Origin: Rhodospirillaceae bacterium
GTDB lineage: Bacteria > Pseudomonadota > Alphaproteobacteria > UBA6615
Direction of reading: 5' to 3'
NCBI GenBank assembly: GCA_018667335.1
Contig: JABIVD010000007.1
Location: 1 to 64,000 of the forward strand
DNA length: 64,000 nucleotides
Positions within the stretch are counted from its first letter, which is position 1. Each line of letters starts with the position of its first letter. The notes beneath the pieces are model-generated. The model worked only from the letters and a program-made list of their open reading frames with translations. It was not told the origin of the DNA and ran no database searches. Below, in pieces: positions 1 through 64,000 of this stretch. Both the position numbers and the translations under genes were made by a program.

Positions 1-170
1 CCCCGCGTCGCGATCCGTCTGCACGCTGTGACCAGAATGCCCCCCTGGAACCATGTGTGCCTTACACTTCGCCCGGATATAATCGAAGTCCAAAGCGTTT
101 GCCAAGCCCGCCTTGAACGCTTCTCCACAACGTTTTGCCGGTCCGCTCACCGGCATCAGGGATCACCGCC

Positions 171-641
171 GTGCGTATTGCCCTCTACCAGCCCGACATT
201 CCCCAGAATGCAGGCGCTATCCTCCGCCTGGCCGCGTGCCTCAACATCCCCGTGGACCTGATCGAGCCAGCCGGCTTTGTGCTGCACAATCAAGGCGTAC
301 GGCGCGCCGGGATGGATTATCTGGAACAGGTGAACCTGTCTCGTCATATCTCCTGGGACGCATTCGAGGCCGGTGTGACACCGCCGCAAAGACTGATCCT
401 GTTGAGCACGAAGGCGACAGAACGGCACATTGACTTTGCCTACCACCGCGACGATACGCTGCTGGTCGGACGCGAGAGCGACGGGGTGCCGGAATCGGTG
501 CACGGACGGGTCGACGCGCAGGTGCGGGTACCCATGCAGGCGGACGCGCGCTCGCTAAACGTTGTCACGGCCCTGGCGCTCGTGCTCGGCGAGGCGTTGC
601 GGCAACAGGATGGATTTCCCGATCAAGGGTGTCCGGCTTAG
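171..641 (+). CDS. trmL: tRNA (cytidine/uridine(34)-2'-O)-methyltransferase, SpoU/TrmL type
   Basis: Methylates the wobble nucleotide ribose of certain leucine tRNAs using S-adenosylmethionine; cytoplasmic, SPOUT (knotted) fold. The 156-residue product has the usual TrmL length and starts directly in the family's first strand ([20 protein letters not shown]), with the N-x-G-A-I-x-R motif. The later segments [14 protein letters not shown] and [26 protein letters not shown] match SPOUT motifs 2 and 3, which form the SAM-binding knot. I chose the GTG at 171 over an in-frame upstream start at 135, because the extra residues are not family-like. Bases 1-170 hold no convincing gene. hemF follows 17 bp downstream and is probably co-transcribed. 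Confidence 0.9.
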
Positions 642-658
642 GGAGCGAGGTAAAGTCC

Positions 659-1531
659 ATGACGAACGAGAATCACAAACCACAGGCGGCGGCATGGTTC
701 GCGCAGTTGCGCGACGATATCTGCGCCGCGTTCGAGGCGATCGAAGACGATCTGGAGGGCCCGGCAGCCGGCCCCATGACCGACCGGCCCGCAGGCCGTT
801 TCGAACGGACGAGCTGGGACCGGCCCGACCAGGACGGCGCACCAGGCGGTGGCGGCGTGATGTCGGTCATGCGCGGGCGCGTGTTCGAGAAGGTCGGCGT
901 GAATGTCTCAACCGTCGAGGGCGTCTTTTCCGAAGATTTCCGAAAACAAATTCCGGGTGCGGCGGAAGACGGGCGGTTCTGGGCATCAGGTGTGTCGCTG
1001 GTCGCCCACATGCAATCGCCGCTGGTCCCGGCCGTACACATGAACACGCGGCATATCGTGACGTCGAAAAGCTGGTTCGGCGGTGGCGCCGACCTGACGC
1101 CGATGTATCCCGATGATGATGACACGGCTCAGTTCCACAGCAGTCTGCAGGCGGCATGTGACGCTCATGACCCGGACTATCACCCCAAATTCAAGGCCTG
1201 GTGCGACGAGTATTTCCATCTCAAGCATCGCGACGAGCCGCGCGGGGTCGGCGGCATCTTCTACGACTATGTCGAGACCGGCGACTGGGACGCGGATTTC
1301 GCGTTCACACAGGATGTGGGCAAGTCGTTCCTCGATGTCTATCCACGCATCGTGCGCCGGCACATGAACAAAAGCTGGACCGACGATCAGCGCGCCCACC
1401 AACTGCAACGCCGCGGCCGCTATGTGGAGTTCAACCTGCTTTACGACCGGGGCACCCAGTTCGGCCTCAAGACCGGCGGCAATGTCGAGGCGATCCTGAT
1501 GTCGCTGCCGCCGATGGTTTCCTGGCCCTGA
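659..1531 (+). CDS. hemF: Oxygen-dependent coproporphyrinogen III oxidase
   Basis: Catalyses the aerobic oxidative decarboxylation of coproporphyrinogen III to protoporphyrinogen IX in heme biosynthesis; a soluble homodimer. The 290-residue product carries the family signatures in order: [20 protein letters not shown], then [32 protein letters not shown], and the C-terminal [18 protein letters not shown] plus [13 protein letters not shown]. The ATG at 659 is preceded by a good ribosome-binding stretch (GGGAGCGAGG, 641-650). Length is close to E. coli HemF (about 300). It follows trmL on the same strand; in alphaproteobacteria this gene commonly sits near respiratory genes. All expected motifs are present. 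Confidence 0.96.
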
Positions 1532-1652
1532 ATACTTTTCGCCGAAATTCGCTTCGCGCAGAGTTTCTAACTCGCCCCGCCTGGGCTAGTTTCAGCACAG
1601 ATATACGGTGCCCGGCCCTCCGGACGGGCGCCGACGCAGGATTGGAGAGACC

Positions 1653-2213
1653 ATGACCCGCATTTCACGTTGTCTGATCACGTCACTCGCCGCAGCCATG
1701 CTGTTCGCGACGAGCTGGATCATCGCCCCTGCGGCGATCGCGCAGTCCCTGCCGGTCGATGCCTTCTACGGGCATTATCAGGGATCCGGCGTGGCCGAAA
1801 ACAGCGATTCGCTCTATTTCGGCGTTACCGTCAGGGACCTCGACGTCAAAATCGGCGCCGAGGGGGCCGGGTTCTACGTCGAGTGGACGAGCGTCATCCG
1901 CGGTGGTGGCGATCCCAACAACCCCGATATCCGCCGGCGCACCCAACGCATGGACTTCACGGCTGGTGCTGCCGCCAATGTGTTCAACGCGGTCGGCCGT
2001 CAGGACCCGCGCACGGACGGCCTCGCCTGGGCCCAGGTTCACGATCAGACCCTGTCGGTGCATGTGATGCAGATCACTGCGGCGGGAGGATATGTGATCC
2101 AAACCTACAATCGAACCCTTGAAGGCACGGGCATGCGCCTCAAGTTTATAAACATCGCCAACGGCGAACCCCAACGCGAGGTCGATGCCCGGCTGGTCAA
2201 GGTCGGGAACTAG
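1653..2213 (+). CDS. Secreted protein of unknown function, first of a tandem pair
   Basis: I do not recognise a named family. The 186-residue product has a Sec signal peptide (hydrophobic stretch to about residue 31, ending APAAIAQ), so it is probably periplasmic. The mature part begins FYGHYQGSGVA and contains RDLDVKIG, EWTSVIRGG and a C-terminal stretch ending EVDARLVKVG. It is clearly homologous to the next gene: both have F(Y/F)G-x-Y-x-G-x-G-x-A at the mature start, RDLDV, W-x-x-VIR, and the same order of features. The ATG at 1653 follows a GGAGAG ribosome-binding site. The overall look is an all-beta, lipocalin- or avidin-sized domain, but this is inference. Confidence 0.8.
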   Translation: MTRISRCLITSLAAAMLFATSWIIAPAAIAQSLPVDAFYGHYQGSGVAENSDSLYFGVTVRDLDVKIGAEGAGFYVEWTSVIRGGGDPNNPDIRRRTQRMDFTAGAAANVFNAVGRQDPRTDGLAWAQVHDQTLSVHVMQITAAGGYVIQTYNRTLEGTGMRLKFINIANGEPQREVDARLVKVGN

Positions 2214-2243
2214 GCGCGCATTCTTTATCGACGGACACCCGGC

Positions 2244-2828
2244 ATGAAATTTCTGCACGTCACACGTACACTGCTCGCGGCGAGTGTGTTTCTCGCCTCC
2301 GGGGTCATCCTGGCCGGCGCCGCCCACGCAGACGATACGATCGAGAAATTCTTCGGCAACTATGTCGGCGCAGGCAACGCCACCATCGCCGATGGAGACC
2401 GCCGGGAAACCCGCGACCTCGACGTGACGGTCGAGCGGTTCAAGAATGAAGGCTTTACCCTGAAATGGATCACGGTCATCCGCGATGAGAATGGCGGGCG
2501 CACTGGCACGGACGTGAAGCGGCGCGAAGTGGAAGAGAACTTCATTCCGGTCGAGGACAAGGAGAATGTCTTCGTCCTGTCCCCCAAGGGCGGCCTGTTC
2601 CAAAAATCGGAACTGCCCAATCCGCTGCGCGGCGACGCGGTTCGCTGGGCGGCGATCGAGGACAATGCGATGACCGTCTATTCGCTGGCGATCAGCGCAA
2701 GCGGCGGGTCGGAGCTGCAGGTCTATCGGCGCTCATTGACCGACAAGGGCATGGCGATCTCGTTCATGCGCCTGCAAGATGAAGACGTGAAGGTCCGCAT
2801 GTCGGGCGACCTGGTGCGCACGAAATAG
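2244..2828 (+). CDS. Secreted protein of unknown function, paralogue of the preceding gene
   Basis: The 194-residue product has a signal peptide (hydrophobic core LLAASVFLASGVILAGA, cleavage after AHA near residue 29), so it is probably periplasmic. The mature part starts DDTIEKFFGNYVGAGNA, then has RETRDLDVTVERF, KWITVIRDENG and a central DAVRWAAIEDNAMTVYSL segment. The aligned blocks with the upstream gene (1653-2213) show a tandem duplication that has diverged: shared FFGNY/FYGHY, RDLDV, VIR and a closing strand before the stop. The 30-bp gap suggests one transcript. No catalytic motif or cofactor site is visible. Confidence 0.8.
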   Translation: MKFLHVTRTLLAASVFLASGVILAGAAHADDTIEKFFGNYVGAGNATIADGDRRETRDLDVTVERFKNEGFTLKWITVIRDENGGRTGTDVKRREVEENFIPVEDKENVFVLSPKGGLFQKSELPNPLRGDAVRWAAIEDNAMTVYSLAISASGGSELQVYRRSLTDKGMAISFMRLQDEDVKVRMSGDLVRTK

Positions 2829-2848
2829 GGCGCAATTCGCTCATCGTC

Positions 2849-2926
2849 ATGCGCGGACTTGATCCGCGCATCTCGCGACAAACACCCGAACGGTTGTGAA
2901 AAGATGCCCGGGTCAAGCCCGGGCAT
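2849..2926. repeat. Pair of REP-like palindromes between convergent genes
   Basis: Two palindromes of the same design lie 32 bp apart. The first (2849-2871) pairs ATGCGCGGA with TCCGCGCAT around CTTGA. The second (2904-2926) pairs ATGCCCGGG with CCCGGGCAT around TCAAG, the reverse complement of the first loop. Such head-to-head elements are a familiar kind of intergenic repeat in alphaproteobacteria, usually at the 3' ends of genes. Here they lie between the secreted paralogue and the convergent cca gene. A further short inverted repeat (GCGGGTT/AACCCGC) follows at 2941-2957, without a T-run. Confidence 0.75.
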
Positions 2927-2975
2927 GACGGTTTTTGGAGGCGGGTTTCAAACCCGCCCGCCCGGAAGACGCACG

Positions 2976-4235
2976 CTAGACCACGGCCCGGCGCGCAAGC
3001 TCGTTGAGACAGGCGTCCCTGTCGGCCACGAACCCGCCCGCGATCCACCAGGCCTCGATTTCTTTTAGAAGACGGCTCACGTCAGGCCCCTCGGGTACGC
3101 TGGCGGCGATCACATCTGCACCACGTATTGGGAAGGTGGGAACGGCCTCCGTGTCCGGAAACGCCACCAGCGCATGCCAGGCGTCTACGCGAAGATGATC
3201 GCCGGTACGGCCCGTGGTGATTTCATCCGCCCAGTTCAGCAACGCACGATCCCGCCACCGCGCCGCACCCATTTCGTAGAGACGTGCCATCCACGCGTCT
3301 TGCGGAAGATCGGGTTTGATATCGTCCGCGCGCTTGTTCAGGTCGCGCAAACGCTCCCCGTCCCGGTTGGAGAGGCGCAGCCGCGTGGCAATATTTTCGC
3401 CATGCGCTTTGGCATCGACGAGTGACGCCAACCGGCGCAGCGGGTCGGCGCCGGCGACCACCCCTTCAACCGTGACCAGTCCGGCGAGACGGTCGCAGCG
3501 GGAAAGCCAGGGGAGTTCCGTTTCCAGAATTTGCGCGTCCAGCAGCAGCATCCACGTTGCCGCCGGGGTGGCCGCCGCCAACAGTTTGAAGATTTCCTCG
3601 CGCATGCGTTCGCCCGACAGCGTTGCGAGGCTGCCCGCCAGCTTCGTGCAGGCCGCCTGCCCATCCGGATCGATCTCGCCATCCTCGATCTGCGCGTGGA
3701 ACCTGTAGAACCGCAGAATCCGCAACGCGTCTTCGTGGATGCGTTCGTTGGCGTCGCCGATGAACCGGACCCGCCGCGCCGCGATGTCCCCCGCGCCACC
3801 GAGCGGGTCAAAGACGTTGCCGTCGAGATCGGCATACAGCGCGTTCATGGTGAAGTCGCGCCGCGATGCGTCCGCCGCCCAGTCATCGGTGTAGGCGACG
3901 CGCGCGTGGCGGCCGTCGGTCTCCACATCCACGCGAAGTGTCGTGATCTGGAACAGCTTGTGCCCGAACCGGGCGACGACCGTGCCGTGTTCGATGCCGA
4001 TTTCCAGAACGGTGATGCCGGCCGCCTCGAGCCGCGCGAGCGTGATATCGGGGGGATGGACCGTGGCGAGATCGACATCGACGACCGGGCGATCCATCAG
4101 CGCATCGCGCACGCAGCCGCCGACACAGAGCAAAGCGGGATCGGGATCCCCCGCCCCCTGCAGCGCCGCGAACACGGCATGCAGGTCACGGTCCGCCATC
4201 CATGCCTGCTGTGAAATGGTTTTGGTCGGATTCAT
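2976..4235 (-). CDS. cca: CCA tRNA nucleotidyltransferase / poly(A) polymerase family
   Basis: Adds or repairs the 3' CCA end of tRNAs without a nucleic acid template; class II nucleotidyltransferase. In the 419-residue product the head-domain signature GGCVRDAL is at about 39-46, followed by the metal-binding D-x-D (VVDVDLATV, Asp53 and Asp55). The neck motifs RRDFTMNALYAD and ERIHEDALRILRFYRFHAQI follow, then the RNA-binding helical tail. It is the last gene of a minus-strand run DUF1285 - NUDIX - cca, 14 bp after the NUDIX gene. The tRNA repair role follows from family membership; a pure poly(A) polymerase role is less likely in a genome with no other visible cca here. Confidence 0.93.
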   Translation of the reverse strand: MNPTKTISQQAWMADRDLHAVFAALQGAGDPDPALLCVGGCVRDALMDRPVVDVDLATVHPPDITLARLEAAGITVLEIGIEHGTVVARFGHKLFQITTLRVDVETDGRHARVAYTDDWAADASRRDFTMNALYADLDGNVFDPLGGAGDIAARRVRFIGDANERIHEDALRILRFYRFHAQIEDGEIDPDGQAACTKLAGSLATLSGERMREEIFKLLAAATPAATWMLLLDAQILETELPWLSRCDRLAGLVTVEGVVAGADPLRRLASLVDAKAHGENIATRLRLSNRDGERLRDLNKRADDIKPDLPQDAWMARLYEMGAARWRDRALLNWADEITTGRTGDHLRVDAWHALVAFPDTEAVPTFPIRGADVIAASVPEGPDVSRLLKEIEAWWIAGGFVADRDACLNELARRAVV

Positions 4236-4249
4236 AAAAAGACCGGCGC

Positions 4250-4960
4250 CTAGCGCCAGCGCGCCGTCTGACCGGTCAGGACCTCGAACAGGTTGACCAG
4301 CATGCCCGCGGTCGCGCCCCAGATGTATCGGTCCTCGTAGGGCAGGACATAGAAAAAGCGGCGCTTGCCCTGGAACACCCGGCTCTGGCGCTCGTGATTG
4401 GCCGGATCGAGGATGAAGGCGAGCGGCACCTCGAACACGTCGGCCACTTCGCCCGGATCAGCCACCACATCGAAACCGGGCTCGACGAAGCCGACCACGG
4501 GCGTGATCTCGAAGCCCGTGCGCACTTCATATGTGTCCAGCCGCCCGATCACCTCGACCGCGGCGGGCGGCAGGCCGACCTCTTCTTCGGCCTCGCGCAG
4601 GGCGGCGGCCTCCGGGTGGGCGTCGCCGGGATCGATGCGGCCGCCGGGAAAGCTGATCTGCCCGGCATGGGCGCGCAGATCCGCCGCGCGCTCCGTGAGC
4701 AGGACCGTGATTCGGTCGCCATGGTCGAGCAGCGGCACGAGGACCGCAGCCGGGGTAAGCGGCGGGTTCGGCCGCATGCCGATTTCGTTCAGATCGTGGT
4801 CGCCGCGCCGATTGGGCGCCACCTCGCCGGGGGCGGCATCGGAATCATCATGCAGCATCTGGCTGACGGCCGCGCCGCTGCTGCGCCGGACATCGAGATG
4901 GGACTGGGTCGCGAGAATCCGCGCGGCGATCCCCGCGCGGTCGGGAGAATGCGCGGTCAT
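4250..4960 (-). CDS. NUDIX hydrolase, CoA pyrophosphatase type
   Basis: Predicted to hydrolyse a nucleoside diphosphate derivative, most likely coenzyme A or its oxidised forms. The 236-residue product contains HAGQISFPGGRID at about 98-110, the extended motif typical of the CoA diphosphatase branch (YeaB/NudL). The core of the NUDIX box, REAEEEVGL, follows at 122-130. The C-terminal part (GFEITPVVGFV, YIWGATAGMLVNLFEVLTG) also fits that branch. It overlaps the upstream DUF1285 gene by 4 bp (ATGA) and precedes cca, so the three are probably one operon. Substrate assignment is by family only. Confidence 0.88.
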   Translation of the reverse strand: MTAHSPDRAGIAARILATQSHLDVRRSSGAAVSQMLHDDSDAAPGEVAPNRRGDHDLNEIGMRPNPPLTPAAVLVPLLDHGDRITVLLTERAADLRAHAGQISFPGGRIDPGDAHPEAAALREAEEEVGLPPAAVEVIGRLDTYEVRTGFEITPVVGFVEPGFDVVADPGEVADVFEVPLAFILDPANHERQSRVFQGKRRFFYVLPYEDRYIWGATAGMLVNLFEVLTGQTARWR

Positions 4961-5529
4961 GGCCTTGCTGAATCCCCAGCCTGCTCCAGCTCAAAAAACA
5001 TCCCGTCACTCCACACGCCAAACAATCCTCTATCGGGGTCATGAACGGCCAGCTCGGCCAGATGGTAATAGACCGAACGGGTCAGCAAGGCCTCGAGCCC
5101 GTCGCGTACATGCACATAGGGTGAGGGTTCGCCGGTCGATTCGTCGAACGTGATGCGGAGCGGATTTTCTGCGCCCGCCGTCACCATTTGGTCAAGATTG
5201 GTGCGGAAACTGAGGACCTGGTCACGGTCTTGTCCGGTCGCGTCCATCTCGACCGCCGTGAAGGGCGCATCATCCACATCGATGCGACCGCGTTCGACAG
5301 GCGTCTCGAGCCAGTATTGGCCGTCGGCATCGCGTTTGAGCACCGATGAAAACAGCGTGACCAGCGGTTTACGCCCAATTGGAGAGCCGCGATAATACCA
5401 AGTCCCGTCGCGCCCGATGCGCATGTCGAAGTGACCGCAATCGATCGGTTCACGCCGGGAGGGGCCTTGCGAACGGGTTTTGCCGATCCGTTCGAAAAGG
5501 CCTTGGGGATTGTTGGTGTCGGAGCCCAT
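4957..5529 (-). CDS. DUF1285 domain protein
   Basis: Uncharacterised 190-residue cytoplasmic protein with the DUF1285 pattern: an early CGHFDMRIGRDGTWYYRGSPI segment, the line PLVTLFSSVLKRDADGQYWLETPVERGRI, then a second half ending YHLAELAVHDPDRGLFGVWSDGMFFEL. No signal peptide or membrane segment. It heads the minus-strand operon with the NUDIX gene (4-bp overlap) and cca. Its start codon lies only 35 bp from the divergent moxR start, so the two promoters must be very compact or overlap coding DNA. Function unknown. Confidence 0.85.
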   Translation of the reverse strand: MGSDTNNPQGLFERIGKTRSQGPSRREPIDCGHFDMRIGRDGTWYYRGSPIGRKPLVTLFSSVLKRDADGQYWLETPVERGRIDVDDAPFTAVEMDATGQDRDQVLSFRTNLDQMVTAGAENPLRITFDESTGEPSPYVHVRDGLEALLTRSVYYHLAELAVHDPDRGLFGVWSDGMFFELEQAGDSARP

Positions 5530-5564
5530 GGTTCGGTCACAGTAGCATTCGCAGGAGCAAGGTC

Positions 5565-6584
5565 ATGCCCACAGATGATGTCGTGCGTTCGGAACTCGAT
5601 CTTCCGGTCACGGATTCGATTTTCGCAGATATCGAACGCGTAAGCGAACAACTCTCGGCCGTGCGCACCGGGATCGGTCGGGTCATTTTCGGCCAGGAAG
5701 AGGTGATCGACGAGACGATCATCACCCTGCTCGCCGGCGGGCACCTGCTGCTGCTCGGCGTGCCGGGCCTCGCGAAGACCCGGCTTGTTGAAACGCTGGG
5801 CACCGTGCTCGGGCTCGACAGCCGCCGGGTGCAGTGCACGCCCGACCTGATGCCGGCCGACATCATCGGCTCGGAAATCCTGGACGAGACCGAGGACGGC
5901 CGGAGTTTCCGCTTCATCCCCGGGCCGGTGTTCACCCAGATGCTGATGGCCGATGAGATCAACCGCGCCAGCCCGCGGACCCAGTCGGCGTTGCTGCAGG
6001 CCATGCAGGAGCGCGAGGTCTCGGTCGCCGGTCACACCCATGCGCTGCCGAGCCCCTTCCATGTGCTCGCCACCCAGAACCCGATCGAGCAGGAAGGCAC
6101 CTACCCCCTGCCCGAGGCGCAGCTCGACCGGTTCCTCCTGCAGGTCAATATCGGCTACCCCGACCCCGAGGCCGAACGGCAGATGCTGCTCGTGACCACG
6201 GGGATGGAAGACCGGACCCCGAGCCAAGTGATGGACGCGACCCAGCTGATGGCGGCGCAGCAGCTGGTCCGGCGGCTGCCGGTCGGCGACAGCGTCGTCG
6301 ACGCCATCCTCGCCCTCGTCCGCTCCGGACGGCCCGGCACGTCCGACCGCGAAGATGTTGCCAACTGGGTAGCCTGGGGCCCCGGCCCGCGCGCCAGCCA
6401 GGCGCTGATGCTCGCCACCCGTGCCCGCGCGTTGCTGCAGGGGCGCATCTCGCCGTCGATCGATGACGTCGTAGCCCTGGCGCCGGCGATCCTGCGCCAC
6501 CGCATGGCCCTGAACTTCGCCGCACGCGCAGAGGGCCGCACGCTGGACGATGTGATCGACGGCCTCTGCAGCCCGTTCAAGTAG
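5565..6584 (+). CDS. MoxR-family AAA+ ATPase
   Basis: AAA+ chaperone-like ATPase of the MoxR group, which usually acts with von Willebrand A or DUF58 partner proteins to mature or regulate envelope complexes. In the 339-residue product, Walker A is GVPGLAKT at 65-72 and Walker B is LMADEINRA near 127-135. The MoxR sensor block ATQNPIEQEGTYPLPEAQLD follows, with the C-terminal helical lid after it. The ATG at 5565 is chosen because AGGAGCAAGG lies just upstream; an upstream in-frame extension to 5379 reads through the divergent gene and is not family-like. First gene of a four-gene operon (5565-12394). Confidence 0.95.
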   Translation: MPTDDVVRSELDLPVTDSIFADIERVSEQLSAVRTGIGRVIFGQEEVIDETIITLLAGGHLLLLGVPGLAKTRLVETLGTVLGLDSRRVQCTPDLMPADIIGSEILDETEDGRSFRFIPGPVFTQMLMADEINRASPRTQSALLQAMQEREVSVAGHTHALPSPFHVLATQNPIEQEGTYPLPEAQLDRFLLQVNIGYPDPEAERQMLLVTTGMEDRTPSQVMDATQLMAAQQLVRRLPVGDSVVDAILALVRSGRPGTSDREDVANWVAWGPGPRASQALMLATRARALLQGRISPSIDDVVALAPAILRHRMALNFAARAEGRTLDDVIDGLCSPFK

Positions 6585-6596
6585 ACGACACCCGAT

Positions 6597-7496
6597 ATGT
6601 CACCCGCGCCTGAACCCGCAACGCGCCGCAGCGCCGAAGAGGCCGCGGCCGCGTTTCCGCCGCTGCTCGTCGCGGCCGACCGGGTCGCATCGACCGTCGC
6701 GCAGGGCGTCCATGGCCGCCGCCGGGTCGGACAGGGCGAAACCTTCTGGCAGTATCGGCAGTTCGCGTTTGGCGACAGCCCGCGCGACATCGACTGGCGC
6801 CGTTCGGCGCGCTCGGATCGCCTGTTTGTCCGGCAAACCGAGTGGGAAGCCGCACAAAGCGTGTGGCTGTGGCCCGACCTCACGGCCTCGATGCGCTACA
6901 GCTCCGGCCGCAACCTGCCCGAGAAACAGGACCGGGCCGCGGTCCTGGCCCTGGCGCTCGCGTCGCTCCTGACACGCGGCGGCGAGCGGATCGCACTGCT
7001 CGACAAACCGGACGCACCCGCCACCGGCCGCGCCGCACTGGACCGCATCGCGATGACGGTGATGCACGACATGGCGCGCGACCCCGAGAGCTATGAAGTC
7101 CCGCCCGTCCCGGCCCTGCCGCGCTATGGCACCGTGGTCCTGATCAGCGACTTCATGGTCGAGGAGGACATCCTGCTGGCATTCCTGCGCGAGATGGCGG
7201 CGCGCGGCGTGCGCGGTCACCTGCTGCAGATCCTCGACCCGAGCGAAGTCCATTTGCCGTTCCGGGGCCGGACCAGGTTTCGCGGCCTCGAGGCGGAGGG
7301 CGAGCTGCTCGTCGGGCGCGCAGAATCCCTTCACGCCGGATATCTGGCGCGCCTCGAATCACTGCAGGCGGCGCTCGGCACCTTCGCGCAACGGGCCGGA
7401 TGGTCCTACGGGGTGCACAGCACCGACGCGACGCCGGAGCCCGCCCTTTTGAGCCTGTTCATGGCCATGACCGAGGCCCTGCATGCGAAGGCCTGA
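6597..7496 (+). CDS. DUF58 domain protein (MoxR partner)
   Basis: 299-residue protein of the DUF58 family, which is almost always encoded next to MoxR ATPases. The conserved block YRQFAFGDSPRDIDWRRSA lies at about 53-71. A von Willebrand A-like region follows, with the conserved hydrophobic strand TVVLISDFMVEEDILLAFL. Unlike many DUF58 proteins there is no N-terminal membrane pair, so it is probably cytoplasmic. It starts 12 bp after moxR and ends 6 bp before the BatA/DUF4159 gene. It is likely a physical client or adaptor of the MoxR ATPase, by analogy with other MoxR operons. Confidence 0.92.
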   Translation: MSPAPEPATRRSAEEAAAAFPPLLVAADRVASTVAQGVHGRRRVGQGETFWQYRQFAFGDSPRDIDWRRSARSDRLFVRQTEWEAAQSVWLWPDLTASMRYSSGRNLPEKQDRAAVLALALASLLTRGGERIALLDKPDAPATGRAALDRIAMTVMHDMARDPESYEVPPVPALPRYGTVVLISDFMVEEDILLAFLREMAARGVRGHLLQILDPSEVHLPFRGRTRFRGLEAEGELLVGRAESLHAGYLARLESLQAALGTFAQRAGWSYGVHSTDATPEPALLSLFMAMTEALHAKA

Positions 7497-7502
7497 GCAA
7501 AC

Positions 7503-10253
7503 ATGCTGAGCATCGGCGCCCTCTCCTTCGCCGTTCCCTGGTTGCTCGTGGCACTGGCCGCGTTGCCGGTCCTGTGGTGGCTGCTCCGTGCCGTCCCGCC
7601 GGCCCCGGCACGGATCGCGTTTCCCGCCATCCGGCTCCTGTTCGGGCTGCCACAGCATGAGGAGACACCCCATCGCACCCCCTGGTGGCTGCTGGCGATG
7701 CGCTTGCTCCTGACGGCGCTGGTCATCCTGGCCCTGGCCCATCCGATCCTCGATGCCGGGCGCATCCTGCGTGGCAACGGCCCGTTGGTCATGGTGATCG
7801 ACAATGGCTGGACCGCCGGCGCCAATTGGAGCGAACGCCAGGATACGGCGATGGCCCTGATCGACGAGGCCGCGCGCGAAAACCGCACCGTCTATATCGC
7901 CACCACGGCGCAATCGGTCGAGCGAACCGAGGGCAGCCTGCGACCGCTCTCGGCGGCCGAGGCCAGGGACCGCATCCGCTCGATCGCGCCCGTGCCCTGG
8001 ACGGTGGATTACGCGCCCGTGCGGGCCCAGATCGAGGCGCTGGAACTGTCCCGCCCCGCGACGGCCATGTGGCTGTCGAGCGGACTGGATGGGCCCGACA
8101 AAGAACGTGCGGACGCCGGCGCCAAACCGCTCGAGCTGGCGCTGCAACGCCTCGGATCACTGCGCTATGTGCATCCCGCCCCCGCCGAACAGCCGCTCGT
8201 GATCGCCGCGACCCAGAGCGCGACCGACGGCGTTCTCGTGCGTGTCGTGCGGCTGAATGCAGACGGTGCGCGAAGTGCCGCACTTATTGCGAGCGACGAA
8301 GATGGCCGGTTGCTGGGCCGCCAGGCCTTCACATTTGACGACGGCGTGGAGACCGCCGAAGTGCTGCTGGCGATGCCCAGCGAATTGCGCAACCGCATCT
8401 CCCGGGTCGGTGTCGAGGATGCGCGCCATGCCGGCGCCGTCATGCTGTTCGACGAAAGCCTGCGCCGGCGCCCGGTCGGCATCGTGTCGGGAGACACCGC
8501 CCAGCTCGACCAACCGCTGATCGGCAATGCCTTCTATCTCAACCGGGCGCTCGAGCCGTTTGCCGAGGTGCGCAACGGCACCGTCGAGGCGTTGCTGGAA
8601 CGCCGCCTCGCGGTGATGGTTCTCTCCGATATCGGGACCCTCACCGAAACCGAAATCGAACGCCTGGAGACCTGGATCGCCGATGGCGGCGTGCTGGTGC
8701 GCTTTGCCGGCCCGAACCTCGCCGACGGCACCGACCGGTTGCTGCCGGTCGACCTGCGGCGTGGCGGACGGGTGTTCGGCGGCGTGATGAGCTGGGACCA
8801 GCCTTCCAAACTGGCCTCATTCGACGAGACATCACCGTTCGCCGGCCTCATCCCCTCGGACGAAATCATCGTGCGGCGCCAGGTGCTCGCGCAGCCTTCG
8901 CCCGAACTGGCATCGAAAACCTGGGCCCGGCTGGAAGACGGCACACCGCTGGTGACGGGCGAGAAACGCGCCGACGGCTGGCTCGTGCTGTTCCACACGA
9001 CGGCCAACGCCGAATGGTCGTCGCTCGCCTTTTCCGGCCTCTATGTCGACATGCTCCGGCGCCTCGTCGCCCTGAGCCAGGGCGTGGCTTCCGACAACAC
9101 AGCGACCCGTCCGCTCCCGCCGCTTTCGACGCTGGACGGTTTCGGCCGGCTGTCCGAACCCCTCAACACCAGTCGCGCGCTGCCCGCCGGCGCGGGCGAG
9201 GACGTGACACCAGGCCCGCGAACCCCGCCGGGATTCTACGGCGTCGCGCAGTCGCGCCGGGCCATCAACCTGGGCCCGAGCCTCGCACCCCGGCTTTTCG
9301 ATGCGCATGCATCGGGGGTCGAGACGGCGGAATACGGCCCCACATTGCAACGCGAATTGCGGGTCTGGTTCCTCGTCGCAGCCTTCGGATTGCTGCTCGC
9401 CGATTTCATCATTTCACTCGTCCTGCGCGGCCTCACCCCGCGGATCACCCGGGCCGCGGCCGCGGCCGCGATATGTCTGGCGCTGGCGGGCGGACTCGTG
9501 AGCGCGGGCGCGACACCGGGCTGGGCACAGTCGAGCGACAGCTTCGCGCTGGAGGCCACCAAGGACACGCGGATCGGCTACATCCTGACCGGTGATACGA
9601 AGGTCGATGAGACCAGCCGGGCGGGGCTGGCCGGGCTGGGACAAATCCTGTCACGACGGACCTCGATTGTCCCCGGCGCGCCCATCGGCCTGGATGTCGA
9701 GCGGGACGAGCTGGCCTTCTTTCCCCTGATCTACTGGCCGATGACCGAGCGCCAGGCGACGCTCTCGGACGGCGCACGCGCGCGCATCAACACCTACCTG
9801 CGCAATGGCGGCACGATCCTCTTCGATACCCGCGACCAGAATTTATCGGGGATCGGCGGCGTCGGCCCCGGCACGCAGACGTTGCGGAGCCTGGTTGGCG
9901 GGCTGGATATCCCCGCCCTGCTGGAAATACCGACGACCCATGTCCTGACCAAGGCCTTCTATCTCTTGCATGAGTTTCCCGGCCGCTGGGAAGGCGGGCG
10001 GTTATTCGTGCAAAAGCCCGACGAACGGGTCAATGACGGGGTCTCGTCCGTGATCATCGGCGCCAATGATTTCGCCGCTGCCTGGGCCATCGATGCCACG
10101 GGCCGGCCGATGTTCTCAGTCGTGCCCGGAAGCGCACGCCAGCGCGAGCTCGCGTTCCGCTTCGGGGTCAATCTGGTGATGTATGCGCTGACCGGCAACT
10201 ACAAGGCCGACCAGGTGCATGTCGACGAAATCCTCGAGCGGCTCGGGCAATAA
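7503..10253 (+). CDS. BatA-like / DUF4159 membrane protein
   Basis: Large 916-residue inner-membrane protein. The N-terminus is a BatA-type module with two membrane helices (LSFAVPWLLVALAALPVLWW and a second near 60-80, LLLTALVILALAHPIL). A long soluble middle with von Willebrand A-like and amidotransferase-like strands follows, then a helix near 620-640 (VWFLVAAFGLLLADFIISLV) and another at about 655-678. The last 220 residues are a DUF4159 domain (IGYILTGDTKVDETSRAGL, FFPLIYWPMTERQATLS, LRNGGTILFDTRDQN). It sits between the DUF58 gene and the amidotransferase-fold gene with gaps of 6 and 2 bp. The role is unknown; the architecture suggests an envelope scaffold remodelled by MoxR. Confidence 0.9.
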   Translation: MLSIGALSFAVPWLLVALAALPVLWWLLRAVPPAPARIAFPAIRLLFGLPQHEETPHRTPWWLLAMRLLLTALVILALAHPILDAGRILRGNGPLVMVIDNGWTAGANWSERQDTAMALIDEAARENRTVYIATTAQSVERTEGSLRPLSAAEARDRIRSIAPVPWTVDYAPVRAQIEALELSRPATAMWLSSGLDGPDKERADAGAKPLELALQRLGSLRYVHPAPAEQPLVIAATQSATDGVLVRVVRLNADGARSAALIASDEDGRLLGRQAFTFDDGVETAEVLLAMPSELRNRISRVGVEDARHAGAVMLFDESLRRRPVGIVSGDTAQLDQPLIGNAFYLNRALEPFAEVRNGTVEALLERRLAVMVLSDIGTLTETEIERLETWIADGGVLVRFAGPNLADGTDRLLPVDLRRGGRVFGGVMSWDQPSKLASFDETSPFAGLIPSDEIIVRRQVLAQPSPELASKTWARLEDGTPLVTGEKRADGWLVLFHTTANAEWSSLAFSGLYVDMLRRLVALSQGVASDNTATRPLPPLSTLDGFGRLSEPLNTSRALPAGAGEDVTPGPRTPPGFYGVAQSRRAINLGPSLAPRLFDAHASGVETAEYGPTLQRELRVWFLVAAFGLLLADFIISLVLRGLTPRITRAAAAAAICLALAGGLVSAGATPGWAQSSDSFALEATKDTRIGYILTGDTKVDETSRAGLAGLGQILSRRTSIVPGAPIGLDVERDELAFFPLIYWPMTERQATLSDGARARINTYLRNGGTILFDTRDQNLSGIGGVGPGTQTLRSLVGGLDIPALLEIPTTHVLTKAFYLLHEFPGRWEGGRLFVQKPDERVNDGVSSVIIGANDFAAAWAIDATGRPMFSVVPGSARQRELAFRFGVNLVMYALTGNYKADQVHVDEILERLGQ

Positions 10254-10255
10254 CC

Positions 10256-12394
10256 ATGGACGCCTCCTCGATCATCTGGGACCCGCTTCTGCCCACCGGC
10301 ATCCTGATCGCGATGGCGGCCGTGGGCGCGCTGGTGATGCTCGTCGGGTTTGCGGCCCCCCGGCCGGGCATCCCGGCGCCGGGCGTGATCTGGCGGATCG
10401 CGGCGACGGCGGCGATCCTGGCGGCGCTGGCGAACCCCTCGATCGTTGTCGAGGATCGCACGCCGTTGACGGACATCGGCCTGGTCGTCGTTGACCGGTC
10501 CCAGAGCCAGTCGATCGGTGCGCGCACAGAGCAGGCCGACGCGGCACTGGCAAAAGTGACGGCGTGGGCGGCGGGACAGGCGAATTTCGAGCTGCGCATC
10601 GTCGAGGTGCCCGCGGCCGGGAACCTGAACGAGGACGACGGCCAATCGGGCCTGCGCGACGGCACCCATCTCTATGAGGCGCTCGACCGCGCGCTGATCG
10701 ACATTCCACGCGACCGTTTCGCCGGCGCGGTTCTGATCACCGATGGCCGGGTCCATGATCTGCCCGAAAATATCGCCGCGCTCGACCTGGGCGGGCCCGT
10801 CCATGCCATGCTGACCGGTGATCGGACGGCCGGAGACAGGCGCCTGACGATCATCGAGAATCCGGGCTTCGGCATCGTCGGCGAAACGGTCCGCCTGACC
10901 CTGCGGATCGACGAGCCCAGAGCCGTACGCGCACGCCAGGCGCAGGTCACCATCCGGCGTGACGGCGCAGCGGTTGGCCGCACCATACTGGCCCCGGTCG
11001 GTGTCGATCACAGCGTCGAGCTGGTCGTGGATCGCGGCGGCACGAGCGTATTTGAATTGTCGGTCGGGCCGGGCCGCGAGGAGCTCACCCGCTCCAACAA
11101 TCTCGCCGTGGTGACCGTCAACGGCATTCGCGACAGGCTGCGGGTCCTGCTGGTCTCCGGCGCCCCGCACCCCGGTGAGCGCACATGGCGCAATCTCCTC
11201 AAGGCCGATCCGTCGGTCGACCTCGTGCACTTCACCATCCTCAGACCGCCCGAGAAACAGGACGGCACGCCCGTGCGCGAACTCAGCCTGATCGCGTTTC
11301 CGTATCGCGAGCTGTTCGAGGTGAAGCTCAACGATTTTGATCTGATCATCTTCGACCGGTATCGACGCATGGGTGTGTTGCCGTCGATCTACCTGCGCAA
11401 TATCGCCAACTATGTTGAGGCCGGCGGCGCGCTCCTCGAAGCAACAGGACCGGAGGTCACCCCCGCAACCAGCCTGTACCGCACCGCGCTGGCGAGCGTT
11501 CTGCCGGGAGAGCCGACCGGCAAGGTCACGGAAGCCCCCTACGTCGCGAATGTGAACGAAATCGGACGCCGCCACCCCGTGACGGCGACCCTCCCGGGGC
11601 TGGGCCCGGACCTGGACGCAACACCCGACTGGGGGCGCTGGTTCCGCCATGTCGACGCGCGGCCCAAATCGGGCACGGTGGTCATGGACGGCCCCGACGG
11701 GCGGCCGCTTCTCATTCTGGACCGGGTTGGCGAAGGCCGGGTTGGCCAGTTCCTGAGCGACCATATCTGGCTCTGGGCGCGCGGATATGAGGGCGGCGGC
11801 CCCCACAATGAGCTGCTGCGCCGCCTCGCCCACTGGCTGATGAAGGAGCCCGAGCTCGAGGAAGACCGGCTGACTGCGGTATCCAGCGGCGACACCATCG
11901 AGATCGTCCGCCACAGCCTGACGCCGGACCCCGCACCCGTCACAGTCACCGGACCCACGGGCGAGACCCGGTCGGTCACCCTCGAGGAACAGGGAGACGG
12001 CCGTGCGCTCGGCACCATCGCCGTCAAGGAAACGGGCATCTACCGATTGGACGATGGAAGCCGCACGGCGGTCGCAGGCGTCGGCACGATAAACCCCATC
12101 GAGTTCGCCGACGTGACGGCCACAGACATGCTGCTGCGCCCCGTTGCGGCGATTACCGGCGGCGGGCTCAGCTGGATCGGTGACACCGGCATCCCGGACC
12201 TGCGTCGCGCCCGGCCGGGGCGCGCGTTGAGTGATGCTTCGGAACTGCGAACGTCGGCGCGCTGGCTCGCGTTTCAACGCAACGATGCGTCCGCCGTCAT
12301 CGGCGTACGGGATCTTCCGTTCCTTCCCGCGCTGATCCTTCTGCTGATGATAGGTGCGTTCCTCCTCGCGGCATGGCGGCGCGAAGGAAAGTAG
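10256..12394 (+). CDS. Membrane protein with amidotransferase-like fold, MoxR operon
   Basis: 712-residue membrane protein of unknown function. Two N-terminal helices (ILIAMAAVGALVMLVGFAA and a second near 45-62) precede a von Willebrand A-like strand IGLVVVDRSQSQSIG. In the centre, RVLLVSGAPHPGERTWRNLL and FDLIIFDRYRRMGVLPSIYL look like a class I glutamine amidotransferase-type Rossmann fold with no visible catalytic Cys-His-Glu triad. A single helix near the C-terminus (LPFLPALILLLMIGAFLLAA) ends the protein. It begins 2 bp after the DUF4159 gene and closes the operon. Similar genes follow MoxR/DUF58/DUF4159 in other alphaproteobacteria, but no function is established to my knowledge. Confidence 0.85.
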   Translation: MDASSIIWDPLLPTGILIAMAAVGALVMLVGFAAPRPGIPAPGVIWRIAATAAILAALANPSIVVEDRTPLTDIGLVVVDRSQSQSIGARTEQADAALAKVTAWAAGQANFELRIVEVPAAGNLNEDDGQSGLRDGTHLYEALDRALIDIPRDRFAGAVLITDGRVHDLPENIAALDLGGPVHAMLTGDRTAGDRRLTIIENPGFGIVGETVRLTLRIDEPRAVRARQAQVTIRRDGAAVGRTILAPVGVDHSVELVVDRGGTSVFELSVGPGREELTRSNNLAVVTVNGIRDRLRVLLVSGAPHPGERTWRNLLKADPSVDLVHFTILRPPEKQDGTPVRELSLIAFPYRELFEVKLNDFDLIIFDRYRRMGVLPSIYLRNIANYVEAGGALLEATGPEVTPATSLYRTALASVLPGEPTGKVTEAPYVANVNEIGRRHPVTATLPGLGPDLDATPDWGRWFRHVDARPKSGTVVMDGPDGRPLLILDRVGEGRVGQFLSDHIWLWARGYEGGGPHNELLRRLAHWLMKEPELEEDRLTAVSSGDTIEIVRHSLTPDPAPVTVTGPTGETRSVTLEEQGDGRALGTIAVKETGIYRLDDGSRTAVAGVGTINPIEFADVTATDMLLRPVAAITGGGLSWIGDTGIPDLRRARPGRALSDASELRTSARWLAFQRNDASAVIGVRDLPFLPALILLLMIGAFLLAAWRREGK

Positions 12395-12422
12395 CTCCCG
12401 GCATCGCCCCTTGCGGCCTCCC

Positions 12423-12465
12423 TTGCAACGGGGGCCCAACCCACTTAAATTAACCGTATGGTTAA
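12423..12465 (+). promoter_or_regulatory. Promoter and operator of the ArsR-SRPBCC pair, over the start codon
   Basis: A -35-like TTGCAA (12423-12428) and a -10-like TTAAAT (12445-12450) are 16 bp apart. This puts the transcription start at or within a base or two of the A of the arsR ATG (12458), so the message would be leaderless. An inverted repeat TTAACC-GTAT-GGTTAA spans 12450-12465, overlapping the -10 element, the start site and the start codon. ArsR-family repressors commonly autoregulate through such palindromes, so this is the likely operator. The assignment is inference from position and symmetry. Confidence 0.65.
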
Positions 12466-12799
12466 ATATAATCTCGATCATACGTTTGCCGCACTGGCCG
12501 ACCCGACCCGGCGCGCGATCCTCGCGCGCCTGAGCGAAGGCCACGCAACGGTGGGCGAACTCGCCGAACCGTTCGCCATGTCCCTTCCCGCCGTCTCGAA
12601 GCATCTGAAGGTCCTGCAGAAGGCCGGCCTGATCGAGCGTCGTCGCGACGGCCGGAACCAGATCTGCGCCGTCCAGGCGGCGCCGCTGCAGGATGCCGAT
12701 GAATGGCTCGCGCGCTATCGGGCCTTCTGGGAAGGCAGCCTCGACTCCCTCGCCCAGTTCCTCGAAACGGAACCAGCCGAAAAGGAGGGACCGTCATGA
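12458..12799 (+). CDS. ArsR-family transcriptional regulator
   Basis: 113-residue winged-helix repressor. It begins with FAALADPTRRAILARLSEG, the classic ArsR opening, and has the recognition helix region AVSKHLKVLQKAGLIERRRDG at about 46-66. No CxC or other obvious metal-binding cysteine motif is present (a single Cys near 70), so it is probably not an arsenic or metal sensor but of the group paired with SRPBCC/AHSA1 proteins. It overlaps the following SRPBCC gene by 4 bp. The palindrome across its start codon suggests autorepression. Confidence 0.93.
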   Translation: MVKYNLDHTFAALADPTRRAILARLSEGHATVGELAEPFAMSLPAVSKHLKVLQKAGLIERRRDGRNQICAVQAAPLQDADEWLARYRAFWEGSLDSLAQFLETEPAEKEGPS

Positions 12800-13269
12800 C
12801 CAACGCCCCGGATATCACCGAAGCGCCCGACGCAACGCGTACGCTCAGGGTGTCGCGAAACTTCACGGTCCCCATCGAGCGGTTGTTCGCGGCCTGGACC
12901 GACCCTGCGCAAGCCCGCCAGTGGATGGGCCCGCGCAATGTCAGTTGCCGGATCGACCGATGGGACTTTCAGGAGGGCGGCAATTACGAGATGGTCCTGG
13001 TCTCACCGGACAATAAGGAACATGCCGCGCACGGCGTGTTCGGCACAATCGACCCGCCAAACCGGCTGACCATGTCCTGGACCTGGCAGCATGAGGGCGA
13101 GATGCAGGGCATCGAGACATTCCTCGATCTCAAATTCATTGCGACCGCCGAGGACGCATCGGAACTGCAACTCGTCCACACCATGCTGCCGACCAGCGAA
13201 ATGGCCGAAAATCATTCCGGCGGCTGGCATGGTGCGCTTGTGTGCCTGGAAGAGTACCTGGCCGAATAA
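12796..13269 (+). CDS. SRPBCC (AHSA1-like) domain protein
   Basis: 157-residue member of the START/Bet v1-like superfamily that is frequently encoded directly behind an ArsR regulator. The fold opens with TLRVSRNFTVPIERLFAAWTD and continues ARQWMGPRNV, DFQEGGNYEMVLVSPD, RLTMSWTWQHEG, ending with the long C-terminal helix GWHGALVCLEEYLAE. The ATG at 12796 overlaps the arsR stop (ATGA) and has a near-perfect ribosome-binding site (AAGGAGG at 12782-12788). It presumably binds a small hydrophobic ligand; which one is unknown. Confidence 0.9.
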   Translation: MTNAPDITEAPDATRTLRVSRNFTVPIERLFAAWTDPAQARQWMGPRNVSCRIDRWDFQEGGNYEMVLVSPDNKEHAAHGVFGTIDPPNRLTMSWTWQHEGEMQGIETFLDLKFIATAEDASELQLVHTMLPTSEMAENHSGGWHGALVCLEEYLAE

Positions 13270-13270
13270 C

Positions 13271-13293
13271 GAACATCTGTTCGATATTCGAAC
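13271..13293. promoter_or_regulatory. Nested inverted repeats upstream of the hydroquinone reductase / pirin operon
   Basis: Between the SRPBCC stop (13269) and the glutathionyl-hydroquinone reductase start (13371), two overlapping palindromes share an arm. GAAC-ATCT-GTTC lies at 13271-13282 and GTTCGA-TAT-TCGAAC at 13279-13293. Perfect 6-bp arms 3 bp apart, about 80 bp upstream of an oxidative-stress type operon, look like a binding site for a dimeric repressor or activator. Which protein binds is not visible from the sequence. Confidence 0.45.
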
Positions 13294-13370
13294 ACACGAC
13301 CTCGACATTCCTGCCTGCGCATCCAACCTAAGGTGCCAACGGATAACGGCATCCACGGAAGGAATAGGCG

Positions 13371-14363
13371 ATGGGCGTAATGATCGAAGGCGTCTGGCAC
13401 GCGGTTGAACCGGCCAGAAACGACGCGGATGGCAAGTTCAATAATCCCGAGACGGCGTTCCGCAACTGGATCACCGCAGACGGATCCCCGGGCCCAACGG
13501 GTGTCGGCGGATTCAAGGCTGCGCCGGGGCGCTATCACCTTTATATTTGCCACGCCTGCCCCTGGGCGCATCGCACAATGATCTACCGGGCCCTGAAGGG
13601 GCTTGAGGAGGCAATCTCGGTTTCGGTCGTGCACTGGTACAAGGGCGACGACGGCTGGACCTTCAAACCGGATGACGAGGTCGTCCCCGATCCGGTGCTC
13701 GGCGCCGACTATCTGCATCAGATATATGCTGCAGCCGACGCCAATTTTACCGGCCGGGTGTCGGTCCCTGTGCTTTGGGACCTGGAGACAGGCACGATCG
13801 TGAACAATGAATCGTCCGAGATCATCCGGATGTTCAACAGCGCCTTCGACGCCTTCGCCGAACACCCCGAACGGGATTACTACCCCGCGCCGCTGCGCGA
13901 CGAGATCGACGCCGTCAACGACAGGGTCTTCAACACGGTCAATATCGGGGTCTACAAATCCGGCTTCGCGCGTTCCCAGGCCGCCTACGACGAAGCGGTG
14001 ACGAACCTGTTTGATACTTTCGACTGGCTCGAAGCCCGGCTCTCGAACCAGCGCTATCTCGTGGGTGATCAGATCACGGAAGCCGACTGGCGCCTGTTCA
14101 CAACGCTGCTGCGATTTGATCCCGTCTATCACGGGCACTTCAAATGCAATATCCGCCGGCTGATCGACTATCCCAGCCTGTGGAACTACACCCGCGACCT
14201 CTACCAGGTGCCGGGGGTGGATTCGACGATCAACAACCCGCAAATCAAGATCCACTATTACGGCAGCCACGAGACCGTAAATCCGACGGGCATCGTGCCG
14301 GTGGGACCAACGATCGACTTCCTCGCGCCACACAACCGCGCGGACATTAAGGACGCAGCATGA
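13371..14363 (+). CDS. Glutathionyl-hydroquinone reductase (Xi-class glutathione transferase, YqjG/ECM4 type)
   Basis: Reduces glutathionyl-hydroquinones to hydroquinones with glutathione; cytoplasmic. The 330-residue product has the Xi-class thioredoxin-fold active site YHLYICHACPWAHR with the catalytic cysteine at about 63. It continues VSVVHWYKGDDGWTF and SVPVLWDLETGTIVNNESSE, the glutathione-binding cis-Pro strand and ES pair. The helical domain includes RYLVGDQITEADWRLFTTLLRFD and ends YGSHETVNPTGIVPVGP, a family hallmark. It overlaps the pirin gene by 4 bp, so the two are co-translated. Both fit quinone or aromatic-compound detoxification. Confidence 0.94.
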   Translation: MGVMIEGVWHAVEPARNDADGKFNNPETAFRNWITADGSPGPTGVGGFKAAPGRYHLYICHACPWAHRTMIYRALKGLEEAISVSVVHWYKGDDGWTFKPDDEVVPDPVLGADYLHQIYAAADANFTGRVSVPVLWDLETGTIVNNESSEIIRMFNSAFDAFAEHPERDYYPAPLRDEIDAVNDRVFNTVNIGVYKSGFARSQAAYDEAVTNLFDTFDWLEARLSNQRYLVGDQITEADWRLFTTLLRFDPVYHGHFKCNIRRLIDYPSLWNYTRDLYQVPGVDSTINNPQIKIHYYGSHETVNPTGIVPVGPTIDFLAPHNRADIKDAA

Positions 14364-15064
14364 TCGACGTGACATCTCTCGACGAGATCGGCCATTTCCA
14401 GAATGACTGGCTCGACGCCCATCACCATTTCAGCTTCGGCGAATACATGAATCCCGACCGCATGGGCCTCGGCCCGCTGCGGGTCTGGAATGACGACACG
14501 ATCGTCGCCAAGGGCGGGTTCCCGCCCCATGGGCACCGGGACATGGAGATCATCACCTATGTCCGCCACGGCGCGATCACCCATGAGGACAATCTGGGCA
14601 ATCGCGGCCGCACAGAGGCCGGGGATGTCCAGATCATGAGCGCCGGCACCGGGATTCAGCATTCCGAATTCAACGTCGAGGACGAGGCCACCCAAATCTT
14701 CCAGATCTGGATCACGCCCGATCGCGAGGGCCACGCGCCGCGCTGGGAGACCAAGACCTTCCCGCGCGGCGAACAGGCCGGCTCACTGGTCCTGCTCGCC
14801 TCGGGCCGGGCCGAAGACGACGGGCTGGGCGCGCCGATGATCCATCCGGATGCGGCGCTTTTCGGCGCAACGCTGTCCGACGGTCAAAGTCTTACGCACA
14901 TATTTTCGGAATACCGCAAAGGCTACCTCGTGCCGTCGCGCGGCACGGTGCTGGTGAACGGCACGGAAATCGGTGAACGCGCGGGTGCGGCCATTGCCGG
15001 CGAGCGTGAAATCACCATCACGGCACAAGGGGATGCGGAAATCGTTCTCGCCGATCTCCCCTAA
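14360..15064 (+). CDS. Pirin family protein
   Basis: Bicupin of 234 residues. The metal ligands of the family are all present: His57 and His59 in GGFPPHGHRDMEI, and His101 with Glu103 in SAGTGIQHSEFN. The N-terminal HHHFSFGEYMNPDRMG segment is also typical. Bacterial pirins of this type have been reported as quercetin dioxygenases, and others bind regulators; the substrate here is unknown. The 4-bp overlap with the hydroquinone reductase gene argues for a shared role in handling quinones or flavonoid-like aromatics. Confidence 0.93.
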   Translation: MIDVTSLDEIGHFQNDWLDAHHHFSFGEYMNPDRMGLGPLRVWNDDTIVAKGGFPPHGHRDMEIITYVRHGAITHEDNLGNRGRTEAGDVQIMSAGTGIQHSEFNVEDEATQIFQIWITPDREGHAPRWETKTFPRGEQAGSLVLLASGRAEDDGLGAPMIHPDAALFGATLSDGQSLTHIFSEYRKGYLVPSRGTVLVNGTEIGERAGAAIAGEREITITAQGDAEIVLADLP

Positions 15065-15080
15065 ATCGCGACGCAAGCCC

Positions 15081-15641
15081 TCAGAATGAAGAATCGGGTT
15101 CCTTCAGGAACGCCAGCTCTTCGGGCGTGCTTTCCCGCCCGAGGATCTCGTTGCGATGGGGAAAGCGGCCGAACCGCGCGACGATGTCGCGGTGCCGGAT
15201 CGCAAAATCCAGGCTGACATCGTCCTCGTCCGTCGCCAGCGTCGCAAACAATTCGACGCATTGCTCCTGATCCGCCAACACCTCGCTGTGCATCAGAGGC
15301 ATGTAGAGGAACTTGCGCTCATCAATTCCAAGGTCGGCGTCATACGCACGGGTCAACGCCCGTTTGGTACAGGCGAGCCCGACATCATCCGCCGACCATG
15401 CGAGCGGGGAATCCCGGTAGATGTTCCGCGACAGCTGATCGATCAGGATGATCACCGCCAGGCAGCCTCGCGCGGTGTCGTGCCAATCGGTGAAGCCATC
15501 CGCACGCGCGGTCTCGACCGCATCGCCAAACCGATCTCGAATGACCTGGTCGAATTCGTCGCTGCGTTCGAACCAGTTTTGCCGGTCGGTTTCGTTGAAC
15601 CAGAAGTCCAGCACCTTGTCTGCTGTCACGCTCATCGTCAC
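15081..15641 (-). CDS. DUF924 family protein
   Basis: 186-residue all-helical cytoplasmic protein of the DUF924 family. Hallmarks are the start VLDFWFNETDRQNWFERSDE, the central GCLAVIILIDQLSRNIYRD, ALTRAYDADLGIDERKFLYM with MPLMHSE, and the closing ARFGRFPHRNEILGRESTPE. The fold is tetratricopeptide-like; function is not established. It is convergent with pirin (16 bp between stops) and divergent from chaC. Confidence 0.92.
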   Translation of the reverse strand: MTMSVTADKVLDFWFNETDRQNWFERSDEFDQVIRDRFGDAVETARADGFTDWHDTARGCLAVIILIDQLSRNIYRDSPLAWSADDVGLACTKRALTRAYDADLGIDERKFLYMPLMHSEVLADQEQCVELFATLATDEDDVSLDFAIRHRDIVARFGRFPHRNEILGRESTPEELAFLKEPDSSF

Positions 15642-15718
15642 ACTCTCGCTGCTTCGGAGGTTCAGTTCCCTGACCCCGATTGATATACACGCGCTATGGC
15701 ATTTGCATCAGATTTGAA

Positions 15719-16402
15719 ATGACCAACAAACTCAATCGCGATTCCATCCGGGACGGACAGGTCTTTCGCATGTTGCAGGAGCAGCAGCATGTGACGAACA
15801 TCCGTCCCCTCACCGATGCGGAACGCGCGGCCTCGCTCTCGACATTCTTCGATGCCTCGCCCGGCACCGACGTATGGGTGTTCGGCTATGGCTCCCTGAT
15901 CTGGAACCCGGCGATCCACTACAGCGAGAAACGCACGGCACGCGTCTGGGGCTATCACCGCTCCTTCTGCCTGCGTACGCCGCTCGGTCGCGGCACACCG
16001 GAAAATCCCGGCCTCGTTCTGGCGCTCGACAAGGGCGGCTCGTGCAACGGCATCGCCTTCAAGCTGCCGACGGGCCGCGAGAAGGATGAATTATCCGTGG
16101 TCTGGGACCGGGAGATGGCACTCGACAGTTATTCGGCCGTCTGGGTTCGCGCCATGACGCCGGAAGGTCCGGTCGACGCCGTCACCTTCGTCATGAACCG
16201 CGAGACCGAACGCTATGTCGGCCGCCTGCCCGAAGACAGCGTGGTCGAACATCTGGCAACGGCCGCGGGGTATCTGGGCACCTGTGCGGAGTATCTGGAA
16301 AACACCGTCGAACATATGCGCGAGGTCGGCATCCGCGACCGGCAATTGTTCCGCCTGCAGCGGCTCGTTCGTGCACGCCTGGACGCCGCCGCGAACGGCT
16401 GA
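15719..16402 (+). CDS. Glutathione-specific gamma-glutamylcyclotransferase, ChaC family
   Basis: Cleaves glutathione to 5-oxoproline and Cys-Gly. The 227-residue product has the ChaC opening DVWVFGYGSLIWNPAIHY, with the YGSL substrate loop at 57-60, then VWGYHRSFCLRTPLGRGTPENPGL and the conserved VVWDREM segment. The length fits ChaC1-like proteins with an N-terminal extension of about 50 residues. I prefer the ATG at 15719; an in-frame TTG at 15680 would add 13 residues, and neither has a strong ribosome-binding site. The tRNA-Gln gene lies just downstream on the other strand. Confidence 0.88.
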   Translation: MTNKLNRDSIRDGQVFRMLQEQQHVTNIRPLTDAERAASLSTFFDASPGTDVWVFGYGSLIWNPAIHYSEKRTARVWGYHRSFCLRTPLGRGTPENPGLVLALDKGGSCNGIAFKLPTGREKDELSVVWDREMALDSYSAVWVRAMTPEGPVDAVTFVMNRETERYVGRLPEDSVVEHLATAAGYLGTCAEYLENTVEHMREVGIRDRQLFRLQRLVRARLDAAANG

Positions 16403-16427
16403 ACGTCGAATACTGTTCGGAACAAGT

Positions 16428-16501
16428 TGGCTGGGGCGGCAGGGTTCGAACCTGCGATCACGGGATCAAAGCCCGATGCCTTACCACTTGGCTACGCCCC
16501 A
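16428..16501 (-). tRNA. tRNA-Gln (anticodon TTG)
   Basis: The minus strand folds as a tRNA. The acceptor stem TGGGGCG pairs with CGCCCCA, the D arm is GCC...GGC, and the anticodon loop CTTTGAT presents TTG at 34-36. The T arm is GCAGG-TTCGAAC-CCTGC. The 3' end GCCA is encoded, giving 74 nt including CCA. The first pair of the anticodon stem is a T-T mismatch, which is unremarkable. It sits between chaC and gmd with no other RNA gene nearby. Confidence 0.95.
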
Positions 16502-16557
16502 AGGCCGACTGCAGGGTCTATATCGCCCTTGCCGACGCGATCCGCAAGCCGCCCGGC

Positions 16558-17628
16558 TCAATCGGAACTTTGGTGGATGTCTTTCTCCGAGCGCATGAGC
16601 TCGAGATCCGCCGCGACCATCTCTTTGACGAGCTGGGGAAATGGCGTTGTGTGTTGCCAACCAAGCACCCGTTTCGCCTTGGCCGGATCGCCGAGCAGGA
16701 GGTCCACTTCGGTCGGCCGAAAGTAACGCGGATCGATGGCGATCAGCGTCTCACCGGTCTTTGCGTCCTCGCCAACCTCATCGACACCCTCGCCATGCCA
16801 GACGATGGTTCGACCGACTTCCTTGAACGCCAGTTCAACGAATTCCCGGACCGCATGGGTCTCGCCCGTCGCGAGAACGAAATCATCGGGTTCATCATGC
16901 TGCACGATGCGCCACATGCCCTCGACATAGTCGCGCGCATGACCCCAATCGCGCTTGGCATCCATGTTGCCGAGGAACAATTGTTTCTGCAGACCGAGCT
17001 CGATCGCGGCGACCGCGCGGGTGATCTTGCGCGTGACGAACGTCTCGCCGCGGATCGGACTCTCATGGTTGAACAGGATGCCATTCGTGGCATGCATCCC
17101 ATAGGCCTCACGGTAGTTCACCGTGATCCAGTAGCCATATAATTTCGCCACGGCATAGGGGCTGCGCGGATAAAATGGCGTCGTCTCGCTCTGGGGTGTT
17201 TCCTGCACCTTGCCATAGAGCTCGGACGTCGATGCCTGGTAGTAGCGGGTCGCGTCTTCCAGCTTCAGAATGCGGATCGCCTCAAGCAGACGCAACGCCC
17301 CCATCGCGTCCGCATTTGCCGTATATTCAGCCGTATCAAAACTGACCTGCACATGGCTCTGCGCCGCCAGATTGTAAATCTCGGTGGGTTGAACTTCCTG
17401 GATCAGCCGGATCAGGTTGGTCGCATCCGTCATGTCTCCGAAATGGAGATGGAACCCCACGCCGGTCTCATGGGGATCGCTATAAAGATGGTCGACGCGG
17501 CCGGTATTGAAAGACGATGAGCGGCGTTTTACCCCGTGAACCTCATAGCCCTTTTCCAATAGAAGGTCGGCCAGATAGGCCCCGTCCTGTCCCGTCACGC
17601 CGGTGATGAGGGCAACGTTTTTGGCCAT
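16558..17628 (-). CDS. gmd: GDP-mannose 4,6-dehydratase
   Basis: Converts GDP-mannose to GDP-4-keto-6-deoxymannose, the first step to GDP-fucose, GDP-rhamnose or GDP-perosamine for surface polysaccharides. The 356-residue product is an extended short-chain dehydrogenase: NADP-binding G10-VT-G13-QD-G16, [15 protein letters not shown] typical of Gmd, catalytic STSELYG (Thr134, Glu136), and [10 protein letters not shown] with Tyr158 and Lys162. The usual partner genes (fcl, rmd) are not in this window, so the final sugar cannot be told. The gene is isolated, with a long non-coding interval upstream (17629-18326). Confidence 0.96.
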
Positions 17629-18326
17629 GTCAGAGGCTCCACTATGAGATAGGTCTCGACATACGCGGGTATGCGCAGGCGATATGCGGCGCGACTATAC
17701 TTGTCGGGATCAAGCGCAGACAAGACCGGACAGCAAACGGCAGGCCATACCTTCGGGTGATCACACCCGATTACCCGACATACGAGACATCTCCAGCGCC
17801 ACCGGAGATCCGACCATGACGTCGACCAAATCCCGGGAACAGCGACCGGGACGTTGAACGATCCCAACGACCAGTTTCGTGTGACCAGCCGACAAACCGA
17901 GGACCACCGCGAACGCAAATCGACCGTTCGACCAGACTCTGCAACCCCCGGTAATCCGGGGCTTTTTACCCGCACTACCGTAGTGCCGCAGAGGTAAACC
18001 ATGTATGTCCAAATGTATGGCGGCATCGGATCTCGGAATCTGATCTCCGGAGCGACAGCGACTTTTGTTTTCTCCAAAATTCTGAATACCGGCGGCACTA
18101 CCGGTCGTACATCATCACGAACTCGTTGATTCCAATCGCAGAGTGGCGGTTTTTTCATGTTTTCAAGTGTGTGAAAAAAGTGCATCAATACCGCTGTAGA
18201 ATTGTTTAGTGGAATTCGGCGGTGACAATCCCATATTGGGACCGCGTACTACCGAGTTCTAATTGTCGCAATACATGGGCCTATTCGGGCACTACGTATC
18301 GAATGAGCGGGATCAGATAACTTCCA
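17629..18326. other. 698-bp gene-poor interval with multiple hairpins
   Basis: Between the divergent gmd and PodJ-like genes there is no convincing coding region. A 197-codon minus-strand frame overlaps it but runs into gmd, is rich in Trp, Arg and Cys, and resembles no family. The plus strand holds a series of short inverted repeats: TCGGGTG/CACCCGA at 17753-17770, CTCC/GGAG at 17791-17807, TCCCGG/CCGGGA at 17831-17851, an intrinsic terminator at 17946-17966, GCACTA/TAGTGC at 17972-17986, and TCCCA/TGGGA at 18229-18241. A TATACT at 17696-17701 could be a -10 element for a plus-strand RNA of about 260 nt ending at the terminator. The right half probably carries the promoter of the 18327 gene. 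Confidence 0.5.
17946..17966 (+). terminator. Intrinsic terminator inside the gmd / PodJ-like interval
   Basis: CCCCGG-TAAT-CCGGGG (17946-17961) is followed by C and five T residues. It terminates plus-strand transcription, yet no plus-strand gene precedes it for more than 1.5 kb (the last is chaC). This points to an unannotated plus-strand RNA, or to insulation of the downstream gene from read-through. Confidence 0.6.
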
Positions 18327-18905
18327 ATGGCTGCTAACTCACCCTGGAGCGTAAAGGGCGTTGACCCTGAAGCGCGCGAGGCGGCGAAAATTGCCGCGCG
18401 CAAGCAGGGCGTCAATGTCGGCCGCTGGCTGTCCCAGACAATCCTGGCGGCGGCATCTGAAGAACTGCGTACGAAGCGTAACGATTCCGACGACCGGTTT
18501 GCCGACAACGGAAACAATGCGAACCGGCCCCGCGAAGTGCATCGCGAAGAGCAGCACTATGACAATCCCCCGCGCCAGGACAACACGCCGAGCGGCCCCC
18601 CGGCATTGACGGCCGAGGCCGTGCTCGAAAGCATTCAGAAACTGGCCAGTCGGATCGAGCAATCCGAGCATCGAACGACCGAAGCGATCCAGCCGATCGC
18701 GCAAAAGGTCGGCGAACTTGGAGAGCAAATCGAAGAGATCAAATCCACTGCGGGTGGCGCATCCACGGCCCCTGTCGAACGCGCGATGATGCGATTGTCT
18801 GAACGCCTTGATCGGATGGAAGACACCTCCAAGGGTCCGAGCCGGCCGAGCCGAACATCGGACGATGGCGCCGGGTTCCTCGGCCGCCTGTTCGGGCGCG
18901 ACTAA
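18327..18905 (+). CDS. PodJ-like N-terminal domain protein, small, coiled coil
   Basis: 192-residue hydrophilic protein. Its first 40 residues (SPWSVKGVDPEAREAAKIAA, then RKQGVNVGRWLSQTIL) match the short N-terminal helix module found at the start of alphaproteobacterial PodJ-like polar-localisation and Sel1-repeat proteins. A disordered, Asn/Pro-rich linker follows (residues 50-90), then a coiled coil of about 75 residues (EAVLESIQKLASRIEQSEHR onward). It ends in a compact GFLGRLFGRD tail. In many relatives these parts belong to one long protein with a membrane helix, Sel1 repeats and a peptidoglycan-binding domain; here those parts are in the next gene, 218 bp downstream. No membrane segment. 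Role in cell polarity or envelope organisation is inference. Confidence 0.8.
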   Translation: MAANSPWSVKGVDPEAREAAKIAARKQGVNVGRWLSQTILAAASEELRTKRNDSDDRFADNGNNANRPREVHREEQHYDNPPRQDNTPSGPPALTAEAVLESIQKLASRIEQSEHRTTEAIQPIAQKVGELGEQIEEIKSTAGGASTAPVERAMMRLSERLDRMEDTSKGPSRPSRTSDDGAGFLGRLFGRD

Positions 18906-19023
18906 CACCTCACCCACTGTCGGTCTCTCCGCTTATGTGACGCGGTACTATGGTCCTCGTTGTTCGTTTGTCCCCGTCCCGAATGCCTCCGTTCAAGTCT
19001 CGGTTACAGGCGCGGCGGGTCGC

Positions 19024-19052
19024 TTGAAAAGACGAACGAGGATTTGAATAAT
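19024..19052 (+). promoter_or_regulatory. Predicted sigma70-type promoter of the Sel1/PG-binding gene
   Basis: TTGAAA (19024-19029) and AATAAT (19047-19052) are separated by exactly 17 bp, about 70 bp upstream of the ATG at 19124. It is the best promoter match in the 218-bp gap after the small PodJ-like gene. If active, the large gene is transcribed on its own rather than only by read-through. Confidence 0.5.
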
Positions 19053-19123
19053 TCGCACGATCAGCGGGACGATCAGATCCGCCGACCGGGAAACCCGAAA
19101 GCGAAGACCCAACGACGCAAACC

Positions 19124-20371
19124 ATGGCCGATCGCGAAGACGAAACCTCATTATCCGCCGAAGAACAGATCATGCGCGCGCTCGAAGAGCTCGGGTCGAT
19201 CGTCGATTCCCAGGCCGACCGGTTGTCGGTAAAACTGGCGCCGGTAAACCGATCCGTCGAGGCGATTGAACGGAAGCTCGAAGAGCTGGGCTATGGCCCG
19301 GCAAATCAGACCGGTCACGACGTGGTGCGGCCCGACGGTCCGGTATCGGACTTCGAGGGGACGGGTCTCGATGAGGACGAACCCGAACCCCTGGCAATCA
19401 CGACCACGCACGGCCAATCCGACGGCGACGAAACGCAGCATCTCGAACCTCATGAGGATGCCGGGTCTCCGCACCAGGACGAACCTCCTGTCGTTGCCGA
19501 ACCTCCCGAGGATGCCATACCTCCCGAGGATGACGAACCTCCCGAACATCTCGAATCCGACGATCAAGGACCCGAAGGCGACGAGACGACCGTCGACCAT
19601 CCGAGCGACACGGATCCAGACGTCAGTTGGGTGCGCGATGATGATGTCGGCAATGAAGCAAGCGGCACCACCGCAGCAGAAAACAAATTCGAAACCGAAT
19701 TTGCAGATGAGAACGAATTCGCCGACGAAAACGAATTCGAAGCCGATGACGGCACCGCCGAACGGTGGGAAGAGGATATCGCCGAGACGCCGGCCGACCT
19801 TCCGTTCGAGGCCGAGGGGTTAACTGAAGAAGACATCAGCCTCGCCGACGAATCACTCAAATCCGAACTCGTGAATCTGTTCGACGACGGCGAACACGCG
19901 ACCAGGCAGGAGCCCTCTCTGGGGCCCTCCACGATGCCGCCGCCCGTCCCGAGCGTCCCCAAGCGATCCCGCCCCATGTATTTGCTGGTGCTGGCACTGC
20001 TGTTCCTGGTGGGCAGCGTCGGCATTGGCGCCTTCGTCTGGCTCGAACTCACAACGCCAGAGCTGCCTGTTGCGATCAATGACAGTCTGACGACGGATAC
20101 GCCGGCCCCGACCACCGACGCGACACCCGAACCCAACAGCGTCCTCCCGTCGGCCGCCCCTGCCCCGACTGCCCCGGCCGCCCCTGCCCCTGCCGCCCCT
20201 GCCGCCCTGGCCGCCCCTGCCGCCCCTGCCCCTGCCGCCCAAGCGCCCAAGCGCCCAACCCGGTGGCGCCGTCTCGCGAAACGCCCGCACCGCCGTCTCG
20301 GGAGACGCCCGCACCGAAGAACGCCGAGGCGAACAAAAACGAGATCGCCGAGCTGCCCGATCCCGAACTGA
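19124..20371 (+). CDS. PodJ-like Sel1/PG-binding protein, 5' part of a frame-broken gene
   Basis: The first 370 or so codons encode a coiled-coil start (AEEQIMRALEELGSIVDSQA), a long acidic Glu/Asp-rich cytoplasmic segment, one membrane helix at about 287-309 (LLVLALLFLVGSVGIGAFVW), and an Ala/Pro-rich periplasmic linker. From about 20249 the frame becomes Arg-rich nonsense and stops at 20371. The natural continuation (Sel1 repeats and peptidoglycan-binding domain) is in another frame at 20263-21396. An 8-bp tandem duplication at 20241-20256 sits exactly at the break; removing one copy restores one 754-residue frame from 19124 to 21396. The locus is therefore a pseudogene, a phase-variable gene, or a sequencing artefact. 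Confidence 0.8.
   Translation: MADREDETSLSAEEQIMRALEELGSIVDSQADRLSVKLAPVNRSVEAIERKLEELGYGPANQTGHDVVRPDGPVSDFEGTGLDEDEPEPLAITTTHGQSDGDETQHLEPHEDAGSPHQDEPPVVAEPPEDAIPPEDDEPPEHLESDDQGPEGDETTVDHPSDTDPDVSWVRDDDVGNEASGTTAAENKFETEFADENEFADENEFEADDGTAERWEEDIAETPADLPFEAEGLTEEDISLADESLKSELVNLFDDGEHATRQEPSLGPSTMPPPVPSVPKRSRPMYLLVLALLFLVGSVGIGAFVWLELTTPELPVAINDSLTTDTPAPTTDATPEPNSVLPSAAPAPTAPAAPAPAAPAALAAPAAPAPAAQAPKRPTRWRRLAKRPHRRLGRRPHRRTPRRTKTRSPSCPIPN
20151..20240 (+). repeat. GCC/CCT-rich Ala-Pro coding repeat
   Basis: A low-complexity tract of GCC, CCT and CCG codons encodes an Ala/Pro linker between the membrane helix and the Sel1 domain. It ends directly at the 8-bp duplication. Such tracts are prone to slippage in replication and in sequencing. 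Confidence 0.8.
20241..20256 (+). repeat. 8-bp tandem duplication that breaks the reading frame
   Basis: AAGCGCCC occurs twice back to back (20241-20248 and 20249-20256), flanked by CCC before and AAC after. Eight is not a multiple of three. With two copies the 5' frame reads Gln-Ala-Pro-Lys-Arg-Pro-Thr-Arg and runs out of frame; with one copy it reads Gln-Ala-Pro-Asn-Pro-Val-Ala-Pro-Ser-Arg-Glu-Thr straight into the downstream domain. The whole gene length minus 8 (2265) is divisible by three. Confidence 0.85.
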
Positions 20372-21396
20372 CAACCGAAGCAGCATCGACAAACGCCGCG
20401 CCCCTCACCGCGGACAACTCAGGCGCCGAGACACCAACACAACCCGCGGAGAAAGAGGAAGCGCCTGCGTCCCTCAATCCGGAGGTCGACGCACTCCACG
20501 ATCTGGCGATGGCAGGCGATAGCGTTGCGCAAAATGAACTCGCGATCCGATATCTGTTGGGCCGCGGCATCGCACAAAACTACGACCAGGCCGCGCGATG
20601 GCTTCAGGAAGCCGCCGCCGGCGGGGTCGTCAGCGCACAATATAATCTGGGTGTTCTCTATGATTCCGGCCGCGGGGTTGAGGCGGATCCGGTCGAGGCA
20701 CTGATCTGGTTCCACAGCGCGGCCGAAAAGGGACATGGCCGCGCGCAGTATGCGCTCGCCGCCGCATATGCGGCAGGACGGGGCATCGAGCGCGATTCCG
20801 ATATGGCTCTGAAATGGTTGCGGCGTGCAGCCGAGGAAAACATCCTCGAAGCGCAGAGCTCGCTCGCCAATATCCTGGCAACATCACCCGTGTCGCCCGA
20901 CAGCCTGACGGATGCCTATTACTGGTATCGACTGGCCGATGCGAACGGCGACAGCAAAGCCGCCGACCGGGCAGAGTTGGTCGCGGCGCGCCTGACACCG
21001 GCAGAACGCGCTGACGTCAATCGCCGTGTGTCGGCGTTCATCGCCGCGAACATCACCGCCAAACGGCCGCGGATCACCCCTTCGGTGTCACCCGCGCCAC
21101 CAGCTCCGCCCGCACCACCGGCACCGCCGGTCTCCGCACCGCGCGCGCCCAATGCATCGCCGGCAGGCACGCAGAACGCGACAGCCCGCGCCGAATCGAA
21201 CGCAAAAACCATCGGCAGAATACAAACCCTGCTGATGTCCGTTGGATTTGATCCTGGTCCGGCCACCGGTTCGCTCAACGCGAAAACGCACGATGCCATC
21301 CGCGACTATCAACGCGCGCTCGGCCTCGACATAGACGGACAACCATCCAAGAGCCTGCTTTCGCATCTACGCCAGATCTCGGGGCTCCGGAAGTAA
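20263..21396 (+). CDS. Sel1-repeat and peptidoglycan-binding protein, 3' part of the frame-broken gene
   Basis: This frame encodes an Ala/Pro-rich linker with a duplicated PSRETPAP motif. Sel1-type repeats follow (DSVAQNELAIRYLLGRGIAQ, then SAQYNLGVLYDSGRGVEADP, RAQYALAAAYAAGRGIERDS and a fourth weaker one), then a Pro/Ala spacer. A C-terminal peptidoglycan-binding type 1 domain ends it (IGRIQTLLMSVGFDPGPATG, ending LSHLRQISGLRK). The nominal start is a GTG at 20263 without a ribosome-binding site, so it is unlikely to be translated alone in the right compartment. It belongs to the gene starting at 19124. In intact relatives this part is periplasmic. Confidence 0.8.
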   Translation: MAPSRETPAPPSRETPAPKNAEANKNEIAELPDPELTTEAASTNAAPLTADNSGAETPTQPAEKEEAPASLNPEVDALHDLAMAGDSVAQNELAIRYLLGRGIAQNYDQAARWLQEAAAGGVVSAQYNLGVLYDSGRGVEADPVEALIWFHSAAEKGHGRAQYALAAAYAAGRGIERDSDMALKWLRRAAEENILEAQSSLANILATSPVSPDSLTDAYYWYRLADANGDSKAADRAELVAARLTPAERADVNRRVSAFIAANITAKRPRITPSVSPAPPAPPAPPAPPVSAPRAPNASPAGTQNATARAESNAKTIGRIQTLLMSVGFDPGPATGSLNAKTHDAIRDYQRALGLDIDGQPSKSLLSHLRQISGLRK

Positions 21397-21418
21397 GCCA
21401 CGCACGCACCGGTCAGTC

Positions 21419-22327
21419 TTATCGGGTCGAATGCCCTGTCCGCGTCGACCGCATCCACCAGTCGGGATGACGCGCACCGATATCCCGCGCCGCAGCTTTG
21501 CATGCCTCTTCATTGTCAAAGATTGCAAAGCAGGTCGGCCCGCTGCCGCTCATCCGCGCCAGCTGGCAACCGCGCGCGTGCGCAAGGGTCTCCAGCACGT
21601 CGGAGATCACGGGGCAAAGTCCTTGCGCGGGACCGGTCAGGTCGTTGCTTTGACGTCCCAGGAACGCGAGAACGGATGCGGGTGTCGCAACGTCCGCCGA
21701 TGCCAGGTCGCTGTCCACAACGGGGTCGGCCGGAGCGTACGCACCGAACACCTGCGCCGTGCTCAGAGGCACGCGCGGATTGACCAACAGCAGGTCCAGA
21801 TCCGCACAGTTCGAAACCGGGGTGACCTGCTCTCCAGCGCCCGCGATCCAGGCCGGCCGGCTGTGAAGGCACATCGGGACATCCGCACCCAAGCCCTCCG
21901 CCAGCGCCAGCACGCGCGGGTCGTCCGGGTCGACGCCCCATTCCCGGCAGACGAGGCGAATCGCGGCCGCCGCATCGGCGGACCCGCCACCGAGACCAGC
22001 CGCCACCGGGATGTTCTTTTCCAGTGTGATCTTAAACGCAGATGCCCGCCCGCAGATCGCCGCAAGCCCGGCAACGGCGCGCGCGGTCAAATCCTCGTCG
22101 GACCGATCCGGCAGTTCGATTGCATAGGGCCCGGTCCGCGCAAGCTCGAAACTGTCCGACGGTGCCAGTTGCAGGTGGTCGCCAAACGCAGAGAACACGA
22201 CGAGGCTTTCAAGCGCATGATATCCGTCCGTGCCCCGGGACCCGACATGCAGAAACAGATTGATTTTCGCCGCAGCAAGCTCGCGCCGCGCCGCCGTATC
22301 GGACGTCGTGTCTGCGACTCCGCCCAC
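21419..22327 (-). CDS. ispE: 4-diphosphocytidyl-2-C-methyl-D-erythritol kinase
   Basis: Phosphorylates CDP-methylerythritol in the non-mevalonate isoprenoid pathway. The 302-residue GHMP kinase shows AAAKINLFLHVGSRGTDGYH at the N-terminus (active-site Lys and the DGYH signature), the ATP loop IPVAAGLGGGSADAAAAI near 105-120, and the third motif ARMSGSGPTCFAIF. The start is a GTG at 22327, 4 bp after the stop of the TPR gene upstream, so the two are co-transcribed. ispH of the same pathway lies at 49518. Confidence 0.94.
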   Translation of the reverse strand: MGGVADTTSDTAARRELAAAKINLFLHVGSRGTDGYHALESLVVFSAFGDHLQLAPSDSFELARTGPYAIELPDRSDEDLTARAVAGLAAICGRASAFKITLEKNIPVAAGLGGGSADAAAAIRLVCREWGVDPDDPRVLALAEGLGADVPMCLHSRPAWIAGAGEQVTPVSNCADLDLLLVNPRVPLSTAQVFGAYAPADPVVDSDLASADVATPASVLAFLGRQSNDLTGPAQGLCPVISDVLETLAHARGCQLARMSGSGPTCFAIFDNEEACKAAARDIGARHPDWWMRSTRTGHSTR

Positions 22328-22331
22328 GCCC

Positions 22332-24092
22332 TTAGAGGTCGCGCTTCTTGCCCGGAGGCAGCGGCTTGGGAATTTTCTTCCCGCCCAGCTTCAGTCGGAG
22401 TTCCGCCTCGACATCACGGTCGGGCTCCAGGGAAAGCGACCGCATCCATTGGAAACGGGCCTCCAGCTTGCGGCCGACGGCCCAATAGGCGTCGCCGAGA
22501 TGATCATTGATCACCGGGTCGCCCGCCTCCAGCGCCACGGCACGCTCGAGATGAACCACCGCGGCCTCGAAATCTCCGAGGCGGTACAAGACCCAACCGA
22601 GTGAGTCCGTGATGTATCCGTCACGGGGCCGCTTCTCGACAGCCGTTTCGATCATTTTCCTGGCACGTTCCAGATGCACGCCCTGTTCAACCCAGCTATA
22701 GCCGAGATAATTGAGCACCAAAGGCTGGTCGGGAGAAATATCGAGCGCCTGCAGGAAATCCTGTTCGGCGCGGTCCCAGCGCTTGGCGCGCTCCAGCGCG
22801 ATACCGCGCGTGTAGAGGAGCCCCCAATCGGGCTCGCCATCCATGCGTTTGGCCGCCTGATCATAGGCTGCGACCGCATCGTCGAAACGCTCGGTCACCC
22901 GAAACAGGTCCGCCAACGCACGCGGCGCATCGGCGCGCTCCGGCCGTTCGGAGGACATGGCACGCAGCAGCCGAATGGCATCGTCGCTCTCACCCTGCGC
23001 GTGCATCGCATCGGCAACACCGAGCCGCGCGTACCAATTGTAGGGCGACCGTGGATCAATCGTCTCGTAGGCCTCGATCGCGAGATCTTCGCGCTCGCGT
23101 GCCTCCAGAAGCTGGGCGAGGGAAAATTTCGCGCTCGCATCATTGGGGGCCAGATCAAGCGCCATGCGAACAAAGAGCAATGCCTCGGTCCGCAGTTGCT
23201 CGCGGTTCAGCAGGCTCGCAACGTTGCGAAACACCTCGGACGCGCCCGCACGAACATCGGCCACGAGGCGGTCGGGCTCAGCGCGCCCTTCAACCACGGC
23301 CAGTGCCGGTTCAATAAGCAGGGTTTGGGGATTGCGCGCCACGAAGTCGGCGACAAGCTTTGCAGCCTCTTCCGTCTTGCCGTTGCGGACGAGAAAACGG
23401 GCGAATGAATCGATGAGTTGTAACGAAGGCCGATCACCCGATGCCGCGAAGGTCCGGCGGAAGGCCGCCTCGGCACCAACGATATCGCCGCCGAGGTCAG
23501 CAATCAGCGCCTGATGGAAGCCGGCGACCGGAGCGAGGCCCGCGTTCCCCGCCATCGCGTCGAGTGCGGCGACGCCATCCGCCGTCCGCCCCTCACCCGC
23601 CAGCAACCATGCCTTCAACAACGGCGCGATGATGCCATTGACCCCGGAATCCGGAATCCCGTCCAGAAGCGCAAGAGACCTGGTGTGTTCGCCCTGGTGC
23701 AGGGCACGCACCACGAGCGTGTAGACAACCAGCGGATCCTGGGGACGGGTCGCAATGAGTTCATCCGCAATGGCCGCAGCATCCTCGAAGCGGCCGGCGC
23801 CCACCATCACCAGGTGGGCACGGCGGCTCATGATTTCGCTGCGCGGAACCTCGCTGAGCACGCCTGTCGTCAGGTCAGCCGCCGCCACGAGATTGCCGAC
23901 GGATTCAGCGTGCCGGGCCGCCAGGAAACGCCCAGCGACCGACAGGCCGATATCGAATGATTGCCCCTCGAGATCGATTTGCAATCCCGGCGATCCGGAC
24001 CGGCCGTATGTCGCGGCCTCTGCCGTCAGCACCGAGGCGCCCAGAAGCGCCGCGAACGCAAGGCCTGCCGAAAGGGGAATTCTCATGAGCAT
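22332..24092 (-). CDS. Secreted tetratricopeptide-repeat protein
   Basis: About 586-residue TPR protein with a signal peptide (MRIPLSAGLAFAALLGASVL, cleavage after AEAA), so periplasmic or outer-membrane associated. The mature protein is helical throughout. Canonical TPR units are clearest in the C-terminal half, for example DLAIEAYETIDPRSPYNWYA, RAEQDFLQALDISPDQPLVL and AAVVHLERAVALEAGDPVIN. This architecture is common in alphaproteobacteria directly upstream of ispE. Start choice is open between ATG codons at 24092 and 24086; an in-frame TTG at 24113 is less likely. Function unknown; a scaffold role is inference. Confidence 0.87.
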   Translation of the reverse strand: MLMRIPLSAGLAFAALLGASVLTAEAATYGRSGSPGLQIDLEGQSFDIGLSVAGRFLAARHAESVGNLVAAADLTTGVLSEVPRSEIMSRRAHLVMVGAGRFEDAAAIADELIATRPQDPLVVYTLVVRALHQGEHTRSLALLDGIPDSGVNGIIAPLLKAWLLAGEGRTADGVAALDAMAGNAGLAPVAGFHQALIADLGGDIVGAEAAFRRTFAASGDRPSLQLIDSFARFLVRNGKTEEAAKLVADFVARNPQTLLIEPALAVVEGRAEPDRLVADVRAGASEVFRNVASLLNREQLRTEALLFVRMALDLAPNDASAKFSLAQLLEAREREDLAIEAYETIDPRSPYNWYARLGVADAMHAQGESDDAIRLLRAMSSERPERADAPRALADLFRVTERFDDAVAAYDQAAKRMDGEPDWGLLYTRGIALERAKRWDRAEQDFLQALDISPDQPLVLNYLGYSWVEQGVHLERARKMIETAVEKRPRDGYITDSLGWVLYRLGDFEAAVVHLERAVALEAGDPVINDHLGDAYWAVGRKLEARFQWMRSLSLEPDRDVEAELRLKLGGKKIPKPLPPGKKRDL

Positions 24093-24211
24093 CACTTTTC
24101 TGAGCCGATCCAAAATATGTATGCCTGTCGCGCACCTGTGTCGAATCTAGCCGGACCAGACAGTCCGGATGTCACAACTTGTCGTGACGCGCCGGTCATG
24201 CACTACGCCAT

Positions 24212-25876
24212 TTACATATTGGGATAGTTCGGCCCACCGCCACCCTCGGGTGCAACCCAGACGATATTCTGGGTCGGATCCTTGATGTCGCAGGTCTTGC
24301 AGTGGACGCAATTCTGGGCGTTGATCTGCAACCGTGGATTCGACCCGTCGTCATCTGTCAGGATTTCGTAGACCGATGCCGGGCAGAAACGCTGCTCGGG
24401 GGCATCGTAGAGCTCGAGATTGACCGTGATCGGCACCGCCGGGTCCTTCAGGGTGAGATGGACCGGCTGGTTTTCCTCATGGTTGGTGTTCGAGATGAAC
24501 ACCGACGAGAGCTTGTCGAAGCTGACCTCCCCATCGGGCCTGGGATAGTCGATCGGCTTGTGCCTGGTCTTGGGCTCGAGGGTCTCGTGATCGGCATGGC
24601 CGTGCTTGAGCGTCCACGGTGCGCGGCCGCGCAGGATCACCTGGTCGAACCCGGCCAGCAGCGTCCCCATCAGCAATCCGAACCTGAATGCCGGGCGGAA
24701 GTTGCGCGCCCGCACGAGCTCCTTGTAGGCCCAGGAGGCCTTGAATGCGGCGGTGAAGCCGTCGAGAACCGGCCCCGGCGCGGCGTCGCCGGTCAGGGCC
24801 GCGAACGCGGCATCGGCCGCGAGCATCCCCGACTTCATCGCCGTGTGGGTGCCCTTGATCTTCGGCACGTTCAACGTGCCCGCCTCACAACCGATCAGCG
24901 CGCCGCCGGGAAACACCATCTCCGGCAGGGATTGCACGCCGCCTTCGTTCAAGGCCCGCGCACCATAGGAGATGCGCTTTCCGCCTTCGAAGGTGGGCCG
25001 CACAGACGGGTGGGTCTTGAAGCGCTGGAATTCGTCGAACGGTGACAGGTAGGGATTCTTGTAGTCCAGGCCGATCACAAAGCCGACCGCCACCTGATTG
25101 TCCTCCAGATGATACAGAAACGAGCCCCCGTAAGTCTTCGCATCCATCGGCCAGCCGGCCGTGTGCACCACCAGGCCAGCCTGGTGCTGATCGGGGTCGA
25201 CCTCCCACAGCTCCTTGATGCCGATCCCGTAGGTCTGCGCCTCCACATTGGCACGCAGATCGAACCGGTCCATCAGCTGGAGGCCCAGATGCCCGCGGCA
25301 GCCCTCGGCGAAGAAGGTGTAGCGCGCATGCAGCTCGATGCCCTGGGTGTAATTCGCAGTCGGCGCGCCATCAACGCCGACCCCCATATCTCCGGTCGCG
25401 ACGCCGCGCACCGCGCCTTCTTCGTCGAACAGCACTTCAGTCGCCGCGAATCCCGGATATATCTCGACCCCCAGCGCTTCGGCCTGTTCGCCCAGCCAGC
25501 GCGCCAGGTTGCCGAGCGAGATGATGTGATTGCCGTGGTTCTTCAGCGTGGGCGGCAGCAGCGAAGTCGGGATCGACGTCGCGCCGGTCTCGCGCAGGAA
25601 CAGGAACTTCTCATCACTGACCGGGGTCTTTATCGGCGCATCCATCTCGCGCCAGTCCGGCAGCAACTCGTCGAGCGCCCGGGTCTCGAGCACCGCGCCC
25701 GACAGGATATGCGCGCCAACCTCCGAGCCCTTCTCCAGCACGCAGACGCCGATCTCCGCATCGGCCTCGGCCGCGCGTTGCTTCAGACGGATCGCGGCCG
25801 CCAGACCAGATGGGCCCGCCCCGACGATCACCACGTCGTAGGCCATCGATTCGCGTTCGGTTGCCTCTTCGCTCAT
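24212..25876 (-). CDS. Electron transfer flavoprotein-ubiquinone oxidoreductase
   Basis: Passes electrons from reduced ETF (fatty acid, amino acid and choline oxidation) to ubiquinone at the inner membrane. The 554-residue product has the FAD site [15 protein letters not shown] (GxGxxG 19-24), the [20 protein letters not shown] family segment, and the middle [20 protein letters not shown]. The C-terminal 4Fe-4S ligands are in [10 protein letters not shown] and [19 protein letters not shown]. The ATG at 25876 is chosen because the upstream 21 codons are not family-like. It is divergent from the uracil-DNA glycosylase gene; the ETF subunits are not in this window. Confidence 0.95.
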
Positions 25877-26024
25877 GTTAGAAATCTCCAAGACTCGATA
25901 TGCTCTATTCTCAAGGAACCATGACCCACCGCGATTCACAACCGGGCGTTTGCGACGCTCTCACCCACCGAACAGACGCGGTTCCACGAGGTCGTTCCAC
26001 GGCCAAAATATATGGTCATCCGGC

Positions 26025-26951
26025 ATGACCGCCACCGCAGACACGCGCCAGGAACTGGCGGCGGCGTTGCGCTGGCAGGTCGACGCCGGGGCAGATGAAG
26101 CCATCCTCGACGCACCGGTCGACCGTTTCGCCACAAAGCCGCCGAAGCCTGCCGCAACGCCAGCAATCGATGCCGCCATCGAAACGGCAAGCGCAGCGCC
26201 GGTAGAGACGGCAAGCCAGACGCCGACCGAAACTGGGCCTCCGCAAGGCGATAGGCCGACCCCACCCGCGGAGCCCCCCGAAATGCCGTCCGCGCCTGCA
26301 CCCAGGCTCGAACCCGCCGATGCCGTCAACGAAACCGCCCGGGACCTCGCCGGCAACTGCAATGATCTGGCCGCCCTGGAAACGGCGCTCGCGGCGTTCG
26401 ATGGATGCGCGCTGAAAACGACGGCGACGAACCTCGTCTTCGGTACCGGTGCGGAAAAAGCAGATGTCATGCTGGTGGGCGAAGCACCCGGGCGCGACGA
26501 AGACCGGGACGGCACACCCTTTGTCGGCGCCAGTGGCCAGCTGCTCGACGCGATGCTCGAATTTCTCGATTTAGGGCGCGAGACGAATGTCTACATCACA
26601 AACATCCTGCCTTGGCGGCCACCAGGGAACCGGCAACCAACAGGCGCCGAGATAGCGGCCTGTCTGCCCTTCCTTGAGCGCCATATTGCGTTGGTTGCGC
26701 CGCGGATACTGGTCTTTCTCGGCGGCACTTCCGCCAAGACACTTCTAAACCGGACCGAAGGCATCACCCGGCTGCGCGGCCAGTGGAACGAATATGCATC
26801 GCCCGCACTGGATGCGGCCGATCTGCAGCCCATTCCAGCGATGGCGACACTCCACCCGGCATACCTGCTTCGTCAGCCCGCACAGAAACGCGCCGCTTGG
26901 CTCGATCTGATCGCCGTGCGAGAGAAACTGGACGAGATCACGGCGGCGTAA
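26025..26951 (+). CDS. Uracil-DNA glycosylase, family 4-like
   Basis: Removes uracil from DNA. The 308-residue product has a disordered Ala/Pro/Thr-rich N-terminal third (about 35-105) and then a UDG fold. Motif A is [20 protein letters not shown], the middle block is [20 protein letters not shown], and motif B is [11 protein letters not shown]. In classical family 4 enzymes four cysteines bind a 4Fe-4S cluster. Here two of those positions are replaced (a non-Cys residue before GCALK, and Trp in LPWRPPGNR), leaving the Cys in GCALK and the one in AACLPF. The cluster is therefore probably absent or altered. The gene is divergent from the ETF-QO gene. Confidence 0.87.
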
Positions 26952-27049
26952 CGAACGTTAACGAATTGTGAAGCACCAACGCGGCAACTTGCCGGACGAA
27001 CCACGCTGGTTGTATGAATGCGCAGCTTTTTATTGGGGGCGTTAGCATC

Positions 27050-28834
27050 GTGAAGTATCGGGTCGTCGTATCGCTGGCTGCCGCCGCGCTGTTTGCCTGG
27101 ACAGGCGTTGCGCATGCGCAGCAACCCAAACCGCGACCGCTGGAGACAGCTCTGGTCGGGCCGGGAACACTGTTGATACCCGGCCTCGGGTCTGTCGAAG
27201 GCGTGTTGTCCACTACCGATGCTGCCCGATACAAGCGGGTCTTCGAGATTCAGGAAACCGGCGCATGGAAGGCCGCGGACGCGATCATCGCGCGAATCCA
27301 GGACCGCCGCCTGATGGGGCATGTCGAGGCCCAGCGTTATCTGCATCCAACCAAATATCGATCCCGGTTCACGGAATTGCGTGCCTGGATGGCGGCGCAT
27401 GCCGACCACCCGCAGGCGCGACGCATCTATAGGCTTGCCGTACTGCGCCAGCCCAAGGGGGTTCGCGCCGCCCAGGCGCCAATCACCAATACGCTGGCCA
27501 TCCGTGGCGAGGCTGTTCGCAAGGCATCGGAGGGGCGCCCCCTCAATTCCCGCGCCGCAACACGCCAGGGGCGCAACCTTCAAAGCGATGTGCGACGGCG
27601 TGTCGCGCGCGGCTGGCCGACGGGTGCCAAAGAGCTTCTCGAACGGCGCGAGACCCAGCGGCAGCTAAACAATGTCCAGATTGCACAGGCCTGGCGAACG
27701 ATCGCGCGCGGCTATTTTCGTGCGGGCAAGGACGAGGCGGCGTTGCGTGCCGCATGGGCGGCCGACGTCGTGGCGCCGGGATCGGCTCCCCTCGCTTATT
27801 GGTGGGGCGGTTTGGCCGCCTGGCGCCTCGGGAAAACACAGGACGCCGAAACCCTGTTCGCAACCCTCGCACAATCTGCAGATGCGGCGAACTCGCTCGC
27901 CGCGGCCGGCGGCTTCTGGGCGGCACGCGCAGCACTGACCAACGGGCACCCTGACCGGGTCACCGCGTTTCTTGAAATCGGCGCCGCGCACGAGCGGCAC
28001 TTCTATGGACTACTGTCACGGCATGCACTGGGCGTGACGGCCGATTTTGGATGGATAAAGCCGGACCTCCATTTTGGCGACTTCCGAGACATCGCCGACA
28101 CCAGGATCGGCGCGCGCGCGATCGCCTTGCTGCAGATCGGACAGGAGCATGAAGCCGAACTTGAACTTCTCAACCTCGCCGCCGCGCAATCGGTCCTCCT
28201 TCCCGATGTGCTCGCACTTGCAGCCCACGCCAACCTGCCGGCTGTTTCGCTGAAACTGTCGGGTTTTGCCGAACAACAGGCGAAGCTCGCGGCCGCCTAT
28301 CCTGTTCCCGACTGGGCACCGGTCGATGGCTACGCGATCGACCAGGCGCTCGTCTTCGCGTTTGTGCGCCAGGAATCGGCCTTCAACCGCCGCGCCAAAA
28401 GCCACGCCGGCGCGCGCGGACTGATGCAATTGATGCCGCGAACCGCGAGTTACGTTGCCCAAGAGAGAGCGCTGCGCGGCCGGGGCAAATATCGGCTTTT
28501 CGACCCCGAGCTAAACCTGGCACTGGGCCAGCAATATATTCAGCTCCTGATGTCCGAGCGCGGCATCCAGCAGGATCTGTTCCGGACGGCGGCGGCCTAC
28601 AATGCCGGGCCGGGAAATCTGCGCAAATGGGAACGTGACGTGCCCCATGGCGACGATCCGCTGCTGTTCATCGAGAGCCTGCCATCGCGTGAGACGCGGG
28701 CATTCGTTGAGCGCATCCTTACCAATCTCTGGATCTACCGCGACCGGTTGGGACAGAATTCGCCCTCGCTCGACGATATCGTTGCCGGGCGCTGGCCACG
28801 CTATGAGGCACAGGATTCCGATGGCAAAGACTGA
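27050..28834 (+). CDS. Soluble lytic murein transglycosylase
   Basis: Cleaves the MurNAc-GlcNAc bond of peptidoglycan with formation of anhydro-MurNAc; periplasmic. The 594-residue product begins with a signal peptide (KYRVVVSLAAAALFAWTGVA, cleavage after AHA). A long superhelical domain follows, then a C-terminal SLT catalytic domain with VRQESAFNRRAKSHAGARGL (catalytic Glu), MQLMPRTA and AAYNAGPGNLRKWERD. I prefer the GTG at 27050, which gives a normal signal peptide and has GGGGG 10 bp upstream; the ATG at 27014 adds 12 residues. It overlaps moaB by 14 bp. Confidence 0.92.
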   Translation: MKYRVVVSLAAAALFAWTGVAHAQQPKPRPLETALVGPGTLLIPGLGSVEGVLSTTDAARYKRVFEIQETGAWKAADAIIARIQDRRLMGHVEAQRYLHPTKYRSRFTELRAWMAAHADHPQARRIYRLAVLRQPKGVRAAQAPITNTLAIRGEAVRKASEGRPLNSRAATRQGRNLQSDVRRRVARGWPTGAKELLERRETQRQLNNVQIAQAWRTIARGYFRAGKDEAALRAAWAADVVAPGSAPLAYWWGGLAAWRLGKTQDAETLFATLAQSADAANSLAAAGGFWAARAALTNGHPDRVTAFLEIGAAHERHFYGLLSRHALGVTADFGWIKPDLHFGDFRDIADTRIGARAIALLQIGQEHEAELELLNLAAAQSVLLPDVLALAAHANLPAVSLKLSGFAEQQAKLAAAYPVPDWAPVDGYAIDQALVFAFVRQESAFNRRAKSHAGARGLMQLMPRTASYVAQERALRGRGKYRLFDPELNLALGQQYIQLLMSERGIQQDLFRTAAAYNAGPGNLRKWERDVPHGDDPLLFIESLPSRETRAFVERILTNLWIYRDRLGQNSPSLDDIVAGRWPRYEAQDSDGKD

Positions 28835-29369
28835 GCCGGATATCGACTTCAAACCGGTCCGCATCGCCGTCCTGACGATATCCGACACACGGGGGATGGA
28901 CGACGACAGGTCGGGCGACACCTTGTCCGAACGTCTCCAATCCGCCGGCCATATCCTGGCGGCGCGCACAATTGTCAAAGATGACCGCGCAACGATCGCA
29001 AACCAGTTTCGTGAATGGGCCGCCGACCCGAACATCGAAGTGATCATTTCGACGGGCGGCACGGGCGTGACCGGAAATGATGTCACTCCCGAGGCGCTCG
29101 GCGATGTGGTGGAAAAACGCATCGACGGGTTCGGCGAGTTGTTTCGCTGGATCAGCTTTCAGAAGATCGGCACATCGACCGTGCAGTCCCGCGCGGATGC
29201 GGGTGTGCTGACCGGTACGTATATATTCATACTGCCGGGCTCGCCCGGCGCGTGCCGTGACGGCTGGGACGACATTCTCAAGGATCAGCTCGATATCCGG
29301 CATAAACCCTGCAACTTCGCCGAACTGTTGCCGCGGTTGCGCGAGCATGAGGGGCGCGAAGCGCTCTAG
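28821..29369 (+). CDS. moaB: Molybdenum cofactor biosynthesis protein B
   Basis: MogA/MoaB-fold protein acting at the molybdopterin adenylylation stage of cofactor synthesis. The 182-residue product has VLTISDTRGMDDDRSGDTL near the N-terminus and the hallmark EVIISTGGTGVTGNDVTPEA, then FRWISFQKIGTSTVQSRADA and FILPGSPGACRDGWDDILK. The ATG at 28821 lies inside the end of the transglycosylase gene (14-bp overlap), implying translational coupling. No other moa genes are in the window. Confidence 0.92.
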   Translation: MAKTEPDIDFKPVRIAVLTISDTRGMDDDRSGDTLSERLQSAGHILAARTIVKDDRATIANQFREWAADPNIEVIISTGGTGVTGNDVTPEALGDVVEKRIDGFGELFRWISFQKIGTSTVQSRADAGVLTGTYIFILPGSPGACRDGWDDILKDQLDIRHKPCNFAELLPRLREHEGREAL

Positions 29370-29399
29370 ATGCGCTCTGTCCCATGCGCGAAGCGCTCT
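29354..29399 (+). repeat. Short direct repeat between moaB and the APH-fold kinase gene
   Basis: GCGCGAAGCGCTCT is present at 29354-29367 (the last moaB codons and stop) and again at 29386-29399, 32 bp apart. The similar words GCTCTGTCCCATG and GCTCTGACCCATG also occur, the second providing the start codon at 29405. This looks like a small local duplication. Confidence 0.6.
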
Positions 29400-29404
29400 G
29401 ACCC

Positions 29405-30433
29405 ATGAAAGACGAACTCGACCGCGACGCAATTGCCGGACGGTTGCGACAATCCGGGCATGCGCCTGCGCTGAGCGGCACGGAATTGTCCGTCCTCTCC
29501 ACCAAAGGTGTCTCGCATGATCACTGGCGGGTGGCCGACACGGGCATGGTGTTGCGCATTCCGCGCATGAACCAATGGGGTCTGGGCGCCGAAGATGCGC
29601 TGGCCTACCAAGCCGCCGCATTTGAGCGCGCGGCGGCCAGCGGACATACGCCCCGTTGCCGCGCCGTGATTGAACCTGACAATACGCTCCCGCGCGGCGC
29701 GTTGCTTGTCGATGAGATCATCGGACGTGCACCCGAACTGCCACGTGATCTGCCCGCCATCGCCGAAACGCTCGCGGCGATACACAGCCTGCCTGTTCCC
29801 GCCGATGACCAGCGCGCGCCGCTCCACATTCACCGCAACCCCATATCTTCGACGCTTCAGACAATCGAAGAGCAGGCGGCATTTCTCACCGAAGCCCACC
29901 TCGCTCCCGAATCCGAAGCGGGCATCCGCGAGGACCTGGAATGGGTGCGGGATTTCGCCGGCCAAGGGGAACCGGATTTCGCGCATTGCCTGGTCTGCAC
30001 GGACGCGCACCCAGGCAACTTTCTGATCGACGACCGCGGCAAGGCCTGGTTCGTCGATCTGGAGAAAGCGCTGTACGGCGCGGTCCCGATCGATCTGGCC
30101 CACGTCACGCTGGTGACCTCCACGGGATGGGACCCGGACTGCCGCGGCGATCTTTCCGCCAGCGACGTCGCGCGGTTCTACCAGCGCTATCTCGAACTTG
30201 TTGGTCGTGAACGGGCTACCGAACTCGGTCCCTGGCTCCTGCCGCTACGACGGCTGACATGGCTGCGCACGATCACCTGGTTCGTTCGCTGGAAAGTCGA
30301 ATGGTCGGGCACCGGGCACGCGGCCATGCGCGATTCCACAATGGCGGCGCACATCCGGACCCATGTGGATCGTTGTTTCGCGCCGGACATTGTCGCTGCG
30401 ACCCGCAGTGACTGGCTCGACCCCACTCTCTAA
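29405..30433 (+). CDS. Aminoglycoside phosphotransferase-fold kinase
   Basis: 342-residue protein with the APH/choline kinase fold. The Brenner motif is CLVCTDAHPGNFLIDD and the metal-binding DFG-like motif is AWFVDLEKALYGAVPIDLAH. A glycine-poor N-terminal nucleotide lobe contains STKGVSHDHWRV and MVLRIPRM. It lies 35 bp after moaB. Members of this superfamily phosphorylate many small molecules, and nothing here points to antibiotic resistance: no mobile element, core-genome context, normal composition. Substrate unknown. Confidence 0.82.
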   Translation: MKDELDRDAIAGRLRQSGHAPALSGTELSVLSTKGVSHDHWRVADTGMVLRIPRMNQWGLGAEDALAYQAAAFERAAASGHTPRCRAVIEPDNTLPRGALLVDEIIGRAPELPRDLPAIAETLAAIHSLPVPADDQRAPLHIHRNPISSTLQTIEEQAAFLTEAHLAPESEAGIREDLEWVRDFAGQGEPDFAHCLVCTDAHPGNFLIDDRGKAWFVDLEKALYGAVPIDLAHVTLVTSTGWDPDCRGDLSASDVARFYQRYLELVGRERATELGPWLLPLRRLTWLRTITWFVRWKVEWSGTGHAAMRDSTMAAHIRTHVDRCFAPDIVAATRSDWLDPTL

Positions 30434-30482
30434 CTATCTGAATAAATACGTAATTTCATCGTATAGGGACATCAGCGGCAGT

Positions 30483-30511
30483 TTGTTCTTGTTTTGTTCC
30501 CAATCCATACT
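30483..30511 (+). promoter_or_regulatory. SOS (LexA) box overlapping the promoter of the radical SAM gene
   Basis: GTTCTTGTTTTGTTC at 30485-30499 is a perfect GTTC-N7-GTTC, the LexA operator known for alphaproteobacteria. It overlaps a -35-like TTGTTC (30483-30488), which is 17 bp from a -10-like CATACT (30506-30511). The start codon is at 30523, so the leader would be only a few bases. A bound repressor would block the -35 region. The promoter assignment is inference. Confidence 0.75.
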
Positions 30512-30522
30512 ATCATCGGGAT

Positions 30523-31725
30523 ATGAACAAGATAACCGATCGACCGCACACGGCTGACACCGGCCAACGCAGCGTTCTACGCAACGCGCCTCCGGACCGA
30601 ATTCCCGATCGTCCCCGGCCCGGACGCGGTGCGATCTCCAATCGCAACGGTCGTTTCGAGCGACTGCGCGGCGTGGCGATCGACGATGGTTGGCGCACCG
30701 GACGGGAGAACGCCGATGCCGGTGTCGATGCCGGTGCCGACCCCGCCCCCCGTCTGGACACGACAGTCACGTTCGATCGGACGAAAACGATCATCGCGCG
30801 CAATGATTCGCCGGATATCCCGTTCGATCGTTCGATCAATGCCTACCGCGGCTGCGAGCATGGCTGCGTCTATTGTTTCGCCCGGCCGACCCATGCCTGG
30901 CTCGGCCTGTCGCCCGGTCTGGATTTCGAGACACGGCTGTTCGCCAAACCGAATGCAGCGGAATTGCTCACACGCGAACTCGCGCGCCCGGGATACAAGC
31001 CGCGCACCATCGCCATGGGCACCAACACCGACCCCTATCAGCCCGTCGAACGGCGACTGAAAATCACACGGGCGATCCTCGAGGTCCTTGCCGCCCATGA
31101 TCACCCGGTCTCGATCGTGACGAAAAGCGCGCTGGTCACCCGCGATCTCGACATCCTCGGACCGATGGCGGCCAAGGGGCTCGCCACCGTCGGCGTTTCG
31201 CTCACCACGCTGGACGCGGAGCTGGCCCAGAACATGGAACCCCGCGCGGCGCGGCCCGAGCGCCGCCTCGAGACAATTCGAATGCTTGCGGCGGCCGGCC
31301 TGCCGGTCACCGTCCTGGCCGCACCGATGATTCCGGCCCTGAACGACCATGAACTTGAGGCCATTCTCATTCGCGCCCGCCAGGCCGGCGCCACCCACGC
31401 CAGCTACATCCTCCTGCGCCTGCCGCTCGAGCTGAAGGATTTGTTCGAGGAATGGCTGGCCACGCACTACCCCGATCGCCAGCGGCGCGTGTTGAGCCGT
31501 CTGCGCGAGATGCGTGGCGGTGCGCTGTACAAGAGCGGATACGGAGAACGCATGCGCGGGACCGGTGAGGTCGCAAGGCTGCTCGGGGAACGGTTCCGGA
31601 TAGCGCTGCGCCAGCAGGGCTATTCCATGGAGCCAACATTGCTCGACGCGCAGCGATTCCAGCGAGACCGCCCGCGCACGACCAGCAGCGGTCAGATGAA
31701 CCTGTTTGCGGAGACCCCGGACTGA
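30523..31725 (+). CDS. PA0069-family radical SAM protein, SplB-like
   Basis: 400-residue radical SAM enzyme. The cluster motif is RGCEHGCVYCFARPTHAW with Cys111, Cys115 and Cys118. An N-terminal basic extension (residues 1-60, many Arg and Pro) precedes TVTFDRTKTIIARNDSPDIP. After the motif come TRTIAMGTNTDPYQPVE-like (KPRTIAMGTNTDPYQPVERR) and VSIVTKSALVTRDLDIL segments typical of the PA0069/SplB-related group. The C-terminus ends with a SGQMNLF motif. The substrate is unknown; relation to spore photoproduct lyase and a perfect SOS box upstream suggest a part in DNA damage repair. Confidence 0.9.
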   Translation: MNKITDRPHTADTGQRSVLRNAPPDRIPDRPRPGRGAISNRNGRFERLRGVAIDDGWRTGRENADAGVDAGADPAPRLDTTVTFDRTKTIIARNDSPDIPFDRSINAYRGCEHGCVYCFARPTHAWLGLSPGLDFETRLFAKPNAAELLTRELARPGYKPRTIAMGTNTDPYQPVERRLKITRAILEVLAAHDHPVSIVTKSALVTRDLDILGPMAAKGLATVGVSLTTLDAELAQNMEPRAARPERRLETIRMLAAAGLPVTVLAAPMIPALNDHELEAILIRARQAGATHASYILLRLPLELKDLFEEWLATHYPDRQRRVLSRLREMRGGALYKSGYGERMRGTGEVARLLGERFRIALRQQGYSMEPTLLDAQRFQRDRPRTTSSGQMNLFAETPD

Positions 31726-31780
31726 TACCCGGACTGAATTCCCATGTGCGGCGCGGGCATTGTGCTATTTTGCCCGCAAG

Positions 31781-33124
31781 ATGCTCTCTAATGACGAACT
31801 GTTACCACTTGCCGTAGTCGCGCTCGTCGCCCTTTCGTGCGGCATCTTTCTCACCCGCCTGAAACAGCCTGCTGTCGTCGGCTACATCCTCGCCGGACTG
31901 GTCCTCGGGCCGTCGGGCTTCGAGCTTGTCGAGAACGAGGAGAGCATCGGACTGCTCGCCGAGCTCGGCATGCTCCTGCTGCTCTTCGTGCTCGGCATGG
32001 AGCTGAGCCTACGGGCGTTCCGCCAGATCTGGAAAATCGCGGTCACGACCGTCATCCTGCAAACCGCAGGTGCGATGGGTCTGGTGTGGCTGATAGGCGA
32101 GGGCCAGGCGTGGCCGCTCTCAGCGGTGGTCCTCCTCGCCTTCGTGCTGGCGCTCTCGAGCACCGCTGTCGCTGTGAAAATGCTCGAGGATATCGGCGAG
32201 CTGCGCACCCGGGCCGGCCGGATCACCGTGGGCATCCTCATTGCCCAGGACCTTGCCGTTGTCCCGATGATCCTGCTCCTCGACGTGGTCGCCGTTGGAT
32301 CATTCAGCGTCTTCGCCGTCGGCCGCATCATCATGTCGGTCGCACTGTTGTTGGGCCTCATCCTGTTCCTGAGCCGACGCCAGCGCCTGAACATTCCGGT
32401 GTTGAGCACAACCGAAGGCCACAAGGACCTGACCCCGTTGCTCGGGCTGGCCTGCTGTTTCGGGGCCGCCACGATATCGGGCCTGCTCGGCCTCTCGCCG
32501 GCCTATGGCGCGTTCCTGGCCGGGCTCACCATCGGCAACAGCAATCTGCGTGTCGGCATGCTGGAAATGGTGATGCCGATCCAGAGTGTCCTGATGATGG
32601 TGTTCTTCCTGTCCGTCGGACTGCTGATCGACCTGTCGCTGATCTGGGACAATCTGGGCATCATCATCCTGATGCTGTTGATCGTCACGGTCGGCAAGAC
32701 CGCGATCAACCTGTCGATCTTTGCCGCCCTTCGCCTGCCCTGGGCGCAGGCGCTGCTGACGGCCCTGATCCTCGCCCAGGTCGGCGAATTTTCATTCCTG
32801 CTCGGCAATGTCGGGCTGCAGCGCGGCATCATCAGCATCGACGAATTCCGGATCATCCTCTCGGTCACCGCCCTGTCGCTGATCATCTCGCCGCTCTACA
32901 TGAGCGCGATCCGCCGGCTGCACCGTGCCGCCAAATATCAACGCGCCTCGATCCGGTATGTCTTCCGCGTCGCGTTCGGGCGGGAGGCCGACTGGACCAA
33001 GTCGGCTGTGCGCAAGGTTGCGGGAGTCCGGCTGTCGGTTCCCGCCAGTGTGAAGCGGCTATCGGTTCCTGGCAAAATCAAACGTCTGGGCCGGCGCAAG
33101 CCGCCGACCGGCGGTTCGGACTGA
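31781..33124 (+). CDS. Monovalent cation:proton antiporter, CPA2 (KefB-like) without RCK domain
   Basis: 447-residue inner-membrane transporter with about 12 helices. The CPA2 core is visible in KQPAVVGYILAGLVLGPSGF, then LLLLFVLGMELSLRAFRQIW, FVLALSSTAVAVKMLED, and GLSPAYGAFLAGLTIGNSNL. The last 45 residues form a basic cytoplasmic tail (RRLHRAAKYQRASIRYVFRV onward) with a repeated RLSVP(G/A) motif in place of the usual TrkA-N/RCK regulatory domain. The ATG at 31781 gives the normal short N-terminus. Probably exports K+ or Na+ against protons; regulation must differ from KefB/KefC. Confidence 0.88.
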   Translation: MLSNDELLPLAVVALVALSCGIFLTRLKQPAVVGYILAGLVLGPSGFELVENEESIGLLAELGMLLLLFVLGMELSLRAFRQIWKIAVTTVILQTAGAMGLVWLIGEGQAWPLSAVVLLAFVLALSSTAVAVKMLEDIGELRTRAGRITVGILIAQDLAVVPMILLLDVVAVGSFSVFAVGRIIMSVALLLGLILFLSRRQRLNIPVLSTTEGHKDLTPLLGLACCFGAATISGLLGLSPAYGAFLAGLTIGNSNLRVGMLEMVMPIQSVLMMVFFLSVGLLIDLSLIWDNLGIIILMLLIVTVGKTAINLSIFAALRLPWAQALLTALILAQVGEFSFLLGNVGLQRGIISIDEFRIILSVTALSLIISPLYMSAIRRLHRAAKYQRASIRYVFRVAFGREADWTKSAVRKVAGVRLSVPASVKRLSVPGKIKRLGRRKPPTGGSD

Positions 33125-33133
33125 GCATCACGT

Positions 33134-33757
33134 ATGCTGGAAGCTGGCACCAACGAATTGATCGCCGGGGTCGATGAAGCCGGCCGCGGGCCCTGGGCCG
33201 GACCGGTGGTCGCCGCCGCCGCAATCCTGAGCGCCGAAAGCGCGGCGACCCTGCAGCAGGCCGGGGTCAATGATTCCAAAGCGCTCAGCAAGGCCGCGCG
33301 GGAACGCTGCTTCGAGGTCATGTGCGAAGAGGAAAACCGGGGAACCCTGTGGTTGGCGATCGCGCGCGGCGAGGTTCCCGAGATCGACGAGCACAACATA
33401 TTGCGCGCAACATTGCGGGCCATGACCCGGGCCGTCACAGCACTGCCCGTCGCGCCGGCGCGCGCGTTGATCGACGGCAATCAGTTGCCCGAACTGCCCT
33501 GCCCCGGCGAGACCGTGGTCCGGGGTGATTCCAAAATTCTGGCGATCGCGGCCGCATCGATCGCGGCGAAAGTCACACGGGATCGGCTGATGGCGGCATT
33601 GGCGCGGGACCATCCCGGCTATGGCTGGGAACGGAATGCCGGCTATGGCACGGCCGAGCATCGCAGCGCGCTCGAATCCCTCGGGGTCACAATTCATCAC
33701 CGACGCAGCTTCGCACCCATACGCGAAATGCTCTCGCGCACCCCAACATCTCGTTAA
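33134..33757 (+). CDS. rnhB: Ribonuclease HII
   Basis: Cuts RNA in RNA-DNA hybrids and at single ribonucleotides in DNA. The 207-residue product opens with LIAGVDEAGRGPWAGPVVAA (Asp14, Glu15). It has VNDSKALSKAARERCFE, RALIDGNQLP, and SIAAKVTRDRLMAALARDHPGY with the third acidic residue. The end GYGTAEHRSALESLGVTIHH is also typical. It starts 9 bp after the antiporter stop and precedes ccrM, a conserved alphaproteobacterial neighbour. Confidence 0.96.
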   Translation: MLEAGTNELIAGVDEAGRGPWAGPVVAAAAILSAESAATLQQAGVNDSKALSKAARERCFEVMCEEENRGTLWLAIARGEVPEIDEHNILRATLRAMTRAVTALPVAPARALIDGNQLPELPCPGETVVRGDSKILAIAAASIAAKVTRDRLMAALARDHPGYGWERNAGYGTAEHRSALESLGVTIHHRRSFAPIREMLSRTPTSR

Positions 33758-33763
33758 CCGGCT

Positions 33764-36016
<2,253 letters not shown>

Positions 36017-36087
36017 CAGAAACGTTGTGGCGGTCGGCCCTGCCTTCTAACATGGCCCATGGCTGCGAAAGCTGGAAACCTGATCTC

Positions 36088-36579
36088 ATGACGAACAAGC
36101 GAGCCGGAGGCCTGCGCGCCATCGGCGCCGAGAGCAGCCGCGCCACCGCGCCGATCCGGCGAAAGCGTGGATTCTTCGAAGCGAGCGTCTTCTCGGACTG
36201 GCACGATATCGTCGGCGACGACCTTGCCAACCAGTGCGTGCCGATGCGGCTGGTCCGCGGTCCCGAGGGCGAAGGCGGAACTCTTCATGTCAAGGTAACG
36301 GGACCGCTCGCGCTCGAACTGCAGCATCTAGAGCCCCAGGTCATCGAACGCATCAATTCCTTCTACGGCTTCCGCGCGGTCGCTGGCCTGCGCCTGCATC
36401 AGGGCCCAATCTCCGCACCAGAGCGCCGCAAGCCCACCGAAACCCTCCAGGCCAAAGCCTCCGACATGGCCCAGCTCGATGAGAATCTCGCGACCGTCGA
36501 AGATCCCGAGCTTCGCCGCGCATTGCGGGAATTCGGTGAATCCGTACTGGCGCGCAACAAGTCAAACGACGACAGCTGA
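36088..36579 (+). CDS. DUF721 (DciA-like) domain protein
   Basis: 163-residue protein with the DUF721 core: KRGFFEASVFSDWHDIVGDD, then a strand region GGTLHVKVTGPLALELQHLE and PQVIERINSFYGFRAVAGLR. The DUF721 family includes DciA, a loader of the replicative helicase in bacteria lacking DnaC, but that function is not shown for this subgroup. The ATG at 36088 gives the normal start. It is divergent from mutY and followed by dsbA and smc, a conserved order in alphaproteobacteria. Confidence 0.85.
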   Translation: MTNKRAGGLRAIGAESSRATAPIRRKRGFFEASVFSDWHDIVGDDLANQCVPMRLVRGPEGEGGTLHVKVTGPLALELQHLEPQVIERINSFYGFRAVAGLRLHQGPISAPERRKPTETLQAKASDMAQLDENLATVEDPELRRALREFGESVLARNKSNDDS

Positions 36580-36691
36580 CCCACGCCGGAACCATCCTGC
36601 GGCGTGACAACGGTCTCCTTTCCGTCACAATCGCCTGCCAGGATCGCCCACAGGGCGTGTAAACAATTGGTACAATGCGCTTTTTCCGCGC

Positions 36692-36721
36692 TTGTGCCGC
36701 ATGAACGCAGGTCCGTATAAT
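36692..36721 (+). promoter_or_regulatory. Predicted sigma70-type promoter of the DsbA-like gene
   Basis: TTGTGC (36692-36697) and a perfect TATAAT (36716-36721) are 18 bp apart, 28 bp before the GTG start at 36750. The predicted leader has a strong GGAGGAAG ribosome-binding site. The 170-bp gap after DUF721 holds nothing else obvious. Confidence 0.6.
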
Positions 36722-36749
36722 CAGCTATATCTTGTGTCTGGAGGAAGAA

Positions 36750-37370
36750 GTGCGTCTATATAAAGGAATAGGAACCGCCCTGGCCGGCGCGATCGCACTC
36801 GTGTTCGCGGCGACGTCCGCGCCCGCTCAGCAGGCGATCGATGCCACCGCGGCGTTGCAGGAGCGTTCGATCGGCAGCCCCGACGCACCGGTGACGGTGA
36901 TCGAATATTTCTCGCTCACCTGCCCCCATTGCGCGAGCTTCCACAACGACATCTATGGCGACCTCAAACAAAAGTACGTGGACACGGGCAAGGTGCGCTT
37001 CGTCTACAAGGAGTTCCCGCGCGACGGCGTCGACCTGCGGGCCGGGATGATGGCGCGTTGCGCCGACCCGCGCCGCTATGCGGGCCTCGTCCAGGTCCTG
37101 TTCAAGAATCAACCCAACTGGACGCGCTCGAGCGACCCTGTGGGTGAATTGGCAAAGATCGGACGGTTGGCGGGTATTGACGACGCCACATTCCAGAGTT
37201 GCCTGGCGTCAGAGGAACTCGCGAACGGGCTCCTCGCCGAGCGGCAAAACGCAAGCGCGCTGGGCGTTCAGAGTACACCGACATTCGCAATCGACGGACA
37301 GCTTTACCCGGGTTCCCGGTCGATCGAGGAATTCTCGGAAATCATCGACCCGCTTCTGGCGAACAAGTGA
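36750..37370 (+). CDS. DsbA-family thiol:disulfide interchange protein
   Basis: 206-residue periplasmic thioredoxin-fold protein. The signal peptide covers about 27 residues (cleavage after SAPAQ). The active site is SLTCPHCASFH with Cys58 and Cys61, as in DsbA-type oxidases, and the cis-proline loop is GVQSTPTFAIDGQ. The GTG at 36750 sits 6 bp after GGAGG and gives the best signal peptide. It lies 61 bp upstream of smc, as in many alphaproteobacteria. It probably oxidises secreted proteins; a DsbC/G-type role cannot be excluded. Confidence 0.92.
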   Translation: MRLYKGIGTALAGAIALVFAATSAPAQQAIDATAALQERSIGSPDAPVTVIEYFSLTCPHCASFHNDIYGDLKQKYVDTGKVRFVYKEFPRDGVDLRAGMMARCADPRRYAGLVQVLFKNQPNWTRSSDPVGELAKIGRLAGIDDATFQSCLASEELANGLLAERQNASALGVQSTPTFAIDGQLYPGSRSIEEFSEIIDPLLANK

Positions 37371-37431
37371 TTCGGTGTTCACAATGCGCGGCGTCTTCTA
37401 GACAGAGTTCTTACTTGGGGGTTACGTACCG

Positions 37432-40400
37432 GTGCAGTTCAACAAGCTGAGACTGACAGGCTTCAAATCGTTCGTCGACGGGACCGATCTTGATATCGCG
37501 CCCGGCCTGACCGGTATTGTCGGCCCCAACGGGTGCGGCAAGTCCAACCTCGTGGAGGCGCTCCGCTGGGTCATGGGCGAGACCTCGGCCAAGCAAATGC
37601 GCGGCGGCGGCATGGATGACGTCATTTTCGGCGGCACGTCGGATCGTCCGGCTCGCAACGCGGCCGAAGTTGTCCTCAGCCTCGACAACAAGGAACGCTC
37701 GGCGCCAACCCAGTTCAACAGTTCCGACGACATCGAGATCTCGCGACGCATCGAGCGCGAGAAAGGCTCGAACTACAAGATCAACGGCGGCGATGTGCGC
37801 GCGCGCGATGTGCAGATCCTGTTTGCCGACCAGGCGACCGGGCCGCGCTCCACAGCACTGGTCAGTCAGGGCCGGGTCGGGGCGCTGATCAACGCCAGGC
37901 CCGCGGACCGCCGCATTCTGCTGGAAGAGGCGGCCGGCATCACCGGGCTGCATTCGCGCCGCCACGAGGCCGAGCTGCGCCTGCGCGCCGCCGAGAACAA
38001 CCTCGAGCGCCTCGACGATGTCATGGTGACGCTCGACGCCCAGCTGCAGGGTCTCAAGAAACAGGTCCGCCAGGCCCGGCGCTACAAGAACATCTCCCAC
38101 GATATTCGCCGCACCGAAGCGACCGTCCTGCACCATCGCTGGTCGGCCGCCGGAACCGACCTCGCGAACGCCGAAGAGCGCTTGCGCAATTCCGAGACCG
38201 TGGTTGCCGAGCAGACCCGGGTCGTGTCCGAGGCGACGCGGCTGCGCGAGAGCGCGGCGGCTGAGCTGGTGCCGTTGCGCGAGACCGAGGCGGCAGCCGC
38301 CGCCGAACTGCAGACCCTCAACCTCGCGCGCGAGGAACTCGACGCCGAAGAGCAGCGCAACCGAACAGCCACCGAGCAGTGGGAAACCCGCCTGACGCAG
38401 ATCGAGGCCGATCTGGGCCGCGAGCGCGGCCTCGCCGCCGAAGCGCGCAATGCGCTGACCCGGCTGGGCACGGAGAAGGCAGAGATCGAGCGCGCCTGCG
38501 CCGGTGAGGACGAACTCATCGCGGAAACCCGCGCAGCCCTCGCGGCACGCGCCGGCCGCGTCGAGGCCATCGAAGCCGAGCTCACCCAGTTGATGGAGCG
38601 CCTGGCGACGGGCGAGGCCCAGATCACCGCGCTCGAGCGCGAGGTCGGCGAGCTCTCCGCCCGCCGGCGCCGGCTCGAGACACAAAACGACGAGGCCAAG
38701 GCCGAACGCGCAGCGATCGAAGAACAGGGACTCTCGTCGGACGAGCTTGAGACCGCGGAAACACGCCTGAACGGCGCCGAGGAAAACCTCAAGAGCGCCC
38801 GTACCACCCTCGACACGACCGAGGCCGCTCGCGAACTTGCCGATGTCGAACGCGACAAGGCCCGGGATACACGCTCTCAGGCCGATGAGGCCCTGTCGCG
38901 GCTGCGCGCCGAAGCCGGCGCGCTCGAGGATCTGCTCGCCACGGAGGCCGAGGCGCTCGACGCAGACTGGACACCGATGATCGATGCGATCGATGTGTCC
39001 GTCGGTTATGAGGCGGCCCTGGGTGCCGCGCTTGGCGAAGACCTGGACGCGCCGTCGGATGACCGCGCCCCACGTCATTGGCAGTTGATGGGAGCGCCGA
39101 GCGAGGACCCCGGCCTGCCGGCGGGTGCCCAGCCGCTCAGCGAATTTGTCAGCAAGTCCGGCCCACTTGCACGCCGACTGGCGCAGATCGGCGTGGTCGA
39201 AGATGCCGAGACCGGCGAACGTCTCGCCCGTGAGCTGAAAACCGGCCAGCGGCTCGTCGACCGCTCGGGAAATTTCTGGCGCTGGGACGGGTACACATCG
39301 CGCAACGATGCACGCTCGACCACATCAACCCGCTTGCGCCAGCGCAATCGCCTGACCGAACTGGGCGGACGGATCACGACGACCGAGACCGACTTCGAGA
39401 AAATCGATGCCGAACATCGCGCCGCGCGCGAGGCCGCCGACCACGCCGGTGATGCCGCCCGGGCGGCACGCGCTGCCCTCGAGGCCGCCGACGATACCGC
39501 AGCAGACGCGCGGCGCGCCCATGCCGGCCTGGCCCGCGAATTCGCGGCACGCATCGCGCGCCATGAGAATCTGGGGGAAACCCTGGCCCGCATTCAGACC
39601 GACATCGCCGACATCGATACCCGCCTGGACGATGCGCGCACCCGCCGTGCCGCCGTCGGTGATCTCGATGCACTCCGCGCCAACACCCAGGCATTGCGCG
39701 GCCAACTCAACGAAGCCCGCGCGGCCTCCGCGGCGGCACAAAGCGAACATGATCGGCTGGTGCGCGAGTCCGAGGAACGTCATCGCCGCATCACCGCGCT
39801 GGCAGCCGAGGAAACATCCTGGCAGGCCCGCGACAATGGTGCCGGCGAACGCATTGGCGAACTTGAGGCCCGTGACGCGCAGGCGCGCGGTGAATTGCAG
39901 ACACTCGCCGCCCGACCGGCCGAGATCGAGACCCAACGCAACGCGCTGATGGACCGGCTGACCGCATCCGAGACCCGCCGCAACGAGGCCGCAGATGCCG
40001 TCGCGCGTGCCGATGAGCGCCTGTCCCAGGCTGAGCGCACGATGCGCGATGCCGAGGCAAGGCTCGGGGAGGTCCGCGAAGACAAGGTCCGCACCGAATC
40101 GGCGGTCGCCCAGTCGAACCAGACGCTGCAGACCGTGATCGAGCGCATCGCCGAACGCCTGGAGTGCAAGCCCGAGCAGGTGCTGGCCCTGGCCGAGATC
40201 GCCGAGGGCAAGGAACTGCCGGATCTCGTCTCGTCCGACCGCCGCCTCGAGCGGCTGCTGCGCGAGCGCGACAATATGGGGCCGGTGAACCTGCGCGCGG
40301 AGCAGGAATCAGAGGAACTGACCGAGAAAATCGAGACGATCCAGACCGAACGCGAAGACCTCGTGTCGGCGATCGATCGCCTGCGGCGCGGCATCGCCAG

Positions 40401-40902
40401 CCTCAACCGCGAGGCCCGTCAACGGCTGCTCACCTCGTTCCAGGAGGTCGACAAGCACTTCCAGGAACTGTTCGTACGCCTGTTCGGCGGTGGACGCGCC
40501 CATCTCGAACTGACCGACGCGGAAGACCCGCTCGAAGCCGGGCTTGAGATCTTCGCCAGCCCGCCGGGCAAGAAGCTGCAGTCCCTGTCGCTGCTGTCGG
40601 GCGGCGAGCAGGCACTGACGGCGACCGCGCTGTTGTTTGCCGTGTTCCTGACCAATCCGGCGCCGATCTGCGTGCTCGATGAGGTCGACGCCCCGCTCGA
40701 CGATGCCAACGTGGACAGGTTCTGCAATCTGCTCGACTATATTTCCACGATCGGCACGACCCGCTTCCTGATCGTCACCCATCACCGTTTGACGATGGCC
40801 CGTATGGACCGCCTATATGGTGTGACGATGCCGGAACGCGGCGTCAGTCAGCTCGTCTCGGTCGACCTTCGCGGGGCTGAGGAAATTCGCGCCATCGCGT
40901 AG
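37432..40902 (+). CDS. smc: Chromosome segregation protein SMC
   Basis: 1156-residue condensin ATPase that organises the chromosome. The head starts with LRLTGFKSFVDGTDL and Walker A GPNGCGKSN at 31-39, with the Q-loop region ALRWVMGETSAKQMRGGGMD. Two long coiled coils flank a hinge at about 515-625 (DWTPMIDAIDVSVGYEAALG to WRWDGYTSRN). The C-terminal head has the signature SLLSGGEQALTATALL near 1053 and Walker B ICVLDEVDAPLDDANVDRF near 1079. The start is a GTG at 37432 with GGGGG 10 bp upstream. ScpA/ScpB partners are not in this window. Length fits the family. Confidence 0.96.
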   Translation: MQFNKLRLTGFKSFVDGTDLDIAPGLTGIVGPNGCGKSNLVEALRWVMGETSAKQMRGGGMDDVIFGGTSDRPARNAAEVVLSLDNKERSAPTQFNSSDDIEISRRIEREKGSNYKINGGDVRARDVQILFADQATGPRSTALVSQGRVGALINARPADRRILLEEAAGITGLHSRRHEAELRLRAAENNLERLDDVMVTLDAQLQGLKKQVRQARRYKNISHDIRRTEATVLHHRWSAAGTDLANAEERLRNSETVVAEQTRVVSEATRLRESAAAELVPLRETEAAAAAELQTLNLAREELDAEEQRNRTATEQWETRLTQIEADLGRERGLAAEARNALTRLGTEKAEIERACAGEDELIAETRAALAARAGRVEAIEAELTQLMERLATGEAQITALEREVGELSARRRRLETQNDEAKAERAAIEEQGLSSDELETAETRLNGAEENLKSARTTLDTTEAARELADVERDKARDTRSQADEALSRLRAEAGALEDLLATEAEALDADWTPMIDAIDVSVGYEAALGAALGEDLDAPSDDRAPRHWQLMGAPSEDPGLPAGAQPLSEFVSKSGPLARRLAQIGVVEDAETGERLARELKTGQRLVDRSGNFWRWDGYTSRNDARSTTSTRLRQRNRLTELGGRITTTETDFEKIDAEHRAAREAADHAGDAARAARAALEAADDTAADARRAHAGLAREFAARIARHENLGETLARIQTDIADIDTRLDDARTRRAAVGDLDALRANTQALRGQLNEARAASAAAQSEHDRLVRESEERHRRITALAAEETSWQARDNGAGERIGELEARDAQARGELQTLAARPAEIETQRNALMDRLTASETRRNEAADAVARADERLSQAERTMRDAEARLGEVREDKVRTESAVAQSNQTLQTVIERIAERLECKPEQVLALAEIAEGKELPDLVSSDRRLERLLRERDNMGPVNLRAEQESEELTEKIETIQTEREDLVSAIDRLRRGIASLNREARQRLLTSFQEVDKHFQELFVRLFGGGRAHLELTDAEDPLEAGLEIFASPPGKKLQSLSLLSGGEQALTATALLFAVFLTNPAPICVLDEVDAPLDDANVDRFCNLLDYISTIGTTRFLIVTHHRLTMARMDRLYGVTMPERGVSQLVSVDLRGAEEIRAIA

Positions 40903-40982
40903 TTTTTTTGTTCCGGCCCCCTCTCTGTTTTCCCCCGGTTTTCTGCGGCATTTTGACCATCTCGCATGTGCGGAATGTCGCC

Positions 40983-41011
40983 TTGACTTGCCTAGGGGCG
41001 GTCGCTACTTT
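40983..41011 (+). promoter_or_regulatory. Predicted promoter of the ATP synthase FO operon
   Basis: TTGACT (40983-40988) and TACTTT (41006-41011) are separated by 17 bp in the 174-bp gap after smc. The distance to the atpI start (41077) is 65 bp. It is the only good match in the gap and fits an independent strong promoter for atpI-B-E-F'-F. Confidence 0.6.
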
Positions 41012-41076
41012 GCGCTCGCTTTCGGGTGCCGGTCCTATCGGACTGAGGGAACAGCAATTCGGGGAAGAGTGGGTCC

Positions 41077-41409
41077 ATGACAGATCCGGACCAGCCGCCC
41101 GAACTGCCTGAACTCAAACGGCGCCTTGGCAAGGTTCGCGACCGGCGCGCGGGGGAAATACGAAAAGCCTCGTCCCGGCCGAGAGGTGGTGCTTCGGATA
41201 TGGGCGTCGGCATAAAAGTCGCCGTCGATCTGGTTGCCGGAGTAGGTTTTGGCGGGGGTATCGGCTGGAGCCTGGACTGGTGGTTGGGCACGAAGCCCTG
41301 GTTGTTGGTGGTGTTTTTGATGTTTGGATTTGCCGCGGGTTTGTTGAACGTCGTTCGAACCGCAAATCAGGCAAGCAAGCCAAAGACCGACGGCGATACC
41401 GACGCGTAG
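41077..41409 (+). CDS. atpI: ATP synthase assembly protein AtpI/AtpZ
   Basis: 110-residue small membrane protein of the AtpI/AtpZ group. A charged N-terminal half (PELPELKRRLGKVRDRRAGE) precedes two membrane helices (VAVDLVAGVGFGGGIGWSLD and PWLLVVFLMFGFAAGLLNVV). It is associated with c-ring assembly, and with Mg2+ or Ca2+ transport in some bacteria. First gene of the FO operon, 48 bp upstream of atpB. Confidence 0.9.
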   Translation: MTDPDQPPELPELKRRLGKVRDRRAGEIRKASSRPRGGASDMGVGIKVAVDLVAGVGFGGGIGWSLDWWLGTKPWLLVVFLMFGFAAGLLNVVRTANQASKPKTDGDTDA

Positions 41410-41457
41410 TTACCGGCGCGTGGGATACAATGCCGAATAAGACTGGAGAGTACCCGG

Positions 41458-42192
41458 GTGGCTAGCCCTCTCGAACAATTCACAATCGTACCGATCATCG
41501 ATATCGAAGTAGCTGATATCGATATTTCGTTCACGAATTCATCGCTCTGGATGGCAATCACAGCGGCGGTTCTGGTGATCTTCATGGTCGTCAGCACCCA
41601 GCGCCGCGCGTTGGTGCCCGGACGCCTGCAGGCGTCGGTGGAGTATTTCTATCAAATCATCGCCGACATGGTGCGCGACAATGTGGGATCCCAGGGTCGT
41701 CCCTATTTCCCGTTCATCTTCAGCCTGTTCATGTTCATCCTGTTCGGCAATCTGCTCGGCCTGATTCCCGGCGCGTTCACCTTTACCAGCCATCTGGCGG
41801 TGACATTCGCGATGGCCGCGTTCATTTTCGTCGGGGTCACCATCATTGGCCTGGTGACGCACGGCTTTAAGTTCTTCTCGCTGTTCTTCCCGCATGGCGC
41901 GCCGATCGTCTCGGCGCCGGTCCTGATCCCGATTGAGATCATTTCCTATTTCTCACGTCCGATCAGTCTGTCCGTGCGTTTGTTCGCCAATATGACCGTC
42001 GGCCATGTGCTGCTCAAAGTGATCGGCGGCGGCGTTGTCGCGCTTGGCGGCTTCTGGGTTCTGCCCGGGTTGCTGCCGCTGGCCTTCCTGATCGCCATCA
42101 CGCTGCTTGAGGTGATGATTGCCGTCATCCAGGCCTACGTGTTTGCCATCCTCACATGCGTCTATCTGAACGACGCACTGCATCTACATTAG
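41458..42192 (+). CDS. atpB: ATP synthase FO subunit a
   Basis: 244-residue inner-membrane stator subunit forming the proton half-channels against the c-ring. The essential Arg is in the segment PISLSVRLFANMTVGHVLLK. The last helix block LPLAFLIAITLLEVMIAVIQ and AYVFAILTCVYLNDALHLH is family-typical. The start is a GTG at 41458 after a GGAGAG ribosome-binding site. Six helices can be traced. Second gene of the FO operon. Confidence 0.96.
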   Translation: MASPLEQFTIVPIIDIEVADIDISFTNSSLWMAITAAVLVIFMVVSTQRRALVPGRLQASVEYFYQIIADMVRDNVGSQGRPYFPFIFSLFMFILFGNLLGLIPGAFTFTSHLAVTFAMAAFIFVGVTIIGLVTHGFKFFSLFFPHGAPIVSAPVLIPIEIISYFSRPISLSVRLFANMTVGHVLLKVIGGGVVALGGFWVLPGLLPLAFLIAITLLEVMIAVIQAYVFAILTCVYLNDALHLH

Positions 42193-42225
42193 TCCCCAAT
42201 ACGAGAAAGCTTGAAGGAGCCTGTA

Positions 42226-42465
42226 ATGATGGAACTCGAAGTCGCAACGCAATTCGCGCGTTTGATCGGTGCCGGCCTGGCCGCCATCGGTATGGTTGGT
42301 GCCGGTATTGGTGTTGGTCGCATTTGGGCCAGCTACATCGAAGCAATCGGTCGCAACCCAGCCGCCAAGGAAGAGATTGGCGCGTTCATCTGGATCGGGT
42401 TCGCGGTCACGGAAGCCATCGCGCTGTTCGCGCTGATTATGGCTTTCATCATCCTCGCCGGTTAA
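42226..42465 (+). CDS. atpE: ATP synthase FO subunit c
   Basis: 79-residue hairpin proteolipid of the rotor ring. Helix 1 is rich in glycine (GAGLAAIGMVGAGIGVGRIW), the polar loop is IGRNPAAKEE, and helix 2 has the ion-carrying Glu in GFAVTEAIALFALIMAFII. The ion-binding site lacks the Gln/Ser pattern of sodium enzymes, so protons are the likely coupling ion. The ATG at 42226 has GAAGGAG 8 bp upstream; the next ATG at 42229 is a possible alternative. Confidence 0.96.
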   Translation: MMELEVATQFARLIGAGLAAIGMVGAGIGVGRIWASYIEAIGRNPAAKEEIGAFIWIGFAVTEAIALFALIMAFIILAG

Positions 42466-42556
42466 TCGAGACCGGACGCAACGGTTTACGGTCACCTGAC
42501 CGGCTGCCCTGGGCATGACCGGTCGGTGACCTGATCCAAAGCGGAAGAGCGCCAAG

Positions 42557-43048
42557 ATGCCTCAGTTTGAACCCTCCTCATTCGCGAGCCAGATTTTCTG
42601 GCTGGTCGTTTGTTTCGCCGTCGTCTTCCTGTTCGCGTGGCGTATCGCCCTGCCGCGGATTTCCGCGACGATCGATAACCGCCACCAGCGGATCGATGGC
42701 GACATCGCGCGTGCTGAGGAATTGGCGAGCGAGGCCGAAGAGGTGCTCGCCGCCTATGAGGCGGAATTGGCAAAGGCACGCGCCGGCGCGCAGGAACAGA
42801 TTCATCTGGCCGCGGAAGCCGCGACAGCGGAAGCTGACAAGCGCAATGCCGTCCTGACCGAGAAACTCTCGGCGGATGCCAACGCCGCGCACAAGCGGAT
42901 CGACGATGCACGGCAAGCTGCGGCAGCCAATGTGGCCGAGCTGGTGGAGGATATCGCCAGCCAGGCCGTCGAACGCCTGATCGGTGTGACGCCGGACAGT
43001 GGCGCCGTCCGCAAGGCGATCGACGACGCCGTCGGAGGACGTTCATAA
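42557..43048 (+). CDS. atpF': ATP synthase FO subunit b'
   Basis: 163-residue peripheral stalk subunit with one N-terminal helix (SQIFWLVVCFAVVFLFAWRI) and a long Ala/Glu-rich amphipathic helix. The pattern FWLVVCF plus ALPRISATIDNRHQRIDGDI marks the b' form found together with b in alphaproteobacteria and cyanobacteria. Its stop overlaps the atpF start by one base (TAATG), so the two stalk subunits are translationally coupled at a 1:1 ratio. Confidence 0.94.
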   Translation: MPQFEPSSFASQIFWLVVCFAVVFLFAWRIALPRISATIDNRHQRIDGDIARAEELASEAEEVLAAYEAELAKARAGAQEQIHLAAEAATAEADKRNAVLTEKLSADANAAHKRIDDARQAAAANVAELVEDIASQAVERLIGVTPDSGAVRKAIDDAVGGRS

Positions 43049-43611
43049 TGTGGGCTCGGCTGACCATTGCCGTCGCGGCGCTTATGGTGCCTGCGGGGCC
43101 CGCCGTGGCCGCAGACGATCATGCTTCGTTTTTCGAGAAACCGGAGACCTGGGTCCTCATTGCCTTCATCATTTTCGTGGTGGGCATGTACCGGCCGGTC
43201 ACGCGGATGATGGGGGCCAAACTCGATGGTCGCACCGAGGCCATCAAGACAGAGCTGGACGAGGCGCAGCGCCTGCGCGAGGAGGCGCAGCACACGCTGG
43301 CCGAATATCAGCGCAAGCAGCGTGACGCACTGAGCGAAGCCGAGGGCATCGTCGCCGAAGCACGCGAAGAGGCAAAGCGCATTGAGGTGAACCTCCAGGC
43401 GCGCACCGAAGACACGCTCAAGCGCCGGGAACAGCAGGCACTCGATATGATTGCTGCGGCCGAAGCCCGCGCCATCGCCGATGTGCGCGCACTGGCCGCC
43501 GACATCGCGATCGACGCGACCCGGCGGATCCTGACCGAGACCGTCGAGGGCCAAAAGGGTGACGAACTGGTCAACGAGGCGATCCGGGAAGTGCCAGGCA
43601 AGCTCAACTAG
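43048..43611 (+). CDS. atpF: ATP synthase FO subunit b
   Basis: 187-residue peripheral stalk subunit. An N-terminal extension resembling a signal sequence (LTIAVAALMVPAGPAVAA) precedes the membrane helix (TWVLIAFIIFVVGMYRPVTR) and the long helical stalk (DEAQRLREEAQHTLAEYQRK onward). It closes the FO operon and is followed 34 bp later by a strong intrinsic terminator. F1 genes are elsewhere, as is usual in alphaproteobacteria. Confidence 0.94.
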   Translation: MWARLTIAVAALMVPAGPAVAADDHASFFEKPETWVLIAFIIFVVGMYRPVTRMMGAKLDGRTEAIKTELDEAQRLREEAQHTLAEYQRKQRDALSEAEGIVAEAREEAKRIEVNLQARTEDTLKRREQQALDMIAAAEARAIADVRALAADIAIDATRRILTETVEGQKGDELVNEAIREVPGKLN

Positions 43612-43645
43612 ACGCGGCCGCCGCAGTTCGCGACGCGCAGCAGAG

Positions 43646-43670
43646 AGGCCCCGCCATACGGGGCCTTTTT
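43646..43670 (+). terminator. Intrinsic terminator of the FO operon
   Basis: AGGCCCCG (43646-43653), loop CCATA, CGGGGCCT (43659-43666) and a T-run to 43670. It ends the plus-strand FO operon just before the convergent gcvPB stop at 43697. Confidence 0.92.
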
Positions 43671-43696
43671 CATGTCCTCCGCTTGAGAAGAGCCTT

Positions 43697-45283
43697 TTAC
43701 TCCGCCGCCTCGGCCGTCGGTATTTCCGGCATCCAGCGCAGGACCGGACTGCGTGCCGCGGCCGTCTCATCGAGGCGCCGTCGCGGGGTGAGCCGCGGCG
43801 CGGCGGCAAATGAATCGCCATCACCGGCCTGAACCCGCGCGGCCAGCGACCGGACCACCGCGATGAAATTGTCGAGCTCGCGCTTGGATTCGGTCTCTGT
43901 CGGCTCGATCAACATCGCCCCATGCACCACCAGCGGGAAATACATGGTCATCGGGTGATACCCCTCGTCGATCATCGCCTTGGCGAAATCCAGGGTGGTC
44001 ACACCGGAATCCTTGAGGAACCGGTCATCGAACAGGCATTCATGCATGCAGGGGCCATCGAAGGCGGTGGTCATCACATCCGAGAGCTGGGCCATCACAT
44101 AGTTCGCGTTGAGCACCGCATCGTTGGCGACCTGACGCAACCCGTCCCGGCCATGGCTGAGCATGTAGGCATAGGCGCGGATGAACATGCCCATCTGCCC
44201 ATGAAACCCCTTCAGGCGCCCGAACGGCTTCGCCGCCCCCGCATCTGCGCCATGTTCCACCAGGGCGAACCCTTCATCGCCATGGACGACCCAGGGCGTG
44301 GGTGCGAACGGCGCCAGCGCATCTGACAGCACGACTGGTCCCGCACCCGGTCCGCCGCCACCGTGGGGCGTCGAGAAGGTCTTGTGCAGGTTGATATGCA
44401 TGCAGTCGATGCCCAGATCACCCGGCCGCACCCGCCCGACGATGGCGTTGAAATTCGCCCCGTCGCAGTAGAAATAACCGCCAACGTCATGGATCAAGCC
44501 CGCGATCTCGATCATATCGTTCTCGAACAGCCCGCAGGTGTTCGGGTTGGTGATCATGATCCCGGCCACATCATCATCGAGCTTGTCGGCGAACGCCTTC
44601 ACATCCACCCGTCCGCGCGCATCCGAGGGAATCGCATCGACCGCAAAGCCGCACGCCGCCGCCGTGGCAGGATTCGTCCCGTGGGCGGAATCCGGCACCA
44701 GGATGCGCCGACGGGTCGTCGGCCCGCCCTCCCGGTCGTCCAGCGCGGCACGAATGGCCATCACGCCGCACAGCTCGCCATGGGCGCCGGCCGCCGGTGA
44801 CATGGCCACCGCCGGCATGCCGGTCAGTTCCTTGAGCCAGTGCGCCAGGGAATCGATCAGCTCCAGTGCGCCCTGGGTGGTTGAGTCCGGCTGCATCGGG
44901 TGCAGGTTCGCGAACCCCGGCAAACGCACCACCTTCTCGTTGAGCCGTGGGTTGTGCTTCATCGTGCATGAACCGAGCGGGTAGGTGCCCATATCGATCG
45001 CGTAATTCTTTTGCGACAGGCGGGTGAAATGTCGCACGATTTCCGGCTCGCTCGCGCTCGGCAGCCCGATCGGTGCGTTGCGCTCGAGCCCACCCAGCCG
45101 GTTCTTGACCGGACCGGGATCGGGCAGATCGACGCCGACCGCGCCCGGGTTGTCGATCTCGAACAGCAACGGCTCTTCCAGGCGCAAACCCTGATGCCCA
45201 TGCACCGTGTCGAGCCCGCCCGCCGGCCCACCCACCGGCGTTGTGGGCGACGACCGGCTCAAATCTTTCGAATGCCCGCTCAT
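43697..45283 (-). CDS. gcvPB: Glycine dehydrogenase (decarboxylating) subunit 2
   Basis: C-terminal half of the P-protein, which decarboxylates glycine and passes the aminomethyl group to the H-protein lipoyl arm. The 528-residue product carries the PLP lysine in [20 protein letters not shown] and the glycine-binding segments [31 protein letters not shown] and [15 protein letters not shown]. The ATG at 45283 overlaps the gcvPA stop (ATGA). Last gene of the riboswitch-controlled gcvT-H-PA-PB operon. Confidence 0.96.
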
Positions 45284-46626
45284 GCCAGCACCTCCGCCAG
45301 TCCCGTACACAACGCGTCCATGTCTTCCGCCTGGGTCAATTCACTCACGGCCACCAGCAAGATGTCATCGAGCCCCGTGTCGCGGCCGTACAGGCGCGAA
45401 GCCGGCACACCGGCAAGAATGTTCCGGGCGGCCAGTTCATCGACCACGGCCTGTGCCGAACCGTCGAGCCGAACGGCGAACTCGTTGAAAAACGTTTCCG
45501 ACAACAGCTCGACCCCGGCGACGGCCCCAAGCCGATCCGCCAACGCGACGGCATGCGCATGGTTGAGCGCCGCCAGTTTCCGGAATCCATCCTCACCCAG
45601 CAGCGCGAGATGGATGGTGAAGGCCAGCGCACAGAGACCGGAATTGGTGCAGATATTGCTCGTCGCCTTCTCGCGGCGGATATGTTGCTCGCGGGTCGAG
45701 AGCGTCAGCACCCAGCCGCGGCGGCCGTCCTCGTCGACCGTCTCGCCGGCGAGCCGACCCGGCATCTGACGGACATATTTCTGGCGCGCCGCGAACAGGC
45801 CCACATACGGGCCACCAAATCCCTGGGCATTGCCCAGGCTTTGGCCCTCGGCCACCACGATGTCGGCGCCCATCTCGCCCGGGGAACGAACCGCCCCCAG
45901 TGACACGGCTTCCGTAACAACGACGACCAGGAGCGCGCCGGCCTCGTGACAGGCGTCGGCGAGCGGCCCGAAATCACGGACATGACCGAAGACACCCGGG
46001 TTCTGAACGACCACGCAGGCCGTATCGTCGCCAACATCGCCTGCCAGGTCCTCAAGACCGCCCAGATCCGGCTGCCGGGCGTCGATCTCGATGTCCATGT
46101 AGCGCGACTGGGTCTCGGTCACTTCGCGATAGTGGGGATGGACGCCGCCCGAGATGATCGCCTTGTTGCGGCGCGTGACCCGCTGGGCCATCAACACCGC
46201 CTCCGCACAGGAGGTCGCGCCGTCATACATCGACGCATTGGCCACATCCATGCCGGTGATCAGAGCCACCATCGTCTGGAACTCAAACAGGGCCTGCAGG
46301 GTGCCCTGGGAGATCTCCGGCTGATAGGGGGTGTAAGACGTCAGGAATTCGCCGCGCTGGACCAGATGATCGACCGTCGCCGGAATATGATGACGGTAAG
46401 CCCCGGCGCCGAGAAAACTGGGCACATCCGCCGTGGATACATTGCGCCCCGCCAGGGCCGCGATCTTCGCTTCCACGTGATACTCGGCCATATGATCGGA
46501 AAGATCGAAATCACCGCCGAATCGTGCGGCATCGGGCACGTCGACAAAAAGCTCGTCGACCGAGCCGACGCCGATCGCCGACAGCATGTCGGCCCGGTCA
46601 TTGTCCGTGAGTGGAAGGTATCGCAT
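45280..46626 (-). CDS. gcvPA: Glycine dehydrogenase (decarboxylating) subunit 1
   Basis: N-terminal half of the split P-protein. The 448-residue product starts [20 protein letters not shown] and shows [40 protein letters not shown] and [20 protein letters not shown], all family landmarks. It begins 1 bp after the gcvH stop and overlaps gcvPB by 4 bp, so the two halves are made together. An in-frame upstream start at 46668 overlaps gcvH and is not needed. Confidence 0.96.
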
Positions 46627-46627
46627 C

Positions 46628-47005
46628 TCAGTCCAGACCCTCGCAGTAGGTCTTGTAAGTCGCCTCATCCATCAAATCATCCAGCTCTGCCGGATCGGTC
46701 AGGCGTAGCTTGGCGAACCAGCCGTCACCAAACGCATCGGTGTTGACCAGAGACGGATCTCCGTTCAGGGCGTCGTTGACCTCGATCACCTCGCCACCGA
46801 CAGGCGCGTAGACTTCGGCCGCAGCCTTCACCGATTCAACCACCGCGACTTCGTCGGTCCGATCGAGCAGCTTGCCCACATCCGGCAACTCCACGAACAC
46901 GACGTCGCCGAGCTGCTCCTGCGCATAGTCGGAAATCCCGATCATGCCGGTCTCGCCCTCGACTTCGACCCATTCATGGTCTTCGCTGTATTTCCGGTTG
47001 GCCAT
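46628..47005 (-). CDS. gcvH: Glycine cleavage system H protein
   Basis: 125-residue lipoyl carrier that shuttles the aminomethyl group between the P, T and L proteins. The lipoylated lysine is Lys60 in [20 protein letters not shown], the start [13 protein letters not shown] is typical, and the C-terminal [20 protein letters not shown] is present. It lies 18 bp after gcvT. Confidence 0.97.
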
Positions 47006-47023
47006 TACCCTTCTCCTCTTAGC

Positions 47024-48154
47024 TCAGCTTGCGCGTTTGTAGTTTGCGGGCACGAACGGCAGATCCACCAGCGTGGCGGCCACCGTTCGGCCTCGCAGTT
47101 CGATATTCAATGCCGTGCCGACCGTGGCACTGGCGGTACTCACATATCCCATCGCCACGGGACCTCCGACCGACGGTCCGAACCCGCCGCTGGTGACAAT
47201 CCCAATCTCGACGTCGCCCGCATCACGGATCACCGCGCCCTCGCGCACCGGTGCCCGGCCGTCGGGCAGGAGTCCCACCCGTTTGCGCAGCGGCCCGTCT
47301 TTCAGCTGCTCCAGAATTGACCCGGCTCCCGGGAAATCGGCCGTCTCGCGCCGTCGCTTGCCGACAGCCCAGGTCAGGCCGGCCTCGATGGGCGATGTGG
47401 CCGTATCAATATCGTGACCGTAGAGGCAAAGACCGGCTTCCAGCCGCAACGAATCCCGAGCACCGAGCCCGACGGGTTCCACATCGTCATGCGCCAGCAA
47501 GGTCTGCGCCAGGCGGGCCGCCGCGTCATTCGGCAGCGAAATCTCGAACCCGTCCTCACCCGTATATCCCGACCGCGTGACATAGGCGGCGGTCCCGGCC
47601 AAGATCATCTCCGCACCCTGCATGAAAACCAGGTCGCGGCATGCCGGCGCCAGTTCGCTGAGCACCGCCTCGGCCTTCGGCCCCTGGAGCGCCAGCAAGG
47701 CGCGATCTTCAAGAATCTGCAGCTCCGCGTCGCCGCCCAGCTGGGCGGCGATATGGGCGAAGTCCGCATCCTTGCAAGCGGCATTGACCACCAGGAACAA
47801 GGCTGGAACGCCGTTCTCCTCAATCCGGGTGACCATCAGATCGTCGCGGATGCCACCCGTGTCATTGAGCAACAGCGTGTAGCGCATGCGGTCGGTCGCG
47901 AGCCCCGCGATGTCGCCCGGAACGAGCCGCTCGAAACACGCTGCGGGATCGTCCCCGCGCAGGATCGCCTGGCCCATGTGAGATACGTCGAACAGGCCCG
48001 CCGCACTGCGCGTCGCATTGTGCTCGGCAATGATGCCGGCAGGATATTGCACCGGCATCGCGTAGCCCGCGAAGGGGACCATGCGGGCCCCCAGGGACAC
48101 GTGCAGATCATAAAGAGGAGTCTTGCGCACTTCTGTATCTGAGGCTGTCGCCAC
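47024..48154 (-). CDS. gcvT: Glycine cleavage system T protein (aminomethyltransferase)
   Basis: Transfers the methylene group from the H-protein to tetrahydrofolate and releases ammonia. The 376-residue product has KTPLYDLHVSLGARMVPFAG, YPAGIIAEHNATRSAAGLFD with VSHMGQ, the SGYTGEDGFEISLP folate region, and LRLEAGLCLYGHDIDTATSP with IEAGLTWAVGKRR. The start is a GTG at 48154 with GGGAGAG just upstream. It is the first gene after the tandem glycine riboswitch (48204-48409). Confidence 0.95.
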   Translation of the reverse strand: MATASDTEVRKTPLYDLHVSLGARMVPFAGYAMPVQYPAGIIAEHNATRSAAGLFDVSHMGQAILRGDDPAACFERLVPGDIAGLATDRMRYTLLLNDTGGIRDDLMVTRIEENGVPALFLVVNAACKDADFAHIAAQLGGDAELQILEDRALLALQGPKAEAVLSELAPACRDLVFMQGAEMILAGTAAYVTRSGYTGEDGFEISLPNDAAARLAQTLLAHDDVEPVGLGARDSLRLEAGLCLYGHDIDTATSPIEAGLTWAVGKRRRETADFPGAGSILEQLKDGPLRKRVGLLPDGRAPVREGAVIRDAGDVEIGIVTSGGFGPSVGGPVAMGYVSTASATVGTALNIELRGRTVAATLVDLPFVPANYKRAS

Positions 48155-48203
48155 GTCGCTCTCCCGGTCCAAGCAAAGACACACAGCGCACCAGTTGCGC
48201 CGC

Positions 48204-48409
48204 CTGCCCCACTCTGTCGTCAGACCTGAGAGATTCACTTCGCCCGGTTAGATTCGGACGGAGCTTACGCCTTCGGTGAGGCCCGGGACCGTAGGTACCC
48301 GGCCGGGCCTGCTTTCCAGAGTGTCATCCCCCTTGCGGTCCTGGATGCCTGAGAGTTTCCGGGGCGGTTGCTCCTTCGGCGCCGGCCAACAAGCCGGTCT
48401 CTCCCGCTG
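48204..48409 (-). promoter_or_regulatory. Tandem glycine riboswitch upstream of gcvT
   Basis: Read on the minus strand, two glycine aptamers follow each other. The first has GCGGGAGAGACC, the conserved GCCGAAGGAGCAA bulge and AAACTCTCAGGCA. The second has CACCGAAGGCGTAAGC, AATCTCTCAGGT and the closing GACAGAGTGGGGC. These are the consensus elements of glycine-binding RNAs, which in most bacteria turn on gcv expression when glycine is abundant. A short hairpin (GCGCA/TGCGC) between the second aptamer and the gcvT ribosome-binding site could be part of the expression platform. Confidence 0.95.
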
Positions 48410-48520
48410 GGGTCACATGACAATTTTACTCAATGCCGGGGTGCGACTCGGGCCGCGCCCCTCCATCGACATTATGCCTCACCGGGGAGGAGTCAACCTG
48501 CACCGGACGGCGGCTGTGGA

Positions 48521-49105
48521 CTAACGTCCACGCTTGTTGAGGTTGTACTTCAGCTCGTCATCCGAGAGCACGAACCCGACAAAGACACCGAATGCATCAC
48601 CGCGCTGGCCTGCCTGCAACGGGATCTTTTGGATCAGCTCTTCGGCGAAGCTCAGCCGGTTGCGGTTGCCCTCAAACGCGACGCTCGTCTCGAATTCCTC
48701 ACGCGCCAGGATATTCTCTTCCGTGTCGGCGATGGCGACAAAATATTTGATGGTCGCTTCGCGCGTCACCGCAGCCGGACCACGTGTCGTGACCAGCAGG
48801 AGTTGCAGGTCGACGTCGACCACCCCGGTTCTGTCGTCCTTGATGTCGGTGTCGCAAAACCCTTTGAAATCTGCGATTCGCGCTTCCAGCGTGACATCCG
48901 TCAGATCGCGCCCCTGGCCGGGCAGAAACTGGGTTATTTCCGCGGCATCCTGGACGATCACGATGTTCGGACAGGCCGGCGCCGGAGCGGCCGGGCCCTG
49001 TTGGCACGCCGCCAGAACAAACAGCGCGAGAGCGGCCCATCCCGGTTTGGCCCACCCGGTTCCATCTCGTCCGGTTCCAGCGCGTCCGGTTTGCAGAAGT
49101 TTCAT
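48521..49105 (-). CDS. Predicted lipoprotein of unknown function
   Basis: 194-residue protein with a lipoprotein signal. A hydrophobic stretch WAALALFVLAAC ends in the lipobox L-A-A-C, and the +2 residue is Gln, not Asp, so outer-membrane sorting is expected. The mature domain (PNIVIVQDAAEITQFLPGQG to NRLSFAEELIQKIPLQAGQR) has alternating strands typical of a beta-sandwich. The pre-lipobox segment is unusually long and Gly/Thr-rich (GRAGTGRDGTGWAKPGW), so a shorter start is possible. No named family recognised. Neighbours are the gcv operon promoter and the CDGSH gene. Confidence 0.78.
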   Translation of the reverse strand: MKLLQTGRAGTGRDGTGWAKPGWAALALFVLAACQQGPAAPAPACPNIVIVQDAAEITQFLPGQGRDLTDVTLEARIADFKGFCDTDIKDDRTGVVDVDLQLLLVTTRGPAAVTREATIKYFVAIADTEENILAREEFETSVAFEGNRNRLSFAEELIQKIPLQAGQRGDAFGVFVGFVLSDDELKYNLNKRGR

Positions 49106-49124
49106 GGGATCAGCAAATGTCTGG

Positions 49125-49364
49125 TCAAAGGGAATTGTGCGTGCCGTCGCAGAACGGCTGGTCATCGGTTTTCTTGCAACAGCAGAACCACACCGTTTTG
49201 GCTTCATCGCTTTCGAACATGACCGGCACAAAATCAGTGCCCTTGTGGGCGCTGTCGCAGAAGGGCTGCTTCTTGCTGCGCCCGCAGACGCACCACCAAT
49301 ACTTCCGGCCGGGAATCACATCCACGGCGATCGGTTCCTTCTGTGGGATCTCCGGATCAGCCAT
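49125..49364 (-). CDS. Double CDGSH iron-sulfur domain protein
   Basis: 79-residue protein with two complete CDGSH motifs, each expected to bind a redox-active 2Fe-2S cluster through three Cys and one His. The first is CVCGRSKKQPFCDSAH (Cys25, Cys27, Cys36, His40) and the second CCCKKTDDQPFCDGTH (Cys61, Cys63, Cys72, His76). The two-domain monomer resembles the Miner2-type arrangement rather than dimeric mitoNEET. The ATG at 49364 follows GGAG; an upstream ATG at 49379 is less likely. It is divergent from ispH, another iron-sulfur enzyme. Function in cluster transfer or redox sensing is inference. Confidence 0.92.
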   Translation of the reverse strand: MADPEIPQKEPIAVDVIPGRKYWWCVCGRSKKQPFCDSAHKGTDFVPVMFESDEAKTVWFCCCKKTDDQPFCDGTHNSL

Positions 49365-49382
49365 CACTTTTCTCCACACATC

Positions 49383-49403
49383 GCACCGTGCCTTGCACCG
49401 TGC
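49383..49403. repeat. Two GCACCGTGC palindromes, 12-bp period, upstream of the CDGSH gene
   Basis: GCAC-C-GTGC occurs at 49383-49391 and again at 49395-49403, with CTT between. Each copy is a palindrome around one central base. They lie 19-39 bp upstream of the CDGSH start, within the gap shared with the divergent ispH. A repeated operator for a dimeric regulator is possible; no known motif match is claimed. Confidence 0.4.
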
Positions 49404-49517
49404 AGCGCCACTAAGATATTACGGGTACGCGGCAATTGACCGTGTGAAAACATTACGAGAGCGACGGACCCAGAACAAGGTCAGTCATGGCTCGACAACG
49501 CGTTTCGGAATGGTTCG

Positions 49518-50462
49518 ATGTCGAAATCACCTCTGACGATCCTGCTGGCACAACCACGTGGCTTCTGCGCGGGCGTCGATCGGGCCATACAGATCGTCGA
49601 ACAGGCGCTGGAACGCTATGGACGGCCGATATACGTGCGCCACGAGATCGTGCACAACCGGTTCGTGGTGGAGAACCTCGAGCGGCAGGGCGCCGTTTTC
49701 GTGGACGAACTCTCGGAGGTTCCTGACGACGCGAAGGTTATATTTTCGGCGCACGGTGTGCCCAAATCCGTGCCGGTGGAGGCTGTACGCCGCGATCTGT
49801 TCTACCTCGACGCCACCTGCCCGCTGGTCAGCAAGGTCCACAACCAGGCCCAGCATCAGCAGCGCGCCGGCCGCCACATCCTGTTGATCGGGCATGAGGG
49901 GCATCCGGAGGTGATCGGCACCATGGGTCAGCTGCCCGAGGGCTCGATCACCCTTGTCGAAACGGTCGAGGATGTCGCGACTCTCGACATCGCGCAGGAA
50001 ACACCGCTCGCATATGTGACCCAGACGACCCTGTCCGTCGATGACACGGCCGCGATCGTGGATGCGCTTCGCGCGCAGTTCCCGAACATCGCGGAGCCCG
50101 GGTCGGAAGACATCTGCTATGCGACCACCAACCGCCAGGAGGCGGTCAAGGCAATCGCCGGGCGGTGCGAGGCCATGATCGTGATCGGTGCGCCGAACTC
50201 CTCGAATTCCAACCGCCTCGTCGAGGTCGCGCTGCGATCCGGTTGTCGCGACGCGGCCCTGGTCGAACGCGCCAGCGGCATGGACTGGGCGCGGTTTGAT
50301 GGCTGCAACACGCTGGGGCTGACCGCGGGGGCATCGGCGCCCGAAACCCTGGTCGAGGAGTTCGTTGAAGCCTGCCGCGAGCGGTACGATGTGACGATCG
50401 AAGAAATCTCGGTGCGCGAGGAGAATGTGCATTTCAACCTCCCCCGTGCCTTGATCGCCTAG
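49518..50462 (+). CDS. ispH: 4-hydroxy-3-methylbut-2-enyl diphosphate reductase
   Basis: Last step of the non-mevalonate isoprenoid pathway, giving IPP and DMAPP; a 4Fe-4S enzyme. The 314-residue product has the three cluster cysteines in [26 protein letters not shown] and [13 protein letters not shown], and the substrate loop [15 protein letters not shown] plus [15 protein letters not shown]. It opens the conserved alphaproteobacterial run ispH-thrB-rnhA. The gap to thrB is 11 bp. Confidence 0.97.
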
Positions 50463-50473
50463 GCGCCGCTCCG

Positions 50474-51472
50474 ATGGCCGTCTACACCGACGTTACCGAC
50501 GAAGACCTCGTTGCCTTTCTCGGCGACTACGATATCGGCGAGGTCGTCTCGCTCAAGGGCATCGCGGAAGGCGTCGAGAACACCAATTATCTCCTCCAGA
50601 CCCTGACGTCTGACGCGGCGGCACCTCAGAACTACATCCTCACCCTTTACGAGAAACGGGTCCGTCGCGACGACCTCCCGTATTTCCTGGGGCTCATGGA
50701 CCATCTGGCAGAGAATGGCATTTCCTGTCCGACCCCGATCCATGGGCGCGATGGCGCAGCTCTACGCGAACTCGCCGGCCGGCCGGCCGCAATTGCATCA
50801 TTCCTTTCCGGCATGTGGCCAAAGAAAAGCACGCCCAAGCACTGCGCCGAGCTCGGCGCATCGCTCGCGCGGATGCACGATGCCGGACAAAGCTTCGACG
50901 GCAGCCGCGCCAACGACATGTCCGTCGCGGGGTGGCAGACCCTCGTCGCCCAGACCCGCGACCAGGCCGACGATGTCGTCCCCGGCCTCAAGGACCTGCT
51001 CGATGCAGAGCTCAGTGAGATATCATCGCATTGGCCGGACAACCTGCCGAACGGGGTGATCCATGCCGACCTGTTTCCCGACAATGTTTTCTTCCTCGGG
51101 GATCGTTTGTCGGGTTTCATCGATTTCTACTTCGCCTGCAACGACGCACTTGCCTACGACCTGGCGATTTGCATCAACGCGTGGTGCTTCGAAGCCGACA
51201 ACAGCCTGAACGTCACCAAGGCCCGCGCGCTGTTGCGCGGCTATGCCTCGGTCCGGCCCCTCACCCGGCAGGAATTCGACGCGCTGCCACAACTGGCACG
51301 CGGCAGCGCCCTGCGCTTCCTGCTCACGCGGCTGTATGACTGGGTCAATCACGACCCGGCGGCCTTCGTTCAACCCAAGGACCCCAAACAATTCCTGGGC
51401 CGGCTGCGGTTTCATCAGCAGGTGGACGGCCCGGGCGCCTATGGCGTCAGTTTCGAGGATGTAAGCGCATGA
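50474..51472 (+). CDS. thrB: Homoserine kinase, APH-fold type
   Basis: Phosphorylates homoserine in threonine biosynthesis. This is the alphaproteobacterial type with the aminoglycoside-kinase fold rather than the GHMP kinase of E. coli. The 332-residue product shows [36 protein letters not shown], the Brenner-like [20 protein letters not shown] and the [18 protein letters not shown] motif. It overlaps rnhA by 4 bp. thrC lies at 58656 on the other strand. Confidence 0.95.
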
Positions 51473-51912
51473 GTGATACGAGCCGGATCGTGATCTTCAC
51501 CGATGGTGCCTGCTCGGGTAATCCGGGACCCGGCGGCTGGGGCGCCATCCTGCGTGCCGGCGAGCACGAAAAGGAACTTTCGGGCGGCGAAGACGAGACA
51601 ACGAACAACCGGATGGAGCTGATGGCCGCCATCGCGGCGCTCGAGGAGCTCAAAAAGCCCTCGCCGATCGACCTGTTCACGGATTCCACCTATGTGCGGG
51701 ACGGGATCATGAAATGGATCCACAACTGGAAGCGCAACGGCTGGAAGACCGCCGCCAGGAAGCCGGTCAAGAATGTCGATCTGTGGAAACGCCTCGAATT
51801 GGCGATGGAACCCCACAACATCGAATGGCATTGGGTGAAGGGACATAACGGGCATCCCGACAATGAGCGCGCCGACGAACTCGCGCGCAACGCGATTATC
51901 CCTCTCGCCTGA
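51469..51912 (+). CDS. rnhA: Ribonuclease HI
   Basis: Degrades RNA in RNA-DNA hybrids. The 147-residue product has all four catalytic acids: Asp12 in [17 protein letters not shown], Glu50 in [10 protein letters not shown], Asp72 in [11 protein letters not shown] and Asp136 in [14 protein letters not shown], plus the basic protrusion [20 protein letters not shown]. Overlap with thrB (ATGA) implies coupling. With rnhB at 33134 the genome has both RNase H types. Confidence 0.96.
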
Positions 51913-51935
51913 GCGAACGGAACGTCCCAACGAAA

Positions 51936-51957
51936 ACGGGGGCCCGAAGGCCCCCGT
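51936..51957. terminator. Shared terminator between rnhA and the convergent peroxiredoxin gene
   Basis: ACGGGGGCC (51936-51944), loop CGAA, GGCCCCCGT (51949-51957). On the minus strand it is followed by TTTTCG, so it serves the peroxiredoxin gene well; on the plus strand the tail is CATCTTA, weaker. The two genes converge here (stops at 51912 and 51981). Confidence 0.85.
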
Positions 51958-51980
51958 CATCTTATCGAACGGCGGAAAGC

Positions 51981-52463
51981 CTAGAGGTGTTCGAGAACGC
52001 TCTCGGCCGAGCTTTTCTCGAAAGCACCGCCGTCGTCCAGAAGAACCTCGGTCACCGTGCCGTCATCGACGATGATCGCGAAACGCTGGCTACGCACGCC
52101 AAGTCCCCGATCAACGAGATCGAGCTCCATGCCGAGTTCCTTGGTGAAGGCGGCCGAACCATCGGCCAGCATCATCACATTGTCGCCGACGGACTGATCC
52201 TTGCCCCAGGCTTCCATGACAAACGGGTCATTCACGGCCATGCAGGCAATCGTGTCGACGCCCTTGGCCTTGATCTCACCGGCCTTCTGAACGAAACCGG
52301 GCAGATGCTGCGCCGAGCAGGTAGGCGTGAACGCGCCGGGTACCGAAAACAGCACGACCTTCTTGCCGCTGAACAGGGCATCGGTCGAAACCTGGTCGAT
52401 GCCGTCCGCTGTTTTGTGCGCGAGCGCGCTCGCCGGAATCTTGTCGCCTACATTGATCGCCAT
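51981..52463 (-). CDS. Peroxiredoxin, Prx5 type
   Basis: Reduces hydrogen peroxide and organic peroxides with thiols. The 160-residue product has the Prx5 signature VLFSVPGAFTPTCSAQHLPG with the peroxidatic Cys49, then VDTIACMAVNDPFVMEAWGK and the LGVRSQRFAIIVDDGTVTEV strand. No glutaredoxin domain is fused. A further Cys near 73 might act as a resolving residue. It is alone between a terminator and a 140-bp leader containing a hairpin near 52478-52495. Confidence 0.94.
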   Translation of the reverse strand: MAINVGDKIPASALAHKTADGIDQVSTDALFSGKKVVLFSVPGAFTPTCSAQHLPGFVQKAGEIKAKGVDTIACMAVNDPFVMEAWGKDQSVGDNVMMLADGSAAFTKELGMELDLVDRGLGVRSQRFAIIVDDGTVTEVLLDDGGAFEKSSAESVLEHL

Positions 52464-52603
52464 CTATCTCTCCTCGATCGGGTGCGGTTCGGGCCGCACG
52501 AACAATTCCGTCCGACCGACCGCATCATTGATATCGGTTCGCAACATAGTCTGAATTGCGGAAAGTTCCAGTCCTGGATCAGTGGAAAATCCGGCGCGGG
52601 GCG

Positions 52604-54760
52604 TTATTTTTCGGCCACCGCAGTTGTCAGGCCGGCTTCCGTCAGCCCGCCGAAGACCGCGTTGCTGGACAACAGTTCCGGCAACACCACGCCACGGGGG
52701 GATTCCGGCCCGTAGATGACGTTGAACGGAATTCCGAAGCGGCTGAACGACGCGAGATATCTGGCAATCGTATCACTCGGCTTGGTCCAGTCGGCGCGCA
52801 TCAGGACCACATCCCCGCGCGTGAATATGTCGTTCACGGCCTCGGTCTCCAGGACTCGCTTCTTGTTGACCTGACAGGTGATGCACCATTCTGCCGTGAC
52901 ATCCACGAAGACCACATTCCCCTGCGCCACGAGCCCCGGGATCGCGGCCTGGTCGAAGGGAATCCAGGCCTCATCAAGTGCGGCGATCTGGGACTGGTCA
53001 CGCACCCCGATGCCGAGTGCCGGCAGCGCGGTCGGTACCACGAAGGAGATGATTGCCGCGGCAAACACGCCGGCACCAAGCATCCGACCCGTCCGTTCCG
53101 GGACGCGGTTGCGGAGCGCAAACAGTGCGAAAATTGCGGCCATAAGAACCGCCACAGTCACCGCAGCTTCGACCGACACCTGCACCGCCATCACCGTCAA
53201 CAGCCAGACGGCCGTCGCGATCAACGCGAGCGACAGGAATTTCTTGAGACCATTCATCCACGGACCCGGGCGCGGCAGCTTCGTGGCCAGCACCGGGAAG
53301 AGGGCAACGAGAATGAACGGCGATGCCATGCCGAACCCCAGCGCGAGGAAAATCGAATAAATCTCGACGGCACCACGGCTCAGCGCAAAGCCGATGGAGG
53401 TACCGAGGAACGGCGCCGTGCAGGGCGTCGCGAGTATGGTCGCAAACGCACCCTGGAAGAACTGACCGCCGAGCGAGCTCTTGTTGCCCGCGGCCACCGC
53501 GACATCCGACACCTTGCCGGGCAGACGGACTTCGAACAGGCCCCACATGTTGGCGGCGAACAGGGTCAGGATCACCACCAGTGCCACGACGAAGATCGGC
53601 TGCTGGAACTGAATGCCCCAACCGACCGCCAACCCCGCCGACTTAACACCCACCGCAAGACTTGCCAGTGCCAGGAAGGACACGATGATACCGGCGGTCG
53701 TGGCCAGGAAACCGAGGCGAACCTCCTTCGGATCGCCGCCGCCATGGCTGACCACCGACAGAAGCTTGATCGATATCACCGGCAGCACACACGGCATGAG
53801 GTTCAAAATCAGCCCGCCGACCAGTGCCAGTGCCATGATCGACAGCAGCGTCGTGATCGCCAAACTACCCGTATCGACATGCGCCAGGCCGTTCGCCAAC
53901 GGCAGGGCGCTGGCCTCGATGCTCCGCGCACCGTCGATCAAGGTGAAGACCAGCGGGTCGCTTTCGAGATCAACCGGGGCCCCCTCGCCGAAAATATCCT
54001 CCGCCGTGACCGACGCCAGGACGACGCGCCCGCCCTCGAGGAACTCAAAATCAGGCTTCGAGAAAACCACATCGCCGGAACCCTCGACCAGAAGGTCGGG
54101 TGTCAGAAACGGTGTGTCCGCGCGAAAGGCCGTCCGGATCAGCGGATTCGCATTGGTGCCCGAAACATCGGCACCCTCGAAGATAAGCCCCGCACGGCTG
54201 CCGTCGCCCGGCACCTGGTTCTGGTACCGGTCGATCATATTCGCGAATTCCGACGGATTGGCCGGCCCGGCGGGAAGATCGAGCGTCGCGTTGAACGTAT
54301 GGGGAATGCAGACATCGTCGCAGATGAGCAGATCGACCCGCGCGCGCAACGAAACCGCCTCGCCGACCTTGCGCAGATGCGCGTTGATCGGGAACACGAC
54401 CTGCTTTTCGTAGCCGAACGTTTCCAGATCGTAGTAGTTGAAGCGCACAGGCGCCGGCCACAGGAACGCCGCCGTCTCCAGATTGCCCGAATTTTCCCAT
54501 TCCACATGGGGCGGAATGCCGGCATCCCCGGGCGAGCGCCAATAGGTCTTCCAGCCGTCATCCAGACGCACTTCGAGGCCCAACGGGATCGTTTCCAGGT
54601 CGCCCACCGCCGTGGTCGCCGAAATCAGGCGAATATCGGCCTTCGGACCCTCCAGCCAGTCGGTCGCGGTGTCGCTCATGGCGAGGCTCGGCCACAATAT
54701 CGCCGGAATGACAGCTACAATCGCTGCAAGACGCAAGAAATCACGGAAACGCGGTACCAT
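52604..54760 (-). CDS. DsbD/ScsB-like protein-disulfide reductase
   Basis: 718-residue inner-membrane protein that carries reducing power from cytoplasmic thioredoxin to the periplasm. A signal sequence (LRLAAIVAVIPAILWPSLAM) precedes a two-part periplasmic N-domain (DDGWKTYWRSPGDAGIPPHV and DLLICDDVCIPHTFNATLDL). Eight helices follow, with conserved LMPCVLPVISIKLLSVVSHG and LATPCTAPFLGTSIGFALSR cysteines. The C-terminal thioredoxin-like domain has the active site VTAEWCITCQVNKKRVLE. The order and the N-domain type match the ScsB/DsbD branch common in alphaproteobacteria. Partner proteins (DsbA at 36750) are elsewhere. Confidence 0.92.
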   Translation of the reverse strand: MVPRFRDFLRLAAIVAVIPAILWPSLAMSDTATDWLEGPKADIRLISATTAVGDLETIPLGLEVRLDDGWKTYWRSPGDAGIPPHVEWENSGNLETAAFLWPAPVRFNYYDLETFGYEKQVVFPINAHLRKVGEAVSLRARVDLLICDDVCIPHTFNATLDLPAGPANPSEFANMIDRYQNQVPGDGSRAGLIFEGADVSGTNANPLIRTAFRADTPFLTPDLLVEGSGDVVFSKPDFEFLEGGRVVLASVTAEDIFGEGAPVDLESDPLVFTLIDGARSIEASALPLANGLAHVDTGSLAITTLLSIMALALVGGLILNLMPCVLPVISIKLLSVVSHGGGDPKEVRLGFLATTAGIIVSFLALASLAVGVKSAGLAVGWGIQFQQPIFVVALVVILTLFAANMWGLFEVRLPGKVSDVAVAAGNKSSLGGQFFQGAFATILATPCTAPFLGTSIGFALSRGAVEIYSIFLALGFGMASPFILVALFPVLATKLPRPGPWMNGLKKFLSLALIATAVWLLTVMAVQVSVEAAVTVAVLMAAIFALFALRNRVPERTGRMLGAGVFAAAIISFVVPTALPALGIGVRDQSQIAALDEAWIPFDQAAIPGLVAQGNVVFVDVTAEWCITCQVNKKRVLETEAVNDIFTRGDVVLMRADWTKPSDTIARYLASFSRFGIPFNVIYGPESPRGVVLPELLSSNAVFGGLTEAGLTTAVAEK

Positions 54761-54925
54761 ATTGTTCGTGCCCCGGCTCGTATGCCTGTGACGGTGATAA
54801 TGAATTGTTATGCTTGAAATATAGGAATGATTGGCCCGGAATATAGCGGCTTAGCGCTCAACAGCCCTCACAATCACGTGTCGGAACAAGTCTTCGAACT
54901 CCTTCATCAGGAAGCCAGGAAAGCC

Positions 54926-55504
54926 ATGACGGACACCGAAACCACGGCAGGGGCGTATTTTGAAGGTCAAATGCTGCTGGCGATGCCCGCGATGACCGAT
55001 CCGCGCTTCGAGCGCGCCGTCATCTATATGTGTGCACACAATGATGAAGGCGCAATGGGTCTGGTGATTAACAAGACACTCGATTCGATTGATTTCCGCG
55101 AACTCCTCGGACAATTGGATATCCCCGCCGCCGACAACGCGCGTGATGTTCCGGTTCACTTCGGTGGTCCCGTCGAGAATCAACGCGGCTTCGTTCTTCA
55201 TTCCAATGAATACCGCCATGCCGAGACATTGATGGTCACCGAGCATGTCGGCCTGACGGCAACCCTCGATATCCTGCGCGCGCTCGCCCAGGGTGAGGGT
55301 CCGGAACGTTCGATCCTGGCGCTCGGATATGCAGGTTGGGGGGCAGGACAGCTCGATTCCGAAATACAGGACAATGCCTGGCTCTCCGTGCCCTACGACG
55401 AAGGCCTGATGTTCGAGGTCAGCGATGGCGACAAGTGGGAACGCGCCTTCAACAGCATCGGCGTCGATCTGTCGGTCCTGTCGGATACCGCCGGACGGGC
55501 CTAG
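54926..55504 (+). CDS. YqgE/AlgH family protein
   Basis: 192-residue cytoplasmic protein of the UPF0301 family: YFEGQMLLAMPAMTDPRFER, VIYMCAHNDEGAMGLVINKT, VHFGGPVENQRGFVLHS and ALGYAGWGAGQLDSEIQDNA are all hallmarks. In Pseudomonas, AlgH affects alginate regulation, but the molecular role is not known. The ATG at 54926 has AGGAAAG upstream; the longer frame to 54827 is not family-like. Divergent from the DsbD-like gene. Confidence 0.93.
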   Translation: MTDTETTAGAYFEGQMLLAMPAMTDPRFERAVIYMCAHNDEGAMGLVINKTLDSIDFRELLGQLDIPAADNARDVPVHFGGPVENQRGFVLHSNEYRHAETLMVTEHVGLTATLDILRALAQGEGPERSILALGYAGWGAGQLDSEIQDNAWLSVPYDEGLMFEVSDGDKWERAFNSIGVDLSVLSDTAGRA

Positions 55505-55521
55505 CGTCAGCCAGTCCAGGG

Positions 55522-56733
55522 TCAGACGGGCGGGTGGCGCCGCAACCGCTGGTTCACCTTGATGAAGACAAACCCGGCGCTCAGCACAAACAGCACACCG
55601 CCACTCACAACAAACGCGTTGCCGACGCTGCTCGCGCTGGCGATCGGCACGGCATAGACCGGCGAGAAAAACTGACCCAGGAAAAACATTGTGGTCAGCG
55701 CGCCGAGTGCGCGGCCGCGCACGGACATCGAGGCGCGCGAAATAATCGCCAGATTGATGCTGGGCAGGAACGCGCCGACGGAAAACCCGCCAACCGCCAT
55801 GGCAATCATGGTCGCGGTGAATGTCTCGGCCAGGCCGGTCATGACAAAGCCGACGCCACCCAGGCCGTAAACCAGCGCAAAGATGGTTTCTGCACTGAGC
55901 CGCGCGCGGATGCGACTGTAGGCAAGCGACGTCAGCCCCGCGGTAAAGTTGAACAGGCCGATCGCCAACCCGGCACGCGTCGGATTCTCGACCCCGATCT
56001 CGGCAAGGAAAAACGCCGTCTGCGACGGGATCAGGAACAGCATGAGCATCGACACGAATGCGAGGCCGCAAATCAGCCCGATCGAGGTCCACTGGCGCAG
56101 GGTCGGTGGTGGCTCCGACACATTCGCCCCGGCACCTCGGTTGCTGACAGGTTCGTACAGGCTGAGGAACATCAACGGCAGCATTGCAAAGGCCACGGCA
56201 AACAGGGTGAACCCAACGCGCCAGTGAATCTCGGCGAGCAACCCTGCGATCACGACGAATGTCAGCGTGCCGAACGACATGAACGCACCCTGCAGGCCGG
56301 CCACGCGGTTGCGTTCGGGGCCCTCAAAATAGTCACCGACCAGGGCCGTCACGCTGGTCATGATCCCCGCGAGGAAAACCCCCAGGAACGCGCGGCTGAC
56401 AAGCAGCAAAACGATCGATTCGATCACCAGACCGGAAACGCCCGCAAAGCCGTACAGCACCGTCGACGTGATCAGAACATTGCGGCGCCCGAACCGGTCG
56501 ACGGCGTAGCCCACAAACGGGCCCGCCAGCGCGATGAACAGCATCGGCATGGTGAGCACCAGAGGCGACAGGAACGCTGCATTTTCTACGTGCGCGTAAT
56601 CCGCCCGAAGTGCCGGCAGACCGGGTGCGATGGCAGACGGCGCGAGAAACGCCAGTCCGCTGGTCAGCAGGATTGTCCATACGCGCAGCCGCTTTCGCGC
56701 CAGAACCTTGGCGGAAACCGCGGGTGTGGTCAT
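55522..56733 (-). CDS. MFS transporter
   Basis: 403-residue inner-membrane transporter with 12 predicted helices. The motif A loop between helices 2 and 3 is GPFVGYAVDRFGRRNVLITS, and the second-half equivalent is weaker (SRIRARLSAETIF). Family resemblance is to drug/small-molecule efflux and sugar-efflux type proteins; no substrate can be given. The ATG at 56733 is chosen over a longer frame that overlaps the GNAT gene. Convergent with the YqgE gene (17 bp between stops). Confidence 0.88.
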   Translation of the reverse strand: MTTPAVSAKVLARKRLRVWTILLTSGLAFLAPSAIAPGLPALRADYAHVENAAFLSPLVLTMPMLFIALAGPFVGYAVDRFGRRNVLITSTVLYGFAGVSGLVIESIVLLLVSRAFLGVFLAGIMTSVTALVGDYFEGPERNRVAGLQGAFMSFGTLTFVVIAGLLAEIHWRVGFTLFAVAFAMLPLMFLSLYEPVSNRGAGANVSEPPPTLRQWTSIGLICGLAFVSMLMLFLIPSQTAFFLAEIGVENPTRAGLAIGLFNFTAGLTSLAYSRIRARLSAETIFALVYGLGGVGFVMTGLAETFTATMIAMAVGGFSVGAFLPSINLAIISRASMSVRGRALGALTTMFFLGQFFSPVYAVPIASASSVGNAFVVSGGVLFVLSAGFVFIKVNQRLRRHPPV

Positions 56734-56755
56734 GACAGGAGCGGTATCAGCTTGA

Positions 56756-57367
56756 TCACGAACCCGCCGCGCGTGGCCCGGCGACCCGATGATCCTCGGC
56801 CAACAGGGAAAAAAGCATATGGTCCTGCCAAACACCCCTGATCTTGAGATATTTCCGCGCGAATCCGTCTTCGGAGAAACCGGAGGCGGTCAGCAAACCC
56901 CGGCTGGCAGCGTTGGTCGGCAGACAGGCCGCTTCGACGCGATGCAGACCCAGCTCGCTGAAGCAGAAGCCGAGCAACAGCCCCAGCCCCTCGCGCATAT
57001 AGCCTTGCCCCGCAAAGTCCTCACCAATCCAGTAGCCCAGGGTACCGCATTGGGCGACACCGCGCCGCACGTTGGAGAGACTGATCCCGCCCAGCAGCGC
57101 CCCGCTCTCCTGCCCGAATACGAACATGCTGTAACCGGTATCGTTGCGCCAATCGCTGGCATAGCGGTTCAGGCGCCGATAGAAGGCATCGCGACTGAGC
57201 GCGTCGGAGGGCCAGGTCGGCTCCCAGGGTTCAAGAAACTGACGGCTGGCAGCACGAATCTCGGCATAGGAACGCCAGTCACGCTCAACTGGCGGGCGCA
57301 GGAAAGTACGCTCACCATTCAGCCGTACACTGGTGGAATTGCCGGAAAAGGACCGAAACAGCCGCAT
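56756..57367 (-). CDS. GNAT-family N-acetyltransferase, RimJ/RimL type
   Basis: 203-residue acetyl-CoA-dependent transferase. After an N-terminal RTFLRPPVERDWRSYAEIRA comes the acetyl-CoA-binding core LGYWIGEDFAGQGYMREGLG and LLLGFCFSELGLHRVEAACL, with PTNAASRGLLTASGFSEDGF as motif B and KYLKIRGVWQDHMLFSLL at the end. This is the ribosomal-protein alanine acetyltransferase-like subgroup. It starts 17 bp after the M16 peptidase gene, so it is probably co-transcribed. Confidence 0.92.
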   Translation of the reverse strand: MRLFRSFSGNSTSVRLNGERTFLRPPVERDWRSYAEIRAASRQFLEPWEPTWPSDALSRDAFYRRLNRYASDWRNDTGYSMFVFGQESGALLGGISLSNVRRGVAQCGTLGYWIGEDFAGQGYMREGLGLLLGFCFSELGLHRVEAACLPTNAASRGLLTASGFSEDGFARKYLKIRGVWQDHMLFSLLAEDHRVAGPRAAGS

Positions 57368-57384
57368 CGCGCCGCACCCAGCTC

Positions 57385-58647
57385 CTACGCGGCCAATCGA
57401 CGTCGGATCGCATCGAACGATTCCATATTCGTCGCCGGTCCGATTGTGGCCAGGCATGGCGTGGATTGCAGCAGCTGCCGCGCACTGATCGCGAGAGTTT
57501 CAGGTGTCACATTCTCAATCTTTTCGACAAGTTCACCGACCGACACCACCCGATCATACAGCAGCATCTGCTGGCCAGCGCGTTCGGCGCGTGCACCGGT
57601 GGATTCCATTCCCATCAGCAAGTTGGCCTTTAACTGCGTACGCGCACGAGCGATTTCATCCTCGCTCAGCGTTGACGATAGTCGGGAGATTTCGTCGCAC
57701 AGGGCCGGCACGAACTCTTCGATGAGATCCGGTCCGGTACCCGCATAGACACCGAAGACGCCTTCATCCGAGAACGCCGACAGGAAGGTATCGATCGAGT
57801 AAACCAAGCCTCTCCTCTCACGGATTTCCTGGAACAGGCGCGATGACATGCCACCACCGAAGAGATTGGAGAGGACAGACAGGGCGTAATATTCATCGGT
57901 TCCGACCGGCGCACCGCGAAACCCGATCACGAAATGGACCTGCTCCAGATCGCGTTCTTCGCGGATTTCACCACCTGCATAGGTCGCCGTCGGCAACCCC
58001 AGCGGCGTGCCTGGCGGGATATCAGCCAGATGTTGCTCGGCAAGCGCGACCAGCGCGTCATGGGTGATACTCCCAGCAGCCGCCAACACGATCGATCCGC
58101 CATGGTAATGCTGATCGTGGAATCCAACGATGGCGTCACGTGACATCTGTCCGACGACATCCGGGCGCCCCAGAACCGGGCGACCCAGAGGTTGCTCGGG
58201 AAACGCGACAGCCTGGAAATTGTCGAACACCACATCATCGGGCGTGTCGCGCGCCTGCCCGATCTCCTGCAGCACGACGGAACGTTCGCGAGTCAATTCA
58301 TGTTCGTCGATCAGCGAATTCTGCAGAAAATCCGCGATCACATCGATCGCCAGCGCGGCATCATTCTTCAAAACCTTGGCGTAGTAAGCGGTGACCTCAC
58401 GCGCGGTATAGGCGTTGATATGTCCGCCGACGTTTTCGATCGTCTCGGCAATCTGCTGGGATGTCCGCCGCGGCGTGCCCTTGAACATCATATGCTCGAG
58501 CAAATGTGCAACGCCGTTCACCTCGGGCGTCTCGAAGCGGGCACCAGCCCGCACCCACAAGCCGATCGATACGGATTCGACAGTCGGCATTTCGTCGCTG
58601 ACGACCCGAACCCCATTGGACAACGTGGTTATCTGGACTTCACTCAT
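57385..58647 (-). CDS. M16-family zinc peptidase (processing peptidase-like)
   Basis: 420-residue insulinase-type metallopeptidase. The inverted zinc motif H-x-x-E-H is at 48-52 in NGVAHLLEHMMFKGTPRRTS, with the third ligand Glu in the LTRERSVVLQEIGQARDTPD region. The R/Y-containing C-terminal GGGMSSRLFQEIRERRGLVYS region is also present. It is close in layout to bacterial relatives of mitochondrial processing peptidase beta. The ATG at 58647 overlaps the region of the thrC stop (58656) closely, implying an operon thrC - M16 - GNAT, as in other alphaproteobacteria. Substrate unknown. Confidence 0.94.
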   Translation of the reverse strand: MSEVQITTLSNGVRVVSDEMPTVESVSIGLWVRAGARFETPEVNGVAHLLEHMMFKGTPRRTSQQIAETIENVGGHINAYTAREVTAYYAKVLKNDAALAIDVIADFLQNSLIDEHELTRERSVVLQEIGQARDTPDDVVFDNFQAVAFPEQPLGRPVLGRPDVVGQMSRDAIVGFHDQHYHGGSIVLAAAGSITHDALVALAEQHLADIPPGTPLGLPTATYAGGEIREERDLEQVHFVIGFRGAPVGTDEYYALSVLSNLFGGGMSSRLFQEIRERRGLVYSIDTFLSAFSDEGVFGVYAGTGPDLIEEFVPALCDEISRLSSTLSEDEIARARTQLKANLLMGMESTGARAERAGQQMLLYDRVVSVGELVEKIENVTPETLAISARQLLQSTPCLATIGPATNMESFDAIRRRLAA

Positions 58648-58655
58648 ATTCACCC

Positions 58656-60062
58656 TCAATCAGTCTGATGTGCAGCGGCATGGGCACGCACAAACGCGCG
58701 CACGGCCGCGACATCATTATCGATGGCCTCCGCCTGCTCCGGGCGTTCAAGTAGATCTGATAGATGCGACGGCAATTCTGGCCGGACACCCGTCGCCTTT
58801 TCGACGGCGTCGGGAAATTTCGCCGGATGCGCGGTGGCGAGCACCACCCGCTTGTGTCCATCACGCGGTGCCTTGCGGGCCGCACCGATTCCGACCGCTG
58901 TATGCGGATCGACCAGGACACCCGATTGCGCATGCACGTCACGGATCACTTCGAGTGTTTCATCATCGTCGAGGCGGTACGCCTCAAATAGCCCGCGCGC
59001 ATCATCGCTGAGTTTCTGGGCATCGGGCAGGACACCGTCCTGACGGAACACACGCAGGGCCTCTTCGACCGCGGCGCCATCCCGGTCGAGAAGGTCGAAC
59101 ATCAAACGTTCGAAATTGCTCGAAACCTGAATATCCATACTCGGCGAGAGAGAGGGCTGAACGGCCGCAATCGACATGTCCCCCTTGGTGAAGAAGCGAT
59201 ACAGGATGTCGTTGCGATTGGACGCCACGATCAACCGGGAGATTGGCAATCCCATCTGACGCGCGACATAGGCCGAGTAGACGTTGCCGAAGTTTCCGGT
59301 CGGAACAATGAACGTCAACGCCTCATCCGGCGCGCCGAGCTTTGCGCCTGCGGCAAAGTAATAGGCGGTCTGCCCCATAATTCGGGCCCAGTTGATCGAA
59401 TTCACGGCCGACAACCCAAGCTCGTCGCGCAGACCGTGGTCGGCGAACAACGCCTTCACGAGGTCCTGGCAATCATCGAACGTCCCACCCAGCGCGATGT
59501 TGTAGACATTGTCGGCGACAACGGTCGTCATCTGCCGCCGTTGAACTTCGGACACGCGGCCCTCGGGGTGGAGCATGAAGATGTCGAGGTTGCTGCGGCC
59601 CCGGCAGGCCTCGATCGCGGCCGATCCCGTGTCACCCGACGTGGCTCCGACGATCGTAATGCGCGCGCCGCGGCGGGCCAGCACATGCTCAAACAAGCGC
59701 CCGAGCAACTGGAGTGCGAAATCCTTGAACGCCAGCGTGGGACCATGAAACAGCTCGAGCAGCCAGGTATCGTCGTCGATCTGGCGCAGCGGCGCGACAT
59801 CGGGGTGTTCGAACGCCGCATAGGTCTCTTGCGTGAGTTGGTTCAGCTCTGCATCGCTGAGAACATCCGTCTCGATGAACGGACGCACAATCCGCGCGGC
59901 GATTTCGGCGTATCCGAGCCCTTGCAGGGCACGGATGTTGTCCTCGTCGATCGAAGGCCAGGTAGCCGGCACAAACAGTCCGCCATCGCGCGCAAGGCCG
60001 CTCAACAAAACGTCCTCAAATCCCAACGCAGGCGCGGTGCCCCTGGTGCTTACATATTCCAA
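58656..60062 (-). CDS. thrC: Threonine synthase
   Basis: PLP enzyme converting O-phosphohomoserine to threonine. The 468-residue product begins EYVSTRGTAPALGFEDVLLS and has the PLP lysine at 113 in GPTLAFKDFALQLLGRL, the phosphate loop VGATSGDTGSAAIEACRG, and FIVPTGNFGNVYSAYVARQM. Length and N-terminus fit the fungal/proteobacterial long type. The likely start is a TTG at 60062, preceded by GAAGGAA; the longer frame to 60119 lacks a ribosome-binding site. With thrB at 50474 it completes the last two steps of threonine synthesis. Confidence 0.94.
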   Translation of the reverse strand: MEYVSTRGTAPALGFEDVLLSGLARDGGLFVPATWPSIDEDNIRALQGLGYAEIAARIVRPFIETDVLSDAELNQLTQETYAAFEHPDVAPLRQIDDDTWLLELFHGPTLAFKDFALQLLGRLFEHVLARRGARITIVGATSGDTGSAAIEACRGRSNLDIFMLHPEGRVSEVQRRQMTTVVADNVYNIALGGTFDDCQDLVKALFADHGLRDELGLSAVNSINWARIMGQTAYYFAAGAKLGAPDEALTFIVPTGNFGNVYSAYVARQMGLPISRLIVASNRNDILYRFFTKGDMSIAAVQPSLSPSMDIQVSSNFERLMFDLLDRDGAAVEEALRVFRQDGVLPDAQKLSDDARGLFEAYRLDDDETLEVIRDVHAQSGVLVDPHTAVGIGAARKAPRDGHKRVVLATAHPAKFPDAVEKATGVRPELPSHLSDLLERPEQAEAIDNDVAAVRAFVRAHAAAHQTD

Positions 60063-60130
60063 ATTCGGTTCCTTCGACGGAAAGCGCGCTAACCTATCCA
60101 ACGCGATATGTGGACACAAGGCGATCCACC

Positions 60131-61642
60131 TCAGGAATTTCCCAGATAACGTGCTTCAAGGTGCGCGAGGAAGATCTCCGGATTCAACGGTTCACCCGTT
60201 GCCCGAGACAGCAACTCATCTGCCGTTCGGCACGATCCCTGTCCATGCACATGGGTCCGCAGCCAGGACACGAGCGGCGCCAATCTGCCCGCCGCGATTT
60301 CTTCCTCGAGACCGGGCATATCGCCATGTGCGGCGCGATAAAACTGCGCCGCCGCCATCGCCCCCAGCGTGTAGGTCGGGAAATATCCGAATGATCCCGA
60401 TGGCCAGTGAACATCCTGCAGGCATCCGAGGCGATCATCCGGCGGCGTGATTCCCAGAAGATCACGCATTCCGTCATTCCAGGCGCCGGGCAGGTCGGCG
60501 AGATCCAGATCGCCGGACAGCAACGCCTGCTCGAGCCGGTAACGCAGGATAATGTGCAGCGGATAGGTCACTTCGTCGGCATCCACACGGATGAAACCGG
60601 GCGCAACCCGCGTATAGAGCCGGTAGAGGTTGTCCACCTCCCAACCGGGCCCATTGCCGCCGAACGCGGCACGCATGTGCGGCAGTGCAAAGACCAGAAA
60701 TGGCCGTGACCGGCTGACCTGCATCTCGATCAACAGCGACTGGCTTTCATGGATTGCCATACCGAGCGCGTTGCCCACCGGCTGGAACTGCCAGTCATCG
60801 GGAAGTCCGCTCTCGTAGAGAGCATGGCCCGTCTCGTGCAGAACGCCCATCAGGGATTCCGTAAAATCACTCTCGTTATATCGGGTGGTGATCCGCACAT
60901 CCCCGGTGGCGCCGCCGCAGAATGGATGGTGACTGATATCCAGCCGTCCACGTGCAAAATCGAACCCCAACGCCTGCATCAACTCCGCGGCCAACGCGCG
61001 CTGGTCGGCAATCGCAAACGGCCCCTCGGGCCGGACGGGCGCGGGCCGCGCATCCTGCCGCTCGAGCACCTGCGGCAGAAACGCCGGCAGGAATTCGGCC
61101 AACCGATCGAACAGCGGGTCGAGACGCGCCATCCGTGTCCCCGCCTCGTATTCTTCCAGCAGTGCGTCATATGGGGCGAGAGAGAGCGCCTCGGCGCGCG
61201 CATCGGCCGTCTGGCGCACGAGATTGAGGACCTCACGCAACGCCGGCAACAGGCTGGCAAAATCATTCTCGGCACGGGCACGCCGCCAATCGACCTCGCA
61301 CACGGCATTGGCCCGGGCGGCCGCCTCGACCAAGTCCCCCGGCACCGCGGCGGCCAGCAGATAGGCCCGTTCCATCTCCCGCAGATTGCCGAGATGCCAG
61401 GCATCGGTATCCGCTGCGGCGAAGTCCTGTTTCACCCGCGCGATGCCATCAGAAACCGCGGGATCGACGACCAGCTCGTGGCGCATCACACTCAGGGTCG
61501 CGATCTGTTCCGCGCGCCCGTCGGCGCTGCCTTCCGGCATCGTCGTTGCCTGATCCCAATCAAGAATGCCGAGCGCGTCACCGATGAGAGCGCGACGGCG
61601 AAACCGGTCTTGCAATGTCGCGTAGGCAGCACTTCCACTCAT
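60131..61642 (-). CDS. Carboxypeptidase M32 (Taq type)
   Basis: 503-residue zinc carboxypeptidase. The active site H-E-x-x-H is at 269-273 in MGVLHETGHALYESGLP, with the downstream acid in MAIHESQSLLIEMQVSRSRP. The family signatures RGRLDISHHPFCGG and DVRITTRYNE are present, and so is the C-terminal SFGYFPTYTLGAMAAAQFYR. Fully helical cytoplasmic enzyme. It overlaps the SURF1 stop by 4 bp, so it is coupled to the cytochrome oxidase cluster upstream. Confidence 0.95.
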   Translation of the reverse strand: MSGSAAYATLQDRFRRRALIGDALGILDWDQATTMPEGSADGRAEQIATLSVMRHELVVDPAVSDGIARVKQDFAAADTDAWHLGNLREMERAYLLAAAVPGDLVEAAARANAVCEVDWRRARAENDFASLLPALREVLNLVRQTADARAEALSLAPYDALLEEYEAGTRMARLDPLFDRLAEFLPAFLPQVLERQDARPAPVRPEGPFAIADQRALAAELMQALGFDFARGRLDISHHPFCGGATGDVRITTRYNESDFTESLMGVLHETGHALYESGLPDDWQFQPVGNALGMAIHESQSLLIEMQVSRSRPFLVFALPHMRAAFGGNGPGWEVDNLYRLYTRVAPGFIRVDADEVTYPLHIILRYRLEQALLSGDLDLADLPGAWNDGMRDLLGITPPDDRLGCLQDVHWPSGSFGYFPTYTLGAMAAAQFYRAAHGDMPGLEEEIAAGRLAPLVSWLRTHVHGQGSCRTADELLSRATGEPLNPEIFLAHLEARYLGNS

Positions 61643-62349
61643 GTCTCTTTCCGCTTCCAATGAAAGATGAAGAAGATCACCAATAGCACCGCTGCCAGCG
61701 CATACCAGGTCACGGCGTATTCGAGATGGGAGTTCCGCAGCCTGACGTCTGGCACCGAACCCGCCGGGAAAACACCCGGCGGCGTCGCGTTCGGCCCGGC
61801 CTGTATGTAGAAGCCAACGGGGCCCGACAGGTTTGCAGCCGCCAGCATTTCGGCCTCATGCATGAAGAACCAGTTGTTCCCGGCGGGCTCGTTCTCGGGC
61901 ACAAAATAGCCCGGCACCGTGTACAGCCGAACAAATCCGTCGAGCGTCGCAGGCGCGCTGGCGGCATTGAAGGCGCGCAATTCCGGCAGGGACATCCAGC
62001 CCCGATCAACCATCATCGTACCAAGGCCGTTCGCAAGCTCCAGCGGCGCAATCAAATGCCCGCCGACGCGGCTGTCGTGCACCCGATTAAGCAGGATCAT
62101 CGCGCGGTCATTGCGCAGTTCTCCCGACACCGTAACCGGACGGTATTCGATGTCAGCCAAATCGCCGGCCGCAGCCAGCGCTTCGGTGATCTCGACGGGC
62201 ACCGCACCGACACGCGACGCACGGGTCTCGATCAACTCATTCTTCCACTGCAGGCGCTGCACCTGCCACGTGCCGAGTACGATCAGAACGATCAGAACGG
62301 GCAATGCCAGGGCGGTCGCCCAGAATGTCGGTCGGAAGCGCATCATCAT
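61639..62349 (-). CDS. SURF1 family cytochrome oxidase assembly protein
   Basis: 236-residue inner-membrane protein involved in heme a insertion into cytochrome c oxidase. Two membrane helices bracket a periplasmic domain: FWATALALPVLIVLIVLGTW at the N-terminus and YALAAVLLVIFFIFHWKRKE at the end. Internal family motifs include GTWQVQRLQWK, GGHLIAPLELANGLGTMMVD with RGW, and NSHLEYAVTWYALA. It lies between DUF983 and the M32 gene in the oxidase cluster. Confidence 0.94.
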   Translation of the reverse strand: MMMRFRPTFWATALALPVLIVLIVLGTWQVQRLQWKNELIETRASRVGAVPVEITEALAAAGDLADIEYRPVTVSGELRNDRAMILLNRVHDSRVGGHLIAPLELANGLGTMMVDRGWMSLPELRAFNAASAPATLDGFVRLYTVPGYFVPENEPAGNNWFFMHEAEMLAAANLSGPVGFYIQAGPNATPPGVFPAGSVPDVRLRNSHLEYAVTWYALAAVLLVIFFIFHWKRKET

Positions 62350-62370
62350 CTTTCAGTCGGGAGCACCGGT

Positions 62371-62817
62371 TCAGCGCGTGATATCCGCGTCATCCACATT
62401 GTGCTTGAACTGCTGCGCCACAAGCCAGGCCTTGAACGGGCGCATTAGTGCAATCGCACCCACGATGATCACCGGAATCCAGACCAGAAAATGGATCCAG
62501 ACCGGCGGATCGAGGGCGAACTGGAACCAGGCAGCCAACGGGAGTATCAGCGCGCTGTACAACACAATGATGAAGAACGCCGCTCCATCGTCGGTGTTCA
62601 ATCGGCCATAGTCGAAGTCGCAAACCAAACAGCGATCGCGAACCGTCAGCAGGCCGGTGAAGAGCTTGCCCTGTCCGCAGCGCGGACAGGCACAGCGGAG
62701 GCCGGTTTTCAGGCTGGACTGCCTTGGATAATACGCGGCCACGCGGTCCTTCCGGTCAGGGGCCAGATCATGGGCCAGATCCGAAGCCAGGTCAGGCGCC
62801 GAAGGTGCCCCAGACAT
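62371..62817 (-). CDS. DUF983 membrane protein of the oxidase cluster
   Basis: 148-residue protein with a zinc-ribbon-like cysteine set (RCACPRCGQGKLFTGLLTVR and DRCLVCDFDY) and two membrane helices (FFIIVLYSALILPLAAWFQF, then WIHFLVWIPVIIVGAIALMR). DUF983 genes are regularly found beside ctaG/coxC/SURF1 in alphaproteobacteria, so a part in oxidase assembly is likely but unproven. The ATG at 62817 lies 26 bp inside the coxC gene. The N-terminus has a repeated DLA motif. Confidence 0.88.
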   Translation of the reverse strand: MSGAPSAPDLASDLAHDLAPDRKDRVAAYYPRQSSLKTGLRCACPRCGQGKLFTGLLTVRDRCLVCDFDYGRLNTDDGAAFFIIVLYSALILPLAAWFQFALDPPVWIHFLVWIPVIIVGAIALMRPFKAWLVAQQFKHNVDDADITR

Positions 62818-63646
62818 ACACGAACGAGAACAGGAACAGCCAGACGACATCAACGAAATGCCAATACCAGGCTGCCGCCTCGAATCCGAAGTGATGGTCG
62901 GCCGTGAATTGACCCTTTGCAGTGCGGAACCAGCAGACGGCGAGGAAGACTGTCCCGACGATCACGTGGAAACCATGGAAGCCGGTCGCCATGAAGAAGG
63001 TCGAGGAGTAGATGCCGTCACGGAACCCGAACGGCGCATGCGCGTATTCAAAGACCTGCGCGGCCGTGAAGATCATGCCCAGCATCACGGTCCAGCCCAG
63101 CATCTTTGCGGCGTGGGACATGTTGCCGGAGCGGATGTCGTGATGTGCCCAGGTGACCGTGAAGCCCGACGTCAGCAGGATCATCGTGTTGAGCAGCGGC
63201 AGGTCGAACGGGTTGAATACCTCAACTCCATCCGGTGGCCAGACCGCGCCGATCGATTCGGTCGGGTACAGGGCTGCGCCAAAGAACGCCCAGAACCAGG
63301 CCGCGAAGAACATCACCTCGGAGATGATGAACAGCATCATGCCGTAGCGCAGGCTGAGCTGGACGACCTTGGTGTGCATCTTCTGGACATGCGCCTCGTC
63401 GATGACGTCACGCCACCAGCCCATCATCGTCATCATGCCGAGGACAGCGCCCGGGGCGACGGTCCAGAACCCGATGGTCTCCAGGAATGGCTGCAAACCC
63501 GCACCAAATGCCTCCGGGTGCATCGCCATCACGAGGCCAAAGGCCATCAGCAGACCGCCGATCGCGCCAACGATCGGCCAGTGGCTCGGCTCAACCATGT
63601 GAAAGGGATGGTTGCCGTGTGATTCTTCGTGTGCGTGATCACTCAT
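62792..63646 (-). CDS. coxC: Cytochrome c oxidase subunit III
   Basis: 284-residue integral subunit of the aa3-type oxidase, seven helices. Landmarks are HPFHMVEPSHWPIVGAIGGL at the start, RDVIDEAHVQKMHTKVVQLS, LRYGMMLFIISEVMFFAAWF (with the conserved Glu), and HVIVGTVFLAVCWFRTAKGQ, ending YWHFVDVVWLFLFSFVYVWG. It lies between ctaG (upstream) and DUF983 (downstream, overlapping 26 bp). Confidence 0.96.
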   Translation of the reverse strand: MSDHAHEESHGNHPFHMVEPSHWPIVGAIGGLLMAFGLVMAMHPEAFGAGLQPFLETIGFWTVAPGAVLGMMTMMGWWRDVIDEAHVQKMHTKVVQLSLRYGMMLFIISEVMFFAAWFWAFFGAALYPTESIGAVWPPDGVEVFNPFDLPLLNTMILLTSGFTVTWAHHDIRSGNMSHAAKMLGWTVMLGMIFTAAQVFEYAHAPFGFRDGIYSSTFFMATGFHGFHVIVGTVFLAVCWFRTAKGQFTADHHFGFEAAAWYWHFVDVVWLFLFSFVYVWGTFGA

Positions 63647-63698
63647 GTGCTTTTCTCACTTTTTCGCCGGACATTATGATCCGGACTTTGAACAGGCG

Positions 63699-64000
63699 TC
63701 AGTTCACGTTTGTTAGTTCAGTCTTCTGCAGCGCTGCGGCCGTGCGATCGGCATCTGCGTCATGATCGCGGAAGAAGGTATAGCTCAGGGTAATTTCGGT
63801 CACGTCATCGAGGTTCTGATCTTCCGCAATCGCGGGATCGACGAAGAATGTGACCGGCATCTGGGCGGTCTCGCCCGCCGATAAAGTCTGCTCCGTGAAG
63901 CAGAAACACTGGATCTTCACGAAATAGGGCGCGGCCTTCAGCGGCGTGACATTAAATGTCGCCGTGCCGGTAACGGCTTCGCTGTGCCGGTTGGACGCCT
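63699..64000 (-). CDS. ctaG: Cytochrome c oxidase assembly protein CtaG (Cox11), 5' end outside the window
   Basis: Delivers copper to the CuB site of cytochrome c oxidase subunit I. Only the C-terminal 100 residues are here; the frame is open to the window edge. The segment reads [20 protein letters not shown] then [20 protein letters not shown], carrying the copper-binding C-F-C motif that defines the family. It ends [20 protein letters not shown]. Next gene on the strand is coxC, 52 bp on. Confidence 0.93.

Follow-up and report, generated by a model that had tools for sequence, protein, structure and literature searches.

The locus at positions 19124–21396 of the window, that is, of the whole 64-kb stretch of Rhodospirillaceae DNA analysed here, raises a simple question. 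Why does a gene with all the parts of a membrane-anchored, wall-binding protein change reading frame in the middle of its linker? An initial annotation had described it as one gene split by an 8-bp duplication, and the unbroken state of the gene in four syntenic relatives supports this description. Since the gene is whole in these related genomes, the break looks like a mutation of a common sort and of recent date, or else like a slip in assembly. The feature is real in the sequence as given and nothing unusual in type: either a frameshifting duplication that is private and lies in a PodJ-like gene, or an error of assembly. With moderate confidence we favour the first of these, a loss-of-function mutation that arose recently, truncates the product and is carried by the cells that were sequenced; an assembly artefact is its main rival.

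Structure of the interrupted gene

The 5' part of the gene appears in the list of open reading frames (ORFs) as a 415-aa ORF on the forward strand (19124–20371); two congeners have proteins of 726 and 733 aa whose N-terminal halves align with it. The ORF has a conserved MADRED N-terminus, which is followed by an acidic low-complexity region, a single membrane helix, and the first stretch of an Ala/Pro linker. The helix, MYLLVLALLFLVGSVGIGAFVWLEL (19976–20059, forward strand), was read by eye from the sequence and is conserved in the proteins of the relatives. The final 43 residues of the ORF, from 20241 onwards, have the composition of an out-of-frame, Arg-rich tail. The 3' part (20263–21396, forward strand) was recognised by Pfam matches and by a one-piece alignment to four relatives. 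It carries the remainder of the linker, Sel1 repeats, a Pro-rich spacer, and a peptidoglycan-binding domain, and comprises 377 aa when counted from GTG 20263. The domains named in the initial annotation were recovered in this part, with E-values of 1.6e-29 for Sel1 and 8.5e-10 for PG_binding_1. The product of the intact gene would probably be a membrane protein linking the cell interior to the wall, with a topology that is predicted from sequence.

The 5' frame runs open until it meets a stop at 20369, and the 3' frame has no stop between 20083 and its own termination codon at 21394. Because both frames are open at 20083–20368 (forward strand, from the stop positions), the frame change must lie within this overlap. 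Codon usage narrows it further, as a change-point analysis places the frame change at 20236–20261 with a posterior of 0.75–0.87. Above the break the 3' frame reads as Cys/Arg-rich nonsense, and below it the 5' frame gives the Arg-rich tail. The span 19124–21396 measures 2273 nt, and subtraction of 8 nt leaves 2265 nt, or 755 codons with the stop and 754 without it. The stop positions and this arithmetic bear out both the frame offset and the rejoined 754-codon frame proposed earlier.

The tandem repeat at the junction

The proposed exact 8-bp tandem duplication was found where it had been placed, as two consecutive copies of AAGCGCCC at 20241–20256. The period-8 identity extends beyond the 16 bp given in that proposal and forms a perfect run of 23 bp, with 2.9 copies of CGCCCAAG, at 20236–20258 on the forward strand (tandem-repeat scan, chance test, and change-point). 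Such a run is rarely expected by chance. When the ~285-bp overlap was shuffled, non-triplet exact tandems of at least 23 bp arose in 0.15% of the dinucleotide shuffles and 0.08% of the codon shuffles, and shuffles of the whole 64 kb gave a mean of 0.1 runs of this kind versus 2 observed. A 367-codon open frame on the minus strand has an exact 10-bp tandem repeat, likewise of 23 bp, within its final codons (34954–34976). The frame offset would also be compatible with a one-base slip in the neighbouring C run, but the duplication appears to be the better explanation because the repeat is exact.

A survey of 875 kb of the genome, in which contig positions 80001–152000 read N, returned 9 non-triplet exact tandems of at least 20 bp versus 29 with a triplet period. 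The junction tract has the highest copy number among the nine. Of the eight others, one abuts the end of a surveyed stretch; the seven that were placed lie at or near the ends of their longest open frames, one of them ~50 codons in. The junction tract is therefore the only placed non-triplet tandem deep within a conserved gene in the surveyed part. The 15-mer at the junction has no other exact copy in the genome, and its single one-mismatch site does not exceed the reversed control.

The locus in related genomes

An unbroken syntenic ORF with its parts in the same order is present in two congeners, G005 (726 aa; Rhodospirillaceae MAG, JABJEK010000022.1) and G006 (733 aa), and in two members of the sister genus, G011 (665 aa) and G020 (652 aa), with one genome per species compared. 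The 8-bp tract is absent from all four. A further genome, G003, is uninformative on the junction as its gene is cut by contig ends. The order gmd, WSVKG gene, split-gene ortholog, ispE, TPR gene, ETF-QO is kept in G005, G006, and G011, and G020 keeps the gmd-to-ETF-QO order up to the contig edge. As the orthologs are unbroken in these four syntenic relatives, only this lineage, or only its assembly, carries the break.

The WSVKG gene is the upstream partner of the split gene. It lies at 18327–18905 on the forward strand, encodes 192 aa with a WSVKG N-terminal domain (ORF list and relatives' loci), and is kept beside the ortholog in relatives. In G001 and G004, gmd adjoins ispE, and the WSVKG gene and the PodJ-like gene are both cleanly deleted (L113, 5230–7410, and L114, 10073–12565, respectively). 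These two genomes form one clade in the ETF-QO tree (support 95/98). Since this clade has cleanly deleted the gene together with its partner, loss of the gene is tolerated, and the PodJ-like gene is dispensable.

In G011 and G020, the small gene has a similar WSVKG domain, as does the long gene at its N-terminus, and a further small copy is found upstream. From this distribution, drawn from 18327–18905 of the window and from loci L036, L037, and L116, the WSVKG domain genes look like a small local family. Additionally, the flagellin family had no match in the window's genome or its congeners except G006, and all seven of these genomes have the PopZ family PF10691. Presence of flagellin did not track presence of the split gene across genomes.

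Constraint and age of the break

The Sel1 part has a dN of ~0.1 versus a dS of 0.7–1.0, and only 2 of its 189 positions carry changes seen in the window alone. With G011 and G020 as outgroups, the window branch is no faster than its congeners in this part. The relative-rate tests relied on were those with G011 as outgroup; runs with a congener as outgroup were set aside as invalid because the window branches first. In the peptidoglycan-binding domain, 5 window-only changes were counted versus 0–7 in the others, which speaks neither for nor against relaxed selection. Moreover, no further stop or frameshift was found in 437 codons. The substitution patterns show that strong purifying selection still acts on the Sel1 part. 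A pseudogene of some age was considered and is disfavoured by this constraint on the Sel1 part and by the lack of any other stop or frameshift. The constrained Sel1 part and the absence of a second lesion imply that the break is recent or not real, and the continued constraint on the 3' part fits an intact gene equally well.

Origin of the frame change

Replication slippage is a likely source of such a duplication in this gene. The linker of this lineage holds four short in-frame tandem arrays that are absent from relatives, and an in-frame 24-bp tandem duplication (SRETPAPP unit; 20267–20316, forward strand, tandem-repeat scan) lies just past the junction. These private arrays and the adjacent duplication suggest that slippage is active in the linker. 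The acidic part of the same gene contains 18-bp in-frame tandem repeats at 19480–19555 and 19690–19739, which may be signs of the same slippage expansion.

We infer slippage as the cause of the break, loss of function as its effect, its recency, and the presence of the tract in the organism itself, all from a locus known by a single consensus sequence, in which fixation is not readable. Replication slippage would lengthen the low-complexity linker, in most cases by a multiple of three. Before the event, the tract would have contained two 7-bp direct repeats, CGCCCAA, set 8 bp apart. A slip between them would add one extra 8-bp unit and thereby shift the reading frame of the 3' part. The resulting product would stop 43 residues past the junction, keeping the cytoplasmic and membrane parts and losing the wall-binding part.

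The main rival holds that the second copy is an assembly or consensus error and that the organism has one copy and a whole gene. Several features of the locus speak for such an error, which is nevertheless rather unlikely in our estimation. The tract is GC-rich and adjoins a repetitive linker, the assembly is a draft in 62 contigs, 4 of 4 complete relatives have the gene intact, and the 3' part here is without decay. However, the 23-bp run is far below read length, and false collapse rather than expansion is expected of tandem repeats in assembly (PMC12817950). The compared part of the contig also shows no other true frame break: none was found in ~68 contig genes (~24,000 codons) compared with G006, which indicates that the assembly is not generally frame-broken. 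Candidate breaks near 57.4, 68.0, 68.2, and 74.8 kb of the contig proved, when the alignments were read, to be ORFs over-extended upstream of their real starts. Tract length, assembler behaviour, and the frame-break survey together make an artefact less probable.

The initial annotation had also raised the possibility of a contingency locus, in which reversible gain and loss of 8 bp would toggle the periplasmic domain and both states would be selected. This suggestion did not hold up well and is now thought quite improbable. It is true that the repeat is exact and its unit is not a multiple of three, so that losing one unit would rejoin the frames. Furthermore, pneumococcal capsule is controlled by reversible duplications within ORFs (Waite 2001, 2003, as cited in PMC4243769), and in Caulobacter PodJ a role is known for the domain that a switch would remove (PMC8980812). 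Phase variation, on the other hand, is defined by one variable locus that switches reversibly and at no less than a minimal, measurable rate (PMC11868660). The tract has only 2.9 copies and is absent from all relatives compared, the surveyed part of the genome is poor in non-triplet tracts and has no other deep inside a gene, and the gene has been lost outright in a sister clade within the genus (G001 and G004). Low copy number, non-conservation, and this loss disfavour a switch maintained by selection. A narrow literature check found no repeat-number cut-off for phase-variable octamers. It is a shade more doubtful still that the tract is a true low-rate reversible switch between the full-length protein and a PodJS-like, wall-free scaffold of polarity type.

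Least probable of all is independent initiation of the 3' part, or its synthesis through a programmed -1 frameshift: both frames are open for ~285 bp, a one-base backward shift would join them, and the 3' part is under constraint, but the gene of the relatives is one frame without any shift, the frame change falls on the repeat and upstream of the A5 run near 20334, and no Shine-Dalgarno-like sequence precedes the early 3'-frame starts (GTG 20263, ATG 20509, and TTG 20557), whose products would have neither signal peptide nor membrane helix, which leaves no plausible independent start. The single-frame relatives and the position of the frame change support the earlier preference for a duplication over a programmed shift.

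Under the favoured reading, a recent truncating duplication, the locus would provide a clean worked case of a slippage-grown low-complexity linker breaking a gene, within a genus in which a polarity-type gene pair is being lost. If switching were true instead, cell polarity would join the phase-variable traits.

Comparison with known systems

PodJ of Caulobacter crescentus is a polarity scaffold (PMC8980812) with which the protein of the relatives shares the order of parts: a cytoplasmic part, one helix, periplasmic repeats, and a peptidoglycan-binding domain. The same order is obtained when the two halves are combined here, with the helix as read by eye. The likeness rests on this order of parts rather than on direct sequence comparison with Caulobacter PodJ, and to this extent the PodJ-like label of the initial annotation stands. 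It does not extend to the N-terminal domain of PodJ-type relatives. In distant relatives (L006, L007, and L039), the WSVKG N-terminal domain and the Sel1/peptidoglycan-binding part are joined in one protein, whereas this genus has the WSVKG domain in a gene of its own upstream, at 18327–18905. Unlike PodJ, in which a long coiled-coil cytoplasmic part bears the WSVKG-type N-terminus, the split gene encodes a short, acidic cytoplasmic region without the WSVKG domain. A form that lacks the periplasmic part, PodJS, occurs naturally in Caulobacter through cleavage, and PodJ variants without this part lower the CtrA pathway (PMC8980812). There the short form arises by proteolysis, whereas the truncation here is genetic. 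PodJ also localises to the pole and recruits PleC.

As to the repeat itself, a close parallel is offered by the pneumococcal capsule genes, as they are described in PMC4243769 (Waite 2001, 2003). These genes, like the present one, carry an exact tandem duplication within an ORF, and loss of a unit restores the frame. According to the same account, reversion has been observed in them and both states matter to the cell, whereas the present locus is known from sequence alone. A similar relation holds to phase-variable genes with simple sequence repeats, in which the frame likewise depends on how many copies of a short non-triplet unit are present. Mutation in tracts of that class is 100–10,000 times faster than elsewhere in the genome (PMC11868660), whereas the tract described here measures 23 bp and is present in one genome only.
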